From Thermodesulfobacteriota bacterium (GTDB lineage Bacteria; Desulfobacterota; Desulfobacteria; Desulfobacterales; Desulfosudaceae), in contig JBFMDX010000003.1 in the NCBI GenBank assembly GCA_040753795.1, positions 186,001 through 250,000 of the forward strand: DNA of 64,000 bases. The letters run 5' to 3'. This document shows, one piece after another, positions 1 to 64,000 of the stretch (its first letter is position 1; every line of letters begins with the position of its first letter). The notes beneath the pieces were generated by a model. It was not told where the DNA came from and did not search any database. It saw nothing but the letters and a program-made list of their open reading frames with translations. The translations under genes were made by a program, and so were the position numbers.

Positions 1-19
1 TGTTTCCGTGAGAATATAA

Positions 20-985
20 TTATCCGTCATGACTCTCCTTGGAATGAAACAGCGCGGCCAGATTTCGGGAAAGGGCGGCCGCGCCGGTTGTAATCTCCTC
101 CATTACCGCCGCCACATCGGCAATCGTCCGGACCAGTCCGGCGATCTGCCCGCAGGGCATGACGGCCGTGTCGGCGTTGCCGCCGGCCTGGACATAAGTG
201 GCGTCGCCGCCGGAGATCATCTTCCGGTCGGCCTCGGCCTGGTCCATGCCCGCCACCATGGCGGTAACGGCATTGCGCATCACCCGGATGGGCATGGCGT
301 CCTTGCCCAGCAGCAGGGTGGCGTCGCATCCGGCGGCGGCGATCATGTCCTTGAAAAAACCGGGCACCGGCGCCTGAACGGTGGCCACGAAGCGGGTGCC
401 GATTTCGACCCCTTCAGCGCCCAGGGCAAACGCCGCCACCACACCGCGGGCGTCGGCGATACCGCCGGCGGCGATGACCGGAATGGACAGGGCATCCACC
501 AACTGCGGCACCAGGCACATGGTGGTGATCTTCTCCCGGCCCACGTGACCGCCGGCCTCAAACCCCATGGCAATAACGGCGTCCACCCCGGCGTCCTGGG
601 CCTTTTTCCCCATGGCCACGCTGGACACCTTGTGAGCCACCCGTAGACCGGCCGGTTTGGCCCGCTCCATAATCCTGGCCGGATTGCCGGCCGAGGTGGT
701 AATCGTTTTAACGCCGGCTTCGATGGCGGCTTCCAGCGCCTCCAGGGCGTTGGGCCGGTAAACCGGGATATTGACGCCCACCGGTCGGTCGGTGATGGCC
801 CGGGCAATGCCGATTTCCCGTTTGATTTCCTCTTTTTCAAGGCCCGAGGCGGCGATCTGTCCGAACCCGCCGGCCGCGGAAACAGCCCCGGCCATGGCGC
901 CCAGGGTGATCTGCCGCATGGGCCCCAGGGACACGGGATAACGGGTGCCGAAAATGTCCGTGACCCGGTTGGCAAAAAAATTCAT
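20..985 (-). CDS. nitronate monooxygenase / 2-nitropropane dioxygenase-like FMN protein
   Basis: A 321-residue TIM-barrel flavoprotein of the NMO family. The N-terminus shows the usual arrangement of a GPM motif (about residues 21-23) followed by an alternating Gly/Ala-rich stretch. A phosphate-binding AAGGIAD segment is near residue 172, followed by a GAEGVEIGTRF motif. Family members oxidise nitronates or act as enoyl reductase-like FMN proteins, so the substrate here is unknown. It is the last visible gene of the operon that starts with the acyl-CoA ligase at 4777, 12 bases after the carboxyltransferase. The physical link to the hydrocarbon pathway is clear; a role in it is only inferred. 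Confidence 0.8.
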   Translation of the reverse strand: MNFFANRVTDIFGTRYPVSLGPMRQITLGAMAGAVSAAGGFGQIAASGLEKEEIKREIGIARAITDRPVGVNIPVYRPNALEALEAAIEAGVKTITTSAGNPARIMERAKPAGLRVAHKVSSVAMGKKAQDAGVDAVIAMGFEAGGHVGREKITTMCLVPQLVDALSIPVIAAGGIADARGVVAAFALGAEGVEIGTRFVATVQAPVPGFFKDMIAAAGCDATLLLGKDAMPIRVMRNAVTAMVAGMDQAEADRKMISGGDATYVQAGGNADTAVMPCGQIAGLVRTIADVAAVMEEITTGAAALSRNLAALFHSKESHDG

Positions 986-997
986 GTCGGTCTTTCT

Positions 998-2575
998 TTA
1001 CAAAGGAATATTGCCATGCCGCTTGTCGGCCCGCGGTCGTTTTTTGGCGGCCAGCATGGCCAGGGCCCGGATGACATACCGCCGGGTTTCCGCCGGGGTG
1101 ATCACGTCCTCCACGTTGATGTTGGAGGATATATCGTAAATGGGATTGGCGTAGGATTCACGGTACTCCTTGAGCTTCTGATCCAGAAATCCGGGCTCGG
1201 CGGCCCGCTCGTGGCTCCCGAACAGGAGCATGACCGACTGTTCGGCCCCGAGAATACCGGTCTCCATGGTCGGCCAGTACAGCACCAGGTCGGAGCCCAG
1301 CCCCGGCAGAATGCCCATGCCCAGGTTGCCGCCGCCGTAGGCCTTGCGCAGGGCGATGCAAATCCGCGGCACGGTGGCCTCGCACAGGGCATAAAGCACT
1401 TTGGCCCCGTGCCGGATGATGCCGGTATGTTCCTGGCTCGATCCCGGCATATAGGCCGGCGTGTCCGCCAGGATCAGCAGGGGAATGTTGAAGGCGTCGC
1501 AGAAGCGGATGAACCGGGCCTGCTTGTCGGAGCTGTCCACCGTCAGCGACCCGGCCATGACCATGGGCTGGTTGGCCACGATGCCCACGGTTTTCCCGTC
1601 CAGGCGGCCGAAGCCGGTGATCATTTCCCCGGCAAACTCCTTTTTGACTTCCATGAAATCATGGTTGTCGACGATGGCGTGAATGACCCGGCGCATGTCA
1701 TAGGGCTGATTGGGATGGGCCGGCAGAATGTCGTTTAGCTCAGGGCAGGCGCGGTCAGGTTCGTCGCCGGTTGGGACCACTGGCGGCTGCTCATGGCAGT
1801 TGGCCGGCAGGAATGAGAGCAGCCGGCGTATTTCGGACAGACAGCCGGTCTCGTCGGGGCAGCGAAAATCGCAGGTCCCGGTTTTCTGGGCGTGAACCCT
1901 GGCCCCGCCCAGCTCTTCAATGCCGATATCCTCACCGGTGACCATTTTCACCACCATGGGGCCGGTGATGAACATGTGACTGATATTGTCGACCATGAAA
2001 ATAAAATCATTCAGGGCCGGGGAATAGACGGAGATCCCGGCGCAGGTGCCGAGAATGGCCGAAACCTGGGGAATGGCGCCCGAGGCCTGGGTGTTGGGGA
2101 AAAAAATGGCGCCGCCGTGCTTCTGGGAAATGTTCGAAAATATGGCCCGCTTGTTGGCGCTCAGCCATTCCAGCTCGGCGGCGCTGGGCAGCCGGGCGCC
2201 CGGCGAATCGTGCAGACCGATCAGGGGGGCCTGCATCTCCAGGGCCCGCTCCACCGTCCGGTACATCTTGTAGCCGTGTTCGACGCCGACGGACCCGCCC
2301 CGCACGGTCCTGTCCTGCGAATAGACAAAGACCGGCCGGCCGGCCACCGTACCGCTGCCGCAGACCAGACCGTCGCCGGGCATGTTGACGGCGTGTCCGG
2401 CCAGCATATTAATTTCAAAAAAACTGTCCGGGTCAAGGAGCTGATCAATGCGCTCACGGGCCGTCAGCTTGCCCTCGGCATGATGTTTCTCCACTTTCTT
2501 CGGGCCGCCGCCCGCCCGGACCTGTTGTCTGACCGCTTCCAGTTCCGCCAGCCGTTTTGCCAGATGCTCTTCCAC
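998..2575 (-). CDS. acyl-CoA carboxylase carboxyltransferase subunit (propionyl-CoA carboxylase beta / methylmalonyl-CoA decarboxylase alpha type)
   Basis: A 525-residue biotin-dependent carboxyltransferase with two crotonase-like halves. The N-terminal part has the ARERIDQLLD and GSGTVAGRPVFVYSQD region typical of PCC-beta. The C-terminal half has the AYGGGNLGMG oxyanion-hole region. Length is normal for the family. In alkylsuccinate degradation a carboxyltransferase of this type is thought to decarboxylate the alkylmalonyl-CoA made by the mutase, possibly by transcarboxylation onto propionyl-CoA. Its place in an operon with the CoA ligase supports that role, but sequence alone cannot separate it from ordinary propionyl-CoA carboxylase. 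No biotin carrier gene lies beside it. Confidence 0.85.
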   Translation of the reverse strand: MEEHLAKRLAELEAVRQQVRAGGGPKKVEKHHAEGKLTARERIDQLLDPDSFFEINMLAGHAVNMPGDGLVCGSGTVAGRPVFVYSQDRTVRGGSVGVEHGYKMYRTVERALEMQAPLIGLHDSPGARLPSAAELEWLSANKRAIFSNISQKHGGAIFFPNTQASGAIPQVSAILGTCAGISVYSPALNDFIFMVDNISHMFITGPMVVKMVTGEDIGIEELGGARVHAQKTGTCDFRCPDETGCLSEIRRLLSFLPANCHEQPPVVPTGDEPDRACPELNDILPAHPNQPYDMRRVIHAIVDNHDFMEVKKEFAGEMITGFGRLDGKTVGIVANQPMVMAGSLTVDSSDKQARFIRFCDAFNIPLLILADTPAYMPGSSQEHTGIIRHGAKVLYALCEATVPRICIALRKAYGGGNLGMGILPGLGSDLVLYWPTMETGILGAEQSVMLLFGSHERAAEPGFLDQKLKEYRESYANPIYDISSNINVEDVITPAETRRYVIRALAMLAAKKRPRADKRHGNIPL

Positions 2576-2621
2576 CGTTCTCTCCTTGCCGTATGATTTC
2601 CGGGATCGATTCCCGGGACCG

Positions 2622-3206
2622 TCATTGTTCCCGTCCGGCCGTCACCGCCTCGGCCTCTTCCAGGGACTGGTATCCCAGGGACCGGACCATGTGGCGGTAC
2701 ACGTCCTCGGACATGTTGCCGCCGCGCCGGTACACTGCTTTCACATGCCGTCCCAGGCAGGCCAGGGTCCGGCCGGAATAGGTCTCCAGTTCACCGGCCA
2801 GATAGCGTTTGAAGGAAACGCCGATGTCCGCCTCCTCCACCGGCCGGCCCCGGCCGATCAGGGCGGGATATTTTTGCAGCAGCCGGTGCTGCCACTCCAC
2901 TTCTATGGCCACGATTTCCTGGATCAGGGGATCCGTGTTCAGCACCGGAATCCGGTCATCCATGCGGGCGTACTTGAGGGTCATCAGATTTTTCCCCGCT
3001 GCTTTCGCGACCGTCAGATCATCGAAATAAGATTCCAGGGCGTCATCGGGCCAGGCGTAAAACTGGGACCGGCGCATGGTCCGGAAAGCGTCCGTATTCT
3101 GCTGGCAGGGCGCCGGCGTTTCCGAAACGACCGCCACGAACATCTCCTGCTCCAGACCGACAATCCGATCGATCAGCGCGGGCCTGGTTTCGTCTTCAGG
3201 CGTCAT
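2622..3206 (-). CDS. DUF4125 family protein
   Basis: A 194-residue cytosolic protein. Its pattern resembles DUF4125: a conserved Glu-Met-Phe near residue 22, a CQ pair, an Arg-rich block, and a NLMTLKYARM segment around residue 90. The ATG at 3206 lies two bases after the ligase stop, so the two genes are probably translationally coupled. Function is unknown. The tight position between the CoA ligase and the carboxyltransferase suggests an accessory role in alkylsuccinyl-CoA processing. The family call is from memory of the motif pattern and is moderately certain. Confidence 0.6.
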   Translation of the reverse strand: MTPEDETRPALIDRIVGLEQEMFVAVVSETPAPCQQNTDAFRTMRRSQFYAWPDDALESYFDDLTVAKAAGKNLMTLKYARMDDRIPVLNTDPLIQEIVAIEVEWQHRLLQKYPALIGRGRPVEEADIGVSFKRYLAGELETYSGRTLACLGRHVKAVYRRGGNMSEDVYRHMVRSLGYQSLEEAEAVTAGREQ

Positions 3207-3208
3207 GA

Positions 3209-4777
3209 TCAGTTTTGCAGATAACTCTGTTTCAGGGCGCCTTTTTTCACTTTCATCGTCGCGGTCATGGGAAGGTCCGCCAGGATCTCCACATGGGCGG
3301 GATACTTGTACTTGGCGACCTTGTCTTTTAAAAACTGATGAATCTCCTCTTTGGTGATGGTCTGCCCCTTTTCGGGGACCACGCAGGCCATGCCCACCTC
3401 GCCCCATTTGTCGTCCGGCACCCCGAAAATGGCGACGTTGTTGATCCTGGGATGTCCCATGAGCACCTTCTCGATTTCCGCCGGATAAACGTTTTCCCCG
3501 CCGCTGCGGTACATGTCCTTGGCCCGGTCGACGATATAGAAAAACCCTTCCTCGTCCATGTAGCCCAGGTCCCCGGTATCCAGCACGCCGTTGACGATGG
3601 CCCGGGCGGTCTCTTCGGGCTTGTTCCAGTACCCGCTCATGACCGTCGGCCCCTTGGCGACGATGGCGCCGATTTCACCGGGCGGCAGCCGCTCGCCGGA
3701 AGGACCGGCGATCCAGATATCCGTGAAAAATCCGGGTTTCCCGATGGAGCCCATCTTGCGCTTGATGTCCTCTTTGGGGACCACCATCATGGCCGAGTTC
3801 TCGGTCTGGCCGAAACCCTGCTGCATATACAGACCGCGTTTGGCCAGTTCGTCGAACAGAACGGGGGGGGTCCGTTCGCCGCCGCCGATCACGGAGCGGA
3901 CGCTGCCGGTATCGATCTGATCCAGCTTGCCGGTTTCCAGGATCAACCGCCACATGGTGGTCAGGGCGAACACGATGGTGCCGCGATAGCGCTGGATATC
4001 CTCGGCGAACTCGTTGGCGTCAAACCCCCGCCGCATGACCATGGTCATACCGGCGGACAGGGCCGGAGTGGTGACGATGAACAACCCGCCGGAATGAAAC
4101 AGGGGCATCTGGGCGATGAGCACGTCATCGGCGGTGCAGTTGGTGTAATAGCCCACCTGGGCATTTTTGAAAAAGGTCTGCTCGTGGGACAGAACGGCGC
4201 CCTTGGGATCGCCGGTAACACCCGAGGTGTAAACGATGGCCAGGGGATCGGAAAGACGCACCGGCTCTTCCGGGACGGGTTCGGCCAGGCTCTGGTCCCT
4301 GACCAGTTGAGCGTAAGACCGGGCCCAGGAGGGGCAGTCCGGCAGACGGAAGCCGGGCAGTTCAGGGCTGCCGCTTTTTAAAAAAACGAACTTGTCCTCG
4401 TCGACGTTCAGGCTGGTCCGGATCAGGTCGATGCTGCCCAGAAACGAGTCATGAAAGGCCAGCATTCTGGCGCCGCAGTCGTTGATCTGATATTCCAGTT
4501 CCGGACCGACCATGCGCCAGTTGAGCGGCACGAAGATGATCCCCAGCTTGGCCGCCGCGAAATACAGCTCCAGAAATTCCATGCAATTGAGCATGAGGAC
4601 GCAGATGCGGTCGCCTTTCTTGAGGCCCATCTGCCGCAGCATATGGGCGCAGCGGTTGACCCCTTCGTTGAGCTGCCGATAGGTCACCGGTTCATCCTCA
4701 AAAATGATCGCGACCTTTTCCGGCGTCATGAGCGCCCGTTTATACGTGATATAGCCGACGTTCCATTCGATGGTCAT
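3209..4777 (-). CDS. AMP-forming acyl-CoA ligase, candidate alkylsuccinate-CoA ligase (AssK-like)
   Basis: A 522-residue ANL-superfamily enzyme. The P-loop-like motif YTSGVTGDPKGAVLSH, the GFGQTENS motif and the hinge/adenylation motif TGDLGYMDEEGFFYIVDR are all visible, and the C-terminal catalytic Lys region (MKVKKGALKQ) is intact. ATG at 4777 has an AAGGAG ribosome site. It is the first gene after a sigma54 promoter (4885-4901) and a structured leader. In alkylsuccinate pathways the first step after fumarate addition is thioesterification by an AMP ligase (AssK), whereas toluene pathways use a CoA-transferase. That distinction favours an alkane-type pathway here. Substrate assignment is inference. 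Confidence 0.8.
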   Translation of the reverse strand: MTIEWNVGYITYKRALMTPEKVAIIFEDEPVTYRQLNEGVNRCAHMLRQMGLKKGDRICVLMLNCMEFLELYFAAAKLGIIFVPLNWRMVGPELEYQINDCGARMLAFHDSFLGSIDLIRTSLNVDEDKFVFLKSGSPELPGFRLPDCPSWARSYAQLVRDQSLAEPVPEEPVRLSDPLAIVYTSGVTGDPKGAVLSHEQTFFKNAQVGYYTNCTADDVLIAQMPLFHSGGLFIVTTPALSAGMTMVMRRGFDANEFAEDIQRYRGTIVFALTTMWRLILETGKLDQIDTGSVRSVIGGGERTPPVLFDELAKRGLYMQQGFGQTENSAMMVVPKEDIKRKMGSIGKPGFFTDIWIAGPSGERLPPGEIGAIVAKGPTVMSGYWNKPEETARAIVNGVLDTGDLGYMDEEGFFYIVDRAKDMYRSGGENVYPAEIEKVLMGHPRINNVAIFGVPDDKWGEVGMACVVPEKGQTITKEEIHQFLKDKVAKYKYPAHVEILADLPMTATMKVKKGALKQSYLQN

Positions 4778-4809
4778 GTTTCGCTCCTTGTCTGTGTTTC
4801 CCTGTTTCC

Positions 4810-4861
4810 CCGGCAATACCTTTGCCGGCGGCCCGGCATCACCATTGCAATGATGCCGGGC
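4810..4861 (-). promoter_or_regulatory. structured 5' leader of the ligase operon (two hairpins)
   Basis: Between the predicted sigma54 start site and the ATG at 4777 the transcript would form a perfect 11-bp hairpin (arms 4831-4841 and 4851-4861) followed by a 7-bp hairpin (4810-4816 and 4822-4828). No T-run follows either, so these are not intrinsic terminators. They may stabilise the mRNA or bind a ligand or protein. The structure is seen directly; any function is inferred. Confidence 0.5.
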
Positions 4862-4884
4862 GGCAACCGTTCGCACAGGCTTTT

Positions 4885-4901
4885 AGCAAAACGGATGCCA
4901 A
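4885..4901 (-). promoter_or_regulatory. sigma54 (-24/-12) promoter of the ligase operon
   Basis: The minus strand reads TTGGCATCCGTTTTGCT, matching the sigma54 consensus TGGCACG-N4-TTGCW with invariant GG and GC in register. It lies about 110 bases upstream of the ligase ATG in the gap after the VWA gene. Two more sites of the same kind precede the other two structural operons. Confidence 0.75.
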
Positions 4902-4973
4902 CCGGGAGATAAACATTAACCAATTGATATTATGATATTTATCAAAAACAACCGGCGCAGGTCGACATCAAGG

Positions 4974-4989
4974 TGAGCACAAACGACCC
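4974..4989. promoter_or_regulatory. putative enhancer-binding site (UAS) of the sigma54 regulator
   Basis: The plus strand reads TGAGCACAAACGACCC, about 75 bases upstream of the -24 element. It matches 14 of 16 bases at 31580-31595 upstream of the mutase-operon sigma54 promoter and resembles the palindrome at 11860-11874. Distance and similarity fit an upstream activating sequence. Confidence 0.5.
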
Positions 4990-5011
4990 GAAATGGGCCA
5001 AAAGGGAACAT

Positions 5012-6556
5012 TTATGCTTTGGAATGATCGCCCAGGGCCAATCGCGGATCGGCGTGGAGAAACAATCGCTGGAACAGCCGTTCCATGGCCCGTGGAAGCT
5101 GTTCATACCCTTTCAGAAACTGGATGGTCCGCCCGTATTGTTTTGCCATGGCCGCCTCGTCCGGACACCCGCAGCCCAGGGTCACCAGGAAAATGTTTTC
5201 CCGGCGGCAGAAGTCGATGCCATGGGCGACATCACAGCCGAAATTGGATTCGCCGTCGGTGATATGAATGAGCAGGTTGCGCTGCCGGCCGCGTCCCCGG
5301 TCCATCAGCCAGGCGGCGGCGATAATGGCCTGGCCCGAAGCGGTCTTGCCCGACGGCGGCACGGTCAGCAGTCGGCCGCCGGAGAGCAGGCTGGAAAACA
5401 TGCAGATGTTGTTGATTTCAAAATACGCATAGGCCGACAGCCGGTTGCGGCCGCCGGTCAGGGCCTGGTTCAGGTTGGCCATGGTGTTCTCGACAATCCG
5501 CATCTTGTTGCCCCGCATGGAGCCGCTGGCGTCCACCAGCAGGCAGATCTGCCAGCGGTCTTCCGGTGCGGCGTACCGCTGGCAAAAGCATTTGCCCGTC
5601 AGTTGGGCCCGGTAAAGCCGGCGGGGATCGATTTTCCCGGCGGCGAGTCCCCGGCTGGTAATTTTGCGCCGGGGCCCGTAATTGAGAAAAATCGATTTCA
5701 GCCGGGCCACCAGACGACGGTCAATGACCGGACGGCAGGGCTGATGGTAATCCCATCGCGACATGCGGACCACCTCGGGGTTGTCGTACCCGGCCACGGA
5801 ATGGATGATCGGGGTCAGGTCCACATCCCCGGCGCTCAGTTGCAGTTCCATGTCGTGGACCAGGGCGGACGGCAAGGGCGGCACGCTGCCGCGCGCGGAA
5901 ATCTGAGGCCGTCCGGCCGCGGAGCGATACTCGGGATAGTAGAGCAGGGTTTTGTCCCGGACCGGCAGTTCCATCAGCCGGGGGCCCAGGATCCGCCAGT
6001 GCCGCTGATAAAGATCGGCCCGCCGGCGGCAGCGTTCCAGGGGACGGACCGGCAGGGCCGCGATCGTCTTTAAGGACTGCCGCAGGGGCCGCAGCTCGAC
6101 CAGCAGCGCGGACGAGCCGGAAAGGGACCCGGCCGTTTCCCCGCCGGGGACCGGCCAGGCCGCCCGTATCCAGTCCAGCAGCAGGGCGTCCAGGGTGCCG
6201 GGCGGAAAGCGCCGCTTCATCCATTGGCCGATCGCCTGCCGCCGGGCGATATGGGCGTAAAGACCGGCCACGGTGCGGTCGGCGGCCAGATCCACGTAAA
6301 TCGTCTCGGCCGTGTCCGCCAGTTTCTGAAAACAAACCGTCTCCCGGCCGGACAGGGTCCCCATGAATTCTTCCAGCAGGCCCCAGACCCGCTGACTCCA
6401 TTCGGTCCGGCGGAAGGCCTCATGGACCACCTGACCGACCAGGGTGTCGATAATGCGAAAATCCAGGGGGTAGTCGACGTCCCGGGCGGGAGAGGGATCA
6501 ATGACGATGGCCCCGGCGTCGGCAAAGGACATGCCCGGGAAAAGCACCTGGCCCAC
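5012..6556 (-). CDS. VWA-domain protein, partner of the MoxR ATPase (BssF/NorD/CbbO-like)
   Basis: At least 514 residues. The C-terminal third is a von Willebrand A domain with a MIDAS motif (LLVDASGSM) and a later TDGES segment. MoxR-VWA pairs act as chaperone/activase systems for metal or radical enzymes, and such a pair (BssE and a downstream gene) accompanies benzylsuccinate synthase operons. The first usable codon in the long open frame is GTG at 6556, but in-frame protein-like sequence (RFWARNRGL...ALANLLKAL) continues upstream to about 6700, overlapping the MoxR stop, with no ATG. The real start is therefore probably upstream at a rare start codon or through coupling. Confidence 0.75.
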   Translation of the reverse strand: MGQVLFPGMSFADAGAIVIDPSPARDVDYPLDFRIIDTLVGQVVHEAFRRTEWSQRVWGLLEEFMGTLSGRETVCFQKLADTAETIYVDLAADRTVAGLYAHIARRQAIGQWMKRRFPPGTLDALLLDWIRAAWPVPGGETAGSLSGSSALLVELRPLRQSLKTIAALPVRPLERCRRRADLYQRHWRILGPRLMELPVRDKTLLYYPEYRSAAGRPQISARGSVPPLPSALVHDMELQLSAGDVDLTPIIHSVAGYDNPEVVRMSRWDYHQPCRPVIDRRLVARLKSIFLNYGPRRKITSRGLAAGKIDPRRLYRAQLTGKCFCQRYAAPEDRWQICLLVDASGSMRGNKMRIVENTMANLNQALTGGRNRLSAYAYFEINNICMFSSLLSGGRLLTVPPSGKTASGQAIIAAAWLMDRGRGRQRNLLIHITDGESNFGCDVAHGIDFCRRENIFLVTLGCGCPDEAAMAKQYGRTIQFLKGYEQLPRAMERLFQRLFLHADPRLALGDHSKA

Positions 6557-6689
6557 GTTGGGGCCCAGGTGACCGGCGACTTTGCGCAGGGCCTTGAGCA
6601 GGTTCGCCAGGGCGGACGCCTCCGACAGGCCCCGGTTCCTGGCCCAGAAACGGGACAGCGCCTCAGGTAACGGCTGACGGTTGCCCGGT

Positions 6690-7535
6690 TCAATAGGATT
6701 GATAGCGTTCCTCCCGGCCGCTGTCCAGGGCCCCGGTTTCCAGGTGCAGGGACAGCAGGGCCGACTCCAGCAGGTCGCGGTCGATCTGCAGGCTGTAGGT
6801 GATCGCCTCCCGGACCGTGGCGCCGACGGCGATCATTTCCGCCATCATCAGGGTGTGGCGGGTGGAAACGACAATGGGCTCCTGGGCGTTGGCGCGCAGC
6901 TTGTTGGCGATATTGACCAGGGTCAGGGCGTCGGCTTCCCCGATGCCGCCCTTTTCCCGCAGCACCTCGGTTTCCACGGCCGGCGGCAGATAGTCCAGGG
7001 CGGTCACGTAAAAGCGGTCGGCCAGGGCCGCGTCCAGCATCTCGGTGCCGGCGAACTCCTCGCCTTCATTGAGGGTGGCGAAAAACACCACCCCCGGCGC
7101 CACCGTGATCATCCCCAGCTCATCGGTCCAGACGGAGCGGTCGTCGGACAGGATGGAAAACAGCATGTTGAGGGCCTTGGGATGTTCGGGCCGGTTGATT
7201 TCCTCCAGGTGAATGACGCAGCCGGGCGTGCGGACGGCCCGGGGGAAAAGAAATTCCTGGTATTCGGTGCGGCCGTCGCGCAGCCGGTATTCACCGAACA
7301 GCTGGCCGGGTTCGGACAGGATGCCGATCTGAAAGGTGGCCAGGGGCCGGCGGTGAAGCGCCGCGAACTGGCGCACCAGGGTGGATTTGCCGCAACCCTG
7401 CCGCCCGGTCACCAGGACATTGACCGGATGCCGGTCGGCCAGCAGTTTGACGCGGTCCAGATTTTCAATGACCGCCTGGGGCAGAAAAAAATGCTGTTCA
7501 TGGGCCGGAACGACCAGGCCTTCAACCGACTTCAT
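6690..7535 (-). CDS. MoxR-family AAA+ ATPase (BssE-like)
   Basis: A 281-residue AAA+ protein with Walker A GRQGCGKST (about residue 50) and Walker B VIHLEEINRPE. It also has sensor-type residues in LFATLNEG-like context and a C-terminal helical lid. The ATG at 7535 was chosen over GTG 7550 for its better spacing. Homologues NorQ, CbbQ and BssE remodel metal or radical enzymes with a VWA partner, which here is the next gene. Its likely client is the glycyl radical enzyme at 8895-11393. The client is inferred from gene order. Confidence 0.85.
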   Translation of the reverse strand: MKSVEGLVVPAHEQHFFLPQAVIENLDRVKLLADRHPVNVLVTGRQGCGKSTLVRQFAALHRRPLATFQIGILSEPGQLFGEYRLRDGRTEYQEFLFPRAVRTPGCVIHLEEINRPEHPKALNMLFSILSDDRSVWTDELGMITVAPGVVFFATLNEGEEFAGTEMLDAALADRFYVTALDYLPPAVETEVLREKGGIGEADALTLVNIANKLRANAQEPIVVSTRHTLMMAEMIAVGATVREAITYSLQIDRDLLESALLSLHLETGALDSGREERYQSY

Positions 7536-7615
7536 GTTGTCACTCCTCACCCGGAAATCTCATGGGTATCTGATGAATTGTTCCGGAAAAACGCAGGGGG
7601 GCCTTCAGGCCGTCC

Positions 7616-7957
7616 CTACCAGCCCGACAGTTCCTTCTGCTTGCGCAGAATAAATTCGTTGACCCCGGCCAGGTTCCAGCGCAGGTTGATCCGGTAGAGC
7701 TTTTCCATGTTCCCGATGGCGGTCCGCCGCGAGGATTCGTCGTCCCCGGCCGTGACGCGGCCGATATCGGTCATCAGCCGGTCGATCAGGTCTTCCTCCC
7801 GGCGCAAGGCCTCCGTCTTTGAAAACACGCACTCGTGTCCGCACCCGGGACACCGCCGGAGTTCCGATTCTCCGGTGGCCGGTCAGCCGTTACGGCAGAT
7901 ATAGGGAAAAAGCATGTGGTCGTCGGTATGACCACAGGCCGTACAGGTAAATTCCAT
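7616..7957 (-). CDS. small zinc-ribbon protein with an in-frame UGA codon (selenoprotein candidate or nonsense mutant)
   Basis: ATG at 7957 (GGAG six bases upstream) opens a frame of 113 residues. It starts MEFTCTACGHTDDH and carries a second CPGC pair, giving a CxxC-CxxC zinc ribbon. A basic helical C-terminus follows (KTEALRREEDLIDRLM, then LNLAGVNEF-like sequence to the stop at 7616). Codon 25 is TGA (7883-7885). The frame is clearly coding on both sides. Six bases after the TGA a perfect 6-bp hairpin with an 8-base loop could form, but the loop lacks the expected G in its first two positions. It may be selenocysteine, readthrough or a simple nonsense mutation. It lies between the beta-like subunit and moxR. 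Function is unknown. Confidence 0.55.
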
Positions 7958-7970
7958 ACCGGCTCCGTAA

Positions 7971-8014
7971 AGACAAAAACAGGCGTACCCCGGCGATCGC
8001 GCCGGGGCGCCTGT
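7971..8014 (-). terminator. intrinsic terminator after the synthase subunit genes
   Basis: On the minus strand a GC-rich stem of about 16 bp (outer arms ACAGGCG and CGCCTGT, inner arms CCCCGGCG and GCGCCGGGG) is followed immediately by TTTTTGTCTTT. It lies between the beta-like subunit gene and the zinc-ribbon gene and could limit readthrough into the chaperone genes. Confidence 0.75.
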
Positions 8015-8045
8015 CACGCATGTTGATTTCTTCCAGGACCGGCAA

Positions 8046-8282
8046 TCAGGCGGTGGCCCGGCCGGTCACGTCTTCCGCCAGGCCTTCGATGCCGGTGGAC
8101 TTGCCCCAGGGCGCCACGCCGTCCTTGAGCGTCTGGACCACGTCGCCCGTCAGTTCATCCACGGCCAGCTGGGCCCCGCAACCGGTGCACTGCCGGATAC
8201 TGACCGAGGCGTCGATCCGGGCGTTGTATAGATAACGGAATTTTCCCAAAGGGGCTTCAAAGCCGCATTCTGAACATTTCAT
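8046..8282 (-). CDS. small CxxC...CxxC subunit, BssB/AssB-like (beta)
   Basis: A 78-residue protein with CSEC near the N-terminus and CTGC near residue 35, separated by a beta-rich stretch. This matches the size and Cys spacing of the beta subunit of benzylsuccinate synthase, which binds a [4Fe-4S] cluster in a HiPIP-like fold and regulates access to the active site. It follows the large subunit and another Cys-rich gene in the same orientation and ends just before a terminator. The start has a GGGAGAAAAAAC leader. The subunit letter is inferred from size and motif. Confidence 0.7.
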   Translation of the reverse strand: MKCSECGFEAPLGKFRYLYNARIDASVSIRQCTGCGAQLAVDELTGDVVQTLKDGVAPWGKSTGIEGLAEDVTGRATA

Positions 8283-8307
8283 GTTTTTTCTCCCTCTCTG
8301 TATTCAG

Positions 8308-8447
8308 GCCATCGCTAAAAATTAGAATTTTGGTTCGAGTTCAAGGCGCGCGAGAATTTTAACCGCAGGAATACATAGAAGTATTTCGAGGATTAAAATT
8401 TGAGCGCAACGCCGAAATCGAGCCAAAAGGCAATTTTTAGCGCTGGC
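8308..8447. repeat. 140-bp imperfect palindrome filling the intergenic space
   Basis: The two halves are imperfect inverted copies. Both ends begin GCCANCGCTAAAAATT, followed by matching TTTTGG, TCGA and AATTTTAA blocks and a short central loop near GAATACATAG. It occupies almost the whole gap between the stop at 8450 and the ribosome site of the next gene at 8282. It has no coding capacity. It resembles a MITE or long REP-like element. Confidence 0.75.
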
Positions 8448-8449
8448 AT

Positions 8450-8812
8450 CTATTTATCCTGGAATTGCCGCATAGTCCGCTTATACTGCGGATCACTGCA
8501 CTCATAACCGTCCTTGTCCACGAACGTCATCTTTTCGTAGTGCTGACATCTAGCCGCGTCGGTCAGGGCCCGGACCATGTAACCGTTTTTGCCTTCCAGC
8601 ACGTAAACCGGGGGATCAACCGTGATATTCGACCCCTCTTTCAGTTTTTTGCAGGAACCCCGGCCGTCACTGGACCAGGCGCTTTCGGAAAAATTCACGC
8701 ACAGACCGCAGGGTTTGTCCGGCGCCTCTTTCTCCTGGCTGACCGGCTGCGCCTGCTGCACGCCGAAAGCGCCGGAAGCGTTGGCGTATTCCTGTCGACT
8801 TTTTCTTGCCAT
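8450..8812 (-). CDS. third small Cys-rich protein of the synthase operon
   Basis: 120 residues. A polar N-terminal tail is followed by a Cys-rich core: CGLC near residue 36, a GSCKKLKEG segment, then ARCQHYEKM near residue 87 and a further Cys near the C-terminus. The pattern recalls the HiPIP-like small subunits of X-succinate synthases but is longer than BssB or BssC. ATG at 8812 has a GGAG site. It sits directly between the glycyl radical subunit and the BssB-like gene. The (1-methylalkyl)succinate synthase of strain HxN1 was reported with an extra small gene (masB); this could be its counterpart, but that is unproven. Confidence 0.6.
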   Translation of the reverse strand: MARKSRQEYANASGAFGVQQAQPVSQEKEAPDKPCGLCVNFSESAWSSDGRGSCKKLKEGSNITVDPPVYVLEGKNGYMVRALTDAARCQHYEKMTFVDKDGYECSDPQYKRTMRQFQDK

Positions 8813-8894
8813 GATCTTTCTCCTTCCCTCCCCGGATTGATGAATTGAAGGGCGGCCCGCGCCGGGCAATGGCGCGGGCGGCCCTTCGGGTTCA

Positions 8895-11393
8895 CTACAG
8901 TCCCTGAATGGTACGTTGAATAATATTATCCTGGGTCTTGCGGCTGATATCCACAAAGTGGGCGCTGTATCCGGCCACCCGCACGATGACTTCCTGGTAA
9001 TCCTCCGGGTCCTTCTGGGCCGCCCGCAGGGTAACGTCATCGACCATATTGAACTGGACATGATCGATGCCCAGGTCGGCCCAGGCCCGCATATAGGCCT
9101 TCCACATCTGGAAGCCCTTTTCGCCGGACAACTGGGTCGGGGAAAGCCGCTGATTCAGCAGAAACGCCCGGCCGTCGGAAATGTGGTCGATCTTGCCGCA
9201 GGATTTGAGCACCGCCGTGGGCCCCTTCTTGTCCAGCCCGGGTCCGGGGGAAATGCCGCCGTCATACAGGGCGTCGCCCAGTCGCCGGCCGTTGGGCAGG
9301 GCGCCGACGACATTGGCGTAATGGATGTTGCCGCTGACGTTCTCGGGCAGGATCGGCCAGTTGTTGCCCATGGGGTCTTTTATTTCCCGGGAGAATTTGG
9401 CCGCCGAGCGCAGGCAGCGCAGCATGATGCCGTCCACGTTGTCGTCGTCATTGCCCCATTTGGGCGCGTTCTTGACAAAGTCCAGCCGCATCTCTTCCCG
9501 GCCTTCCCAGTTGGCCTTGAGGGCGTCCCGGAGTTCGACCAGGGTGTACTTCTTGTCATCAAAGACCAGTTTTTTCACGGCCGCCAGGCTGTCGGCGTTT
9601 TCCACCCATGTAAAAGCCGTGATCCAGGAGTTGCCCCGGCTGATGGACGGGTCGCAGACATCCTTGCCGCTTTCCACCGACCGCTCGGAAACACCGGACA
9701 GGAAAGGCCGGGGGGTCATGGTCGGCGCCAGGGCCCGGGCCCGGTTGACCGGCCGGACCAGCAGGCTGAAGAGGGTCTTCATCTGGAGTTCCCAGGCGGC
9801 GTAAAATTTTTCAAAATCGGTCAGTTCCTCCACCGGCGGGGTTTCAGCGCCGATCTGCATGTTAAAGACATTGTCAAAGCCGCTGTAAAACACATACTCG
9901 ATGATCTTGGCGCAGTTGACGGTGGCATTGGCCATGCGCATGGGCTGGAACCCTTTCTTGGTGGTCGGGGCCGGGGACATGCAGGCCTGATGGACCCAGG
10001 TGCGGGCCTCATCGATGGGATGGCCGTGCCAGTTCATGGCGTTGGCGATGAGAATGGGATCGTTTCTCATGGATGGATACCCCAGTCCCTGACGGATGCA
10101 CTCGAAGCACTCCCGCATGACTTCATCCGATACCTTGGGATGCCAGCGGAAGGCGAAGGTGGGGTTGGCCACCCGCACCAGCCGTGCCGCCTGAAGCAGG
10201 GCGATGGTCATGCCGTTGCAGGCGTCGCTGCCGTCCTTGTTGACCCCGCCCAGGGTCCATACCCAGGTGCCGCTGATGCCCTGCAGCCCCTCCCGGGCGA
10301 ACTTGGGCTTGTACTGTTCCACTTCCGCCGCCCGGATGAAAAACTCGCCGGCCAGTTCCACGGCCTGATCATGGGTCAGGCGTTTATCTTCCAGCACGTC
10401 CTTGTTGTAATAGGGCCCGTGATAATAATCGGGACGGGCCGGCCAGGCCCCTTCCACGGCCTCGGTGCGGCTGAAAAGCTGAATGAACAGATCGTACTGC
10501 AGGGATTCCTGAAGGGTGCGGGGCGGCTGGGCCGGCACCCGTTCGCAGACCTCGGCGATCTGCAGCAGTTCCTGCTTACGCTTTTCATCGGTTTCAAAGT
10601 TCTCGGCCATGATCCGGGCCAGCCGGGCATAGCGTCCGGCATGGCGGATACAGGCTTCCAGGCAGATCTGCATGGCCTCCCAGTTGTTCATCTTGTCGTA
10701 AAGGTCCATGATTTCCTGGCTGGCCGCCGGTTCATGGGCTTTGGCGTCGGCTTCGTCGATGTTCTTTTCCAGTTCGTCAAGGACATCGGCGAACCCGCGC
10801 TTGCCGGTCATGATGTATTCATAGTCCTTGCCGGAATAACCGCCCCGGGCCAGGGGCACGCCCCAGCCCACGGCGCCGGACAGGACCTTCATCATGTCGT
10901 CCAGATCCAGATAGGGCATGATCTTGTCCAGGTCGGACTTGCCGGCCCAGTAGGCCTTGACGTCGGCGATGATTTTCTTGGACTCCTCGACGGGCTCGGG
11001 CAGGGAGGACGGATCGTTAAACACCTCTTCGTTGAGGATCGAGGCCACCGACGGGTCCCAGCCGATGGTGCTGGGCAGGCCGGCGTTATATCCCACCAGT
11101 TGGGCCTGGTCGGTAATGAATATGGTCTTGTTGTCCAGTATGTGGGCAAACATGCGGGCGAACTTCATCACCGAAGGATCCGGAGACATTTCCAGTTCCC
11201 GGGCCTTCTGGGTATGCAGCTGGGCCCTTTCCAGATCCACTTTCACGCCGGGGTTGTACAGTCCGCCCACGGCGCCCTTCTTCCAGATGGCCTTTCTCAG
11301 GTAGTCCAGCCGTTTGGAACGTTTTTTCTCGGCCGCCCACCACCACTGCTGCTTTTCCTCCAGCTCTTTTATCGTCTTGGTCCCTTCGTACAT
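8895..11393 (-). CDS. assA: glycyl radical enzyme, X-succinate synthase family alpha subunit (alkylsuccinate synthase candidate)
   Basis: 832 residues. The active-site Cys is Cys471 in WVHQACMSPAPTTKK, and the radical Gly is Gly808 in VRVAGYSAHFVD near the C-terminus. Both signatures match the fumarate-adding family (BssA, NmsA, AssA/MasD) rather than pyruvate formate-lyase. The enzyme would add a hydrocarbon radical to fumarate in the cytoplasm. The alkane-type assignment rests on context: AMP ligase, B12 mutase with MeaB and a carboxyltransferase, and no benzylsuccinate CoA-transferase or Bbs genes. A second Cys found in some toluene enzymes two residues after CMSP is Ala here. The activase is encoded far away at 26334. 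An aromatic substrate is not excluded. Confidence 0.85.
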   Translation of the reverse strand: MYEGTKTIKELEEKQQWWWAAEKKRSKRLDYLRKAIWKKGAVGGLYNPGVKVDLERAQLHTQKARELEMSPDPSVMKFARMFAHILDNKTIFITDQAQLVGYNAGLPSTIGWDPSVASILNEEVFNDPSSLPEPVEESKKIIADVKAYWAGKSDLDKIMPYLDLDDMMKVLSGAVGWGVPLARGGYSGKDYEYIMTGKRGFADVLDELEKNIDEADAKAHEPAASQEIMDLYDKMNNWEAMQICLEACIRHAGRYARLARIMAENFETDEKRKQELLQIAEVCERVPAQPPRTLQESLQYDLFIQLFSRTEAVEGAWPARPDYYHGPYYNKDVLEDKRLTHDQAVELAGEFFIRAAEVEQYKPKFAREGLQGISGTWVWTLGGVNKDGSDACNGMTIALLQAARLVRVANPTFAFRWHPKVSDEVMRECFECIRQGLGYPSMRNDPILIANAMNWHGHPIDEARTWVHQACMSPAPTTKKGFQPMRMANATVNCAKIIEYVFYSGFDNVFNMQIGAETPPVEELTDFEKFYAAWELQMKTLFSLLVRPVNRARALAPTMTPRPFLSGVSERSVESGKDVCDPSISRGNSWITAFTWVENADSLAAVKKLVFDDKKYTLVELRDALKANWEGREEMRLDFVKNAPKWGNDDDNVDGIMLRCLRSAAKFSREIKDPMGNNWPILPENVSGNIHYANVVGALPNGRRLGDALYDGGISPGPGLDKKGPTAVLKSCGKIDHISDGRAFLLNQRLSPTQLSGEKGFQMWKAYMRAWADLGIDHVQFNMVDDVTLRAAQKDPEDYQEVIVRVAGYSAHFVDISRKTQDNIIQRTIQGL

Positions 11394-11448
11394 TTTATTC
11401 TCCTTGAAAATAATTACAGGGTCAGCCCCTGTCTGTTTTCGGATTGAC

Positions 11449-11613
11449 CTACTTTTTCTGAAACTCGGAGCAGGATGCGGCGTTATTGTCGGCGGAAACG
11501 GGTTTGGCCGTGTAAAACGCCTGCCGGGGATCCATCTGCCGTCTCACGCAGTCGCCTTTTGCCGGTTGATCTTCCTGGGGAAAGAATTTTTTACATTCCT
11601 TGCATGCCGCCAT
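11449..11613 (-). CDS. small Cys-rich subunit, BssC/AssC-like (gamma)
   Basis: A 54-residue ORF beginning MAACKECKKFFPQ, with CxxC near residue 4, GDCV near residue 20 and a last Cys near residue 48. Size and the four-Cys pattern match the gamma subunit of benzylsuccinate synthase, a small HiPIP-like [4Fe-4S] protein. It lies just upstream of the large subunit, as in bssDCAB operons. ATG at 11613 has a strong GGAGG site. It is the first gene after the sigma54 promoter at 11686-11702. It is too short for routine ORF calling. Confidence 0.75.
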   Translation of the reverse strand: MAACKECKKFFPQEDQPAKGDCVRRQMDPRQAFYTAKPVSADNNAASCSEFQKK

Positions 11614-11685
11614 GATTTTCCTCCTTCATTATTAAGATTGGGTACGTTGTATCCAGATGATTCACTGGCCGTGTTCACCTTCCTG

Positions 11686-11702
11686 AGCAATTAGCATGCC
11701 AA
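11686..11702 (-). promoter_or_regulatory. sigma54 (-24/-12) promoter of the synthase operon
   Basis: The minus strand reads TTGGCATGCTAATTGCT, a near-perfect TGGCAYG-N4-TTGCW site. The predicted start is about 60 bases upstream of the gamma-subunit ATG. This should drive the gamma, alpha, Cys-rich and beta genes. Confidence 0.8.
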
Positions 11703-11859
11703 CAGGTAGTTTTGTTTCAATACACTGAATTTTAACTTATTATTTGTTTTTCGACGAAAACCACCAGATGCGACAAAATGAACCAGCGGGAATCCAATAA
11801 TTTGATAACTTTTTAATATAATATGATTTTATTTTTCAACGACCGGCCTGGGCGGATTT

Positions 11860-11874
11860 GGGTCATTGTGACCC
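11860..11874. promoter_or_regulatory. palindromic UAS candidate upstream of the synthase promoter
   Basis: GGGTCATTGTGACCC is a perfect 6-3-6 dyad about 160 bases upstream of the -24 element, a usual distance for sigma54 enhancer sites. Its reverse strand resembles the boxes at 4974-4989 and 31580-31595. The tract between it and the promoter is AT-rich, which could help DNA bending. Confidence 0.5.
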
Positions 11875-11897
11875 ACTACCTGGTCGCCTGGCTCCGT

Positions 11898-12020
11898 CAT
11901 TCCGGCTGAAACCACCCTGCTATGTGTTCAGACACGCCCATGGGAATTTTTAAGCAGCGCAGAGCATATTCCACCACCAGTTCTTTTTTGCTTTTGCACA
12001 GCAGAAGGCCGATGGTCGGC
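11898..12020 (-). pseudogene. C-terminal remnant of a DUF1016 (YhcG-type PDDEXK nuclease) gene
   Basis: The minus strand encodes PTIGLLLCKSKKELVVEYAL followed by IPMGVSEH, the hallmark C-terminus of DUF1016/YhcG proteins, ending at a TGA at 11898. Just upstream the frame is lost: RLHERLCK continues in another frame, and one extra G would restore a GDQ join. Nothing recognisable remains of the N-terminal domain. This marks the left edge of the foreign island next to the synthase promoter region. Confidence 0.6.
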
Positions 12021-12144
12021 TGATCGCCTTGCACAGACGTTCATGCAGGCGGTTTTCAATTTGTGAATGGCCAGGAGGTTCCGGCCATGATTCAACACCC
12101 AATTTTTTTCTTGCGTTAATGTATCCGAATGGATACGGTAACAC

Positions 12145-12439
12145 ATGTTCGCTGTATTGCGCTCACAGGAATTCGACAAATGGCTGGCCGGCCTGAAAGA
12201 TACGAAAGGCAAGGCGCGTATCCTGGCGCGTCTCAAATCCGCGGAGTTGGCAATCTGGGCGATGTGGCGCCGGTGGGCGGCGGTGTCGGTGAGATGCGAA
12301 TCCATTATGGTCCCGGCTACCGGGTCTATTTTACCCAAAAGGGGAAGATGCTGGTTTTCCTGCTTCTGGGCGGAGATAAGGATTCTCAGAAGCGCGACAT
12401 AAAAAAGCGATTGCCCTTGCGGCATCGATTGAGGAGTAA
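12145..12439 (+). pseudogene. HigB/RelE-type (Gp49-like) toxin gene with two frameshifts
   Basis: Reading begins MFAVLRSQEFDKWLAGL and continues to KSAE. It then needs one inserted G near 12249 to resume as NLGDVAPVGGGVGEMRIHYG...VFLLLGGDKDSQKRDIKK, and another G near 12408 to end ALAASIEE before TAA at 12437-12439. The reconstructed protein of about 98 residues is a typical phage-derived Gp49-like/HigB mRNA interferase. Both lesions are single-base losses in G runs. It lies three bases upstream of an intact antitoxin gene. It is either a decayed toxin or carries sequencing errors. Confidence 0.7.
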
Positions 12440-12442
12440 GGC

Positions 12443-12721
12443 ATGGCCAAATCTTCAAAATTTGACGCGGCAGACTACCTGGACAGCGAAGAGACTATCG
12501 CGGAATATTTAACGGCGGCGCTTGAAGACAGCAACCCGGATGTTTTTCTGGCGGCCATCGGCGACGTAGCTAAAGCCAGGGGCATGGCTGTCATTGCCAA
12601 ACGCACCGGATTGGGCCGTGAAAGCCTTTACAAGGCGCTGGCCCCCGGCGCCAAGCCCCGTTACGATACGATCTTAAAAGTGTTACACGGCCTGGGTGTC
12701 AAAATAACACTATCCGCATGA
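12443..12721 (+). CDS. HigA-family antitoxin (addiction module antidote)
   Basis: A 92-residue helix-turn-helix protein. The N-terminal part (DYLDSEETIAEYLTAALED) and the HTH (MAVIAKRTGLGRESLYKAL) are typical of the putative addiction-module antidote family. It would bind and neutralise the HigB-like toxin encoded just upstream and repress the operon. The gene is intact although its toxin is frameshifted. Spacing of three bases indicates one transcript. It lies inside the island between the two halves of the hydrocarbon locus. Confidence 0.8.
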   Translation: MAKSSKFDAADYLDSEETIAEYLTAALEDSNPDVFLAAIGDVAKARGMAVIAKRTGLGRESLYKALAPGAKPRYDTILKVLHGLGVKITLSA

Positions 12722-12859
12722 TACTCGGTTCAACTCCAGGGGCTGCCTGATCGGCATCCCGGCCCTTTATATTTTGTCACCCCGGACTCCGATACGGGGT
12801 CCAAAAAAAATGGCCTGTTCATCTGATATGACAAGTCGGAAATACAGCGTCATGGTGAT

Positions 12860-12899
12860 ACCGGTAATTTGTGCAAGCGACTCTTGCACAATTGCCGGT
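12860..12899. repeat. imperfect inverted repeat
   Basis: Arms of about 17 bases (ACCGGTAATTTGTGCAAG and its near-complement) flank a five-base loop. It overlaps the end of the AlbA_2-like remnant on the minus strand and has no T-run. It may be the tip of a lost mobile element or a transcription boundary. Confidence 0.5.
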
Positions 12900-13053
12900 T
12901 CCGGCCAAGATTAGACGTTCCGGAAAGTTCGAACTCGGTGGTAAACCCTTCGCCCAGGGCAATGAGATTTTTTACGTGTACGGAGGGATGCCTGCTGTTT
13001 GACGCCGTCCATGGTCTGCTGTGTGCTGAGGATTTTCTTTGATTATCATCCAT
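12880..13053 (-). pseudogene. N-terminal remnant of a Schlafen/AlbA_2-domain ATP-binding protein
   Basis: The frame from ATG 13053 includes VKNLIALGEGFTTEFELSG followed by a TSNLGR segment. This resembles the start of AlbA_2 (Schlafen-like) domains, which normally continue into a REICAFANT-type motif. Here the similarity stops at once and the frame ends in unrelated sequence. Recognition rests on about 25 residues, so confidence is low. Together with the DUF1016 remnant it suggests repeated gain and loss of genes at this site. The stretch 12722-13213 holds no intact gene. Confidence 0.35.
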
Positions 13054-13149
13054 GATGTTTTCCTTTCGTCCATGAAAGTTGTACTTTATCTTATACTGGT
13101 AGCGGCACACTCAAAACCAATATGGCTATCACCCCACCATATTCTGCTA

Positions 13150-13172
13150 TTCTCCAACCGATGGTTGGAGAA
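13150..13172. terminator. perfect 10-bp palindrome downstream of hsdR
   Basis: TTCTCCAACC-GAT-GGTTGGAGAA forms a perfect hairpin about 40 bases past the hsdR stop. No strong T-run follows on the minus strand, so it may be a rho-dependent end, an mRNA-stabilising hairpin or a repeat unit. Confidence 0.4.
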
Positions 13173-13213
13173 TCAATTTTAAAGTTCTCTGCCTTCTAAG
13201 GAAGAGGCAGTCG

Positions 13214-15601
13214 TCAATACAGATACCGCTGGAAATCAACAAACACCTGGTGGATGTTCCCGGGAGGCCCGAGATGTTTCACGGCATCACTGATGGTCTG
13301 GTATTTGAGCTCGATCAACTGCGGCAGCTTATCGGTATCCAGTTCCCGAACCCCGCGGGCCACGTAATGGCCAAGGACAAAGCTTAAAAATTCATGCAGA
13401 TTGTAATCACTGTTATGGAATATGTCATTTCGATGGGCTTCCACCCGTTCGGCCCGGGTGATGGGCGGCAGGTCAAAGGCGATGTAGGCCAGCACGTCAT
13501 AAAGGTCGCTGTTTTCCGCTTCAATGATCTTGCCGACCTCGGCCAGCTGCTCCATGCCATAGCCTTTTTCCGCCAGCCCTTCCAGCAAGGCCTTGCGGGT
13601 ATCCGGCCGGCTCCAGAGCGCGCGCAGTTCGTCTTCGTCCTTGAACAGCGGGGGCAGTTCGCCATACAGCCTTTTGACAAATTCCGCAGCCGACAGGGGG
13701 CTGCCGTCCGGGTTCCAGAAGGAAGTGGCCATAATGTTCTGAATTTTGCGTTCCTTGCCGTCGGCCAGTTTGACCTTAATCATACGTCTCTTTCGGCAGA
13801 CACAGGGCCGCTGACCGCAAACCGGACAGTGCTCAGGCGGTTCTTTTTCACAGACACAGGGCCGCTGGCCGCATACCGGGCAGGGCCGGGGCGGCTCCTT
13901 GACACAGGTGCAGGGGATGTTGCCGCAGCGCGGGCACGGCTCAGGCGGCAGGGGCTCGCCGTCCCACTCCGGATCGCTGAAAAGCTCATAGGCTTTCACA
14001 AAATCGTAGATGGTAAAATAGTCTTTGCCCTCGAACAGCCGCGTGCCTCGGCCGATAATCTGCTTGAATTCGATCATGGAGTTGATGGGCCGCATCAAAA
14101 CGATATTGCGCACGTTGCGGGCGTCCACGCCGGTAGATAGCTTCTGGCTGGTGGTCAGAATGGTGGGAAAGGTTTTCTCATTGTCCCGGAAGGTGGCCAG
14201 AAAACGCTCGCCTTCCTTGCCGTCATTGGCGGTCACCCGCTCGCAATAATGGGGGTCGGTACTGACCTTGATCTGATTGACCAGGTCCCGCACGGCCAGG
14301 GCATGGGCCTGGGTGGCGCAGAAGACCAGCGTCTTTTGCCGCTGGTCGATCTGATCCATAAACAAGCCCACCCGGTATTTTTCCCGTTCGCGGATCTGAA
14401 TCACCCGGTTAAAGTCATCCTCGGTGTAGCGGCGGCCCTGTTCGATCTCGCCCTCGATCACCTGGTCGTCGGACGTATAAACGTAATCATCCAGAGTGGT
14501 GACGATCTGCCGCACCTTGAACGGGGTCAGGTATCCGTCGTTGATGCCATCCTTTAAAGAATACACATAAACCGGCTCACCAAAATAGGCGTAGGTGTCG
14601 GCATTGTGCTGACGTTTGGGCGTGGCCGTCAGCCCCAGCTGCACGGCCGGGGAAAAATAGTCCATGATGCCGCGCCAGTTGCTCTCGTCATTGGCCCCGC
14701 CCCGGTGGCACTCGTCAATTACGATAAAATCAAAAAAATCCGGAGAATAATCCCCGAAGCTGGGCGAAGGATTGCCGTCGACATCCCGGCCGGTCATAAA
14801 GGTTTGAAAGATGGTAAAAAAAATGCTGCCGTTTTTCGGCACCCGGCCTTTTTTGCGGATGATCTCCGGATCGATGCGCACCAGGGCGTCTTCGGCAAAA
14901 GCTGAAAAATCGTTAAAAGCCTGATCGGCCAGGATGTTGCGGTCAGCCAGAAACAGCACCCGCGGCTGCCGGCCGGGTTCTCCGGACTCGCGGGCGGCCA
15001 GGCTCCAGCGGGCGTGAAACAGTTTCCAGGCGATCTGAAAGGCAATGGCTGTTTTACCGGTTCCCGTGGCCAGGGTCAGCAGAATTCGGTCTTGGCCCGC
15101 GGCAATGGCCTCCAACACCCGGTTGATGGCATTGTGCTGATAGTGGCGCGCCTGCCAGAAGCCGCCCCGGTCTTCAAAGGGCACGGCCCCGAACCGCTCC
15201 CGCCAGATATTTTTTTCGGCAAAGGTTGCCGTCCAGAGCTCGTCCGGCGAAGGATAGGCCTCAACATAGCCTTCTGCGCCGGTCTGCATGTCCACCCGGT
15301 AAATACCAATTCCGTTGGTGGAAAAGGCAAACCGGGCCTGCAATCTTTCGGCATAGCGTTTGGCCTGGGCCAGGCCTTCGGTGTCGGTCAGGTCGCGGCG
15401 CTTGGCTTCCAACACGGCCAGTTTCTGGCCCTGGTAGATCAGCACATAGTCGGCAATGTCCGGCTTAGCCCGCTTGCCCGCGCCCATCAGCCGGCCCGGC
15501 GCGATCACCTCCCGCCGAATGCGGCTGGCTTCCACCACACCCCAGCCGGCCTCCTTTAAGGCCGGATCAATCAGTTCAGCACGGGTTTCGGCTTCGTTCA
15601 T
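13214..15601 (-). CDS. hsdR: type I restriction enzyme R subunit
   Basis: 795 residues. The N-terminal nuclease domain has KPDIADYVL and VLEAKRR (PD-ExK core). The helicase motor has Walker A LATGTGKTAIAF, a DECH box (VIDECHRGG) and SAT-like LTATPKR. Residues about 555-601 contain three tandem Cys-rich units (CPRCGNIPCTC, CPVCGQRPCVC twice) separated by KEPP linkers; these look like metal-binding knuckles inserted before the C-terminal helical domain. The gene overlaps hsdS by four bases. The product would translocate and cleave unmodified DNA with HsdM and HsdS, but hsdM here is frameshifted. Confidence 0.88.
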   Translation of the reverse strand: MNEAETRAELIDPALKEAGWGVVEASRIRREVIAPGRLMGAGKRAKPDIADYVLIYQGQKLAVLEAKRRDLTDTEGLAQAKRYAERLQARFAFSTNGIGIYRVDMQTGAEGYVEAYPSPDELWTATFAEKNIWRERFGAVPFEDRGGFWQARHYQHNAINRVLEAIAAGQDRILLTLATGTGKTAIAFQIAWKLFHARWSLAARESGEPGRQPRVLFLADRNILADQAFNDFSAFAEDALVRIDPEIIRKKGRVPKNGSIFFTIFQTFMTGRDVDGNPSPSFGDYSPDFFDFIVIDECHRGGANDESNWRGIMDYFSPAVQLGLTATPKRQHNADTYAYFGEPVYVYSLKDGINDGYLTPFKVRQIVTTLDDYVYTSDDQVIEGEIEQGRRYTEDDFNRVIQIREREKYRVGLFMDQIDQRQKTLVFCATQAHALAVRDLVNQIKVSTDPHYCERVTANDGKEGERFLATFRDNEKTFPTILTTSQKLSTGVDARNVRNIVLMRPINSMIEFKQIIGRGTRLFEGKDYFTIYDFVKAYELFSDPEWDGEPLPPEPCPRCGNIPCTCVKEPPRPCPVCGQRPCVCEKEPPEHCPVCGQRPCVCRKRRMIKVKLADGKERKIQNIMATSFWNPDGSPLSAAEFVKRLYGELPPLFKDEDELRALWSRPDTRKALLEGLAEKGYGMEQLAEVGKIIEAENSDLYDVLAYIAFDLPPITRAERVEAHRNDIFHNSDYNLHEFLSFVLGHYVARGVRELDTDKLPQLIELKYQTISDAVKHLGPPGNIHQVFVDFQRYLY

Positions 15602-16794
15602 ACTGCCGCCTCTTTGCCTTTATTGTTGTCTTTGGCTGTCAGCTCACCGGAAAAGGCTTTTTGCAACAGGGATTGTCTCAGTTCCGCCAGGGCGGCGAGT
15701 TTTTGCTGATAGATGGCATCCAGTTGCTTGACGTGTCCGGAAAGATCATCGAGCTTTTCCACAAGCTCTCGTTGAATGTTTATTTTCGGAAATGGAACGG
15801 ATATTGAGTTGAGCGCTTTCTGGTTGAGCTTGGGCTGTGCCATCCCACTCACATATGGTGCCAGTGATATGGAGTTTAGATAATACTCGAAGAACCGCTG
15901 CGACGCAAAATTTAAAAATCTCAGTACATGCGCATGATTGTTAACCCAACTTTTCCCTGAAATTGAAAAAGCAATCGGATAGGTGCGGGCCAATAAATTC
16001 GCACCATCTTCAGAGACCAAAAGCAAATCTTCATCAAACAGGTAATCGGCAACGTAATCGACTACTCCAGAAGCGCCATAATATGGAATCTCACCAGCTT
16101 TTCGCTTTGATTTGGTTATTGGCACACGCTTACTGTCAAGATTTTCACAGACATCTCCCAACTTTTTCTGATCCCAGGTCTTGCTCTTTGTTTTAAAAAC
16201 CGAGTCCAGATAGCCCTCAAACAGCTCGCGGGCGTTGGCGAGGTTCTTTTCGGTGTTGGCGACCGCCTTGGCGATCCCCTCAAAGGCTTCGTCGAGAATG
16301 GCGACGATGCGTTTTTGTTCGGGGAGGAGAGGAAGGGGCAGTGGATATTTTTCGATAAATTCCTTTGGCACTCGTTTATGCCCGACAGCCCCTGACATTA
16401 CACGTGCGCCTGAATCCCTAAAGCTATCTTGAGTTAAATAGTAAAACAAATATTCGGGGTCAATTTTATCAGTAGTCCGGAAAACGATGAACTCACTTGA
16501 CCCAAAGCCAGCTGCATTTGTTAGCCCTTTTGCAATTCCCAGCTTACCATTCTCGAAGCAGGGAGTAATTTTTGCCAACAACACATCCCCGTCGGCAAAA
16601 TAGGTATAGCTGCCAACGACTTTGCCTAAAGGTCGCTGTTCATTTGGATTAAAGTGCTTTTGACGAATTCCAAGGTCATTCATCGGAACAAATGAAACCA
16701 TATCCGAAGGAGAAAGCCGCTCTCTTGCCTCTTCCTTTGGCGGCTTTATTTTACAGGCCTTACCCAGCGTACTGATCTCCCATCCCTCCCTCAT
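15598..16794 (-). CDS. hsdS: type I restriction-modification specificity subunit
   Basis: 398 residues with two target-recognition domains. Each is followed by a conserved coiled-coil region (EQKRIVAILDEAFEGIAKAV in the first half and DAIYQQKLAALAELRQSLLQ at the end). The first TRD begins WEISTLGKACKI. It determines the DNA sequence recognised by the methylase and restriction complex. It overlaps hsdM and hsdR by four bases each, so translation is coupled. TRD sequences are more AT-rich than the flanking genes, as is common for exchanged specificity domains. Confidence 0.88.
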   Translation of the reverse strand: MREGWEISTLGKACKIKPPKEEARERLSPSDMVSFVPMNDLGIRQKHFNPNEQRPLGKVVGSYTYFADGDVLLAKITPCFENGKLGIAKGLTNAAGFGSSEFIVFRTTDKIDPEYLFYYLTQDSFRDSGARVMSGAVGHKRVPKEFIEKYPLPLPLLPEQKRIVAILDEAFEGIAKAVANTEKNLANARELFEGYLDSVFKTKSKTWDQKKLGDVCENLDSKRVPITKSKRKAGEIPYYGASGVVDYVADYLFDEDLLLVSEDGANLLARTYPIAFSISGKSWVNNHAHVLRFLNFASQRFFEYYLNSISLAPYVSGMAQPKLNQKALNSISVPFPKINIQRELVEKLDDLSGHVKQLDAIYQQKLAALAELRQSLLQKAFSGELTAKDNNKGKEAAV

Positions 16795-18277
16795 AAAATC
16801 CCCCGAATCTCTTCCAGAATCTCCTCGCTCTCCTTGTCCAGGGTCTGGATCTCGTTGATGATCACCTCGGGGTCGCGCAGGGGCTTTTCTTCGGCCTTAT
16901 TGGGGTTCTTGACCGACAGATCAACGGTGTCCGGGTCGATGTCGGCAACCTTTACGGTCCAGGAGTGTTCCGAGTCCGCAAATTTTTTCTGCAGGTCGAC
17001 GAATTCTTTTAAATCATCGTCATTGAGCGGGTTGGTCTTGCCCAGGCTGCGGCCAGGGTCGAGCTGGTAATACCAGATTTTCCGGGAGGGCGCGCCTTTT
17101 TCAAAAAACAGCACCACCGTCTTGACGCCCGCGCCGAGAAAGGTCCCGCCGGGGCAGTCCAGCACGGTGTGCAGGTTGCAGGTCGCAAGCAGTTCGGCAC
17201 GCAAGGCCCGGGAGGCGTTGTCCGAGTTGGACAAAAAAGTGTTCTTGATGACAACTGCTGCCCGGCCCCCGGCCTTGAGGTATTTCATAAAATGCTGCAA
17301 GAACAGAAAAGCGGTCTCCCCGGTTTTGATAGGAAAATTCTGCTGGACCTCTTTTCGCTCCTTGCCGCCAAACGGGGGATTGGCCAGGATAATGTCGAAC
17401 CGGTCCTTTTCCTGAATATCGTTCAAGTTTTCGGTAAGGCTGTTGGTATGGACAATGTTGGGGGCCTCGATGCCGTGCAGGATCATGTTCATGATCCCGA
17501 TCACATAGGGTAGGCTCTTTTTCTCCTTGGCAAAAAAGGTGCGGGTCTGAAGGCTCTTTAAATCCTTGGTGGAAAGGTGGTTGCCATTTCCGGCGCCGTC
17601 GGTTGAGCCGCCCGGGCCATAGCGCAGATAATCGTGGGCCTCGCACAAAAACCCGGCCGAACCGGCCGCGCCGTCGTAAATGGTCTCGCCGATGCGCGGC
17701 TTGGTCACCCGGACCATGGCCCGGATCAGGGGCCGCGGGGTGTAGTATTCGCCGCCGTTGCGGCCGGCATTGCCCATATTGCGGATCTTGGCCTCGTACA
17801 GGTGGGACAGCTCGTGCTTTTCCTTTTGAGACCGGAAGCTCAGCGAGTCGATCAGCTCCAGGGCGTCGCGCAGACTGTAGCCGCTTTGAAACCGGTTGCG
17901 AATCTCTCCGAAAATTTCGCCGATCTTGTACTCGATGTGGCCGGTCCGGCGGCCCGCTCCTTAAACCCTCGCAGATAGGGAAACAGCTTTTTGTTTACAA
18001 ACAGAATCAGATCGTCCCCGGTCAGGGCCGTGTTGTGATCAAAACTCCCGTCCGCCTTTTTGGGCGCGGCCCAGCTTGACCACCGGAAGGTTTCGTCAAT
18101 GATAAAGCCGTAAGACTTGCCCTCCAGCCCGGCCGCCAAGGCGTTTTCCCGCTCCAGATCGTCCAGGTATTTTAAAAACAGCATCCAGGAGGTCTGCTCG
18201 GTATAATCCAGCTCCGTGGCGCAACCCGCCTCTTTCCAGAGCACATCGTCTATATTCTTGAAGATCTGTTCAAACAT
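16791..18277 (-). pseudogene. hsdM: type I DNA methyltransferase subunit, disrupted by one frameshift
   Basis: The N-terminal 115 or so residues ([18 protein letters not shown] to GFKERAAG) run in frame from ATG 18277. A single-base loss near 17957 shifts the frame, and the rest (HIEYKIGEIFGEI...NMGNAGRNGGEYYTPRPL and onward) continues to the stop at 16791. The catalytic NPPF motif (LANPPFGGKER) is intact in the second frame. Restoring one C in the run near 17957 would give a normal HsdM of about 495 residues. The first ATG after the break is at 17777. Translation of the methylase is presumably lost unless this is a sequencing error or phase-variable slippage. Confidence 0.8.
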
Positions 18278-19041
18278 CAGTTCACCAGCTCCTCCACAAC
18301 CTGTTCACGGTCTCCCCATGGGATCGGCCTGACATCATAATTGCGCAAAGCATCGATTACCGGCGGCGCAATTTTCTGTTCCGTATCGTTGAGAATGGCA
18401 TAGGCCCTTGATTCCGGTGATCGGACTTCTTTTGTATCGATCCAGGCAAAGGCGACAGACTGGGCCGTATCCCGGTTGGGGCGATTGATCGCCTGAAGAA
18501 TACGTTCAGGCTGATGGCGTGATTTGGGAATCACAAAATCAAAAAGGTGGTCATATCCGGTTTTTCCCGTGAACTTAACTTTAGGCGTGTAGCGCACTTC
18601 ATGCAGATCAAGCCAGGTTACGATATCCTCATAAAACAGGCTTGAAACCATTGGCATCGACAAATAAAACATGTCATTAACTGCCAGGATCGCCTGAACA
18701 ATATTATGTTTTCGCAAGGCGAAATTTTCACTTGATGCCTGAACCTCCAGGCGGTCATCAACCAACTTCACCCCGAACCCATTTAATGTCATTTTTAACA
18801 ACGCCTGCCGTTTGGCGCTGTCCAGCTTGCACCCGGTCTGTTCCAAATCCCTGATGGTATAACCGTCATCGGTCAGGGTGTATCCGCCATTGTGCTGTCT
18901 GGCATAAATCTGGATATAATCGTTATGCCGGTCGAGATAGGGCGTAGTAATCTCAACCCACTGGTCAATCTGGCGCAAGACGGTTTTATTCTTCAGCCAC
19001 GCCAGATAATCATCCAGCAATCTCTGAATATCCTGTATCAT
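18277..19041 (-). CDS. DUF1828/DUF1829 protein coupled to the type I RM operon
   Basis: A 254-residue protein. The N-terminal half ([10 protein letters not shown], then [17 protein letters not shown] near residue 60) matches the DUF1828 pattern. The C-terminal half ([26 protein letters not shown] and [10 protein letters not shown]) matches DUF1829, with nuclease-like Asp/Glu/Lys spacing that I cannot confirm. Its stop overlaps the hsdM start by one base (TGATG) and its start overlaps the upstream gene by four bases. This strict coupling argues for a shared role with the restriction system. Function is unknown. Confidence 0.65.
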
Positions 19042-19484
19042 GACAACAGCCCTCTTTCTATGTAAGGCGGTTGCGTAATATTACAATAACGCAAAAAATC
19101 TTCAAATGTTCCCCACAGATCGTTGGTCCTGGGGAAGCTGTCGACCGGGACGGGGATAGCCCATTTGTGGCCAAATCCCTCACGATATATATGCAAATGC
19201 GGAGAAGAAATTTCTTCATCATCGGGGTTGCGATGCGGCGGGCCGCCAAAGTCCAGCCGCACCAACACCACGACCTGTCGAGCACGGTTTTGATATTTGC
19301 CGCGCATCAAATCAATTTTTCCCCGGCTTATGTCCAGAAGAAATTGTTCCCGCTTATCCGGCGAGTGTAAGGGAACCGTCAACGACTCACGCCATGGAAA
19401 ATCATACCGCTCGTTACTAACGCGGTGCTTTTCCATCTTTATCAACGCGTCAGCCTCGGTTTGCGTCAGGTTTATATCTGCCAT
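19038..19484 (-). CDS. DUF6978-like small protein, first gene of the RM operon
   Basis: 148 residues. The N-terminus ([18 protein letters not shown]) is followed by a beta-rich core containing [34 protein letters not shown] and a C-terminal [10 protein letters not shown]. The His/Asp-rich centre recalls the DUF6978 family that often accompanies DUF1828 proteins. It overlaps the next gene by four bases (ATGA). A TGTGAC-N7-GTCACA dyad lies upstream across the predicted promoter. It may be a regulator or an accessory defence protein; no catalytic motif is certain. Confidence 0.5.
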
Positions 19485-19507
19485 GATGGAGATACCTCTT
19501 TATTATT

Positions 19508-19541
19508 ACTATAGAACAACGTTGTGACAGATCAGGTCACA
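19508..19541 (-). promoter_or_regulatory. promoter -10 and operator-like dyad of the RM operon
   Basis: A TATAGT -10 candidate (19508-19513) lies 24 bases upstream of the first gene. The dyad TGTGAC-N7-GTCACA (19523-19541) would cover the spacer or -35 region. This placement fits repression by an operon-encoded protein. No clear -35 hexamer was found. Confidence 0.45.
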
Positions 19542-19745
19542 CCAAAACGAAAAGAGTTCCAGACACCGTAAATCTTTCATTGATTGGCTTCTGCCTTGTT
19601 GTCCAAAATGCTCACAGAAAGCACGAGTTTTTGCCTAACTCGTTTTTTTCCATAAAGGAACGCCCCCTCACCCAGGATGAAGTTGTAGGATATATTAATA
19701 AGGTATAGTTTGTCGACCTCATGTTTCGTTTTCTTGTATGAAACT

Positions 19746-21149
19746 TCATTGAGCTCCTGCGGCCTCCTGGATGGTTAAGGGCTCGACTTTATAGCCCATT
19801 TCTTGCAGGGCCTTGGTATAGGATTTTAAGCGGCGCTGGTTAAAACGGAATTCATATGCATCCGCTCCTGCATCGACATAAGCTTGGCCGAAGCGCACCA
19901 GTCGATAAATGTGTTGGGCCAGTTTTCGGGCTGTGGAAAAAACGGCGACCGAAGCGCCTTTACGCCAGGATATACGCCGATAATAGGCGCCAAGAGCCGT
20001 TTGGGAGTTGCGCAAAGTGGTTGCGGCCATGCGCAGGGCATTGCTTACACGCGTACAGGTTGTGGCCTTAAACCTGCCGGGAACTTTTTTGCCGGCACTG
20101 ATCGATATGTTGGGTGCCAAACGAAGGTAGGAGACGAAATTCCCTTCGTCTTTAAACATGGAAAAATCAAGGCCGAGTTCGCTGATAACAACGGATGCGG
20201 TCTCCGCCCCGATACCGTCAATTGTAGTCAGGTCGACGCCGGCCATAAGATACAATGCCTGGCGAAGGGGTTCATGATGACGCTTGGCGATGCTGCGCGC
20301 TTTTGCCTTGGTCACCGGCGGCGGTACGGGTTTGTTTTTGGCATCCGCAGGCTGTAGTGATTCGATACAACTTAAAATTTTAGCATCGTAATCACTGACG
20401 ATGGTGCAAAAATGGTCATATACTTTAAGGGATTGTTCAAGGTTGAATAGATGTTCGGGGCGCCAGTTGCCAGTCAGTTCCTCGGCGATTTGGTCTGCCG
20501 ACTTCCGGCAACGGCGATCACGAAAGCGGGCCAGGACTTTGGGGTCACGCTCACCATCGACAATGGCCCGAACAATGGCCATACCGGTAACGCCGGTGAT
20601 ATCGGAAACCGCGTGATGTACGCAGACATTCATTTGGTCGAGACTTTTTTGCATACGCCGGACCCAGTCCGAACGGTGATCCACAATTGTGTTACGTTCG
20701 CGGATAAGGGCACGCAGTCGACAGATGTCATCACAAGGCCGGAAAGAGCCGCGAAGCAATCCGCAGGCATGCAACAGTTGAAGCCACTGGCAGTCAAGCA
20801 TATCCGTTTTGCGGCCGGGAACATGGCTGATTTGACGGGCGTTAACCAGATGGACACTGATGCCGCGACTTTCAAGAATTTCAAACAAGGGAATCCAGTA
20901 TACGCCGGTGCTTTCCATGGCAACGGTCGTGATTTGTTGCTGTTCAAGCCAGGCGGTCAGACGCAACAACTCCGGGGTTGTCGTGCCGAACCGTTCTACA
21001 TTCGGTGAGTTGTCCGGTAATGGCGGGCCGGCGACCCAATGTTCGCATGAGCCAAGATCGATACCGGCGGCTTTGGGTTGAATGATTTTCAACGAACGCG
21101 GTTGACCTTTGTGGTTTTTGCTTTTAGCATTCTTGCACTTGTGAGCCAT
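19746..21149 (-). CDS. IS110-family transposase (DEDD)
   Basis: 467 residues from ATG 21149, chosen because AGGAGG lies just upstream; the frame stays open farther upstream but without family similarity. The N-terminal DEDD domain shows AAGIDLGSCEHWV, AMESTGVYW and RKTDMLDCQWL. The C-terminal Transposase_20 domain contains TTIDGIGAETASVVISELG and the nearby Ser-containing region. IS110 elements move through circular intermediates guided by a bridge RNA encoded in a flanking non-coding end. Flanks of about 260 bases (19485-19745) and 560 bases (21150-21709) could hold it. Element ends were not resolved. Confidence 0.88.
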   Translation of the reverse strand: MAHKCKNAKSKNHKGQPRSLKIIQPKAAGIDLGSCEHWVAGPPLPDNSPNVERFGTTTPELLRLTAWLEQQQITTVAMESTGVYWIPLFEILESRGISVHLVNARQISHVPGRKTDMLDCQWLQLLHACGLLRGSFRPCDDICRLRALIRERNTIVDHRSDWVRRMQKSLDQMNVCVHHAVSDITGVTGMAIVRAIVDGERDPKVLARFRDRRCRKSADQIAEELTGNWRPEHLFNLEQSLKVYDHFCTIVSDYDAKILSCIESLQPADAKNKPVPPPVTKAKARSIAKRHHEPLRQALYLMAGVDLTTIDGIGAETASVVISELGLDFSMFKDEGNFVSYLRLAPNISISAGKKVPGRFKATTCTRVSNALRMAATTLRNSQTALGAYYRRISWRKGASVAVFSTARKLAQHIYRLVRFGQAYVDAGADAYEFRFNQRRLKSYTKALQEMGYKVEPLTIQEAAGAQ

Positions 21150-21709
21150 CGTTAACTGCCTCCTTTGTTGGGGTAAAAAAACGGCAGCCCGGGATGGTTT
21201 ATAAAATATTCTTGTATGGGAGAGTGCATATGCCTCATCAATGTTTAAAAGCAGCCCGGGGTCATGCTGGATCAGGGGCAAAAACGCTCCAGTGTAAAAA
21301 GGACCTTGACTGCTGCCGTTCGTGATGGGGCTATTTGTAATCGGACTCACTTTGAAGGACAAGCATTTAAGTTTCATTATCGTTTAAACCGGCGGCACGA
21401 CGGCGGGGTCGCTGGATCCCGGCTCGCGTTCCGCTTCGCTCCACTTGGCCGGGATGACGAGGGGAGGCTGGATCCCCTGGTCAAGTTTACCAGCCTTGAT
21501 CGGGTGGCCGTGGGATGACGACGCTGACAGGGCGGACGGGATGACGACGTGGGGTGAAGGCCGGGTCAGAGCCCCGTATAACGAGGAAACCGCCTGTTGT
21601 TGCCTTGACATCACGAGGTTATCAAGGTGCGGGGATGGAATATCGATGCTGATCAACGCCTTCGGCAGTTACAGCCGCACACAGGCGGTTTCAGGGACCG
21701 GAACAACCT
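21150..21709. other. non-coding flank of the IS element with short repeated motifs
   Basis: No convincing gene. The part next to the transposase is the likely non-coding end of the IS element. Farther out, GGATGACGA-type units recur (near 21450, 21511 and 21538), as does GGCTGGATCCC/GCTGGATCCC (near 21409 and 21464). This is typical of dispersed intergenic repeats or debris of earlier insertions. Short ORFs in the stretch have no recognisable similarity. Confidence 0.45.
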
Positions 21710-22264
21710 TCAGGCCGCGCGCAGCTCTTGCTTGTTAACCTCCGCGATCAGGGCATCCACATCTATAACTGCTTGTCTGGCTGCTTCCGGTTTAATGTGC
21801 GGTTTCAGATCTACAATTTCCCGGGCACGGGCATTCTGATCTTTTATATCGGGCTGTTCAAGTGTCACATAATAAGCCGTGGCCAGTCTTTCCAGATCAA
21901 CCACGCCCTTGTCGCCCAGTTTATTCGCGATAAAATCGATCTGCTTTTCATATTCGGCAAGGGTTTTTGGGAACCGCTCACAAAGTGCTTTTCCCCCGTC
22001 CGTATCCACTACCTGAGGGCCATAGGGGTATTGGGCTTTCAGGTCCAACAGATCAAACGCCCGCATTACGTTAATCTCATCCCTCATTTCAAAAGAAAAA
22101 GGGCCGTGTTTATATAGAATAAAATCAAAATCAATGGGGACCCCGGTCAGGTTTTTCAGAAAAAAAGCAGCCTTCTGGATATGGGTTTCCCCGCACCAAC
22201 TGCCCTTGGACCGGAGAGATTGGATCAGCTTGATCAATACGGCTCGGTTCTGTCCTTCTTTCAT
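21710..22264 (-). CDS. SocA/Panacea-like small protein paired with an HD hydrolase
   Basis: 184 residues. The region ETHIQKAAFFLKNLTGVPID to ILYKHGPFSFEMRDEI has the Q-K-x-x-(F/Y)-F and KHGP pattern of SocA/DUF4065-like (Panacea) antitoxin domains. It overlaps the upstream HD gene by four bases. Panacea domains neutralise many unrelated toxins, so this may be the antitoxin or regulator of the HD enzyme; that is inference. Family assignment is tentative. Confidence 0.5.
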   Translation of the reverse strand: MKEGQNRAVLIKLIQSLRSKGSWCGETHIQKAAFFLKNLTGVPIDFDFILYKHGPFSFEMRDEINVMRAFDLLDLKAQYPYGPQVVDTDGGKALCERFPKTLAEYEKQIDFIANKLGDKGVVDLERLATAYYVTLEQPDIKDQNARAREIVDLKPHIKPEAARQAVIDVDALIAEVNKQELRAA

Positions 22265-23595
22265 GGCTCTTCCTCCTTGCTAATAGACAGCCATTTGGCT
22301 TTATTGTCTTCATACCACTTTTCAATGACCGGAAGTATCTTTTTATCGGCAAAGACATAGTCAAACCCCGCGGCCGGAATATTCTTTAACACTTGTGATA
22401 TCGAATGCGCGGAGACAATAGCTCCGTCTCTTTTGCGCACGGGGAAATCGATGGTGCTATCCTTTGGCGAATAACAATCGTATCTTATATATTCTCCACC
22501 AAACTCTTTTTTTGCTGCCTCGGCAATCTGACCGGCTTTCATCTCGCCCCCGGATTCGATGATGTCGCCTAACGACCCCTCATAAAAAACCCGGAAATGA
22601 TTCCGGTTGATGATCCTTTCGGCATGCACATGGCCGGGATGATCGGAATACTTAGCGGCCTGATGCATGGCGCTGATAACTTCCACGTCCGTATAGGCCA
22701 AAAACTGTTCAACATCTGTCGGGTAATGGCCTCCTTCCAACCACGCTGACAAAAAATCCTTCAAATGAATATCGTATATTCGCCGAACCGGGTGAAAGTA
22801 GACCTGACTGAACATGAAATAACGCGCCAGCAACAATGCTTCTGCTGACAGCAACCCGCCGGATTCAACGCCGATATAAGGTTCAGAGGAGCGTTCCTCT
22901 TCTTTTCCGTGCGCGGGCGGCGTTAAAATGCGCATGGTGTCAATCAGCCTGAAATGGTCGAATCGGCCATAGGCAACACCGGTATGCAAGGAATCTCGTA
23001 ACAGATAATCCATGCGGTCCACACCAAAGGCGTCGCCGACGATGATTTCGGCCAGCAGGGATTCCCAATCAGAAAAATGGAGCCCCTTGGCCTTTTTGGG
23101 GCCAAGAGCGAGCTTGACGATATCCTCGGGATCCGGTTTTGGATCCAGGCTTGACCAAATCTCTCTCATGGCCGGGCTGAGAATCAACTCCCGCGTCATT
23201 TTTTCATGATCCCAATCATCTGGCATCAACTCTTCGGCGGCATGAGAGAAGGGCATGTGGCCAAGATCATGGCACAAGGCCGCCAGCCGTAAAATACGCC
23301 GCCAATGTGGCCGCGTCAAAGGATCCGTCGTTTGAGGAAACAGCGCGCGAATTTCATCAGTAAGGTTTTCCGGATTGGTGATGATGTCATACACACGACT
23401 GGCCAGTTCCATCACGCCTAAAGAGTGTTCAAACCGGCGATGGGTGGCGCCGGGGTAAACCAGATAGGTCATGGCCAGTTGATGAATATACCTCAGCCGC
23501 TGGAATATCGGTGAGTCAAGGACATGGCGTTCCTGCGAATCCAGTTTGATAAAGACATGAATGGGATCACGTATTTCGTGTGTATTCTTGGCCAC
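22261..23595 (-). CDS. HD-superfamily phosphohydrolase (dNTPase-like)
   Basis: 444 residues. Motifs are HRRFEHSLGVMELA (about residue 52), the metal-binding HD pair in LAALCHDLGHMPFSHAAEE (about residue 107) and VGDAFGVDRMDYLLRDS (about residue 195), as in SAMHD1/YwfO-like HD hydrolases. Such proteins cleave dNTPs or other nucleotides, and several dNTPases act in phage defence. The gene follows a MerR-like gene by 27 bases and overlaps the SocA-like gene. Location in the island supports a defence or toxin role, but a housekeeping nucleotide hydrolase is possible. Confidence 0.8.
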   Translation of the reverse strand: MAKNTHEIRDPIHVFIKLDSQERHVLDSPIFQRLRYIHQLAMTYLVYPGATHRRFEHSLGVMELASRVYDIITNPENLTDEIRALFPQTTDPLTRPHWRRILRLAALCHDLGHMPFSHAAEELMPDDWDHEKMTRELILSPAMREIWSSLDPKPDPEDIVKLALGPKKAKGLHFSDWESLLAEIIVGDAFGVDRMDYLLRDSLHTGVAYGRFDHFRLIDTMRILTPPAHGKEEERSSEPYIGVESGGLLSAEALLLARYFMFSQVYFHPVRRIYDIHLKDFLSAWLEGGHYPTDVEQFLAYTDVEVISAMHQAAKYSDHPGHVHAERIINRNHFRVFYEGSLGDIIESGGEMKAGQIAEAAKKEFGGEYIRYDCYSPKDSTIDFPVRKRDGAIVSAHSISQVLKNIPAAGFDYVFADKKILPVIEKWYEDNKAKWLSISKEEEP

Positions 23596-23621
23596 GACGC
23601 GTTCTTTTTAGAATAATCTTG

Positions 23622-24071
23622 TTATCGTCCGGATAATTCAACTTTCAGATAAGAAGCACCTTCCCCCAAAGAGCCTTCTTGCTGAATCCGGATAATCGTT
23701 GCCTGCAATTGTTCCGTATCAAAACGAAAAAATTGCTGCATGGAAGTGGCGCTAAAATACATTCCCTTTTCCATGACAATCATCTCCTGGCCATCGGTAA
23801 AAATAATCAGTCGTGAAAGAGGGTCGGAGCCAGGAGGAAGAACCTTTGCTAAATTATCGATGCCCTTACGAATGGTTTGAAGGCTCAATCCATTGTTTTT
23901 CAGACTAATTATGACTTTGAGCTTCAATATATCGCGAAACGTGTACCAATACTTTTTGCCATCTCTGGTGGGCGCCACCAATCCTATTTTTACCCAGTAT
24001 TTTAACTGATTGGCGCTGGCGCCACTGACGCGCAAAACCAAATCGGTTGGGAATTGAGTTGTTGAGGTCAT
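23622..24071 (-). CDS. MerR-like DNA-binding protein
   Basis: About 149 residues from ATG 24071 (TTG 24110 would add 13). The N-terminal winged helix (LVLRVSGASANQLKYWVKIGLVAPTR, then YWYTFRDILKLKVIISL) matches the MerR fold. The C-terminal half (TDGQEMIVMEKGMYFSATSM) is a possible small sensing domain. It is the first gene of a three-gene unit with the HD hydrolase and the SocA-like protein and probably regulates it. Confidence 0.7.
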   Translation of the reverse strand: MTSTTQFPTDLVLRVSGASANQLKYWVKIGLVAPTRDGKKYWYTFRDILKLKVIISLKNNGLSLQTIRKGIDNLAKVLPPGSDPLSRLIIFTDGQEMIVMEKGMYFSATSMQQFFRFDTEQLQATIIRIQQEGSLGEGASYLKVELSGR

Positions 24072-24240
24072 GTTTGGTTGAAAACCTGTCAGTTTTTGAA
24101 CATTTTTCAACTAATAAGACAGAAGCAAGCCCAGGTCAAGAAAAAACAAGCTGAAAACGAACCGCAAGCGCATGCCAAGCTCAACAGTGAAAGGATTATT
24201 AAATTTTTACTGCAATACGTTTACCCCGTCAAGGAATCAA

Positions 24241-24269
24241 TTGACACACCATCCCGATTTTGCTATAAA
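24241..24269 (+). promoter_or_regulatory. sigma70-type promoter of the fic gene
   Basis: TTGACA (24241-24246), a 17-base spacer and TATAAA (24264-24269), 45 bases upstream of the Fic ATG. Both hexamers are near consensus. Confidence 0.7.
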
Positions 24270-24313
24270 AACAGCATAAAAAAATAACTTCCTGGCCTTT
24301 TCTTACGGATGGT

Positions 24314-25357
24314 ATGAAACCAAAATACCAACCACCCTATACCATCACCCCGGCGATTGTGAATCTGGTTGCCGAGATCGGCGAAACCATAGGCCGCTAC
24401 ACCGTGCTGGCTGAACAGAACCTGACACCGCGCCTGCGCCGGGAGAACCGCATCCGTACCATCCAGGCCTCGCTGGCTATTGAGAACAACTCGCTCACCC
24501 TTGAACAGGTGACCGCCGTTATCGAGGGGAAGCGGGTGTTGGGGCACCCCCGCGAGATTCAGGAAGTACGCAATGCCTTTGCGACCTACGAAGCCATGGA
24601 AGACTGGGACGCCAGTACCGAGAAAGACCTGCTGACGGCTCACGAGTTACTGATGCGTGGGCTGGTGGATGAAACGGGTCGATATCGATCCGGCGGGGTC
24701 GGCATTTTCCGGGGAGAGCAACTGGTACACATGGCTCCTCCTGCTGATCGTGTGCCCAACCTGATGGCAAACCTGCTTGATTGGCTGGAAAACACCACCG
24801 AACATCCGTTGGTGGCCAGTTGCGTCTTTCATTACGAGTTGGAGTTTATCCACCCCTTTGCCGACGGCAACGGGCGGATGGGACGGTTGTGGCAAACCCT
24901 GATCCTCCGCAACTGGAAGCCGTTGCTGGCTTACCTGCCGGTGGAGACGGTGATCCGGGATCGACAGGAAGACTATTACCGGGTACTCACGGTAGCCGAC
25001 CAGCAGGCAGACGCCACTCCATTTATCGAATTCATGCTGAACGCGTTGCGCGATGCCGTGCGCGAGGCTGCGGCGACCGACCAAGTAGCCGATCAAGTAA
25101 CCGACCAAGTAGCGGTATTGATCCGCTTGATCGGGACCGGCGAAATGGGCAGCAACGATTTGATGCAGGCTTTGGGTCTATCACACCGTCCCACGTTCCG
25201 GAATAACCACCTCAACCCGGCCCTCGAGGCCGAATGGATCGAGCGCACTCAACCCGATTCCCCACGCAGCCCGACTCAACGTTATCGGTTGACCGGTAAA
25301 GGCCGGCGTTGGCTGCTCCACCATGCCGACGAGCAGAAAAGGGAAACGCGCGGCTAA
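24314..25357 (+). CDS. Fic-domain protein (class II, with C-terminal winged helix)
   Basis: 347 residues. The Fic core motif is HPFADGNGRMGR (about residue 180). An inhibitory helix SLAIEN (about residue 53) precedes it, so activity would be self-restrained. The C-terminus after residue 255 has a short DQV-rich linker and a winged-helix domain ending YRLTGKGRRWLLHH. Fic proteins usually transfer AMP to target proteins and are often toxins or regulators. The gene is convergent with the glycyl-radical activase, and their stop codons overlap by four bases, marking the right edge of the island. Confidence 0.88.
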   Translation: MKPKYQPPYTITPAIVNLVAEIGETIGRYTVLAEQNLTPRLRRENRIRTIQASLAIENNSLTLEQVTAVIEGKRVLGHPREIQEVRNAFATYEAMEDWDASTEKDLLTAHELLMRGLVDETGRYRSGGVGIFRGEQLVHMAPPADRVPNLMANLLDWLENTTEHPLVASCVFHYELEFIHPFADGNGRMGRLWQTLILRNWKPLLAYLPVETVIRDRQEDYYRVLTVADQQADATPFIEFMLNALRDAVREAAATDQVADQVTDQVAVLIRLIGTGEMGSNDLMQALGLSHRPTFRNNHLNPALEAEWIERTQPDSPRSPTQRYRLTGKGRRWLLHHADEQKRETRG

Positions 25358-26334
25358 CCCGCCTGCCTCCTGGCCGCCTCTTCAAATCCGGAGCCGCCGA
25401 TGGTCACGTTCAGGCCTAGGTCCCGATACACTTCGGCCGGCATTTCCAGGAAAAACGGCGCCATGGCTTCGGTGGTCTTCAAGGGCCAGTCCAGGCCGAG
25501 CCAGTCGTATTTGCTTTCGCACCAGTTGTGAAACGGCAGCAGGTCGATCCGGGCCGGCGCATGCGGCAGGCCGGCCAAGAACCGGGCGGCGGCCTTGTGG
25601 AAGGCCGGATCATCGTTATAGCCGGGAACGACCGGAATTCTGACCCAGACATCGGCGCCGGCGGCCGATAGTTTCTCCAGGTTTTCCAGAATAAGACGAT
25701 TGTCGACGCCGGTGCCGGCCTTGTGGCGCTCCGGATCCAGGTGTTTGAGGTCAAACAGGATAATATCGGTCATGGGCAGAAGCGCCGCCAGGCTTTCCCA
25801 GGCGCAGAAGCCGTTGGTGTCCAGGCAGGTGTGAATTCCCCGGCGTTTGGCTTCGGTCAGCAGGGCCAGGGCAAAATCCCCATGGGAAGTCGGTTCACCG
25901 CCGCTTAGGGTCATGCCGCCGCCGGAGGTATTATAAAAGACCAGGTCGGCCTCGACCTCCGCCATGATATCGGCCACGGTCATGGGCCGGCCGGAAACCG
26001 TCAGGGCGTCGTAGGCGCAGGCGTCGACGCATTTGAGGCAGCGGTTGCAGCGTTCCCGGTTGATCTTCCAGTAGGTCGATCCTTCCTGCCGGGCCTGTTC
26101 GGGCGGAATGGGCGGAACCACGGCGTCCCGGTCGCAGGCATCCAGGCAGGCGCCGCACTGCACGCACTGGCGGCGTTTCCAGAGCAGATCCGGCTCCGCG
26201 GAAATGGTCTCCGGGTTGTGGCACCAGGCGCACTTCAAGGGGCAGCCCTTGAGATAGACATTGGTCCGGAATCCCGGTCCGTCATTGACGGAGTAGCGCT
26301 GAATATCGGTCACCAGACAGGTGGGCTGATCCAT
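25354..26334 (-). CDS. assD: radical SAM activating enzyme for the glycyl radical synthase
   Basis: 326 residues. The radical-SAM cluster motif is CPLKCAWC (CxxxCxxC, about residue 31), followed by two ferredoxin-type clusters (CVQCGACLDAC and CNRCLKCVDAC), as in BssD and other activases of this type. A GGEPTSH motif binds SAM. It would generate the glycyl radical on Gly808 of the large subunit at 8895-11393. Unusually it is the last gene of the mutase operon, about 14 kb from the synthase genes, with an island between. Confidence 0.88.
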   Translation of the reverse strand: MDQPTCLVTDIQRYSVNDGPGFRTNVYLKGCPLKCAWCHNPETISAEPDLLWKRRQCVQCGACLDACDRDAVVPPIPPEQARQEGSTYWKINRERCNRCLKCVDACAYDALTVSGRPMTVADIMAEVEADLVFYNTSGGGMTLSGGEPTSHGDFALALLTEAKRRGIHTCLDTNGFCAWESLAALLPMTDIILFDLKHLDPERHKAGTGVDNRLILENLEKLSAAGADVWVRIPVVPGYNDDPAFHKAAARFLAGLPHAPARIDLLPFHNWCESKYDWLGLDWPLKTTEAMAPFFLEMPAEVYRDLGLNVTIGGSGFEEAARRQAG

Positions 26335-26359
26335 GGTTTGGTCTCCTTGCGCAAAGGCG

Positions 26360-27706
26360 TCAAAATTTTTCCACGAACGTCTTTAAGGACGGCAGTTGTT
26401 CCAGGTTATCGATCTCTTCGACGGCCCGGGCGGCCCTGTCTTTGCCCAGAACCGGCTCGCACAGGTCCAGAAATTTCTGCCGCACGCGGGTTTCCTTGAG
26501 TTCCAGGGGCGGGATCTGCTGCAGGATGTCGGAAAACCGCTCGGCCCGGCCGCCGCCTGTATCCTCCACCACCACCGTGGCTTCCAGGGCGGCTTTTCCG
26601 GCATCCTGGGTAACGGTGATTTTCTTCATCAATTCCCGGATGCGCGGGTCATGGACCCGCTCGTCGGTAAAGGCCTGGTCCCCGGTGATGCCGGTAACCA
26701 GGGCATTGGCCACGCAGAAGGGGATGCTGAACTTGCCTTCCAGGCCGGTTTTGGGGTCCATTTTCCCGGCGGCGCCCAGGGCCAGGGCCGAGGAGTGGAC
26801 CGTGATGCCGGCGATCCGGTCCAGCGTCAGGCCCGCCTCGCTGACCGCCGCCAGGGCCGCCTCCAGGGGCGAATGGGTGGCATGGCAGGAGGCGTGATAT
26901 TTCTGGGAAAGGTTGACCACATCCCAGCCGTACCCCATCAGTTCCACGGCATCCTTGTTGATGGTGCCCTTGAGGGCCTGGAAAAATCCCTGAGGCCCCT
27001 CCAGAATATCCTCGGCGCTGGTAAACCCGTCCGCCGCCAGCATGGCCGCCATCAGGCCCGATTGCGAGGCCCGGCCGGCATGAAACGGCTTGCACATGGT
27101 GCCGAAGACACGCTTCAGGCCGGATGACTGGGTGGCGCCGATGCCCAGGGCATAGCGCGTCTGTTGCCGGCCCAGGCCCAGGAGCCGGGCGCAGCCCGCG
27201 GCCGCGGCGATATGGCCCAGCGTCGAGGTGGCGTGCCAGCCGGCCATATAATGGTCCAGACTGGCGCAGGCGCCCACCACCGAACCGGCCTGGAGGCCGA
27301 TCAGGTAGGCGGTCAGAAAATCGCGGCCGTTTTCTTCCCGCCATTCGGACAGGGCCAGCAGGGCCGGAAACAGGGTCACCGAGGGGTGGCCCAGAAATGA
27401 GACCAGGGTGTCGTCGTAATCCAGGGCATGGGAGGCGGCGCCGTTGATCAGGGCGGCGTCGGCCACGCTCTTTCTCATGCCCCCCCGGCCGATAATGGTC
27501 GCCTGGGGCGCGCCCCCGAGCTTGTCGGTGAAAAAAATCAGCTTGTCCACCAGGGGATCGTCCTTGCCGCCCAGGGTGACGGCCAGCCAGTCCATGAAGG
27601 CCACCCGGGCGTGCCGGTACATCTCCAGCGGAATATCGGCGGCCCGGGTTTCGGCGACAAAAGCGGCGATCTTTTCGGTAACGGGAATCGGGGCGGTATC
27701 GGTCAT
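26360..27706 (-). CDS. MmgE/PrpD family protein
   Basis: 448 residues covering the full helical domain plus the C-terminal alpha/beta domain of the family. Visible motifs are GAASHALDYDDT (about residue 95), GWHATSTLGHIAAAAG (about 155) and SQKYHASCHATHSP (about 270). Members include 2-methylcitrate dehydratase and cis-aconitate decarboxylase. Here it sits between the activase and a small membrane protein in the mutase operon. It might act on a tricarboxylate or alkyl-dicarboxylate intermediate, or in propionate/fumarate regeneration. The substrate cannot be read from sequence. Confidence 0.8.
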   Translation of the reverse strand: MTDTAPIPVTEKIAAFVAETRAADIPLEMYRHARVAFMDWLAVTLGGKDDPLVDKLIFFTDKLGGAPQATIIGRGGMRKSVADAALINGAASHALDYDDTLVSFLGHPSVTLFPALLALSEWREENGRDFLTAYLIGLQAGSVVGACASLDHYMAGWHATSTLGHIAAAAGCARLLGLGRQQTRYALGIGATQSSGLKRVFGTMCKPFHAGRASQSGLMAAMLAADGFTSAEDILEGPQGFFQALKGTINKDAVELMGYGWDVVNLSQKYHASCHATHSPLEAALAAVSEAGLTLDRIAGITVHSSALALGAAGKMDPKTGLEGKFSIPFCVANALVTGITGDQAFTDERVHDPRIRELMKKITVTQDAGKAALEATVVVEDTGGGRAERFSDILQQIPPLELKETRVRQKFLDLCEPVLGKDRAARAVEEIDNLEQLPSLKTFVEKF

Positions 27707-27761
27707 GATTAACTCCTCAATTTTAGTGGCTATTGGACGCGGGGTTCAAGGGGTCGAGGGG

Positions 27762-28070
27762 TCAACCCTTGGGATGCCAGGGCAGCCGGGCATCGGGATT
27801 GCTCCAGAATATGGCCAGGTACAGGGAGATCACGAATCCGCCCAGGCCGAAGGCCGCCCAGGCGGCCGGGCCGGCCTGACGGCAGCAGAAAAACCAGGCC
27901 AGGACCGCGCCGGCGACGATATTGACCCAGGCCCAGACGATGTTGACCCAGGCCGCCGACCGGGGCGCAAAAGGCGTCATGTGGGGCTTGCCGCAGATGC
28001 CCTGGACCAGATGGGGCACGGCGTTAAACAGCAGCAGACCGGAAACAAAGGCGGCGAGAAGTGTTGTCAT
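27762..28070 (-). CDS. small conserved integral membrane protein
   Basis: 102 residues with three to four hydrophobic helices (LLAAFVSGLLLFNAVPHLV, AWVNIVWAWVNIVAGAVLAW, and AAFGLGGFVISLYLAIFW). ATG 28070 has an AGGAGG site. The HLVQGICGKPHMTPF segment between helices is polar and conserved-looking. It lies between meaB and the MmgE gene. Function is unknown. Confidence 0.65.
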   Translation of the reverse strand: MTTLLAAFVSGLLLFNAVPHLVQGICGKPHMTPFAPRSAAWVNIVWAWVNIVAGAVLAWFFCCRQAGPAAWAAFGLGGFVISLYLAIFWSNPDARLPWHPKG

Positions 28071-28086
28071 GATAGGACCTCCTTCC

Positions 28087-29031
28087 CTACTTGATTTGCT
28101 CAATCAGATCGTTCAGCAGTTCATCCACGGCCGAATAGGGGTCGCGTTCCCGGCCGGCGATCATCTCCACCAGCCGGTCGATTCGTTCGTCGCCGGCGGC
28201 GATCCGGTGAAGCCGCCGCGACACTTCCCCTTCCAGCAGACTCATGATCTCTTCCCGGATGTTCTTTGTTTCCATGGACCGGTTGCGGGACCGCGGCGCC
28301 AGAATGGCCTCGGCCAGTTCCCGGATGCCCTCTTTCTTCAGGGCCGACGTTTTGATGACCGGCGGCTTGAGCCCGTCGGCCAGGGTGGACAGCGCCAGCA
28401 TGGCGGCGATGTCGGCGGCCAGTTCCTCGGCCCCGTCGCGGTCGGCCTTGTTGACCACGAAGAAATCGGCGATCTCCATGATGCCGGCCTTGATGGCCTG
28501 GATGCCGTCGCCCTGGCCGGGAACGCAGACCACCATGACCGAATCCGCCACGCGGACGATGTCGATCTCGTCCTGGCCCACGCCCACGGTCTCGATGAGG
28601 ATGACATCCTTGCCGAAGGCGTCCATGAGGCGGGTGACGTCCCGGGCGGCGTGGCACAGGCCGCCCATGCGGCCGCGGGTGGCCATGGAGCGGATAAACA
28701 CCCGGGGATGTTCATACAGCTCCTGCATGCGCAGGCGGTCCCCCAGCAGGGCACCGCCGGAAAAGGGGCTGGAGGGATCCACCGCGATGATGCCGATGGA
28801 CAGGCCCTTTTCCAGCAACACCAGGGACAGCTCCCGGGTCAGGGTGCTTTTCCCGGCGCCGGGAGAACCGGTGATACCGAAAATCCGGGCCCGGCCGGTG
28901 TGAGGATAAATCGCTTTCATCGCGACTTCCCATCCGGGCTCGCGGTTCTCCACCCGGGTGATCAGCCGCGACAGGGCCCGCGTGCCGCCCTGACACATTT
29001 GCCGGATCAGTTCCTCCCAGTTGTTGTTCAT
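28087..29031 (-). CDS. meaB: MeaB/ArgK-type GTPase, chaperone of the B12 mutase
   Basis: 314 residues from ATG 29031. G1 is GSPGAGKSTLT (about residue 54), a switch segment contains AVDPSSPFSGGALLGDRLRM, and IIETVGVGQDE and NKADRDG supply further nucleotide-binding motifs. MeaB proteins gate cobalamin loading and protect adenosylcobalamin mutases. The gene follows the mutase large subunit directly, so its client is clear from context. Confidence 0.9.
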   Translation of the reverse strand: MNNNWEELIRQMCQGGTRALSRLITRVENREPGWEVAMKAIYPHTGRARIFGITGSPGAGKSTLTRELSLVLLEKGLSIGIIAVDPSSPFSGGALLGDRLRMQELYEHPRVFIRSMATRGRMGGLCHAARDVTRLMDAFGKDVILIETVGVGQDEIDIVRVADSVMVVCVPGQGDGIQAIKAGIMEIADFFVVNKADRDGAEELAADIAAMLALSTLADGLKPPVIKTSALKKEGIRELAEAILAPRSRNRSMETKNIREEIMSLLEGEVSRRLHRIAAGDERIDRLVEMIAGRERDPYSAVDELLNDLIEQIK

Positions 29032-29113
29032 AAACGGCTTTCCTGTATTTTCTAATCCATTCACCGGCACATCGTAAAAAGGCTTTTGTGAGCGACATGC
29101 GATCATTTTGGGT

Positions 29114-30880
29114 TTACAGTTTGACCGGTTCCGCCTCGCCAAACACATCCCTGAGCACGTCGCAGATTTCCTGCAGGGTGGCCTCCTGCTCGACGCAGTC
29201 GCAGATATCCGGCATCAGGTTGACGGCCGGATCGGCGGCATGGGATTTGAGGACGGCCAGGGCCGCGGACACGGCCGCGTCGTTTCGCTCTTTCTTTAAT
29301 TGCGCCAGGGCTTTTTTCTGGCGCTCCTCGGCGGTCTTCATCAGTTCCGGATCATAGGTGGCCTCGACCTCGCGGTTGACGTTGACGGTGATCTCGTTTT
29401 CGCCGGTAAAGCAGTTGACGCCCACCACGAACTCCTCCTGGCGCTCGATCTGCTTCTGCCGCTCATAGGCGCTGCGGGCCACGGCCCGCTGCATGTAGCC
29501 GCTCTCGATGGCCGCCACCGCGCCGCCCATGTCGTCGATCTTCTTGATCTCCGCCAGGGCGGCCGCCTCGATCTGGTCGGTCAGGGATTCCATGAAGTAG
29601 GAACCGGCCCAGGGATCGTTGACGTCGGCCACTTTGGCCTCGTAAATCATGATGCGGGTGGCGTCCAGCTGGAGCTGAACCGCCTCCTGGCTGTGACCCA
29701 GGCCCAGGGGTTCGTCAAAGGGCGGGTAAACGCCCGGCATGCCGCCGGACATGCCGGCGGCGATCCCGCCCACCACGGCCCGGGCCAGGTTGTTCAGGGG
29801 CCGGTTGAGGGTGGTCGAGGAGCAGCCGATATGGGCGGTGATGGGCTGGCGCAGCATCATGCTGCGCTTGTCTTTGGCCCCGAACTCTTCTTTGAGGATC
29901 CTGGCCCACATGCGCCGGGCCGCCCGCTGGAAGGCGATCTCCTGATAGATTTCCATGCTGCCGCCAAAGGCGTTGAAGGTAAACCGCGGCGCGATCTCGT
30001 CCACCGCCAGCCCGGCCTCGGTCCCGGCCGCCAGATAGGCCTTGCCGTTGGCCAGGGAAAAGGCCAGGTCCTGCACGCGGGTGGCGCCGGCCTCACGGAT
30101 ATGGTAGCCGCCGATGCTGTTGATGTTTAGTTCCGGCATGTGACGGACGCAGAAAGCGCAGGTGTCCCGGAACAGTCGCAGGGATTGGCGGGGCGGAAAT
30201 ATATAGGTTCCCCGGGCGATGAATTCCTTTAAGATGTCGTTCTGGGGCGTACCGGCCAGCTTTTCCAGGGGGATCCCTCTTTTTCTGGCCAGCACGGCGT
30301 ACATGGCGATGATCACGGCCGCCGGCGCGTTGATGGTGAAGTTGGACGGCACTTTGTCGATGTCCAGGTCGCCGGTATAGGCCTCGTAAATGATCTGAAA
30401 ATCCCGGAAGGAGGCCACTGACACGCCCACGCGGCCCACCTCGCCCACGGCCCTGGGGCTGTCCGGATCATAGCCGCACTGGGTGGCCAGATCGAAGGCG
30501 ATATTGGGGCCGCCCTTGCGGCCCATGGACTGCATGCGGAAAAGATAGTCCCGGTAATCGGCCGGAGTTCCGAATCCGCCGTATTTGCCCACCTTGCCGG
30601 CCCCGCCCCAGTCCGGCCGGTAGCCCATTTTGGCGGCGTCCGCGGCATAGGCCCGCCAGAAATCAAAGGGGTGGTTGCCGGCCGTGAAGGGATACTCCCC
30701 GGGGAAACCCACCTTTTCCATAAAATCATGATCCGGCGGCAGGGCCGTGGGGCTGTAGAATTCGGTCGGGCTCTGGGCCAGGTTGAAACGTTTGACCCGT
30801 TTGCCGCGGACATTCTGCCGCCAGTTGTCTTCAGCCCGGCGGATCTTCTCCATTTTTTCTTCCGTATTATGGTGACTCAT
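29114..30880 (-). CDS. B12-dependent acyl-CoA mutase, large subunit (divergent methylmalonyl-CoA mutase family)
   Basis: 588 residues from ATG 30880 (AGAGG upstream). It keeps core motifs such as IAFDLATQCGYDPD, GTPQNDILKEFIARGTYIFPP and GGYHIREAGAT. The canonical substrate-binding stretch after YPFT (YATMY...RPWTIRQYAGF in methylmalonyl-CoA mutase) is replaced by AGNHPFDFW plus about 20 extra residues up to GKYGGFG (residues 69-104). This suggests a larger acyl group than methylmalonyl. It has no C-terminal B12 domain; that is the next upstream gene. Likely reaction: alkylsuccinyl-CoA to alkylmalonyl-CoA rearrangement. Confidence 0.85.
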   Translation of the reverse strand: MSHHNTEEKMEKIRRAEDNWRQNVRGKRVKRFNLAQSPTEFYSPTALPPDHDFMEKVGFPGEYPFTAGNHPFDFWRAYAADAAKMGYRPDWGGAGKVGKYGGFGTPADYRDYLFRMQSMGRKGGPNIAFDLATQCGYDPDSPRAVGEVGRVGVSVASFRDFQIIYEAYTGDLDIDKVPSNFTINAPAAVIIAMYAVLARKRGIPLEKLAGTPQNDILKEFIARGTYIFPPRQSLRLFRDTCAFCVRHMPELNINSIGGYHIREAGATRVQDLAFSLANGKAYLAAGTEAGLAVDEIAPRFTFNAFGGSMEIYQEIAFQRAARRMWARILKEEFGAKDKRSMMLRQPITAHIGCSSTTLNRPLNNLARAVVGGIAAGMSGGMPGVYPPFDEPLGLGHSQEAVQLQLDATRIMIYEAKVADVNDPWAGSYFMESLTDQIEAAALAEIKKIDDMGGAVAAIESGYMQRAVARSAYERQKQIERQEEFVVGVNCFTGENEITVNVNREVEATYDPELMKTAEERQKKALAQLKKERNDAAVSAALAVLKSHAADPAVNLMPDICDCVEQEATLQEICDVLRDVFGEAEPVKL

Positions 30881-30905
30881 GAAAACCTCTTTTGTATCGC
30901 GATCA

Positions 30906-31319
30906 TTATTCAGAAAAACGCCCGGCGGCAACCTGTTTGATGGTTTCGGCAATAGCGGAGATGGGGGTGCCGGAGGTGAAAATGCCGGTCACGCCCATAT
31001 TTATTAACGCCGCGAAATCAGCTTCCGGGATGATGCCGCCGACCAGGATCATCATGTCATCGGCCTTCAGCTCGTGAAGCTGACGGATCACCTCCTGGGT
31101 CAGCAGCAGGTGGGCGCCGGACAGAATGGAGAGGCCGACCACGTCCACGTCCTCCTCCACCGCCGCCCGGGCAATCTGGCCCGGCGTCTGGCGCAACCCG
31201 GTATAGATCACTTCAAAGCCGGCGTCCCGCAGCCCGTAGGCAACCACCCGGGCGCCCCGTTCGTGGCCATCCAGTCCCGGCTTGGCGATCAGGACGCGAA
31301 TTTTCCTTTCCTGGTTCAT
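30906..31319 (-). CDS. B12-binding small subunit of the mutase
   Basis: 137 residues with the cobalamin motif KPGLDGHERGARVVA (DxHxxG; His is the cobalt ligand, about residue 18), a GLSILSGAH Ser-x-Leu segment and a VGGIIPEAD GG motif. This is a complete B12-binding domain as a separate chain, as in isobutyryl- and 2-hydroxyisobutyryl-CoA mutases. GGAGG precedes ATG 31319. It is the first gene of the operon driven by the sigma54 site at 31448-31464. Confidence 0.9.
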   Translation of the reverse strand: MNQERKIRVLIAKPGLDGHERGARVVAYGLRDAGFEVIYTGLRQTPGQIARAAVEEDVDVVGLSILSGAHLLLTQEVIRQLHELKADDMMILVGGIIPEADFAALINMGVTGIFTSGTPISAIAETIKQVAAGRFSE

Positions 31320-31447
31320 GATGCCTCCATCTCATAGGTTAACGGCGACGCCTTGAAAATTCTTCTCTGGAACCGCCCGTGGTTTATCATCAAGCCCGTC
31401 CCCGCAAAAAGGGCGAGAAAACCCAATGGGTTCAATGGTACCATCAT

Positions 31448-31464
31448 AGCAAATAAGGTGCCAA
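31448..31464 (-). promoter_or_regulatory. sigma54 (-24/-12) promoter of the mutase-activase operon
   Basis: The minus strand reads TTGGCACCTTATTTGCT, matching TGGCAC-N5-TTGCW. It lies about 130 bases upstream of the B12 small subunit and is the closest of the three sites to consensus. Confidence 0.8.
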
Positions 31465-31579
31465 GGCCGGCCGGTCCGGGAAAAGACAGATATCGTTCTG
31501 TTTTTATTTGATTATGAAATAAGACGGGGGTGGAAGCGGACGGGAATGAGATTGGGAGTTGAGGACAAAGGGGCCATTT

Positions 31580-31595
31580 TGGGCACAAACGGCCC
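31580..31595. promoter_or_regulatory. putative enhancer-binding site (UAS) of the sigma54 regulator
   Basis: TGGGCACAAACGGCCC lies about 116 bases upstream of the -24 element and matches 14 of 16 bases of the box at 4974-4989. It sits between this promoter and the end of the regulator gene. Confidence 0.5.
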
Positions 31596-31655
31596 AACGC
31601 ATCAAAAACACAATACGGGTTGAAACCGGGAAAATTGCATCGGAGACGGCGGCCA

Positions 31656-33506
31656 TTACTCCAGTCCCAGCCGCTCCATTTTTCTGGCCAGGGTCTTGCG
31701 GGAAATCTTCAATTTTCCGGCGACTTTGCTTTTATTGCCGTGGCACTGCCGCAGGGTCTTTTCGATCAGGGCTTTTTCCAGGGCGTCGACATTGTCCTGG
31801 AGGCTTTCCCGGTCCCCGGCAATCTCCGGGGCCGCTGTTTCCGCGGTCGCGCCGGCGGCCGGCTTTGCTCCGGCGGGGGCGGGGAGTCCCGTTTCCAGAA
31901 AATCGACGTTGCCCACCGCCAGATAACGCTGGATCACATTCTGCAGTTCGCGGACATTGCCCGGCCAGGAATAGGCCATCAGGGCTTCCAGCACCGGTCC
32001 CGGGATCTGGACGATCTTGCTGTCGACCAGCAGCCGCCGCAGAAAATCCTCCACGATCAGGGGGATGTCCTCCTTGCGCTCCCGCAGGGGCGGCAGGGTG
32101 ATGGGCAGGATATGAATGCGGTAAAAAAAGTCCTCCCGCAGTTCACCCTCGCGGATCATGGCCGGCAGGTTCTTGTTGGTGGCCGACAGCAACCGGAAAT
32201 CGGAATGTTTGACGATATTGCTGCCCACGGGCGAATAGGAACCCTCCTCCAGGGCCCGCAGGAGTTTGGCCTGAAGGTTGATGTTAAGATCGCCAACTTC
32301 ATCCAGGAACAGCGTGCCGCCGTCGGCCAGGTCGAGGTAACCGGCCCGGTCGGCGTGGGCGCCGGTAAAAGCGCCTTTCTTATGGCCGAAGAACTCGCTT
32401 TCCAGCAGGTTCTCCGGAATAGCCGAGGAATTGACCGGCACGAAGCTCTTGCCGGAGCGGCGGCTCATGTCGTGAATGGCCCGGGCCACCAGTTCCTTGC
32501 CGGTGCCGGATTCACCGTAAATAACCACGCTGGCGTTGGTGCCGGAGGCGTTGAGGATCTGTTCGTAGATCCGCTGCATGGCCGGGCTCTTGCCGACGAT
32601 CTTGCCGAAACGGTAGCGCTCCTGGATGGACGAGCGCAGCTTGACGTTCTGGCGCCGCAGGTTGTCGGCCTCCTCCTGCATGGAGATTTCCTTTAACTTG
32701 GCCTCGGTGATATCCCGGACGGTCAGGAACACCGTCGGCTCGCCTTTCCACTCCAGCCGGTTGCCGATGCCTTCCACCCACAGGACCTCTTTTTTCCGGT
32801 TCAGCCAGCGGGCCTGGAAAAACCGCTCGGCGCAGATGCCGGATTCCAGGGCCTCGCACATGTCCTGAAAATAAATTTCAAAGCCGGAGGCGATCATATC
32901 GCGCAGGTCGCCGCCGATCAGGGAGGCGGTGTCCTCATATCCGAAAATGGAGAGAAAGGCGTTGTTGGCAAAAAGGATTTTGAACCGCTTCAGCAGGATC
33001 ACGCCCTCGGTCATGCGCTCGGCCAGAAGACGATAGAGGGCTTCGCTTTCCTGCAGTTCTTTCAGTGTCTTCTTATAAGCGCTCAAATCCAGTCCCACCC
33101 CGACCAGAAACGATTCATCACCGATGGTGGCGCCGACACCGGTAAAATGATAGGGGCGGCGCTCTCCGCTTTTGGAAACCAGCTCCGCTTCGACTTCTCC
33201 CTGATGGCTGTCAAACACCTCCTTAACGGCCTGTTTCACTTTTTCCAGGTCATCGCCGGAAAACAGATCAAAGAGATTGCGGGCAAATATCTCCTCCTGG
33301 CTGTAACCGGTGACCAGTTCCAGGTTGCGGTTCCACTTCAGCACCTTGAAGTTGCTGTCAAAAAGATAAAACAGGCCGGGCAGGCTGCGGACGAGCATCT
33401 CAAAGAACTGATTGCTTTTTTCGTAGGAAACGATCTGTTGTTTCAACGCGGCCAGTTCCTGCTCCAGATCCTGGACGGACAATGGTTGGTTCTGGTTGTT
33501 CTCCAT
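31656..33506 (-). CDS. sigma54-dependent transcriptional activator with PAS domains
   Basis: 616 residues from ATG 33506. Two PAS-like domains (about residues 25-130 and 150-260), a linker helix, an AAA+ domain with Walker A GESGTGKE and the sigma54-contact loop GAFTGA, and a C-terminal Fis-type HTH (KVAGKLKISRKTLARKM). There is no receiver domain, so it probably senses a ligand through PAS. It lies just upstream of the mutase operon and is the obvious activator of the three sigma54 promoters in the window. The inducer is unknown. Confidence 0.9.
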   Translation of the reverse strand: MENNQNQPLSVQDLEQELAALKQQIVSYEKSNQFFEMLVRSLPGLFYLFDSNFKVLKWNRNLELVTGYSQEEIFARNLFDLFSGDDLEKVKQAVKEVFDSHQGEVEAELVSKSGERRPYHFTGVGATIGDESFLVGVGLDLSAYKKTLKELQESEALYRLLAERMTEGVILLKRFKILFANNAFLSIFGYEDTASLIGGDLRDMIASGFEIYFQDMCEALESGICAERFFQARWLNRKKEVLWVEGIGNRLEWKGEPTVFLTVRDITEAKLKEISMQEEADNLRRQNVKLRSSIQERYRFGKIVGKSPAMQRIYEQILNASGTNASVVIYGESGTGKELVARAIHDMSRRSGKSFVPVNSSAIPENLLESEFFGHKKGAFTGAHADRAGYLDLADGGTLFLDEVGDLNINLQAKLLRALEEGSYSPVGSNIVKHSDFRLLSATNKNLPAMIREGELREDFFYRIHILPITLPPLRERKEDIPLIVEDFLRRLLVDSKIVQIPGPVLEALMAYSWPGNVRELQNVIQRYLAVGNVDFLETGLPAPAGAKPAAGATAETAAPEIAGDRESLQDNVDALEKALIEKTLRQCHGNKSKVAGKLKISRKTLARKMERLGLE

Positions 33507-33581
33507 GACGGCTGCCCTCTTGATATCGGTACTTTTATCGGTGCTTTTTACTGTAAGCATATTATCCCATAACAAAAATCG

Positions 33582-33610
33582 TTGCCATAAACAACAAACG
33601 GGACTATTAA
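33582..33610 (+). promoter_or_regulatory. sigma70-like promoter of the DUF364 gene pair
   Basis: TTGCCA (33582-33587), a 17-base spacer and TATTAA (33605-33610), 26 bases before the first ATG and divergent from the sigma54 regulator. Confidence 0.5.
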
Positions 33611-33636
33611 AAAATCCATAAGCCGGGATTACGGAT

Positions 33637-34386
33637 ATGACGCTATATGAAAGATTGTTTCAGCGGTTTGAGGATAAGGCCCGCCATACAACGATAGAGC
33701 ACCTCTGCCTGGGCCTGGGGTACACGGCGGTGTGCACGTCCGACGGCGGCATCGGCATCGCCTATTCTTATTTTGAATCCAAAAACACCTGCATGATGCA
33801 CCACAATTACCAGGATCCCGAAGGAGAGCCCGCCATCGGTCTGGTGAGAAAAATATTGGCCGACTCGCCTCTGGAACGATCCATGGCCCTGGCCGCGATC
33901 AACGCCCTGAATTATGACACGGCCCGTAATCTTCCCGCGGAGCCGGACAATCAGGTGCTTCTCGACCAGCTGGGCGTCGGTAAGGGAACCCGGGTGGTCA
34001 TGGTCGGCGCCATCAAGCCGCTGATCCACCTGATCGAAAAACGCGGCGCTGATCTGGTCCTGTGTGACCTCGGTCAGCAGATCGGCAATCAGCAATCTGT
34101 TTACGAAAAATTGAGCCAATGGGCCCAGGCGCTGGTCCTGACGTCCACGTCCTTGTTGAACAACACCGTTGAAGACATCCTGGGCCATGTCAGTCATGAA
34201 ACCCGGACGGTCCTGCTGGGCCCCAGCACACCCATGGTCGGAGAGGTGTTTACCTCCCTGCCTGTTCACTTTCTGGCCGGGACGGTCCCCGTTGACAGGG
34301 CGGCTACCCTGCGAGCCATCCGCCACGGCACCGGCACACCGGTGATTCAGAAAGCCGGCCGCAAGGTGATCATGGCGATCAGATAA
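33637..34386 (+). CDS. DUF364/DUF4213 putative heavy-metal-chelation protein
   Basis: 249 residues. The N-terminal part (DUF4213-like) covers about residues 1-105, ending ALAAINALNYDTAR. A Rossmann-like DUF364 domain follows, with GTRVVMVGAIKPLI, a QALVLTSTSLLNNTVEDIL segment and LLGPSTPM. The family is annotated as putative heavy-metal chelation and often lies near molybdenum or tungsten genes. It is paired with a paralogue 17 bases downstream. Metal specificity is unproven. Confidence 0.7.
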   Translation: MTLYERLFQRFEDKARHTTIEHLCLGLGYTAVCTSDGGIGIAYSYFESKNTCMMHHNYQDPEGEPAIGLVRKILADSPLERSMALAAINALNYDTARNLPAEPDNQVLLDQLGVGKGTRVVMVGAIKPLIHLIEKRGADLVLCDLGQQIGNQQSVYEKLSQWAQALVLTSTSLLNNTVEDILGHVSHETRTVLLGPSTPMVGEVFTSLPVHFLAGTVPVDRAATLRAIRHGTGTPVIQKAGRKVIMAIR

Positions 34387-34403
34387 GACAAAAGGAGACA
34401 ACG

Positions 34404-35132
34404 ATGGCAGACGACATCCACGGTCAGCTCAGAGAAAAGTTCGCCCGCATATGCCGGGAGCAGAACCTGATGGACCAGAATGTCCAGGTCAAGGCCAGAA
34501 CCCTTACCGTCGAAGAAGCCATCGGCAATCCCGAGGCCGACGATTTTCCCTTGCAGCAGGGCAAGGAGCGCCTGATGCAGGCCGATTTTCTGGGTTCGTC
34601 CGGCCAGGCCTTCACGGACCGGTTCGGAAATTTTGAAGGGGCCCTGCGGGACATCATCGACAGCCCCCTGACCAACAACTTCCGCCGGGCCGTGTTCGTG
34701 GCGACCCTGAACGCGGTGCTCAAGCACCTGGGCCGCACGGACCGCACCCTGCACTGCCGCGACAGGGAGCCGGTTGAATGCGCTTCGGAACTGGCCCGCT
34801 TTATTGAAAAGGAATACGGCCGTGCCAAAGTCGTCCAGATCGGATTTCAGCCGGCCATGGTGGAGGCGGTCAGCCGGAATTTTCCTTACCGCATCCTGGA
34901 CCTGGATCCGGAAAACATCGGCATGGAAAAACGCGGGGCCCGCATCGAGGGGCCGGACGCCACGGCGGACGCCCTTGCCTGGGCCGACCTGCTGCTGGTC
35001 ACCGGAACGACCATCGTCAACGGAACCGTGGATCAGTTTTTAACCGGCAAGCCGGTTCTTTTTTACGGCACCACCATTGCCGGCGCGGCCGCCCTGATGG
35101 GCTGGAAACGGTTCTGCGCCAGGGGGAAATAG
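34404..35132 (+). CDS. second DUF364-like protein, paralogue of the upstream gene
   Basis: 242 residues. It shares the layout of its neighbour: an N-terminal region ending VFVATLNAVLKHLG, then a Rossmann-like part with KVVQIGFQPAMVEAV, a WADLLLVTGTTIVNGTVDQFL segment and LFYGTTIAGAA. A Cys-containing strand (LHCRDREPVECASELA) is present only in this copy and could bind metal. It is likely co-transcribed with 33637-34386. A role in Mo/W handling for the downstream enzyme is inferred from position. Confidence 0.65.
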   Translation: MADDIHGQLREKFARICREQNLMDQNVQVKARTLTVEEAIGNPEADDFPLQQGKERLMQADFLGSSGQAFTDRFGNFEGALRDIIDSPLTNNFRRAVFVATLNAVLKHLGRTDRTLHCRDREPVECASELARFIEKEYGRAKVVQIGFQPAMVEAVSRNFPYRILDLDPENIGMEKRGARIEGPDATADALAWADLLLVTGTTIVNGTVDQFLTGKPVLFYGTTIAGAAALMGWKRFCARGK

Positions 35133-35173
35133 CGGAGAAAGCGGAAAACGCGATCACAGGCAAAAGGGCCTGA

Positions 35174-35935
35174 TCACTTAATCACGAGGGATTCTCTGAC
35201 TTTCTTGCTCAACCGCCGCCGGTGGATCAGCGGATACAGATCCTTGAGTTCTTCCAGCAGTATTTCCGCCATCTCGTTGGCTTCCTCGACCGTGATCTTG
35301 TTGTTGATCACGTTTTTAAGGAAGACCTCGAATTCCATGTCCACCAGGGCTTCAAACATCTTGTAGTGTTCGACCATCAGATCAAACGAGAACCCCCTGG
35401 CATCGGTCAGAAATTCCCGGATGCGGGCAATCTTCCTGGCGATCAGGATCTCTTTTTCGTGGAACAGGCCGTCCTCATCGGCTAAGACCATGCCGTTATG
35501 AATGGCCTCCCCCAGGTCTTCGGCCGCCATTCCGGTGATCTGGGCCAGCTTTTCCCGGGTCACGGCTTCAAGAGAATTCTGATCGGATTCCGGATCGGAA
35601 AGCCACATCATCTGCTTGGCCCGGTCGAGCTTGTTGACCACGGCCTGAAGGTCGTAGCCGCTCTCCTTGATGCTGACCCGGATCACTTCCAGCGGCAGGA
35701 AATAGTCCTTTTGCAGTGTTTTAATGAATTTGATCTTGTCGATAAACGATTCGTCATAATACGCCATGTTGCGGAACGGCTTGTAGGGTTTGGGCAGCAG
35801 TCCTTCATTAATATAATAGCGGATCGTGGCTCCGTTGACGCCGGTGGCTTCCGACAGATCCTTCATCTTCAGGCGTCGTTTTTTGCCGCTCTGTCTTTTC
35901 CCGCGGCCGGCATGTATTGCGCTCATCATGTCCAA
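35174..35935 (-). CDS. MerR-family transcriptional regulator
   Basis: 253 residues. After a basic leader, the MerR HTH begins LKMKDLSEATGVNGATIRYY (residue 22 onward). A long helical effector region follows, without a clear Cys metal motif. It is the second gene of a two-gene unit with the FmdE-like protein (6-base gap) and is transcribed away from the molybdenum enzyme operon. An operator-like dyad at 36663-36687 lies in the divergent region, so it probably regulates both directions. Confidence 0.8.
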   Translation of the reverse strand: MDMMSAIHAGRGKRQSGKKRRLKMKDLSEATGVNGATIRYYINEGLLPKPYKPFRNMAYYDESFIDKIKFIKTLQKDYFLPLEVIRVSIKESGYDLQAVVNKLDRAKQMMWLSDPESDQNSLEAVTREKLAQITGMAAEDLGEAIHNGMVLADEDGLFHEKEILIARKIARIREFLTDARGFSFDLMVEHYKMFEALVDMEFEVFLKNVINNKITVEEANEMAEILLEELKDLYPLIHRRRLSKKVRESLVIK

Positions 35936-35940
35936 CCCGA

Positions 35941-36519
35941 TTACATGTTATCGATATCCTGGTAATAGCCTTTTCCCTGGCAGGCCAGACAGGGGCTGCC
36001 CTGGTCGGCCAGATAGGCCTCGTGACATTTTTCGCAGATCCGGACCTCGCCCTTTTTCTGCCGCTCGCCGTAATCGACGACGCGTACCGCTTTGGAAGAC
36101 AGGATCGATCGGCCGGCGGCAAAAATCGCCTCATGCAGTATTTCTATGGGCAGTTCCTTTTTGGAAGCGAGCCCATTATACCACTTATAAATCGTTTCAT
36201 GGCCGGTCCGGGCCTTGTCCAGATCCAGCCAGACTCTGTGCCCCTCGCGGGTATGCCGGTCATACATGGTCAGCGCGAATTTTCCCAGATCCAGGATCTT
36301 GAGCCAGCCGTTGCCGATGGTGCAGGGGGTGAAAACCTGAATGGCATCCGGCAGGCAACGCCGGGTTTCCACAATGGCGTCGGCTTCCACTTCCCGGCCG
36401 ATCTTTTCATAGGCCAGGTCCACCATGAACGCGCCGATCAACAGACCAGGCGCCACAAAACCATGGAAATCCCGGATGTCGGCCATGGCTTCTTCCCGAG
36501 TTCTTCCGCAGATGATCAT
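35941..36519 (-). CDS. FmdE-family protein with C-terminal zinc ribbon
   Basis: 192 residues. The N-terminal FmdE domain has DFHGFVAPGLLIGAFM where most members have HGHxCPG, so the usual Cys is replaced by Ala. ETRRCLPDAIQVFTPCTIGNG is the second conserved block. The C-terminus has CEKC and CLAC pairs forming a zinc ribbon. FmdE proteins are associated with molybdenum/tungsten formylmethanofuran dehydrogenase operons. Location beside a molybdenum enzyme suggests metal sensing or insertion. The altered motif makes catalytic function doubtful. Confidence 0.75.
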   Translation of the reverse strand: MIICGRTREEAMADIRDFHGFVAPGLLIGAFMVDLAYEKIGREVEADAIVETRRCLPDAIQVFTPCTIGNGWLKILDLGKFALTMYDRHTREGHRVWLDLDKARTGHETIYKWYNGLASKKELPIEILHEAIFAAGRSILSSKAVRVVDYGERQKKGEVRICEKCHEAYLADQGSPCLACQGKGYYQDIDNM

Positions 36520-36626
36520 AAAGTACTCCCTTCTGTCGTTTCTCCCCAGGCGCCGGGCATCATTGCGTCCGGCATTGTTTTCAAACCTGTTTCCCCGGGG
36601 AATTCACTTCGCTTTCATCTTTTGGA

Positions 36627-36653
36627 ATTATAAAATACAACCGAACTTGTCAA
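36627..36653 (-). promoter_or_regulatory. promoter candidate of the FmdE-merR unit
   Basis: On the minus strand a perfect TTGACA (36648-36653) and a perfect TATAAT (36627-36632) are separated by 15 bases, shorter than the usual 17. The hexamers are excellent but the spacing is suboptimal, which may make it activator-dependent. Confidence 0.5.
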
Positions 36654-36662
36654 CAAAAAAGT

Positions 36663-36687
36663 GAAAAGTTTTACTACGAACTTTTTC
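36663..36687. promoter_or_regulatory. operator-like dyad between divergent promoters
   Basis: GAAAAGTT, eight bases, then AACTTTTTC: a near-perfect inverted repeat just upstream of the plus-strand TTGACA at 36690 and next to the minus-strand TTGACA at 36653. It is a good candidate for MerR binding. Confidence 0.55.
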
Positions 36688-36689
36688 CA

Positions 36690-36719
36690 TTGACATTCAG
36701 CGGCCGTTTCCGATATATT
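36690..36719 (+). promoter_or_regulatory. sigma70 promoter toward the molybdenum enzyme operon
   Basis: TTGACA (36690-36695), an 18-base spacer and TATATT (36714-36719). It implies a leader of about 360 bases before the first gene. The rest of 36720-37080 is AT-rich and holds no gene. Confidence 0.6.
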
Positions 36720-36936
36720 TTTATATCTTCACCATTAACATGACGATCCGTACGGCTTTTCCCATAGATAACGGATCAGTTCCTTTGTTTTTTTATAATA
36801 TATTTATTTAATTAATAAAATTTATAAAAAAACGGTAAATACAAAAAGCGGTTACTGTTTTGTTATCGTAATTTCCGTTAAGCGCTATCCCCTTTCGGCC
36901 GGGTTAACGGGATTTGCCGCCGTGATCAAAAAAGAC

Positions 36937-36965
36937 TTGACAACCGTTTTTGCCCGCTGTAGTTT
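36937..36965 (+). promoter_or_regulatory. second promoter candidate for the molybdenum enzyme operon
   Basis: TTGACA (36937-36942), a 17-base spacer and TAGTTT (36960-36965). The -35 is perfect and the -10 weak. It lies 120 bases upstream of the first ATG. Confidence 0.45.
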
Positions 36966-37086
36966 TTAATTAAAAGTTGAAAGTTGAGCTTTTGATTTTT
37001 AAGGAAACTCATGAACGGAATGCAGTCATCATTTAAACAATCGCCCGGACACAAACCGATCCATCCAAAATCAAAGGAAGGTGCCC

Positions 37087-37305
37087 ATGTTTAAAAAAAT
37101 CCTCAAATCTCTGGTTTTCGCCGTCATTTATACGGCCATTTATTTTGCCGTGGTCAACTTCTTTTACTGGCGTTTCAACATGCACCAGACCATGTTCCAG
37201 AATTTTCATTATTATGCCTGGGTACAGTACGCGGAAGGAGCCGGAGGGATGTTTATCCTTTCCTTTATATTTGAGATGATCCGCAGCCTTCTGGGTAAAA
37301 AATAA
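37087..37305 (+). CDS. small two-helix membrane protein
   Basis: 72 residues with hydrophobic segments SLVFAVIYTAIYFAVVNFFYW and GGMFILSFIFEMIRSLL joined by an aromatic- and His-containing loop. ATG 37087 was preferred to GTG 37081 because GGAAGG is better spaced. It is the first gene of the bc-complex/molybdenum enzyme cluster and may be a small subunit or anchor. No family was recognised. Confidence 0.6.
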   Translation: MFKKILKSLVFAVIYTAIYFAVVNFFYWRFNMHQTMFQNFHYYAWVQYAEGAGGMFILSFIFEMIRSLLGKK

Positions 37306-37358
37306 CTCCAGGCCGGGGCACTGCCCTGTCCGGAACACGCATGATTCGGTGAGCAGGA

Positions 37359-37931
37359 ATGGAAGAAATTTTACAGCCAGGCAGTCTTTCCAATCATCAG
37401 CCCGAGGAAAAAACCGGGCTGACGAGAAGGGCCTTTCTCAACAAAGGCATCACGGTGGCCGGTTGGGGCGTCATCTTCACCGGCATGGGCGCGGGCATTT
37501 ATCAGGGGCTTCGTTTTCTGTATCCGTCGGTGGTGTTCCACCCGCCCAGCAAGTATGTCATCGGCCATATTAATGATTTTATCACGGACAAGCGCCCCGA
37601 CCAGTACGGCGTCATCTTCATCGACTCCCGTTTCAAAAAGAACCATCGCTTCTTCGTGGTCCGGGACAAGGACCGGGTCTTTGCCCTGTTCGCCCGCTGC
37701 ACCCATCTGGGCTGCACGGTCAACTGGTTCGAGGACTTAAACATCTTCAAATGTCCCTGCCACGGCAGCGAGTTCCATTCCAACGGCGTGGAGTTCGCCG
37801 GGCCGGCGCCCCGGCCCCTGGACCGTCATCACATCACCCTGGACAGCGAAGGCAACCTGATCGTGGATACGGCCCTGGTGTACACCAGGCAGGAATTTGA
37901 AGACCAGAAAATCTATATCGAAGTGTCATGA
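37359..37931 (+). CDS. Rieske [2Fe-2S] iron-sulfur protein
   Basis: 190 residues. An N-terminal TRRAFLNKG twin-Arg signal and a hydrophobic helix are followed by a periplasmic Rieske domain. The cluster-binding boxes are CTHLGC (about residue 114) and CPCHGSEFH (about residue 133). A PAPRPL loop follows. It would pass electrons between quinol at cytochrome b and a periplasmic cytochrome or redox enzyme. It overlaps the ferredoxin gene by four bases. Confidence 0.9.
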   Translation: MEEILQPGSLSNHQPEEKTGLTRRAFLNKGITVAGWGVIFTGMGAGIYQGLRFLYPSVVFHPPSKYVIGHINDFITDKRPDQYGVIFIDSRFKKNHRFFVVRDKDRVFALFARCTHLGCTVNWFEDLNIFKCPCHGSEFHSNGVEFAGPAPRPLDRHHITLDSEGNLIVDTALVYTRQEFEDQKIYIEVS

Positions 37932-38230
37932 TGTTAAATACCGCCGTCACCACCGCGGCCGGGGAAAAACCGGCCAGGAAAACACGGGTCAAACGAAGCG
38001 CCCGGATTGCCGACTGGTGTACCGGTTGCGGCGGCGTGCCGGTGTGCCGGGTGTATTGCAAGTTTGATGCCCTGCAACTGGTGGATGACCCCGAAAATTA
38101 CCCTTTCCGTAAAATGACGGTGGACGCCGGCCGATGTGTCGGCTGCGGGGCCTGCGTCTCCAGCGGCACCCAGGGAATCGTTCTGACCGGATGTCCCTGG
38201 AACGCCATTCGGCTGGTGCCGGTATCATGA
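37928..38230 (+). CDS. two-cluster ferredoxin-like protein
   Basis: 100 residues. Cys motifs are CTGCGGVPVCRVYC (residue 30 onward) and CVGCGACVSSGTQGIVLTGC (residue 70 onward), both slightly non-standard for 2[4Fe-4S] ferredoxins. No signal peptide is visible, so it may be cytoplasmic or travel with a partner. It is coupled to the Rieske gene and lies just upstream of the molybdenum alpha subunit. It may link the complex to a cytoplasmic donor or acceptor. Confidence 0.75.
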   Translation: MMLNTAVTTAAGEKPARKTRVKRSARIADWCTGCGGVPVCRVYCKFDALQLVDDPENYPFRKMTVDAGRCVGCGACVSSGTQGIVLTGCPWNAIRLVPVS

Positions 38231-38346
38231 AAAGCGCCGGGTATCGCCGGCGATAAATTGTTATGTGCCGAACGGCATTTGTAAATAGTGAAACAACAGA
38301 GGTAATAACCAGACTCAAGGATCAATAACGAAATGAAGGGGGCACT

Positions 38347-41322
38347 ATGAAGCACATGAAATTCTCCCGAAGGACCTTCTTGAAGGGAACGAGCGCAACC
38401 GCCGCGTTGCTGTCCCTCAATTCTCTTGGCTTTCTGGGAGGCAACGGCATCGCCAACGCTACGAACAAAGTTGTTGAAGACTGGAACTATGCCGGCTGGG
38501 AGGATCTCCACCGGCAGGAATGGACCTGGGACAAGGTCACCTACGGCACCCACCTGGTGGACTGCTATCCCGGCAACTGTCTGTGGCGGGTCTACTCCAA
38601 GGACGGCATCGTCTTCCGGGAAGAGCAGGCCGCCAAGTATCCGGTCATCGACCCGTCCGGCCCGGACTTCAACCCCCGGGGATGCCAGAAGGGTGCTTCT
38701 TACAGTCTTAATATGTACAACCCCGACCGCCTGAAATACCCCATGAAGCAGACCGGCGGCAGGGGCAGCGGCAAATGGAAACGAATCAGCTGGGACCAGT
38801 GCCTGACGGAAATCGCCGAAGGCATTGTCAAGGGTCTGGATGCCCAGGGCCCGGAATCCATTGTTTTTGAAAGCGGCCCGGGCAACGGCGGTTATATCCA
38901 CGTCATGGCCGTTCACCGGCTGTTTGTCGGCCTCGGGGCCACGCTGCTGGACCTGGATTCAACCATCGGCGACTTCAACCGCGGCATTTATGAAACTTTC
39001 GGCAAATTCCAGTTCATGGATTCGGTGGACGGCTGGTACTTCGGCAAACTGCTCCTGATCTGGCACATGAACCCGGTCTACACCCGTATCCCCGACTATC
39101 ATTTTATTTCGGAAGCCCGCTACAACGGCGCCGAAATCATCTCCATCGCGCCGGATTACAACCCCAGCACCATGCACGCCGATGAATACATCCCGGTGGA
39201 AATGGGCTCCGACACCGCCCTGGGCATGGCCGTCTGCCAGGTACTCATGGAAAAAGGCTGGGTCGATGTCCCCTTTGTAAAAGAACAGACCGACCTGCCC
39301 CTGCTGGTCCGCACGGACACCAATCAGTTCCTCAACGCGTCCGAAATTGAAAAAGGCGCCCGGGCCGACCAGTTCTGCTTCTGGGATTCTAAAAACAACA
39401 AGGTCGTCAAGGCCCCGCTGGAAACATTGAAGCTGCCCTGCGATCCGGCCCTGGAAGGCGAATTCTCGGTAACGCTGCTGGACGGCAAATCCGTCAAAGT
39501 CCGGCCGGTTTACCAGAATTTAAAAGACCTGGTCAACAAAGAGTACACCCCGGAAAAGGCCGCTGAAATATGCAAGACCCATCCGGACACCATCCGGCGC
39601 CTGGCGGAAAAATGCTACAAGGCCAGCGGCAAGATTCAGGTGCTGGTGGGCTGGAACTCACCCAAGTACTACCACGGCGACCTGATCGAAAGAGCCATGT
39701 GCCTGGTGCTGGCCCTGACCGGCAGCTACGGCAAGAAAGGCTGCGGCATCCGGGGTTGGAACGAGTCCCTGTTCGAAGGGGCCTTCACTCACGTCTTCAA
39801 GGAGAAAATCGGCCTCTCCAACCTGTCCAAGCAGCTGCCGCTGATGAGAAGCGTTTTCAATAAGAAGAAGATGGAAGATCCAACCCGTTCGGATGAAATG
39901 TGCTCCATCGAGCAGGAACGGGTCATTGACCGCAACCTGGTCAACATGACCATTCCCGCCCATCTCTACTATAACCACTCCAATTACAAGAAGGCCTGGG
40001 ACAACAAGGCCTGGCACTGCCCGACCATGAAGCGGGAATTCAAGGAGTATTACGACGAAGCGGTGTCCAAGGGCTGGTGGGACGGCTACATCAAGCCGGC
40101 CGCCGACCAGACCCCGACCGTTTACTCCTGGATGGGCACCAACCCGGCCCGAAAAAACCGCGGCTGGGTCAAGAATATTCTCGGGTCCCTGTGGGACAAG
40201 TACCAGCTCATCTTCGGCTTTGAAACCCGCTGGACCACCACCCTGCTGTATGGTGATTACGTTCTGCCCTGCGCCGGTTTCTACGAAAAACTCGACACCC
40301 GTTTCCCCACCCCCCATGTTCCCTGGCTGACCCTGACCGATGAAGCGGTCAAGCCCCTGGCGGAAACCAAGACCGAGTGGGAAATCTGCCGCATGCTGGG
40401 GGCCAAGATCGAAGAAGTTTCCAGGAAAATGGGCAAGACCAAGTTCACCCCCCGGACGCCGCTTCAGGAAGAATACAAGATGTTCCTGGATCAGTTCCCC
40501 TGCCGTGACAAGGAAGGGAATGTGGTCCTGGACAACTATTCCGTCTGGCAGAACATGGGCGCCACCAACTATGAGGAAGTCATGGACGACGCCCTGCAGT
40601 CCAGCGTCATGCTGAGCAACCTGCCGCCTGGGACCAACCTGGAATTCATGCGCAAGGAAGGCATCGTCCGCTTTGTCGACGTCTCCATCTTCGACCCGGT
40701 CACCATGAACCTGGCCACGGACATCAAGCCGGATGAACCGATCGTTCCGTTGACCTGGCACACCGGCGAAAAGAAAATTCCCTACCCCACTTACAACCGG
40801 CGGATCCAGTTCTATATCGATCATCCCTGGTTCCTGGAAGCCGGGGAGCAACTCCCGATTCACAAGGACAATCCCAAGATCGGCGGCAACTTCCCGCTGC
40901 GCCTGACCAGCGGTCATCAGCGCTGGAGCATCCACTCCATCTGGGTCAACAACGAACAGCTCCTGCGGACCCATCAGGGCCGGCCGTTCATGTTCATGAG
41001 CAAGGAAGACGCTGAAAAACGGGGCATCAAAGACGGCGACCTGGTCCGGGTGCACAACGATTTTGACGACTTTAAAATCCACGTCAAGGTCACGCCGGCG
41101 GCCCGTCCGGAAAAAGGCGCGGCCATGCCGGGCCAGGTCATTATCTACCATGCCTGGGAACCGTTCCAGTTCCCCGGATGGAAGAGCTATGACACGGCCA
41201 TTCCCGGCATGATCAAATGGCTGGACCTGATCAATGACTACGGCCACCTCCGTTACTGGAGATGGAACTGGTGCGCTCAGCCCATTGACCGGGGCATTTC
41301 CGTGGAAGTCAGCAAGGCCTGA
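38347..41322 (+). CDS. type II DMSO reductase-family molybdenum enzyme, alpha subunit (ethylbenzene/alkane/steroid hydroxylase-like)
   Basis: 991 residues. A Tat signal (SRRTFLK, residues 7-13) directs it to the periplasm. The FS0 cluster ligands are His69, Cys73, Cys78 and Cys113 (GTHLVDCYPGNC and RGCQKG). Asp209 in DSTIGDFNRG fits the molybdenum-ligand Asp of type II enzymes such as EbdA. The HLVDCYPGNCLWRVY and DFNPRGCQKGA blocks are typical of the ethylbenzene dehydrogenase/C25-steroid dehydrogenase branch, whose members hydroxylate hydrocarbons with water. Alkane C2-methylene hydroxylase (Ahy) of D. oleovorans Hxd3 was proposed for the same branch. Substrate is not determinable; a reductive enzyme is less likely but possible. 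Confidence 0.85.
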   Translation: MKHMKFSRRTFLKGTSATAALLSLNSLGFLGGNGIANATNKVVEDWNYAGWEDLHRQEWTWDKVTYGTHLVDCYPGNCLWRVYSKDGIVFREEQAAKYPVIDPSGPDFNPRGCQKGASYSLNMYNPDRLKYPMKQTGGRGSGKWKRISWDQCLTEIAEGIVKGLDAQGPESIVFESGPGNGGYIHVMAVHRLFVGLGATLLDLDSTIGDFNRGIYETFGKFQFMDSVDGWYFGKLLLIWHMNPVYTRIPDYHFISEARYNGAEIISIAPDYNPSTMHADEYIPVEMGSDTALGMAVCQVLMEKGWVDVPFVKEQTDLPLLVRTDTNQFLNASEIEKGARADQFCFWDSKNNKVVKAPLETLKLPCDPALEGEFSVTLLDGKSVKVRPVYQNLKDLVNKEYTPEKAAEICKTHPDTIRRLAEKCYKASGKIQVLVGWNSPKYYHGDLIERAMCLVLALTGSYGKKGCGIRGWNESLFEGAFTHVFKEKIGLSNLSKQLPLMRSVFNKKKMEDPTRSDEMCSIEQERVIDRNLVNMTIPAHLYYNHSNYKKAWDNKAWHCPTMKREFKEYYDEAVSKGWWDGYIKPAADQTPTVYSWMGTNPARKNRGWVKNILGSLWDKYQLIFGFETRWTTTLLYGDYVLPCAGFYEKLDTRFPTPHVPWLTLTDEAVKPLAETKTEWEICRMLGAKIEEVSRKMGKTKFTPRTPLQEEYKMFLDQFPCRDKEGNVVLDNYSVWQNMGATNYEEVMDDALQSSVMLSNLPPGTNLEFMRKEGIVRFVDVSIFDPVTMNLATDIKPDEPIVPLTWHTGEKKIPYPTYNRRIQFYIDHPWFLEAGEQLPIHKDNPKIGGNFPLRLTSGHQRWSIHSIWVNNEQLLRTHQGRPFMFMSKEDAEKRGIKDGDLVRVHNDFDDFKIHVKVTPAARPEKGAAMPGQVIIYHAWEPFQFPGWKSYDTAIPGMIKWLDLINDYGHLRYWRWNWCAQPIDRGISVEVSKA

Positions 41323-41364
41323 TTAACGAGTTAATTGAATTCAACCATACTATAGAGGTGTCAC

Positions 41365-42030
41365 ATGGCAAATATTACCTGCAAGAAAGTTTCCGCCGCC
41401 ACCAAGGACCTGCTGGACTGCAAAAACCCCTTGTGGCAGACGGAAAAAGAGTTGATTGAAACCGCGGCCACTCCCCTGGCCAACCAGCCCTCGCCTTACA
41501 TCAAAGGCGTCTACAGCGAGGACAAGATCGGCGCCGTGAAAAAGCTGTGGATGAAAAGTGTCCACAACGGAGAGTCCATTTTCTTCTATTTTGAATGGGA
41601 GAGCCCCCAGGCCAATATGAAAATCCAGGACATCAACGTCTTTGCCGACGGGGTCGCCCTGCTCATGCCCTTAAAGGAGATCGACAAGACCCCCATCACC
41701 GAAATGGGCACCAAGGATTTTCCCACCACCTCCTGGTACTGGCGTCCGGATTTTGACGATAAGCCCAAGAACCAGGTGGCCCACGGTCTGTCCACCTCCC
41801 TTTACACTGAAAAGAGTTCCATCGCTGCCAGTTCCAAGTGGGAAAACGGGAAATGGCACGTGGTCATGGGCCGCACCCTCAAGGCCAACAAGCCGGGTGA
41901 AGAAACCGTCGACCTGGCCCCGGGCGGAAAGATCGGCATCGGCTTCGCGGTCTGGGAAGGTTCCAACGGCGAGCGGGGCGGAGTCAAGGCATTCAGCAAG
42001 GAGTGGCGGGATCTGGTAATCGAAGCGTAA
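41365..42030 (+). CDS. haem b-binding gamma subunit of the molybdenum enzyme
   Basis: 221 residues, beta-rich, resembling EbdC/DdhC/SerC-type gamma subunits. A Met in ALLMPL (about residue 94) is a candidate haem ligand; such subunits use Met and Lys. No clear signal peptide is seen, unlike some relatives, so it may be exported with the alpha subunit. Gene order alpha-gamma-beta-delta differs from the alpha-beta-delta-gamma order in many dehydrogenases of the group. It would pass electrons from the beta-subunit clusters to a periplasmic cytochrome. Confidence 0.75.
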   Translation: MANITCKKVSAATKDLLDCKNPLWQTEKELIETAATPLANQPSPYIKGVYSEDKIGAVKKLWMKSVHNGESIFFYFEWESPQANMKIQDINVFADGVALLMPLKEIDKTPITEMGTKDFPTTSWYWRPDFDDKPKNQVAHGLSTSLYTEKSSIAASSKWENGKWHVVMGRTLKANKPGEETVDLAPGGKIGIGFAVWEGSNGERGGVKAFSKEWRDLVIEA

Positions 42031-42091
42031 CCGCCTGCGGTCAGTCATTATGGATTGAATTTCAATATTTAATATTTAAGGAGATAAACCC

Positions 42092-43258
42092 ATGGCTGTT
42101 GAAGAAAAAGTACTTACAGACAGGGAAAAGGAACTGGCCAAGACTTTTGAAGCCACCAAGGATATGCTTCGAAAGTCCGATCACCAGGTCGGCATGGTCA
42201 TGGACCTGAATAAATGTATCGGTTGTCAATTATGCTCCATGGCCTGCAAAACGCTGTGGACCAGTTTTGAAGGCCGGGAATACATGTGGTGGAACAAGGT
42301 CAACACCATGCCCGGCAAGGGCTCTCCCAAGGACTGGGAGAAGATGGGCGGCGGTTACAAGGTGCTGTTCGAGGGCAAGGTCATGGAACCCGTCCAGGGC
42401 AAGCATCCCACCCGCAAAGAGTTCGGCGACCTGTGGAAATTCAACTGGAACGAGGTGGTCAACAGCAAGGCCGGCGACGTTCACCTGCAGGCCAAGAACC
42501 AGGAAGACGACAGCGTTCCGGACTGGTCCATGAACTGGGATGAGGATCAGGGCGCCGGGACCTACCCCAACTCCTTCTATTTCTACCTGCCCAGAATATG
42601 CAATCACTGCTCTTATCCGGCCTGCGTCGACGCCTGTCCGCGAAACGCCATCTACAAAAGAGAGACCGACGGCGCCGTGGTCATCGACCAGGATCGCTGC
42701 AAGGGCTACCGCTTCTGCCTGGAAGCCTGTCCTTACAAGGTTATCTATTTCAACTTCGTCACCGATAAGAGCATGAAGTGCATCTTCTGTTATCCCCGGC
42801 TGGAACAAAACGTAGCCAACGCCTGCGCCCGGCAGTGCACCGCCCGGGTCCGCTGGGTCGGCTTCGTGGATAAACCGGAGAGCATCATCTACAAGCTGGT
42901 CAAAGTATGGAAAGTGGCCCTGCCGCTGCATTCCGAGTTCGGGACCAATCCTAACGTCTTCTACATCCCGCCCCTGGCCCCGTCCCGGCTGGATGATAGC
43001 GGCAAGATCGACCCGACCAAACCGAGAATCCCCCGGGATTACCTGCGCTACCTGTTCGGTCCGGAAGTGGACAAATCCCTGGAAGTCATGCAGACGGAAC
43101 TGGACAAGGTCAGAAAAGGCGGCAAGTCTGAACTGATGGACATTCTCATCGCCAGGGAGTGGAAAAAGATGTTTGACATCTTTGACAAAGACCCCGCGAT
43201 TATGGAGAGGAAACCGGCCAAGGCCGGAATTTATACCCGTCCGGGGATCAAGGAATAA
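42092..43258 (+). CDS. four-cluster iron-sulfur beta subunit of the molybdenum enzyme
   Basis: 388 residues with four cluster motifs: CIGCQLCSMAC, CNHCSYPACVDACPRNA, CKGYRFCLEACPYKV and CIFCYPRLEQNVANACARQC. In the third, Tyr replaces a cluster Cys, as Trp does in NarH and EbdB, consistent with a [3Fe-4S] centre. It lacks its own signal and is expected to be exported as a complex with the Tat-bearing alpha subunit. A strong hairpin follows the gene. Confidence 0.9.
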   Translation: MAVEEKVLTDREKELAKTFEATKDMLRKSDHQVGMVMDLNKCIGCQLCSMACKTLWTSFEGREYMWWNKVNTMPGKGSPKDWEKMGGGYKVLFEGKVMEPVQGKHPTRKEFGDLWKFNWNEVVNSKAGDVHLQAKNQEDDSVPDWSMNWDEDQGAGTYPNSFYFYLPRICNHCSYPACVDACPRNAIYKRETDGAVVIDQDRCKGYRFCLEACPYKVIYFNFVTDKSMKCIFCYPRLEQNVANACARQCTARVRWVGFVDKPESIIYKLVKVWKVALPLHSEFGTNPNVFYIPPLAPSRLDDSGKIDPTKPRIPRDYLRYLFGPEVDKSLEVMQTELDKVRKGGKSELMDILIAREWKKMFDIFDKDPAIMERKPAKAGIYTRPGIKE

Positions 43259-43275
43259 AACCAGCGAGACATAGC

Positions 43276-43331
43276 ATCCGCCGGCCGGCCAACCCGCGCG
43301 GCCGGCGGATAATTTTCCTTCTTTTTTTGAA
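43276..43331 (+). terminator. hairpin and T-rich tract after the beta-subunit gene
   Basis: A perfect 12-bp stem (ATCCGCCGGCCG and its complement, 43276-43287/43299-43310) is followed by AATTTTCCTTCTTTTTTT. It lies inside the gene series, so it may lower expression of the chaperone and cytochrome genes relative to the enzyme subunits. Confidence 0.55.
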
Positions 43332-43352
43332 TTCATAAAACAGGATAAACCC

Positions 43353-44111
43353 ATGAACCAAGCGGCGGAAAGCATCAGTACGGACCAGGCAACAGGCGAA
43401 GGCGCTGGCGGTGTGTTTCAAACCGGTGAGCTGAAAACGGAACAGGAGATCCAGAACGCGGCCAGGAGCAACATGTACGCCCTGATGGCGGATGTCTTCC
43501 GCTATCCCGACCAGGCCTTCCGGAATTTTGTCAGAAACGGTGAGTTGGTCGACGGGTTGAACGATATCGTGCCGAACCTGCCGTTTGAATTTGCCGTCAG
43601 CGACCAGGAAAAAAGCGTGCTGCGTTTTTCGGACAAGTTCAGCGATGACGACGTGGAATCGGAATTTATCCGGTTGTTCGATGCCGGCCCGGGAGATCCT
43701 CCCTGTCCGCTGGTCGAAGGCAAGCAAGTCAAGGGTTCCAACCGCCGGACCATCTTCGAATCCCTGATCCGTTTTTACAACAACTTCGGGCTCAGCTATC
43801 AGGAAGGGTCCATGGAAGACCGGCCGGACCATGTTTCCTACGAACTGGAATTCATGCACTACCTGGCCTTTCTGACCATCAAGGCCCTCCAGGACAAAAA
43901 GGAAACCCACGGCTACCTGCTGGCCCAGAGGGACTTTCTGGAGCGTCATCTGAACCGGTGGGCATCCCTGCTCGCGGAGAGGATGAAAAGCATTCTTGCC
44001 GAAATCGCCAGCCCGGATGAAGCGGTGTTGTTTTATACCTGCCTGCTTCAGGTTCTGGCCCGGTTCGTTACCGCCGATTTTACCTATTTGAAAAAATTAC
44101 TGGCCGACTAA
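43353..44111 (+). CDS. TorD/DmsD-family chaperone of the molybdenum enzyme (delta)
   Basis: 252 residues, mostly helical and cytoplasmic. The middle contains [20 protein letters not shown], resembling the Tyr/Pro-rich loop of TorD-family proteins, and [12 protein letters not shown]. Such chaperones bind the Tat signal and assist molybdenum cofactor insertion before export; EbdD is an example. It is six bases from the cytochrome b gene, so expression is linked. Confidence 0.8.
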
Positions 44112-44116
44112 CCCAC

Positions 44117-44872
44117 ATGAAGCTGAAAAAAATTACGGAAAGCGCTGCCTGGCGCTCGGTGTTCAGGCACAAACTCACGGATACGCCCCGGAACAGGTCA
44201 CTGGCGGTTACCTCCAACGTCTTCCTTCATCTTCACCCGGTGCAGATGAAGGCTTCGGCACTGAAGTTCCGCTTTACCTTCTGCCTCGGGGGGCTGACCC
44301 TGCTGATGTTCATCATCGAAACCGTCACCGGCGTGCTGCTGATGTTCTACTACCGGCCGGTTCCCGAATACGCCTACCTGGACATGAAGCTCATCGAGCA
44401 CACGGTGCTGTTCGGCATGTTTCTGCGGAACATGCACCGCTGGGCCGCCCATGCCATGGTCATTCTGGTGATGCTGCACATGCTCCGCGTCTTTCTCACC
44501 GGCTCCTACAAGCCGCCCCGGGAGTTCAACTGGGTGATCGGCGTGCTGCTGCTGGTGGTGACCCTGCTGCTGAGCTTCACCGGATACCTCCTGCCCTGGG
44601 ACCAGATCGCCTTCTGGGCCATCACGGTCGGCACCAAGATGGCCGCGGCCACGCCGTTTCTGGGTAACGAAGGCCCTTTTCATCAGTTGCTGAACATCAA
44701 CCAGTACAACGACATGCAGTTCCTTCTGCTGGGAGACAACCAGGTGGGAGGGAACGCGCTGTTACGGTTCTATGTACTTCACTGCGTGCTGCTGCCGCTG
44801 GTCTGCGTCATCCTGATGGCGGTTCACTTCTGGCGGATCAGAAAAGACGGCGGCATCTCAAGACCTTTATAA
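44117..44872 (+). CDS. cytochrome b (b6-type N-terminal half of a bc complex)
   Basis: 251 residues with four transmembrane helices. Haem-ligand His residues lie in helix B ([20 protein letters not shown]) and helix D ([22 protein letters not shown]). [17 protein letters not shown] is a classic bc1/b6f signature. With the next gene it forms a split cytochrome b oxidising or reducing menaquinone at the membrane. Confidence 0.9.
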
Positions 44873-44880
44873 GAGGAAAA

Positions 44881-45627
44881 ATGGAAACAGCGGAAAACAG
44901 ACAAGACGAACCCCCGATTCAGACGGCGCCCCCCATGGAGGCGGCCGATGATCAGGTGTTCACCTTCCCGGACCTGGTCGCCCGGGAATTCATCGCCATT
45001 CTTCTGGCCATGATCGTCCTGTCCGTCTGGTCCATGGGAATCGACGCGCCCTTAAAGGCGATCGCCGACCCCAACTGGACGGAAAACCCGGCCAAGGCCC
45101 CGTGGTATTTTATCGGCCTGCAGGAAATGCTGGTTTACTTTGATCCCTGGATCGCCGGCGTGGCCCTCCCGGGTCTGATCATCCTGGGGCTGATGCTCAT
45201 CCCTTACATTGATCCCAACCCCAGGGGCGTCGGCGAATATAACTTCAGGGACAGAAAACTGGCCGTCTCGATGTTCATGGTCGGCTACACCCTGTGGTTT
45301 GTGCTGATTGTTTTCGGTCAGTTTTTCAGGGGGCCCAACTGGCATTTCTACTGGCCCTGGGAGGACTGGTCCATTGCCAAGGCGGCCGAAGAGCAACTGG
45401 TGAATATCCCTTCGGCCTTCGGATATCTGCTGATCGGTCTCTATTTCGGGCTGGGTATCGGGCTGCCGGCCCTGCTGAAACGTTCCTTTTATAAGGAAGT
45501 GGGCGCGTTCCGGTACCTGACCACCATGATGTTGATACTGCTGATGTTCGGGACGATCATCAAAGTTGTCCTGAGACTCTTCTTCCATGTTAAATACATT
45601 ATCGTGACACCCTATTTCTCAATATGA
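44881..45627 (+). CDS. cytochrome b C-terminal half (subunit IV-like)
   Basis: 248 residues with about five hydrophobic segments. APWYFIGLQEMLVYFDPW is the subunit IV quinone-site region (PEWY equivalent is absent and APWY is present). It lies eight bases after cytochrome b and overlaps the multihaem cytochrome gene by four bases, so the three are one complex. Confidence 0.85.
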   Translation: METAENRQDEPPIQTAPPMEAADDQVFTFPDLVAREFIAILLAMIVLSVWSMGIDAPLKAIADPNWTENPAKAPWYFIGLQEMLVYFDPWIAGVALPGLIILGLMLIPYIDPNPRGVGEYNFRDRKLAVSMFMVGYTLWFVLIVFGQFFRGPNWHFYWPWEDWSIAKAAEEQLVNIPSAFGYLLIGLYFGLGIGLPALLKRSFYKEVGAFRYLTTMMLILLMFGTIIKVVLRLFFHVKYIIVTPYFSI

Positions 45628-47858
45628 AAACGACTTCCTTTATTCAGGCGACCTTCAGACTGCGCGTTCTTTTTGGTATCATTTCGCTGTTGATTCTGGC
45701 CACGATCATCGGGGTGATTGTCAGAGAGGAGCGCAACCGCAACCAGTGGAAACGATTCCAGGCCCAGTACAACAGCCAGTACGTTGAGTTGCTGGACGGT
45801 AAAATCAAAGAGGTCGAACAGGCCGGCGATCAGGAGGCCATGAAAAAATGGGCCAAACTCAAGGACGACCAGTTGCGGTCCCAGGAAATCAAGATGCAGC
45901 AGGTGTTTCTACCAGGGACACAGACCCGGGATCTGTGCATGACCTGCCATATCGGCATGAAAAACAGTCTGTTTGCCGAAGCGGCCAACCCGTTGAAGGC
46001 GCACCCCCCGGAAATCCTGAAAGATCATAAAATCGACGGATTCGGATGCACGCTGTGCCATCACGGCCAGGGCGTCGGCCTGACGGTGGACAAGGCCCAC
46101 GGCAAGGAGCACAACTGGGAGCTGCCCCGGCTTCCCATGGAATATGTCCAGAGTTCCTGTTTCGAATGTCATGAAAACGTCTTTGGTCTTAAGGGCGCGG
46201 AAAAAGCCTCGGAAGGCCGAATTTTGTTTGTTGAAAAGGGGTGCTACGGATGCCATGACGCCAATGTCATGGAAGGGCTGCCCAAGTTCTCGGTTCCCTT
46301 CAGCGGTCTGGCGGGAAAAATCCAGAGCCGTAACTGGGTGGCCAAATGGGTAGAAGATCCCCAGGCCATCCGACCGGCGACGCTCATGCCCAAATTCCGG
46401 ATCAAGCCCGAACAGATCCGGGACATCAGTGAATACATTTACAGCCTGCCGGACAAAGATCTGCAGTTGAAAGCCTACAGCGCCGGTCAGGCGAAAGCCG
46501 ATACCGGACGCCAGTTGTTTACGGACAAAGGCTGCGTCGCCTGTCATAGCCCGGAGAGAGACAAGCCGGGCTTGACCAACCGGATACCCCTGCTGGCCGA
46601 CGCCGGCCTGAAAATGAAATCCGACTGGCTGTCTAACTGGATCGAAAACCCCAAAACCGTCAACCCCGACACCTGGATGCCGAAACTGGAACTGACGGCC
46701 GATGATATCCTGCATCTGACGGCTTACGTCGGCACATTAAAGGACGCGACCGTCGCCGATCGGTTGAAGGAAGAGAGTCCCGCCGGCAATGGCGAGGAGG
46801 GCAAGGCCCTGGTGCAGAGCCTGGGATGCCTGGGCTGCCACAAGATCAAAGACAAAACCGATCCGGCCAAAGTCGGCGTCAGCGTCATGGATGTGGCCGA
46901 TAAAAGGATGGAGGAACTCCCCTTTGGCAACTCCAAGGTTCCCCACACCAAATGGGACTGGCTGCGCAACAAAATCTCCACCCCGGAAGTTTATCAGACC
47001 GACGACATGCCCATGTATATGCCGAATTATGTGCTGTCCGACACGGAAATCCAGCGGCTGACCGTGTTCTACCTGTATAACCGGCTGCTGAAAATTCCCG
47101 AGTCATTCATCTCCCGCGCGTCCGCCGGCGACCGTATGGAAGAACGGGGGGACTGGATGATCCGGCATTTCAACTGCCAGGGCTGTCATCAGATTCTCAA
47201 AGATGCCGATAAGCCCAGAATCGACGCCCATCTGGACAGAAAGACCATGGTCCCGCCCATGATTGTGGACGAGGCGGAAAAGGTCCAGCCCGACTGGATG
47301 TTCGACTATCTGCGGCGCCCCAGCGCCATGAGACCCTGGCTGCAGATTCGCATGCCGCAATTTAACTTTTCCTACCATGAAGTGACCCTGCTCATTGAAT
47401 ACATGCATGCGATCATGCCCGATGAAAAACGCGAACAGTTCGCCATCCCCTATGATTCGCAACTGGTCAGAAGCGATTACACCGATGAGACCATTGAAAT
47501 GGGCAAATACCGGTTCAGAAATGACAAATGCATGCAATGCCACCCGGTTTCTTTTACCGGTGAACTGCCCGAAGGTAAAAGCGTTGAAGACATGTCCCTC
47601 AACCTGATGTTGGTCAAATCAAGACTCCGCTATCATTGGATTATCAATTTCATGCGCGACCCCGCTCAATTTGTCGGCACCCAGACCCGAATGCCCTATG
47701 TCTTCTACACGCCGGACAAAGTGCCGCGCATCCCCGATCCGGAGGCCTGGCTGGAAAGAACGGCTCTATTCCTGATGTTCATGGAAGAGATACCCGAACC
47801 CCTGGCGGAAGAAGAAAAAGCTCGGGAGGTTCAGTCGTTTGACTTCAATAATTACTGA
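45624..47858 (+). CDS. eight-haem c-type cytochrome associated with the bc complex
   Basis: 744 residues. An N-terminal hydrophobic helix (VLFGIISLLILATIIGVIV) anchors it. Eight CxxCH sites are present: CMTCH, CTLCH, CFECH, CYGCH, CVACH, CLGCH, CQGCH and CMQCH, spread over the whole length. Several segments resemble mono-haem cytochrome c domains in series. It probably replaces cytochrome c1 and may exchange electrons with the periplasmic molybdenum enzyme. Confidence 0.88.
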   Translation: MKTTSFIQATFRLRVLFGIISLLILATIIGVIVREERNRNQWKRFQAQYNSQYVELLDGKIKEVEQAGDQEAMKKWAKLKDDQLRSQEIKMQQVFLPGTQTRDLCMTCHIGMKNSLFAEAANPLKAHPPEILKDHKIDGFGCTLCHHGQGVGLTVDKAHGKEHNWELPRLPMEYVQSSCFECHENVFGLKGAEKASEGRILFVEKGCYGCHDANVMEGLPKFSVPFSGLAGKIQSRNWVAKWVEDPQAIRPATLMPKFRIKPEQIRDISEYIYSLPDKDLQLKAYSAGQAKADTGRQLFTDKGCVACHSPERDKPGLTNRIPLLADAGLKMKSDWLSNWIENPKTVNPDTWMPKLELTADDILHLTAYVGTLKDATVADRLKEESPAGNGEEGKALVQSLGCLGCHKIKDKTDPAKVGVSVMDVADKRMEELPFGNSKVPHTKWDWLRNKISTPEVYQTDDMPMYMPNYVLSDTEIQRLTVFYLYNRLLKIPESFISRASAGDRMEERGDWMIRHFNCQGCHQILKDADKPRIDAHLDRKTMVPPMIVDEAEKVQPDWMFDYLRRPSAMRPWLQIRMPQFNFSYHEVTLLIEYMHAIMPDEKREQFAIPYDSQLVRSDYTDETIEMGKYRFRNDKCMQCHPVSFTGELPEGKSVEDMSLNLMLVKSRLRYHWIINFMRDPAQFVGTQTRMPYVFYTPDKVPRIPDPEAWLERTALFLMFMEEIPEPLAEEEKAREVQSFDFNNY

Positions 47859-47886
47859 TGTATTTTAACATTGACAATAGATAATC

Positions 47887-47916
47887 GCCCGGGGATGCAT
47901 TCGAACGATTCCCGGG
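47887..47916. repeat. strong hairpin after the cytochrome gene
   Basis: GCCCGGGGA pairs with TCCCGGGC around a 14-base loop. No T-run follows; it may protect the 3' end of the cytochrome mRNA or be a weak terminator. Confidence 0.45.
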
Positions 47917-47984
47917 CCTCAATGTTACTGCGTTACCGCGTTTGATTTGATGTTGTATCCCCGCATATTCAGGAGGAAACTACG

Positions 47985-50633
47985 ATGAAACATGACAATC
48001 CTTTCAATTATCCTCTGATTCGAACGATTATCCTGATGCTGATGGTTCTCTGTCTTTCGTCCTGCGCCCTTAAAAAAGCTTACCGGTTAAGCAACTATGA
48101 AGATTTTGCGGATATTTCCAACACCATATGGTCAAACCTGTACTTTAAAATCAACAAAATCGAAATCCCTCATTATAAGCAGGTGCTTTACAAGGACACC
48201 CGCTGGCGTAAAAAGCACAGCCCCATCATACTCGACGGCAGCGTCTATGTACTACCCGGGGTATCCCTGACCATTGATCCGGGTGTCACGATCAAAATGG
48301 CAAAAGACGTGGGGATCAGCTGCAACGGCCTCATCATCGCCAGGGGCACGGCAGCCGAGCCGATCATCTTTACCCGGCTGAATGACGGGGAGTACTGGAA
48401 CGCCATTGAATGCAACAACGCCTTGAAAAAAACCGGCAGTGAACCCGCCCGGGTCATGTTTGAAAACTGCGTATTCGAGTACGGACACGGCGTGGACATC
48501 AACTCCAGCGACACCATCGTGTCGTCCTGCGTGTTCCGGTACCACCGCACCACCGCCCTGCGGTTTGTATACGCCTCGGGCCTGATTTCCGGGAACCGGG
48601 TATATGGCAACTCCACGGAAACCCAGACGGAAATCGGCAACGGCTGCGGCATCAACATTTACACCAACAAGACCGTCCGGGTGGAGAACAATGAAATTTA
48701 TGAAAACGCCTCCCTCGGCGGTCGGGACGGCGGCGGCGGCATTTACGCCTTTGCCTATGACGAGGGCCAGGTCACGGTAACCGGCAACACGGTCAGAAAC
48801 AATACCAGTGACTACAAGGCCGGCGGCATCTTCGCCTATGCCGCCAAAGTCACCGGCAACACGGTCATAGACAACCGCTCGGATAAATCCGGCGGCGGCA
48901 TTCACGCCATTGAATCGGTGGTCAGCGACAATGTGGTGTCCGGAAACCGGTCCAACGAAGGCGGCGGCGTTTATTCGGAACACTGCGAATTGTCGCACAA
49001 TCTGATCAAGGGCAATACCGCCTTCGACGGTAGCGGTTTCTTCCATATCGGCGGCGGCGTCATTCAGTATAATACGGTGACGGCCAATCAAGGCACCCGG
49101 CCGGAGCGGAGCGCGGCGGTCGCCCTGTCCGGCAATCCCTTCATCGAGGACAACAACATCGTCGCGCCGAACGGATACGCTGTCAAGTTCCTGTCCCACT
49201 CGCTGTCACCGGATTTGAAGGCGGATAACAACTACTGGGGGACCACCGACCAAGCCGTCATTGACGAACTGATCTGCGACTGGATGGAAAATACCCAGGT
49301 GGGACTGGTGAGTCGGGATCATTTCCGATCCGCGCCGGTGGAGGAGGCCTACCCGGAGACCGACGCAGCCAACCTGAAAACAGGCGTAACCGCCAGCCCG
49401 GTGCCGCCGGGCACCCTTCGGGGTATGCTCGAATCCGACACTTTCCTGGGCAGAGATGACGCCAAGCGCTATGCCGTCACCGGCAACCTGCTGATCCGGG
49501 AAGGCGCCCTCCTGGATATCGCCCCGGGCTGCGAATTGACCCTTGCCGGGGATGTCACTATCCGGGTTCGCGGTCAACTGACAGCCGCCGGAGAGGCGAA
49601 GCGACCGATCAAATTTACCGGCGACCGTAATCAGCCGTGGGGTCATATCCTGTTTGAAAACCGGAGTCTGGACGCTGACGACCAGTCGGCTGCGGCGCAG
49701 ATTACCAACATCATGCAGCACTGCCTGATCGAAAACGGACAGGGCGTGCTCATGGACGGATACGGCGCCGACTTGACCGGCTGCACGGTCAGAAATCACC
49801 GGGGCACCGGTATTCGCATCAAGGAAGTACCCGCCGCCATCAAAGATTGCCTGATTCAGGACAATACCAGTGATTCGGACGGCGGCGGTATTTATGTCTA
49901 CGGCAGCAAACGAGTCCTGCTCCACAACAACCGGATTACCGGTAACACGGCCGCCGACGGCGGCGGTATTTTCGCCTACGGCTACCGTTCCAACGTCGGG
50001 GTGGATATCCGCGATAATCAGATTACCGGCAACATCAGCCGGGGAGACGGGGGCGGCATCTGGACCTCCCGGACAGCGATGGTCAACAATACCATCACCG
50101 GCAACCGGACCGAAGCCAAGGGCGGCGGCGTTTATGCCAGTTTCGCGCTGGTCGAAGGCAACCGCATCAGCAGGAACACCGCCGAAGAAGGCGGCGGCGT
50201 TTATGCCGAAGCCAACAGTTCCCTTACCGGCAACACGATTACCGACAATAACGCCCGGGGGAAACTGGGCGGCGGCGTTTATCTGAATTTCTGGGGATTG
50301 AGCCCGCACAATAAACTGTTTACGGTCAACACCGTGGAAAAAAACACGGCCCAGGGGGCAAACGGCACCGGCGGCGTGGTCATGAGCGGTGAGTCGGCCT
50401 TCGGCGGCAATATCATCGCCGGGAATTCGGGCTTTCAGTTGAACAACCGGAATCCGGCCGAAGGTAAAAGCATCATCGTCAAGGATTGCTACTGGGGAAC
50501 GACCGAAACCCGGCAGATTGAAGACCTGATTTACGACGGCCTGGATGATCCCTCCCTGTCCGTTTCCGGTTATACCCCCTTTGCCCGGACAAAGGCCGAG
50601 GCGCTTTCCAAAATCGTCGTGCCTGAAGAATAG
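47985..50633 (+). CDS. parallel beta-helix repeat lipoprotein with internal duplication
   Basis: 882 residues. A signal peptide ends in the lipobox LSSC (Cys26), so it should be lipid-anchored. The rest is built of PbH1 repeats rich in Gly-Gly-Gly-(I/V)-(Y/F) and NxI/TGN turns. Two halves repeat the same plan: a PGVSLTIDPGVTIKM or EGALLDIAPGCELTL cap, helix turns, then a YWGTTDQAVIDELI or YWGTTETRQIEDLI segment. It lies between the molybdenum enzyme operon and moeA. Such helices bind polysaccharides or act at the surface; a role in hydrocarbon contact is speculation. Confidence 0.8.
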   Translation: MKHDNPFNYPLIRTIILMLMVLCLSSCALKKAYRLSNYEDFADISNTIWSNLYFKINKIEIPHYKQVLYKDTRWRKKHSPIILDGSVYVLPGVSLTIDPGVTIKMAKDVGISCNGLIIARGTAAEPIIFTRLNDGEYWNAIECNNALKKTGSEPARVMFENCVFEYGHGVDINSSDTIVSSCVFRYHRTTALRFVYASGLISGNRVYGNSTETQTEIGNGCGINIYTNKTVRVENNEIYENASLGGRDGGGGIYAFAYDEGQVTVTGNTVRNNTSDYKAGGIFAYAAKVTGNTVIDNRSDKSGGGIHAIESVVSDNVVSGNRSNEGGGVYSEHCELSHNLIKGNTAFDGSGFFHIGGGVIQYNTVTANQGTRPERSAAVALSGNPFIEDNNIVAPNGYAVKFLSHSLSPDLKADNNYWGTTDQAVIDELICDWMENTQVGLVSRDHFRSAPVEEAYPETDAANLKTGVTASPVPPGTLRGMLESDTFLGRDDAKRYAVTGNLLIREGALLDIAPGCELTLAGDVTIRVRGQLTAAGEAKRPIKFTGDRNQPWGHILFENRSLDADDQSAAAQITNIMQHCLIENGQGVLMDGYGADLTGCTVRNHRGTGIRIKEVPAAIKDCLIQDNTSDSDGGGIYVYGSKRVLLHNNRITGNTAADGGGIFAYGYRSNVGVDIRDNQITGNISRGDGGGIWTSRTAMVNNTITGNRTEAKGGGVYASFALVEGNRISRNTAEEGGGVYAEANSSLTGNTITDNNARGKLGGGVYLNFWGLSPHNKLFTVNTVEKNTAQGANGTGGVVMSGESAFGGNIIAGNSGFQLNNRNPAEGKSIIVKDCYWGTTETRQIEDLIYDGLDDPSLSVSGYTPFARTKAEALSKIVVPEE

Positions 50634-50649
50634 AAGAGGTATTCGCGTC

Positions 50650-51942
50650 ATGAATCACCCGGAACCGTATTCGCCAACGCCCCCCATCGTTCAGGAAAAA
50701 CGCCGGACGCGCCCTGCCTTTGACCGGCGCCTGATCGATTATGAAGAGGCCCTGCACCTGTGCCTGTCCCATGTCACCGGAAACGTGGCCGCGGAAACCG
50801 TGTCCCTGATCGGCAGCCTGGGCCGTATCCTGCGCCAGAACGTGGAAAGCGGCATCGCGGTGCCGCCTTTCAACAAGTCCATGATGGACGGGTACGCGCT
50901 CAAGGCGGACGATGTCCGGCAGGCGACGGCGGAAAGACCGGTCCGGCTGGAGGTAATCGATGAAGTTCCGGCCGGAAGCGTTTCCCGCAAAACCGTCAAG
51001 TCCGGTCAGGCCATCCGGATCATGACCGGCGCCCCGGTTCCGGAAGGCGCTGATGCCGTCATTATTATCGAGCACACCCTGCTCGCGGAAGGCGGGCACG
51101 TTCTCGTGAACGCCCCGGCCGGGGACAACAATTATATTATCAACAAAGGGCAGGACATTCTTGCCGGCGACCGGATCGCCGCGGCCGGGGAGACCGTGAC
51201 GGCGGTGCTGATGGGCGTGCTGGCCAGCTGCGGCATCACGGCGGTGGATGTTTCCCGGCGGGTAAAAATCGGCATCATCTCCACCGGCAGCGAACTGGTC
51301 AGCCCCGGAACCGCCGCCCGGGAGGGCCAGATCTACGATATCAACGGCTTTTCACTGCTTGGCCTGACGACCGAGGCCGGCGCGGAAGCGACCTTCCTGG
51401 GCGTCGTCAGGGACAAGTCCGATGATCTGCTCCAGGTGCTCAACAACGCCCGGCATTTTGATATTATCCTGTTATCCGGAGGGGTTTCCGTCGGCGACTA
51501 TGATATCGTTCACGAAACCCTGCAGAGAGCTGATGTTCAGGAAATCTTCTGGAGAGTCAAGGTAAAACCCGGCAAACCGCTCTTTTTCGGCAAAATGGGC
51601 GACGCCCTCATATTCGGCCTGCCGGGCAATCCGTTCTCGTCAGTCAACAATTTTTATCTGTTTGTCCGCCCGGTCATGGACAAGTTTTCCGGAAAAACCC
51701 GCTGGGGGCTGGAGACCGGCCAGGCGCCGGTCGCCAACAGCATGATCCTGCAGCCGGGGAGGCGGAAATTCCTGCGAGGCCAGCTCCGGTTGGAAGCGGA
51801 CGGCTGCCGGAAAGTATGGATCATCCCCGAGCAGCGGTCCGGCGTGTTCAGCCCCATGACCCGGTCCGACGTTCTGGTGGAAGTGCCGGAAGACCGGAAA
51901 ATGATCAAAGAAGGGGATGTCGCGAAAATATATTACCTGTAG
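50650..51942 (+). CDS. moeA: molybdopterin molybdenumtransferase
   Basis: 430 residues from ATG 50650. Motifs are PPFNKSMMDGYAL, MTGAPVPEGADAVI, GIISTGSELV, GGVSVGDYD and KPGKPLFFGK, all standard for MoeA. It inserts molybdate into adenylylated molybdopterin. Its position next to a molybdenum enzyme operon, with mobB downstream, suggests dedicated cofactor supply. N-terminal 35 extra residues of the open frame lack similarity and were excluded. Confidence 0.92.
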   Translation: MNHPEPYSPTPPIVQEKRRTRPAFDRRLIDYEEALHLCLSHVTGNVAAETVSLIGSLGRILRQNVESGIAVPPFNKSMMDGYALKADDVRQATAERPVRLEVIDEVPAGSVSRKTVKSGQAIRIMTGAPVPEGADAVIIIEHTLLAEGGHVLVNAPAGDNNYIINKGQDILAGDRIAAAGETVTAVLMGVLASCGITAVDVSRRVKIGIISTGSELVSPGTAAREGQIYDINGFSLLGLTTEAGAEATFLGVVRDKSDDLLQVLNNARHFDIILLSGGVSVGDYDIVHETLQRADVQEIFWRVKVKPGKPLFFGKMGDALIFGLPGNPFSSVNNFYLFVRPVMDKFSGKTRWGLETGQAPVANSMILQPGRRKFLRGQLRLEADGCRKVWIIPEQRSGVFSPMTRSDVLVEVPEDRKMIKEGDVAKIYYL

Positions 51943-51982
51943 ACATGGGGGAAAACTTCCGTTTTCCGTTTGAGGTAAGCGC

Positions 51983-52792
51983 ATGGATCAGATCAATCTG
52001 AAAGGAAAAACGGTTTTCATCACCGGCGCCTCTTCCGGCATCGGCAAGGAGCTGTCCCGCTGTTTCGCGGCCGAAGGCGCCAGCCTGGTCATCGCCTCCC
52101 TGGAGGCGGAAAAAGACGCCTTGAACGCCTGGGCCGAATCCCTGAGGAAAGCCTATACAATCGATGTCCGGACAATCACCGGCGACCTGTCTCTGGCCGA
52201 CGGACCGGAAAAAATTTACAACCAGGTCAAGGCACTGGCCCCGGCCATCGACGTGCTGGTCAACAACGCCGGCACCATCACCTTCGGCCCTTTTTATGAC
52301 ACCTCCGCAGCCGCCCAGGACCGGGTGCTGGCAGTCAACGCCCGGGCCTATATGATGCTGATGCGGCTTTTCATTCCCGACATGGTCAGCCGGGGATCCG
52401 GCCATGTTTTCAACGTCAGTTCCGTTTCCGCCTTTGTCCCCACCCCCCGTCACGCGGTTTACGGGGCCACCAAGGCGTTTGTCCAGAGCCTCAGTGAAGC
52501 CGTGGCCCTGGAACTGAAGGACACCGGCGTGAAAGTTTTCACGCTCAACCCCGGCTACACGGACACGCCCCTTTTAAAAGTCCAGGGATTTCCCGAAAAA
52601 CTGAGGTTTTACCGTTTTGCCGGCAAGAGCACACCGGCCACCATCGCCGAAAAGGGGGTCCGGGCTTTTTTGCGGGGCAAGCGGGTTTATATACCGGAGC
52701 CGCACCTGTGGTTCCTTTTCTTTGTCATGAACCGGTTCACTCCCAAGCGGATCATCAACGCCATTTCGGAGATGATGGTCAAGGGGATTTAA
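51983..52792 (+). CDS. short-chain dehydrogenase/reductase
   Basis: 269 residues. The NAD(P) motif is TGASSGIGKEL (residue 15 onward), with NNAG (about residue 93), a catalytic Ser in NVSSVSA and YGATK (about residue 160). The C-terminal hydrophobic tail resembles 3-oxoacyl or hydroxysteroid-type SDRs. In ethylbenzene-type pathways an SDR oxidises the secondary alcohol made by the molybdenum hydroxylase; a similar role is possible here. Confidence 0.85.
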   Translation: MDQINLKGKTVFITGASSGIGKELSRCFAAEGASLVIASLEAEKDALNAWAESLRKAYTIDVRTITGDLSLADGPEKIYNQVKALAPAIDVLVNNAGTITFGPFYDTSAAAQDRVLAVNARAYMMLMRLFIPDMVSRGSGHVFNVSSVSAFVPTPRHAVYGATKAFVQSLSEAVALELKDTGVKVFTLNPGYTDTPLLKVQGFPEKLRFYRFAGKSTPATIAEKGVRAFLRGKRVYIPEPHLWFLFFVMNRFTPKRIINAISEMMVKGI

Positions 52793-52856
52793 CCGTAAAT
52801 ATTTTCACGAACAACTTTTTTCACATTACCGGCTTGTCCGGACCCAGGAGGAGACG

Positions 52857-54368
52857 ATGATTTCCCGGTCAGAAATAAAAAGGTACACAGAAAGAGAGCC
52901 CGTCTTTGACGATATCATGTGCGGACTCAATGCCACCGGCAAACAGCCCAGGGGCATCATCAAGGAAACCCGCGAACTGGTCGCCCTGGCCAGAAAATTC
53001 AACCAGGAGGTCACCATTCCGGGAGCGCTTGAACTGGACCGGACCATGCATGCCGACCCCGATCACCTGGCCTGGGAGTATGTCAAGAAAGCCAACGAAT
53101 GGGGTTTTTACTCCCTGTTTCTGCCCAAGCTGTTCGGCGGCAAAGGGTACACCATGTCCGCCATCGGCTATTTTCTGGAAGAGATCGCCTCCCGCTGCCT
53201 GGCCATCGCCAACATCATCGGCGTCCATTACCTGGGCATAACCAAGGTATCGGCCTCCTGGAACATCAAAATCGCCGACCGGATTCTCCGGGAGGTGGTA
53301 GCGGGAGAAAAAACCGGCCAGCCCTGTTTGGTGTCCCTGGCCATGACCGAGCCCGACGCCGGCACCGATTCCCAGAACGTGGAATTCATGAACACCGGCA
53401 ACCTGCGCTGCCATGCCGAAAAGGTCGCGGGCGGATACAAACTGAACGGCACCAAAATCTTCATTTCCATGGGCCACATGTCCACCTGGCACCTGGTTCA
53501 TGCCTACACCGATCTGAACCGGGCAGCTGAAAACACGGTCATGCTGGCGGTCAAAACCGGCGACCAGGGATTCTCCTTCGGCAAGAAGGAAAAAAAGATG
53601 GGCCAGAAGGCCAGTGTCGCCAGCGAACTGATCTTTAACGATTGCTTCGTGCCGGATGAAAACGTCTGTATCGACAATGCCCAGATCGCCAAACTCAACC
53701 GCTGCTGCCGGGACACCAATGCCCAGATCTTCGCTTATATCTGGGGCGCCTCCCGCATGGGCGTGGGTGCGTTCGGCACCGGCGCCGCCAGGGGCGCCTT
53801 TGAAACGGCCCTGCGCTTTGCCTGCGAAAACGAGTTGGCCGGCCGGAAGATGGTCGATTACGAGTGGTGCCAGAGCATGCTGGCGGAAATGTACAAAAAC
53901 GTGGCCCTGGCCCGGGCCGCCTATTCCGAGGCCAACTACGCCAACGGCCTGCACGGCCTGATGAAGATCCTCAACCACAAGCCGGTTTATTACATGATGA
54001 AGTTCCTTCCCACCGGATTGGTCAACGGGATCAACCGATGGGCCAATGCCAAGCCCCTGAACACCTGGCTGATGCGGAAGATCAATTTCGACTTCCAGAC
54101 CGACGCCGAAATCGACCGGGTCGACGGCTGGGGCTCCCTGGCCAAGGTGGCCGGGACCGACGCCGGCATCGTCAACTGCCGGATGGCCCTGGAACTCATG
54201 GGCCAGGCCGGCGTGCGCCAGGACCACTGGGCCGAAAAAATGCTCCGGGACGCCAAGCTGCTTCAGATCTATGAGGGCACCAACCAGGTCAATCGCATCA
54301 ACCTGTTCAAGCGGCTGATCGCCCGGAACTGTCCGGGCGCTCCGGTTTTCTCGGACAACAGCATATAA
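52857..54368 (+). CDS. acyl-CoA dehydrogenase (long form)
   Basis: 503 residues, longer than the usual 380. MTEPDAGTDSQ and KLNGTKIFIS belong to the FAD-binding beta domain, and a C-terminal QIYEGTNQVNR motif is conserved. The insert between about residues 350 and 430 (MKILNHKPVYYMMKFLPTG and following) is unusual and may shape a large substrate pocket. It is followed by a second dehydrogenase gene. Both would act in beta-oxidation of the carbon chain or a branched acyl-CoA. Confidence 0.85.
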   Translation: MISRSEIKRYTEREPVFDDIMCGLNATGKQPRGIIKETRELVALARKFNQEVTIPGALELDRTMHADPDHLAWEYVKKANEWGFYSLFLPKLFGGKGYTMSAIGYFLEEIASRCLAIANIIGVHYLGITKVSASWNIKIADRILREVVAGEKTGQPCLVSLAMTEPDAGTDSQNVEFMNTGNLRCHAEKVAGGYKLNGTKIFISMGHMSTWHLVHAYTDLNRAAENTVMLAVKTGDQGFSFGKKEKKMGQKASVASELIFNDCFVPDENVCIDNAQIAKLNRCCRDTNAQIFAYIWGASRMGVGAFGTGAARGAFETALRFACENELAGRKMVDYEWCQSMLAEMYKNVALARAAYSEANYANGLHGLMKILNHKPVYYMMKFLPTGLVNGINRWANAKPLNTWLMRKINFDFQTDAEIDRVDGWGSLAKVAGTDAGIVNCRMALELMGQAGVRQDHWAEKMLRDAKLLQIYEGTNQVNRINLFKRLIARNCPGAPVFSDNSI

Positions 54369-54457
54369 ATGACCGCGGGGCAACCGGCCCGGTTCCATCA
54401 CCGGAGAAACGACGCAAACCGAAAATAACAAAAAATTTCAATATCAGGAGATTCGCC

Positions 54458-55576
54458 ATGAGCGCAGCCGATAACAATGAATTAAAACTTCTGGACAATG
54501 CCTCCCGGGAATTTGCCAGAAAAGTCCTGGCCCCGGAACGGGAAGAAACCGATAAATTCCCCTTTGGGCCTTTTTTCAGCCATATTCTGGAGAAAGCCTT
54601 CGGTCTTGATTTCTTCCATATCACCCTGCCCGAGGACCTGGGCGGCGTCGGCCACGGACTGGAAGCGCTGTGCGTGGTGCTGGACAACATCTGCCAGGAG
54701 GACAGCAGCCTGGGGGGCATCATTTTCACCAACGCCTTTGCCCAGCAGATCATCCTGGCGGCCGGGGCCGGGGACATGCTCAAAGGCTTACCCGCCGACC
54801 CGAAGAAACCGACCGCTTCCCTGATCGCCTGTCCGGTCCTGTGCAACCCTTCGGAAACCCCTGTCCGGGTGACCGCCGTCAAGGAAGGAAACAGCTACCA
54901 CCTCTCCGGAACCGTGAACTATGTGGTCATGGGCGGCCTGGCCGGCCAGGCCCTGATCCCGGCCACGGTCCAGGGCGGCACGGGCTATACCTGGTTTCTG
55001 ATCAACCCGGCCGATTCATCCGTCGCGAAAAGCGACCCGGTCATGAGCCACGGGCTGCACGCCTGCCCGGCCGTGGACATGACCCTGAATAAGACCGTCG
55101 GACGGGCGGTCGGCGATCTGAACCAGGGGGCCGCCTGCTTTGACAAGGTTTTCCCGGCCATGCAGCTGGTGGCCGCGGCCATGTCCTGCGGCATCATGAA
55201 GGGCTCTTTTAATGAAGCGATGGGATACTGCCGGCAGCGGAGCCAGGGCGGCCGGAAGATCAAGGACTGGTCGGAGATGCAGATGCTGCTTTCCAACATG
55301 GCCATCCAGATGCAGGTGGCCGACCTGCTGGTTTCCCGGGCCGGCCGGGCCATGACCGACCAGGAGAAAAACTGGCAGACCAAAGCCCAGGCAGCCGCGC
55401 TGCATGTGATTTCCACCGCCGCCGTCCTGGCCACGGACGGCATCCAGGCCATGGGCGGGGTGGGCTACATGAAGGATTTCGGTCAGGAAAAACGGTTCCG
55501 GGACGCCGGCCAGGTCCAGGCGTTCCTGGGTAATTTTCCCATGAAAAAGATAAGCTTTATTAAACAGATCCTTTAA
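54458..55576 (+). CDS. acyl-CoA dehydrogenase family protein
   Basis: 372 residues. The fold is complete: helical N-terminus, a mid beta domain (VTAVKEGNSYHLSGTVNYVVMGG) and a C-terminal helical domain ending in QAMGGVGYMKDFGQEKRFRDA. The catalytic Glu position could not be assigned with certainty. It pairs with the longer dehydrogenase upstream, possibly as a heteromeric enzyme. Confidence 0.82.
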   Translation: MSAADNNELKLLDNASREFARKVLAPEREETDKFPFGPFFSHILEKAFGLDFFHITLPEDLGGVGHGLEALCVVLDNICQEDSSLGGIIFTNAFAQQIILAAGAGDMLKGLPADPKKPTASLIACPVLCNPSETPVRVTAVKEGNSYHLSGTVNYVVMGGLAGQALIPATVQGGTGYTWFLINPADSSVAKSDPVMSHGLHACPAVDMTLNKTVGRAVGDLNQGAACFDKVFPAMQLVAAAMSCGIMKGSFNEAMGYCRQRSQGGRKIKDWSEMQMLLSNMAIQMQVADLLVSRAGRAMTDQEKNWQTKAQAAALHVISTAAVLATDGIQAMGGVGYMKDFGQEKRFRDAGQVQAFLGNFPMKKISFIKQIL

Positions 55577-55635
55577 TCCGCCGCTAAACAGGAAAGGAAT
55601 ACCGCCGCGGTCGGAAAGAAAAACAAGGAGCGATC

Positions 55636-57246
55636 ATGCATCAACTGCCCATCTTTCAATGCCTGAAAATAAAAAAAATAAATCCGGACCAACTGGTTTA
55701 CATTTTCGTCAACTCCGATGAATCGGAAGAAAGGGTCACCTTCGGCAATCTCTTTGAACAGAGCAACCGCATGGCCCATGTTCTGCTCAAAGCCGGCATC
55801 AGCCAGGGCGACACCTTCACCATGATTATGCGAAACTACCCGGAATTTCTCTACGCCATGTTCGCGGCCCTGTCCATCGGCGCCATCGCCGTGCCCGTCG
55901 ACCCGCGGTCCAAGGGGGACAAGCTGGCTTTCCAGATCAACAACACCCGATCCAAGGCCCTGCTGATCAGCGATGAATTCATCGGCAATATCAAAGAAAT
56001 CGAAAGCCAGATTAAAAGTGTCCCGGTGGCCGGCGTACTCTATAAAAAGCATCATCAGATTCCGGCCGTAAAAGAGTGGCCCTCCCTGGCCGATGTCATG
56101 GCCCAGGCCTCCCCGTCCCTGCCGGACAAGGTCGTCTCCTTTTCCAAGAAAAGCCCCGTCCAGATCATTCATACTTCCGGCACTACCGGCGATCCCAAGG
56201 GCGTGGTCCTCAGGGCCGATCGGTTCCGTCAATACGCCCTGCTGGATCGCCTGGTCTGGAAGTATAAGAACGACGATGTCCTGTATACCGGCCTGTCCAT
56301 GACCCACGGCAATGCGCAATCGGTAACCGTTATCCCGGCCCTGGCCCGGACCGGTTTCCCGGCCCTGGGCCGGAAGCCCATCGTGGCCGTTATCAGCGAA
56401 AAATTCACCAAAAGCCGCATCTGGGACATCTGCCGCAAATACGGCTGCACCACTTTTTCCCTGCTGGGCGGCATGATGGCCGGCATCTTCAACGAGCCGC
56501 CCAAGAACAACGACGCCGACAACCCCGTGCGCCGGGTCGTCAGTGCCGGTACCCCCCGGGCCATCTGGGAAGACTTTGAAAGACGGTTCAACGTCCAGAT
56601 CCATGAATGGTACGCCGCCATCGAAGGCGGCCTGGCCCACAACCCTCCCTGGAAAAACGGCCCGGTCGGCTCCTTCGGAAAAAACCCGCTGTTCATGCTG
56701 ATGAAAATCGTGGATGAGAACGATCGCGAGCTGCCCCACGGCGAACGGGGCGAACTGATCAGCAAAATGCTCATCGGTCCCACCACGGTCAACTATTTCG
56801 GTAAAAAGAAGGAATCCAGCGAAAAAACCCGGGGCGGCTGGTTGCACAGCGGCGACATCTGCCACCGGGATGCCAATGGGTATTTCTACTTTGACTTCCG
56901 CAAGGGCGGCGGCCTGAGGCGCCAGGGTGATTTCATCCAGCCGGATTTCGTGGAGCGGGTCGTGGGCGAACATCCTTCGGTTTCCGAAGCCTGCGTCTAC
57001 GGCATCCCCGCCCAGTCGGGCGCGCCGGGCGAAAGCGACATCGTGGTGGCGGTGACGCCCTTCCCCGGAGCGACCGTGGACCTGGACAGCCTCCGGGCAC
57101 TGTGCCGCAAGAAACTGGAGGCCAACTCCCTGCCCAGTTACTTTCAACTGGTCAATGAAATTCCCAAGTCCAGTTCCGAAAAACACCTGGCCCGGCTGCT
57201 CAAGGACGAGTTCTCGCCGAAAGCGGAAAACGTGGTGGCCTTCTGA
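55636..57246 (+). CDS. AMP-forming acyl-CoA ligase
   Basis: 536 residues of the ANL superfamily. IIHTSGTTGDPKGVVLRA is the P-loop motif, with YAAIEGGLAHNPPW in place of the usual YGxTE motif and a HSGDICHRDANGYFYFDFRKG hinge. The C-terminal Lys region (SSSEKHLARLL) is present. It may activate a carboxylic acid arising from the molybdenum enzyme pathway. It is close to carnitine-CoA ligase-like sequences by general layout; the substrate is unknown. Confidence 0.85.
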   Translation: MHQLPIFQCLKIKKINPDQLVYIFVNSDESEERVTFGNLFEQSNRMAHVLLKAGISQGDTFTMIMRNYPEFLYAMFAALSIGAIAVPVDPRSKGDKLAFQINNTRSKALLISDEFIGNIKEIESQIKSVPVAGVLYKKHHQIPAVKEWPSLADVMAQASPSLPDKVVSFSKKSPVQIIHTSGTTGDPKGVVLRADRFRQYALLDRLVWKYKNDDVLYTGLSMTHGNAQSVTVIPALARTGFPALGRKPIVAVISEKFTKSRIWDICRKYGCTTFSLLGGMMAGIFNEPPKNNDADNPVRRVVSAGTPRAIWEDFERRFNVQIHEWYAAIEGGLAHNPPWKNGPVGSFGKNPLFMLMKIVDENDRELPHGERGELISKMLIGPTTVNYFGKKKESSEKTRGGWLHSGDICHRDANGYFYFDFRKGGGLRRQGDFIQPDFVERVVGEHPSVSEACVYGIPAQSGAPGESDIVVAVTPFPGATVDLDSLRALCRKKLEANSLPSYFQLVNEIPKSSSEKHLARLLKDEFSPKAENVVAF

Positions 57247-57260
57247 GGGATATTGATCTC

Positions 57261-57746
57261 ATGCATATTGTTCATGTCGTGGGCCGCTCCAAAAACGGCA
57301 AGACCACCCTGATAGTCGAGCTGGTCAAAGAAATGACGCGCCGGGGTCTGAAGGTCGGGTCCCTCAAGCACAGCGGCCATGAACACGAACTGGACCGCCC
57401 GGGCAAGGATTCCTATCGTCACCGGGAGGCCGGGGCCGTTCCGGCCGCCATCACCACCCCCGGCCAGATGGCCGTCTTTCTGCCGGCCGTGCCGGGAGAA
57501 AACCCCTTTGACCGCCTGGGCCCCCTGTTCGGCGACTGCGATATCGTCCTGGTGGAAGGCTATGTCACCGGCCCCGGCACCAAAGTCGAGGTCTGGCGGG
57601 CGGCCACGGGCAAAGATCCGTTCTTCAAAGAGCGCCCGGAAATCCAGGCCGTGATCACCGACGACCCGGTCGAAACCGCCCTGCCCGTCCTGCCCCTGTC
57701 GAATGTTCCGGCGGTGGCGGATTTCCTGCTGGATATAGGGGAATAA
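57261..57746 (+). CDS. mobB: molybdopterin-guanine dinucleotide biosynthesis protein B
   Basis: 161 residues with P-loop GRSKNGKTTL (residue 8 onward), GSLKHSGHEHELDRPGKDS and VLVEGY, the standard MobB order. MobB assists MobA in forming the guanine dinucleotide form of the molybdenum cofactor, which type II DMSO reductases need. It ends the hydrocarbon/molybdenum block. No mobA is in the window. Confidence 0.9.
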   Translation: MHIVHVVGRSKNGKTTLIVELVKEMTRRGLKVGSLKHSGHEHELDRPGKDSYRHREAGAVPAAITTPGQMAVFLPAVPGENPFDRLGPLFGDCDIVLVEGYVTGPGTKVEVWRAATGKDPFFKERPEIQAVITDDPVETALPVLPLSNVPAVADFLLDIGE

Positions 57747-58066
57747 ACCGGCCGTTTTTTTCTTTGATTCCCGTGGTTGGCCTGCCATATATTCTTCATG
57801 TTTTTTACATTCATCACTTTTCCTCAAAACCATAAAGGGTAGCCGATGTTTCGCCCGTATTCCGATTCAAACCGATCGTTCCTATGGTTCCCGCCGGCCT
57901 CTTCCGGCTGTCCTGCTGACAGTGTTCTGATGTCTCCCGCCTGAAAGCCCCTTAACAATGTAATGGCTGGAAAAACGTTGACACACAAAGCCGGCCTTGC
58001 TATAAATAACGGCCGAAAAAACACCTCCTTATCCTTATCGTTAACATTTCAGAAAACTTAAAAAGA
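57747..58066 (+). promoter_or_regulatory. intergenic stretch with a consensus promoter
   Basis: No gene is seen. TTGACA (57978-57983), a 17-base spacer and TATAAA (58001-58006) form a near-consensus sigma70 promoter for the DUF2294 gene, with a leader of about 55 bases. The rest shows no clear structure. Confidence 0.7.
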
Positions 58067-58456
58067 ATGATGAAAACCAAAGGTCAGCTCGAGGCCAAAA
58101 TCTGCGAAGCGGTAATAAAGTTTGAAAAAGAGTATATGGGGAGAGGTCCCCTTGAGACCAAAGCCTACATTATTGATGATATGGTCCTGGTCAGGCTGAA
58201 GGACGTACTGACCCAGGCGGAGTTGAAACTGGCCAATACAACCAATTTGAATGACGGACGGGAACTGATCAAGCGTGTCCGGATCACCTTGCTGGAACAA
58301 GGCCGCTCCCTGCTGGAAGAAGCCGTGGAAAAAATTCTGAATGTAAAGATTAGAAGTCTGCATACGGATATCAGTACGGTGACAGGGGAAAGGGTGATTA
58401 TTTTTTCGTTGTCGGCGGCGCCCGAATACGTCACGGGGATCAGTAAGAAGGTTTGA
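58067..58456 (+). CDS. DUF2294 family protein
   Basis: 129 residues matching the DUF2294 layout: KGQLEAKICEAVIKFEKEYMGRG at the N-terminus, ETKAYIIDDMVLVRLKDVLTQAE, then LEEAVEKILNVKIRSLHTDIST and a strand ending in IIFSLS. The family is small, cytosolic and of unknown function, sometimes annotated as Na-translocating without good support. It has its own strong promoter and terminator, so it is expressed alone. Confidence 0.75.
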   Translation: MMKTKGQLEAKICEAVIKFEKEYMGRGPLETKAYIIDDMVLVRLKDVLTQAELKLANTTNLNDGRELIKRVRITLLEQGRSLLEEAVEKILNVKIRSLHTDISTVTGERVIIFSLSAAPEYVTGISKKV

Positions 58457-58461
58457 TTGGA

Positions 58462-58502
58462 CGCCGCAGGCGCCATGAATAATTCCGTGCGGCGAGTTTT
58501 TT
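58462..58502 (+). terminator. intrinsic terminator of the DUF2294 gene
   Basis: CGCCGCA (58462-58468) pairs with TGCGGCG (58488-58494), with further inner pairing, followed by AGTTTTTT. Confidence 0.75.
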
Positions 58503-58503
58503 G

Positions 58504-58701
58504 TTGACAGACATGTCCGGGTCGTAGTTTGATCAAATCCAGCCCGGCAAGGAGGTGCCGCCATGCGGCGCTTTTTTGAAGGGTAGCGGGTTAAAGCCCG
58601 CGGAGGTCTTAGCGTTTAATCGAGCCTTTCGCCGACGGCGAAGGGGGCGGGAAGAAGATAAGGCCGTCGTTCGTTTGATTACGAACGGCGGCTTTTTTTT
58701 T
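58504..58701 (+). ncRNA. candidate structured RNA with its own promoter and terminator
   Basis: A promoter-like TTGACA (58504-58509) and TTTGAT (58528-58533) are followed by about 160 bases of non-coding sequence. Successive hairpins are GCCGC/GCGGC with a T6 tract (58557-58577), GCGGG-TTAAA-CCCGC, and CCTTTCGCC/GGCGAAGG. The last is a long terminator (GCCGTCGTTCG pairing with CGAACGGCGGC, 58663-58692) with nine Ts. It ends 88 bases before the gamma-carbonic-anhydrase-like gene. It could be a small RNA or a two-terminator riboswitch leader for that gene and purE. I do not recognise a known Rfam class. Confidence 0.55.
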
Positions 58702-58788
58702 GCAACCGGAGACACCGCCGTGCAAGCGGCAGAAAGCTGCTCGTTTTTACGGCAGGAAGAAAAACTGAACTCATCAAATGGAGGGAAC

Positions 58789-59328
58789 ATGCTGTATCGC
58801 AATCATGCCGGCGATAAGCCGGTGGTGGCCGCAACGGCGACGATTCATCCCTCGGCCGTGGTGATCGGTAACGTACACATCGGTGAAAAGGTTTTTGTCG
58901 GGCCCAATGCCGTCATCCGGGCGGACGAGCCGTGCCCCACCGGCAAGGTGGAGGCGATCATCATCGAAGCGGAAGTCAACATCCAGGACGGCGTCATCAT
59001 CCACGCCCTGGGCGGTTCGCCGGTGCGCATCGGCAGGGGCAGTTCCCTGGCTCATGGATCTGTAATTCACGGGCCCTGCAACGTGAACGAGAATTGTTTC
59101 ATCGGTTTTAAAACCGTCGTGTTCAATGCCGAACTGGGCGCGGGGGTCGTCATCCAGCACCAGACATTGGTGGAAGGCGTCGTCATACCGGCAGGCCTGC
59201 ACGTGCCTTCCATGTCCGGCGTGCTGAACCAGGACGATGTCCGGCAACTGCGCCCCGTCACTCCCGAACTGACCGCTTTCGCGGAAAAGGTCCGGCAAAC
59301 CAACATCTTTTTAGCGGAGGTAGGCTGA
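58789..59328 (+). CDS. gamma-carbonic-anhydrase-like hexapeptide-repeat protein
   Basis: 179 residues from ATG 58789 (GGAGGG upstream); the longer open frame upstream runs through the structured RNA and is not protein. Left-handed beta-helix hexapeptide repeats (VVIGNVHIGEKVFVGPNAVIRAD and following) carry His residues in VIIHALGG, SLAHGSVIHGPC positions like the metal ligands of Cam. It is coupled to purE by one base. Bicarbonate/CO2 chemistry next to purE (CO2-dependent) and biotin genes may be meaningful. Confidence 0.82.
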   Translation: MLYRNHAGDKPVVAATATIHPSAVVIGNVHIGEKVFVGPNAVIRADEPCPTGKVEAIIIEAEVNIQDGVIIHALGGSPVRIGRGSSLAHGSVIHGPCNVNENCFIGFKTVVFNAELGAGVVIQHQTLVEGVVIPAGLHVPSMSGVLNQDDVRQLRPVTPELTAFAEKVRQTNIFLAEVG

Positions 59329-59329
59329 C

Positions 59330-59845
59330 ATGAACGATCCAACCATTCGACAAAAGCCCAAAGTGGCTGTGGTCATGGGGAGCAAGTCTGATGACGAAAC
59401 GATGAAGGAATGCGCCGGCGTTTTAGCCGCTTTCAAAGTGCCCTACGAAGTCCGGGTGATCTCGGCCCACCGGACCCCGGATCGCGCCCACGAATTCGCC
59501 GCCGGAGCCGAAGATCGGGGTATTCAGCTGATCATCGCGGCCGCCGGGAAAGCGGCTCATCTGGCCGGCGTGCTGGCGTCTTTGACGACCTTGCCGGTTC
59601 TCGGCGTGCCCATGACCACATCGGATCTGGGCGGCCTGGATTCTCTGCTTTCGACGGTTCAGATGCCCGGTGGAATCCCGGTAGGCACCCTGGCCATCGG
59701 CAAGGCAGGGGCTAAAAACGCGGCCTTGCTGGCCGTCTCCATTCTGGCCCTGAGTGACGAACGGTTGCGTTCGGAACTTAAAGCCTACCGGGAAAAAATG
59801 CGCGCCGAGGTCGCGGCCGACGACGAACGGATGAGGGATATCTGA
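59330..59845 (+). CDS. purE: N5-carboxyaminoimidazole ribonucleotide mutase
   Basis: 171 residues. VVMGSKSDDETMKEC, SAHRTPDRAHEFA and IIAAAGKAAHLAGVLAS are the diagnostic PurE motifs. It catalyses a purine biosynthesis step. The start follows the upstream stop immediately, so the two are co-translated. No purK lies next to it. Confidence 0.93.
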   Translation: MNDPTIRQKPKVAVVMGSKSDDETMKECAGVLAAFKVPYEVRVISAHRTPDRAHEFAAGAEDRGIQLIIAAAGKAAHLAGVLASLTTLPVLGVPMTTSDLGGLDSLLSTVQMPGGIPVGTLAIGKAGAKNAALLAVSILALSDERLRSELKAYREKMRAEVAADDERMRDI

Positions 59846-59953
59846 CGGCTTGCTGTCCGCGGCAACCGGAAAACGGGCGGATGAAAAACCGGATGGGGTT
59901 CTCCGCGCCGGTAAACGTGCCTGTTGCTATAACAAGAAAGCGTTACAAATTAT

Positions 59954-60061
59954 TTGACAACAGAGATCAGAGATTGTAGAAAGTTTCGCCTTTTGAACAC
60001 AGATGTCCAGATTGATCTTTTGACCGGAATTCACCCGCGGGTTGGGAGTTCCGGTTTTTTA
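59954..60061 (+). ncRNA. candidate small RNA between purE and birA
   Basis: TTGACA (59954-59959), a 17-base spacer and TAGAAA (59977-59982) are followed about 70 bases later by an intrinsic terminator (ACCGGAA 60023-60029 pairing with TTCCGGT 60049-60055, then T6). The predicted transcript of about 70 bases begins near 59989 and has no ORF. The -10 is weak. Confidence 0.45.
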
Positions 60062-60108
60062 TGCCCTCCGGAACCGGTTCCGACGGAGAATAACAGGCTG
60101 CTGAAAAA

Positions 60109-60963
60109 ATGAATGAAAACTTTACCGGGCACGGCGCGATAAGCGTCGCTCCGCCGGCCGGAAACCCCGACTTGCGGGAGAAAGCGACCGCTTCCGAAAC
60201 CGGGGGGCACTCACCCCTGCGTCGGGTGGATTCATCCGGCGCTTTTGCCGTCTACTATTGCGACCACGCTACGTCGACCATGGACGCGGCCTTCGGGCTG
60301 GCTGCCCGGGGACGGTTCCCGGAAGGATCGTCGGTAATGGCCGGGCGCCAGACAAAGGGGCGGGGGCAGTTTACCAGGCCCTGGGTTTCTCCGCCGGGCA
60401 ATCTTTACGCCTCCATCCGCCTGCCGCAGCCCGGCCGGGAGTTTCCCCTGACGCCGTTTGTTCTGGCCCTGGCGGTCAACCGGGTGCTCAGCGGCCTGGG
60501 CCTGTTTGCCGAATTCAAATGGCCCAACGACATTCTGGTGAACCGGAAAAAAGCCGGCGGCATCCTGGTGGAGGAAAGGTCGGGGGTGACGGTCGCGGGA
60601 GTCGGCCTCAACCTGGCCAGCGCCCCGCCGGATTCGGAACTGAGGGACTCCCGGTCGATCCCGGCAATCTGTTTGAATGTTTGCGGCGTGTCCCGGCAGC
60701 CGCTGGCGCTGTGGCGGGAGCTCGCCGGGTCCATCATGGACCATCTGGACCGCTTCCGGGCCTGCCCGGACCGGAACGGCCTTGTCCGCTCCCTGGAAAA
60801 AAATCTCGCCTTCATGGGCGAACGGGTGGTGACCGCCTCTGCCGGCGGGCATGAAATTCCGGCCACGGTGTCGGGGTTATCGGAATCCGGGGGCATCCGG
60901 CTGAAAACTCAGGAGGGAGAAAAAATCCTGTTTTCCGGAAGCATTCTCCCCCTTATCTGTTGA
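60109..60963 (+). CDS. birA: biotin-[acetyl-CoA-carboxylase] ligase
   Basis: 284 residues. After a 45-residue unrelated leader the catalytic domain shows DHATSTMDAAF, AGRQTKGRGQFTRPWVSPPGNLYASI, FKWPNDILVNRKKAGGILVE and a C-terminal SH3-like domain. The N-terminal DNA-binding wing of E. coli BirA is absent, so it is a class I ligase without repressor function. It would biotinylate the carboxylase encoded just downstream. Confidence 0.9.
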   Translation: MNENFTGHGAISVAPPAGNPDLREKATASETGGHSPLRRVDSSGAFAVYYCDHATSTMDAAFGLAARGRFPEGSSVMAGRQTKGRGQFTRPWVSPPGNLYASIRLPQPGREFPLTPFVLALAVNRVLSGLGLFAEFKWPNDILVNRKKAGGILVEERSGVTVAGVGLNLASAPPDSELRDSRSIPAICLNVCGVSRQPLALWRELAGSIMDHLDRFRACPDRNGLVRSLEKNLAFMGERVVTASAGGHEIPATVSGLSESGGIRLKTQEGEKILFSGSILPLIC

Positions 60964-60981
60964 TGGCTGATCGGAGGAATC

Positions 60982-63900
60982 ATGAAAACATTCGCTGACG
61001 TGTGCGCAGAAATCAGAGACAAAAAAATACTGGTGGCCAACCGGGGCATCGCGGCCCGGAGAATCACCCGGACCATCCGGGAACTGTTCAGGGCCGTCCC
61101 GGTCATGACCGTGACCGACGTGGACAAGACCGCCCCGTTCACGGCCGGCGCCAGGGAACTGGTGCTGCTGGGCCAGAACCCCCGGGCCTACCTGGAACTC
61201 GACCGGATCATCGCCCTGTCCAGAAAGCAGGGCATCGCCGCCATCCACCCGGGCTGGGGGTTCGCCTCGGAGGACGCGGGCTTTCCGGACAAGTGCCGGC
61301 AGGCGGGCATTCTTTTTATCGGTCCCTCCTCCGAAGGCATGGAACTTCTGGGCAACAAGGTCAGGGTGCGGGAACTGGCCAGAAAACTGGACATCCCGGT
61401 CGTACCGGGGTCTCCCGGCGCGGTGGACGTGGAAACCGCCCGGCAGGTGGCCCTGGAAATCGGCCTGCCCGTCATGCTCAAGGCCGAAGGCGGCGGCGGC
61501 GGCCGGGGCATTTACGCGGTCCACGACCTGGAGCAGATGGAAAACGCCTTTGCCAAGGCCTCGGCCCTGGCCCACGCCTCCTTCGGGAACCCCAGGCTCT
61601 TCGTGGAAAAACTGCTCACCTCGGTGCGCCACATCGAAATCCAGGTCATCGCCGATTGCCACGGCCATGTCTTCGCCTTTGACGAACGGGACTGCACCGT
61701 TCAGCGCAACCACCAGAAACTGGTCGAGATCACCCCCTCCCCCTGGCCGAAGATGACCGCGGAACTGCGGTCCCGCCTGAAAGAGTACGCCTCCCGGCTG
61801 GTCAGGGCCGTCAACTATCACTCCCTGGCCACGGTGGAATTTCTCGTGGATGCCGACGGGAACGTCTACCTCATCGAGGTCAACACCCGCCTCCAGGTGG
61901 AGCACGGCATCACCGAGTGCCGTTACGGCATCGATTTGGTGGAAGAGCAGATCGCGGTGGCCTTCGGGGCAAAGCTCCGCTTCAACGAGGCGGACACCCT
62001 GCCCCGGTCCCACGCCATCCAGGTGCGGATCAACTGCGAGGACCCCCGCCACGGTTTTACCCCCAACTCGGGGCTCATCACCCGCTATCTCTCGCCGGGC
62101 GGCCCCGGCATCCGCCTGGACTCCTGCGTTTCCGGCGGCTACGAGTTCCCGCCCCACTACGACTCGGCGGCGGCCCTGCTCATCGCCTACGGCGGGGACC
62201 GGGACAAGACCCTGGCCATCATGGACCGGGCCCTGAACGAATACATCATCGGCGGCCCCAAGACGACCATCCCCTTCCACCTGCGGATCATCAACCACCC
62301 CCGCTTCCGGGCCGGGGATTACGACACCCGCTTCGTCGACACCACGCCGGAACTGATGTATTACAAGGACCTGGACCTGGAAGCCCTGCGGTTGAGCCGC
62401 CTGACAGCCGAAATATCGGCCCGGGGGTACAACCCCTTTGTCCAGCTCGGCGAATACCGGGGACTGGAGGACAAGCGCATGCCGGTTTTCGAGCCGGTGC
62501 TGCCCAAGCTGGACAAGACACGCGTCGACCCGGCCTATCCCCGGGGAGACCGGAAGGCCCTGCTCGACTATGTCCGGGATTCGGGCCGGGTCCACTTCAC
62601 CGACACCACTCCCCGGGACATCACCCAGTCCAACAGCGGCAACCGCTTCCGCCTGGCCGAAGACATCCTCATCGGCCCCTACCTGGACCGGTGCGGCTTC
62701 TTTTCCATCGAAAACGGCGGCGGCGCCCACTTTCACGTGGCCCTCATGGCCAACATGACCTATCCCTTCAACGAGGCCAAGGTCTGGAACCAGATCGCGC
62801 CGGCCACGCCCAAGCAGATCCTGGTGCGCTCCACCAACCTGCTGGGCTACAAGCCCCAGCCCCGGAACCTGATGCGGCTCACCGGCGAGATGATCTGCGA
62901 GCACCACGACATCGTCCGCTGTTTCGACTTCCTCAACCACATGGACAACATGGCCCCCCTGGCCGAAGTGGTCATGGCCGCGGAGGGGAACGTGTTCGAG
63001 CCCGCCATTTCCCTTTCCTGGGCCCGGGGATTCGACGTGCCCCATTACCTCAACGCCGTGGACGAGATCATGGCCATGATTTCCCGCGTCACCGGCCGCC
63101 CGGCGTCCCGGGCCCAGAAGGAGTTCATCCTGGGGCTCAAGGACATGGCCGGCGTCTGTCCCCCGCGGTTCATGAAGGGCCTGGTCGCCGCCATCCGCAG
63201 AAAATACCCCGAACTGGTGATCCACTACCACCGCCACTTCACCGACGGGCTGTTCACCCCCTCGGTCGCCGGGGCCGCCTGGGCCGGCGCCCACATCGTG
63301 GACACGGCCATCGGTTCCGCCGTCCGCTGGTACGGCCAGGGCGAGGTCCTGTCCACCGCCGCCTACATGGAAGAGGAGCTGGGCCTGAAAACCTCCCTGA
63401 ACAGGGAAATGATCCGCGCCTGCAACTTCGTCCTCAAGCAGATCATGCCCTACTATGACCGCTACGCCGCCCCCTACTTCAGGGGCATCGACCATGACGT
63501 CATTCACCACGGCATGCCCGGCGGGGCCACCTCCTCCTCCCAGGAAGGCGCCATGAAGCAGGGCTACATCCGCCTCCTCCCCTACATGCTGCGGTTCCTG
63601 GCGGGGACCCGGAAGATCGTCCGTTACCACGACGTGACGCCCGGCTCCCAGATCACCTGGAACACGGCCTTCCTGGCGGTCACCGGTGCCTTCAAGCGCG
63701 GCGGCGAAGAGGAGGTCGGCCGGCTGCTCTGGGTGCTGGAAGAAGTCGCGGGCGTCCCGGAAAACCAGTTGAGCGCGGAACTGAAAAAAGAACGCCTGAT
63801 TCTCTACCGTGAAGCCAACGACGCCTTCCGCAACCTGCTGCTGGGCCGGTTCGGCAAAATGCCCCTGGGATTCCCGCCCGACTGGGTGTACGAAAGCGCC

Positions 63901-64000
63901 TTCGGCCCGGATTACCGGACCCATCTGACCGGGAGGACCGAAAACTCTCCGCTGGACTCCCTGGTGGACATCGATATCGCGGCCGAAAAGGAGGCCCTGA
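60982..64000 (+). CDS. pyruvate carboxylase-like multidomain biotin enzyme (partial, cut by window end)
   Basis: 1006 residues are visible. The biotin carboxylase domain (residues 14-460) has ATP-grasp LKAEGGGGGRGIYAV and EVNTRLQVEHGITE. The HMGL-like carboxyltransferase domain begins near residue 535 (HFTDTTPRDITQSN in place of DAHQS) and includes GLKDMAG with the carboxylated Lys position and IHYHRHFTDG in place of HTHD. A PYC-like C-terminal domain follows. The biotin domain should lie beyond the window. The altered signatures suggest a substrate different from pyruvate or a divergent clade. GGAGGAATC precedes ATG 60982. Confidence 0.85.
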   Translation, partial: MKTFADVCAEIRDKKILVANRGIAARRITRTIRELFRAVPVMTVTDVDKTAPFTAGARELVLLGQNPRAYLELDRIIALSRKQGIAAIHPGWGFASEDAGFPDKCRQAGILFIGPSSEGMELLGNKVRVRELARKLDIPVVPGSPGAVDVETARQVALEIGLPVMLKAEGGGGGRGIYAVHDLEQMENAFAKASALAHASFGNPRLFVEKLLTSVRHIEIQVIADCHGHVFAFDERDCTVQRNHQKLVEITPSPWPKMTAELRSRLKEYASRLVRAVNYHSLATVEFLVDADGNVYLIEVNTRLQVEHGITECRYGIDLVEEQIAVAFGAKLRFNEADTLPRSHAIQVRINCEDPRHGFTPNSGLITRYLSPGGPGIRLDSCVSGGYEFPPHYDSAAALLIAYGGDRDKTLAIMDRALNEYIIGGPKTTIPFHLRIINHPRFRAGDYDTRFVDTTPELMYYKDLDLEALRLSRLTAEISARGYNPFVQLGEYRGLEDKRMPVFEPVLPKLDKTRVDPAYPRGDRKALLDYVRDSGRVHFTDTTPRDITQSNSGNRFRLAEDILIGPYLDRCGFFSIENGGGAHFHVALMANMTYPFNEAKVWNQIAPATPKQILVRSTNLLGYKPQPRNLMRLTGEMICEHHDIVRCFDFLNHMDNMAPLAEVVMAAEGNVFEPAISLSWARGFDVPHYLNAVDEIMAMISRVTGRPASRAQKEFILGLKDMAGVCPPRFMKGLVAAIRRKYPELVIHYHRHFTDGLFTPSVAGAAWAGAHIVDTAIGSAVRWYGQGEVLSTAAYMEEELGLKTSLNREMIRACNFVLKQIMPYYDRYAAPYFRGIDHDVIHHGMPGGATSSSQEGAMKQGYIRLLPYMLRFLAGTRKIVRYHDVTPGSQITWNTAFLAVTGAFKRGGEEEVGRLLWVLEEVAGVPENQLSAELKKERLILYREANDAFRNLLLGRFGKMPLGFPPDWVYESAFGPDYRTHLTGRTENSPLDSLVDIDIAAEKEAL

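Follow-up and report, generated by a model that had tools for sequence, protein, structure and literature searches.

In the window, i.e. the whole analysed stretch of 64,000 nucleotides from a Thermodesulfobacteriota bacterium, a conserved, structured and covarying RNA without an Rfam family occupies positions 58504-58701 of the + strand. Judging from its predicted folding and its gene neighbourhood, this leader is probably an attenuator of transcription that acts in cis and belongs to a family outside Rfam. The order of features is mpsC, leader, carbonic anhydrase-like gene, purE, birA and pyruvate carboxylase-like gene, all of them on the + strand. The initial annotation had considered either an abundant small RNA or riboswitch control of the downstream genes. 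The structured and conserved nature of the RNA was confirmed and control of the genes behind it was supported, whereas the small RNA reading was weakened. A cis-acting attenuator is likelier than a stand-alone small RNA, because one helix of the leader (P1) and the terminator exclude each other and because the distances from terminator to start codon are short.

Position and signals of the leader

The exact coordinates run from the start of a TTGACA hexamer (58504-58509, +) to the final T of the terminator's T run. The hexamer is presumed to be the -35 element of a promoter. It was present in all 22 homologous leaders, TTGACA being a requirement of the extraction script, which failed on none of the 22 leaders supplied. 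A candidate -10 hexamer, TTTGAT (58528-58533), was assigned by eye; it is weak and separated by an 18-base spacer. A strict promoter scan reported no promoter at the leader. Of the promoter-like site noted earlier, the perfect and conserved -35 hexamer was upheld, but not a strong -10 element or a positive scan. No credible ORF had been seen here and this agrees with our reading, as the sole long frame (58555-59328) prolongs, in the upstream direction, the frame of the carbonic anhydrase, which starts at 58789.

The terminator scan detected a strong intrinsic terminator with a long stem and a run of nine T at 58660-58701 (+), which folding and covariation supported as well. Within 801 bases, both strands included, the scan listed three terminator-like sites where 1.2 were expected. 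Two terminator-like structures had been proposed. The second is probably the hairpin 58555-58567 followed by TTTTTT, but this is absent from the scan list and by eye its T run is not kept in the homologues.

Fold and covariation

The minimum free energy of the leader was -94.5 kcal/mol compared to -67.1 kcal/mol (sd 4.05) for 200 dinucleotide shuffles, none of which was equally low (z -6.78). This confirms the structured RNA of the initial annotation, including its four hairpins, which were predicted at 58542-58584, 58586-58601, 58620-58650 and 58660-58692.

The 5' hairpin P0 (58542-58584) has the basal stem GCCC/GGGT and a G-rich 3' flank, GAAGGGT; it is predicted by folding, with weakly supported covariation (consensus energy -0.27). 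An accessory linker hairpin, GCGGGT/GCCCGC (58586-58601), was found by folding and is not conserved among the aligned homologues. P1 consists of the antiterminator 5' strand GGTCTTA (58605-58611) and the 3' strand TAAGGCC (58659-58665), as seen by folding and the covariation test, and the 3' strand is also the foot of the terminator's 5' arm. Between P1 and the hairpin P2 (58620-58650) lies an internal loop with a conserved 5' side, GCGTTTAA (58612-58619; GMGUU in relatives), and a conserved A-rich 3' side (58651-58658; AAATA in most relatives), both defined on the alignment A5. P2 itself, supported by covariation and alignment, is divided into two parts by a conserved purine-G mismatch. All these elements are on the + strand.

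Alignment A5 comprises 20 of the 22 leaders, leaving out L099 and L132, which fell below the E-value cut. Covariation across relatives, named in the initial annotation as a check, was strong in P2 and in the terminator. A5 was fitted to a model containing both helices, so the following counts lean towards them: in P2, 85.5% of the cells were paired, both-side changes occurred in 10 of 11 pairs and the covariation score was 0.543 compared to 0.270 in shuffles (0/500 as high; slid versions at most 0.185), while in the terminator 97.3% were paired with both-side changes in 12 of 17 pairs (0/500 shuffles as high).

The P1 helix was not included in that model. On A5, 77.5% of its cells were paired compared to 74.0% in shuffles (4/500 as high) and 27-60% when the helix was slid. 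Both-side changes were found in three of six pairs (75/500 shuffles had as many) and further pair types were matched in 151/500; the covariation score was reached by 14/500 shuffles and exceeded by one slid version. P1 is supported by its position more than by covariation, which is modest.

An additional pairing of the G-rich stretch behind P0 with the P2 5' strand, a candidate found by eye, was rejected, as 829 of 10,000 permutations between leaders were equally good and as folding puts this stretch into the P0 basal stem in several leaders.

Homologues of the RNA

A search at the DNA level in 58 relatives returned the window itself as sole match (1/58). The RNA diverges too fast for such a search, and covariance models were therefore needed. 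Inspection of purE and carbonic anhydrase neighbourhoods revealed the element in six other records, each time in the gap that follows mpsC. Model R1 was built from seven sequences and model R2 from twenty. Among 389 genomes of the order to which the window belongs, R2 gave 22 sense matches of at least 48.8 bits in 21 genomes. Below 48.8 bits the list drops to antisense matches and isolated rows of at most 41.6 bits. Antisense matches correspond to terminators read backwards and were excluded from every count. Twenty of the 21 genomes carry one match; G045 carries two.

Across the wider phylum (297 genomes) R1 gave no convincing match other than the window. Five further rows (38-42 bits or below) were rejected as chance matches; none of their four loci is near mpsC, purE, carbonic anhydrase, birA or mobB. 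The neighbourhood search revealed one clear member outside the genome set of the order, in Desulfobulbus alkaliphilus (L007). A weak and degenerate sense match (L100:1501-1603, 41.6 bits) precedes birA in a genome without an mpsC above the threshold. The phage collection contained no match to the RNA.

Genes behind the leader

The first gene downstream (58789-59328, +) starts 87 bases past the T run and encodes a gamma-class carbonic anhydrase-like hexapeptide protein of 179 aa, with a CcmM domain and carbonic anhydrase as best NCBIfam matches, both under the cut-off. It is followed by purE (59330-59845, +; TIGR01162 over cut-off), a birA-like biotin protein ligase gene (60109-60963, +; PF03099) and a pyruvate carboxylase-like gene (60982-64000, +; 1227 aa, L154:2983-6666) which runs off the window. 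A downstream pair of genes had been described initially; both were confirmed, but the unit is wider, with birA and pyruvate carboxylase coming next. The stretch 59954-60059, between purE and birA, contains a TTGACA hexamer as well as a hairpin with T run that resembles a terminator. The scan lists neither this promoter nor this terminator and the fold is unremarkable (z -0.96); the element may split the operon.

In the 22 loci the first gene, identified mostly by eye from aligned starts with representatives scanned, was a carbonic anhydrase in nine, purC in seven, birA in two, and in one each purE, biotin carboxylase, an HMGL-like gene and a glycosyltransferase (L098). PurC uses the product of PurE. 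A carboxylation theme (CO2, bicarbonate or biotin use, or an adjoining step) therefore holds for the first gene in 21 of the 22 loci. Genes for carboxyltransferase and biotin carboxylase, pyruvate carboxylase and carA/carB are located further on in some loci, as are those for pyruvate:ferredoxin oxidoreductase and indolepyruvate oxidoreductase-like proteins. These genes may have stayed linked because they descend from one ancestral cluster, and the theme is therefore not independent evidence. Class II PurE takes CO2 directly. No PurK was found above the cut-off in the genome of the window, and its PurE may therefore take CO2 directly, which fits class II.

Linkage to mpsC

The gene directly upstream of the RNA (58067-58456, +; 129 aa) is mpsC-like (Pfam PF10057, DUF2294; E 3.8e-36). 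An mpsC match (E 1e-15) was present in 30 of the 389 genomes of the order. Reading these 30 loci, we found this RNA behind mpsC in 20, another RNA, here named type B, in five, and neither in five. Conversely, mpsC adjoins the RNA on its upstream side in every one of the 21 genomes whose match scores at least 48.8 bits, in two of them in broken form. In G673 (L152) an internal deletion and a frame change have broken mpsC; the leader TTGACA, the RNA and the carbonic anhydrase are all still present. In G610 (L217) a frame change and a lost end affect mpsC, the leader TTGACA and the carbonic anhydrase are gone, and the intact RNA core is now located before carA. The persistence of the RNA tells against a strict need for mpsC; both breaks are recent events in one genus. 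The upstream neighbours of mpsC in the window, mobB and an AMP ligase gene, are kept in none of 30 other loci.

The predicted structure of MpsC is confident (pLDDT 92.4). Compared with the PDB it had no significant relative (lowest Foldseek E 0.03; highest Z 6.7, obtained with an unrelated protein), and in the structure searches run there was no fold match to an RNA-binding family, an absence from lists which proves nothing. In S. aureus, deletion of mpsC is reported to give no phenotype and MpsC to stand outside the MpsAB transporter (PMC6689103, PMC8552792). DabA, the other subunit of an MpsAB-type transporter, was not found in the genome of the window. Hence the name MpsC implies no bicarbonate pump here, and the Pfam name is misleading.

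Other RNA types behind mpsC

Type B has the same layout and was found behind mpsC in five further genomes of the order (L146, L148, L149, L151 and L170, the last being the longer locus in which L147 was read). It is located about 60-110 bases behind a TTGACA, after a divergent mpsC, and is shorter, with AAGAGGATC...GATCAGCTTTGAATAG followed by a terminator. By eye, its outer strand can pair with the 5' arm of the terminator. The genes after type B are purE, birA plus pyc, and carboxyltransferase.

In other families of the phylum a third type, type C, is located behind mpsC (L183, L184, L185, L186, L187 and L189), with GCAGATTCCTGGAAGGG ... AGGAAT and then a terminator; its consensus fold comprises an outer stem, P2 and the terminator. 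purE is near by in L185 and L189. Two genomes (L184, L186) carry type C twice, behind mpsC and behind a second mpsC-like gene; the copies precede a second mpsC-like gene and another gene. Yet another terminator-bearing stretch behind mpsC was seen in L176, L178 and L181, with TGGAAGATTG ... AATAAGCC; it precedes a protein with the common start KIFARKVI.YT..K.CET..ELL.

Competition between P1 and the terminator

P1 and the terminator are mutually exclusive, since the 3' strand of P1 is the foot of the terminator's 5' arm. When nascent transcripts cut at the end of the P1 3' strand were folded, the probability of P1 was at least 0.8 in 16 of 20, compared to 10% after shuffling of the upstream part. 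It stayed under 0.8 in the truncated transcripts of L085, L097, L133 and L152. The leader thus has an expression platform which, by prediction, excludes the P1/P2 domain.

The start codon follows the terminator's final T at a distance of 18-41 bases in 13 of the 22 loci (ten determined by script; L090, L113 and L098 by eye) and of 77-131 bases in the other nine. A gap of 18-41 bases is too short for a sigma-70 promoter, so that transcription of the downstream genes must depend on read-through, coming either from the leader promoter or from mpsC. A strong terminator so close before the genes is only sensible if it can be overruled. The 87-base gap in the window may leave room for a separate promoter.

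Proposed mechanism and alternative explanations

According to the attenuator model, transcription would start behind mpsC at the TTGACA promoter. In the emerging RNA P0 would fold first, then P1 and P2, with P1 closing the P2 domain: its 5' strand would pair with those bases that otherwise open the 5' arm of the terminator. As long as the P1/P2 domain is stabilised, formation of the terminator foot would be blocked and the polymerase would read into the carboxylation operon. Without this stabilisation, the long terminator would form and transcription would stop. We infer that the switch is regulated and is ON when P1/P2 is stabilised. Our first guess for the stabiliser, tentatively made, is the MpsC protein encoded next door. 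The second guess, made with a little more reserve, is that the RNA itself binds a small molecule, which may be connected with inorganic carbon. As the signal, MpsC is slightly ahead of a ligand. Both are forms of an attenuator and their likelihoods overlap.

A protein-dependent attenuator, in which MpsC would bind the antiterminator, is possible but doubtful. Given the tight linkage to mpsC it is at least as likely as a strict riboswitch: mpsC is directly upstream in each of the 21 genomes, other lineages carry different RNAs behind it, and DabA is absent from the genome of the window. MpsC is moreover without a settled function, its deletion in S. aureus being reported to have no phenotype (PMC6689103, PMC8552792). 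On the other hand, the structure searches (Foldseek E 0.03 and Z 6.7 at best) did not place MpsC in an RNA-binding family, and the RNA is still there in the two genomes (G673, G610) with a broken mpsC.

Somewhat less probable is a strict riboswitch, whose P0-P2 domain would bind a small molecule to which the terminator responds. By gene content, candidate ligands are biotin, bicarbonate or a metabolite linked to CO2, and intermediates of the purine pathway, for example CAIR. The conserved internal loop between P1 and P2 together with the expression platform is consistent with this, as are the shared use of CO2, bicarbonate or biotin by the downstream genes and a PurE which, PurK not reaching the cut-off, may take CO2 directly. 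However, all good matches are located directly behind mpsC and the sole sense match without mpsC is the weak one of L100 (41.6 bits). Furthermore, a protein partner that diverged together with its RNA would explain more easily than a single ligand why one gene set has two dissimilar RNAs.

It is improbable that the RNA acts in trans as an independent small RNA (about 160 bases) which has a promoter and a terminator to itself and to which the downstream genes are mere neighbours. Its own -35 hexamer, the very strong terminator, about one copy per genome and a fixed place behind mpsC in front of varying genes would fit such an RNA. Against it stand the distance of at most 41 bases from terminator to start codon in 13 of 22 loci, the competition of P1 with the terminator, which would be needless for a plain small RNA, and the second RNA type, which occupies this position in front of genes of a similar kind. 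An attenuator coupled to the translation of a leader peptide, for which ATGCGGCGCTTTTTTGAAGGGTAG behind AAGGAGG in the window (58563 on) and similar short frames in L003 and L005 could be cited, can practically be dismissed, as 14 of the 22 leaders lack a frame of at least five codons with a Shine-Dalgarno-like site and no peptide is common to them.

Beyond the preferred cis-acting attenuator, there is a broader proposal which we regard as rather unlikely. MpsC proteins (DUF2294/PF10057) would be new RNA-binding antitermination regulators reporting the inorganic carbon status, each acting on an adjacent, co-diverging leader, and here on an operon that comprises carbonic anhydrase, purE and genes of biotin-dependent carboxylases; in an alternative form, the RNA itself would sense bicarbonate or CO2. 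If the attenuator reading as such is right, it would add a family of attenuators not described so far, whose gene set is clear (CO2 and bicarbonate use). It would also provide a starting point for understanding mpsC, which is conserved and is named after a transporter operon outside of which it functionally stands. Literature searches on riboswitches for bicarbonate, carbonic anhydrase, carboxylases or biotin, or on antitermination by mpsC, gave nothing relevant, and as far as these searches show RNA-based adjustment of bacterial carboxylases to inorganic carbon has not been described.

Comparison with known RNAs and systems

That no known riboswitch class could be recognised is in agreement with the Rfam search proposed initially, which gave no family of Rfam 15 (ZTP, purine, PRPP, glycine, TPP and others) at the gathering cut-off in the window. 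At E up to 10 only chance-level matches were found in 58200-59000, and none of the homologous leaders reached the gathering score of a family. The PyrR match (19.7 bits, gathering 54; E 4.3) is at chance level and derives from the terminator. In L137 the same search located a tRNA past the leader, on the opposite strand.

In transcription-terminating riboswitches a P1 strand may overlap the terminator. The leader resembles them in its structured domain, the conserved internal loop, the P1 strand common to the terminator 5' arm, the long terminator and the downstream genes of one theme, but differs in being without an Rfam match and in its strict linkage to one protein gene. PyrR and LicT/RAT are protein-dependent antiterminator systems. 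With these the leader shares an antiterminator hairpin overlapping the terminator and a regulator-type gene, here mpsC, next door; unlike them it showed no match in RNA sequence, nor did MpsC match their proteins in the searches run. The gcsH motif is reported as a rare RNA motif of Desulfobacteraceae and precedes gcsH, in contrast to the RNA studied here (PMC11109978). Compared by description only, the two are alike in occurring in the same bacterial group and in being located upstream of a metabolic gene (PMC11109978).
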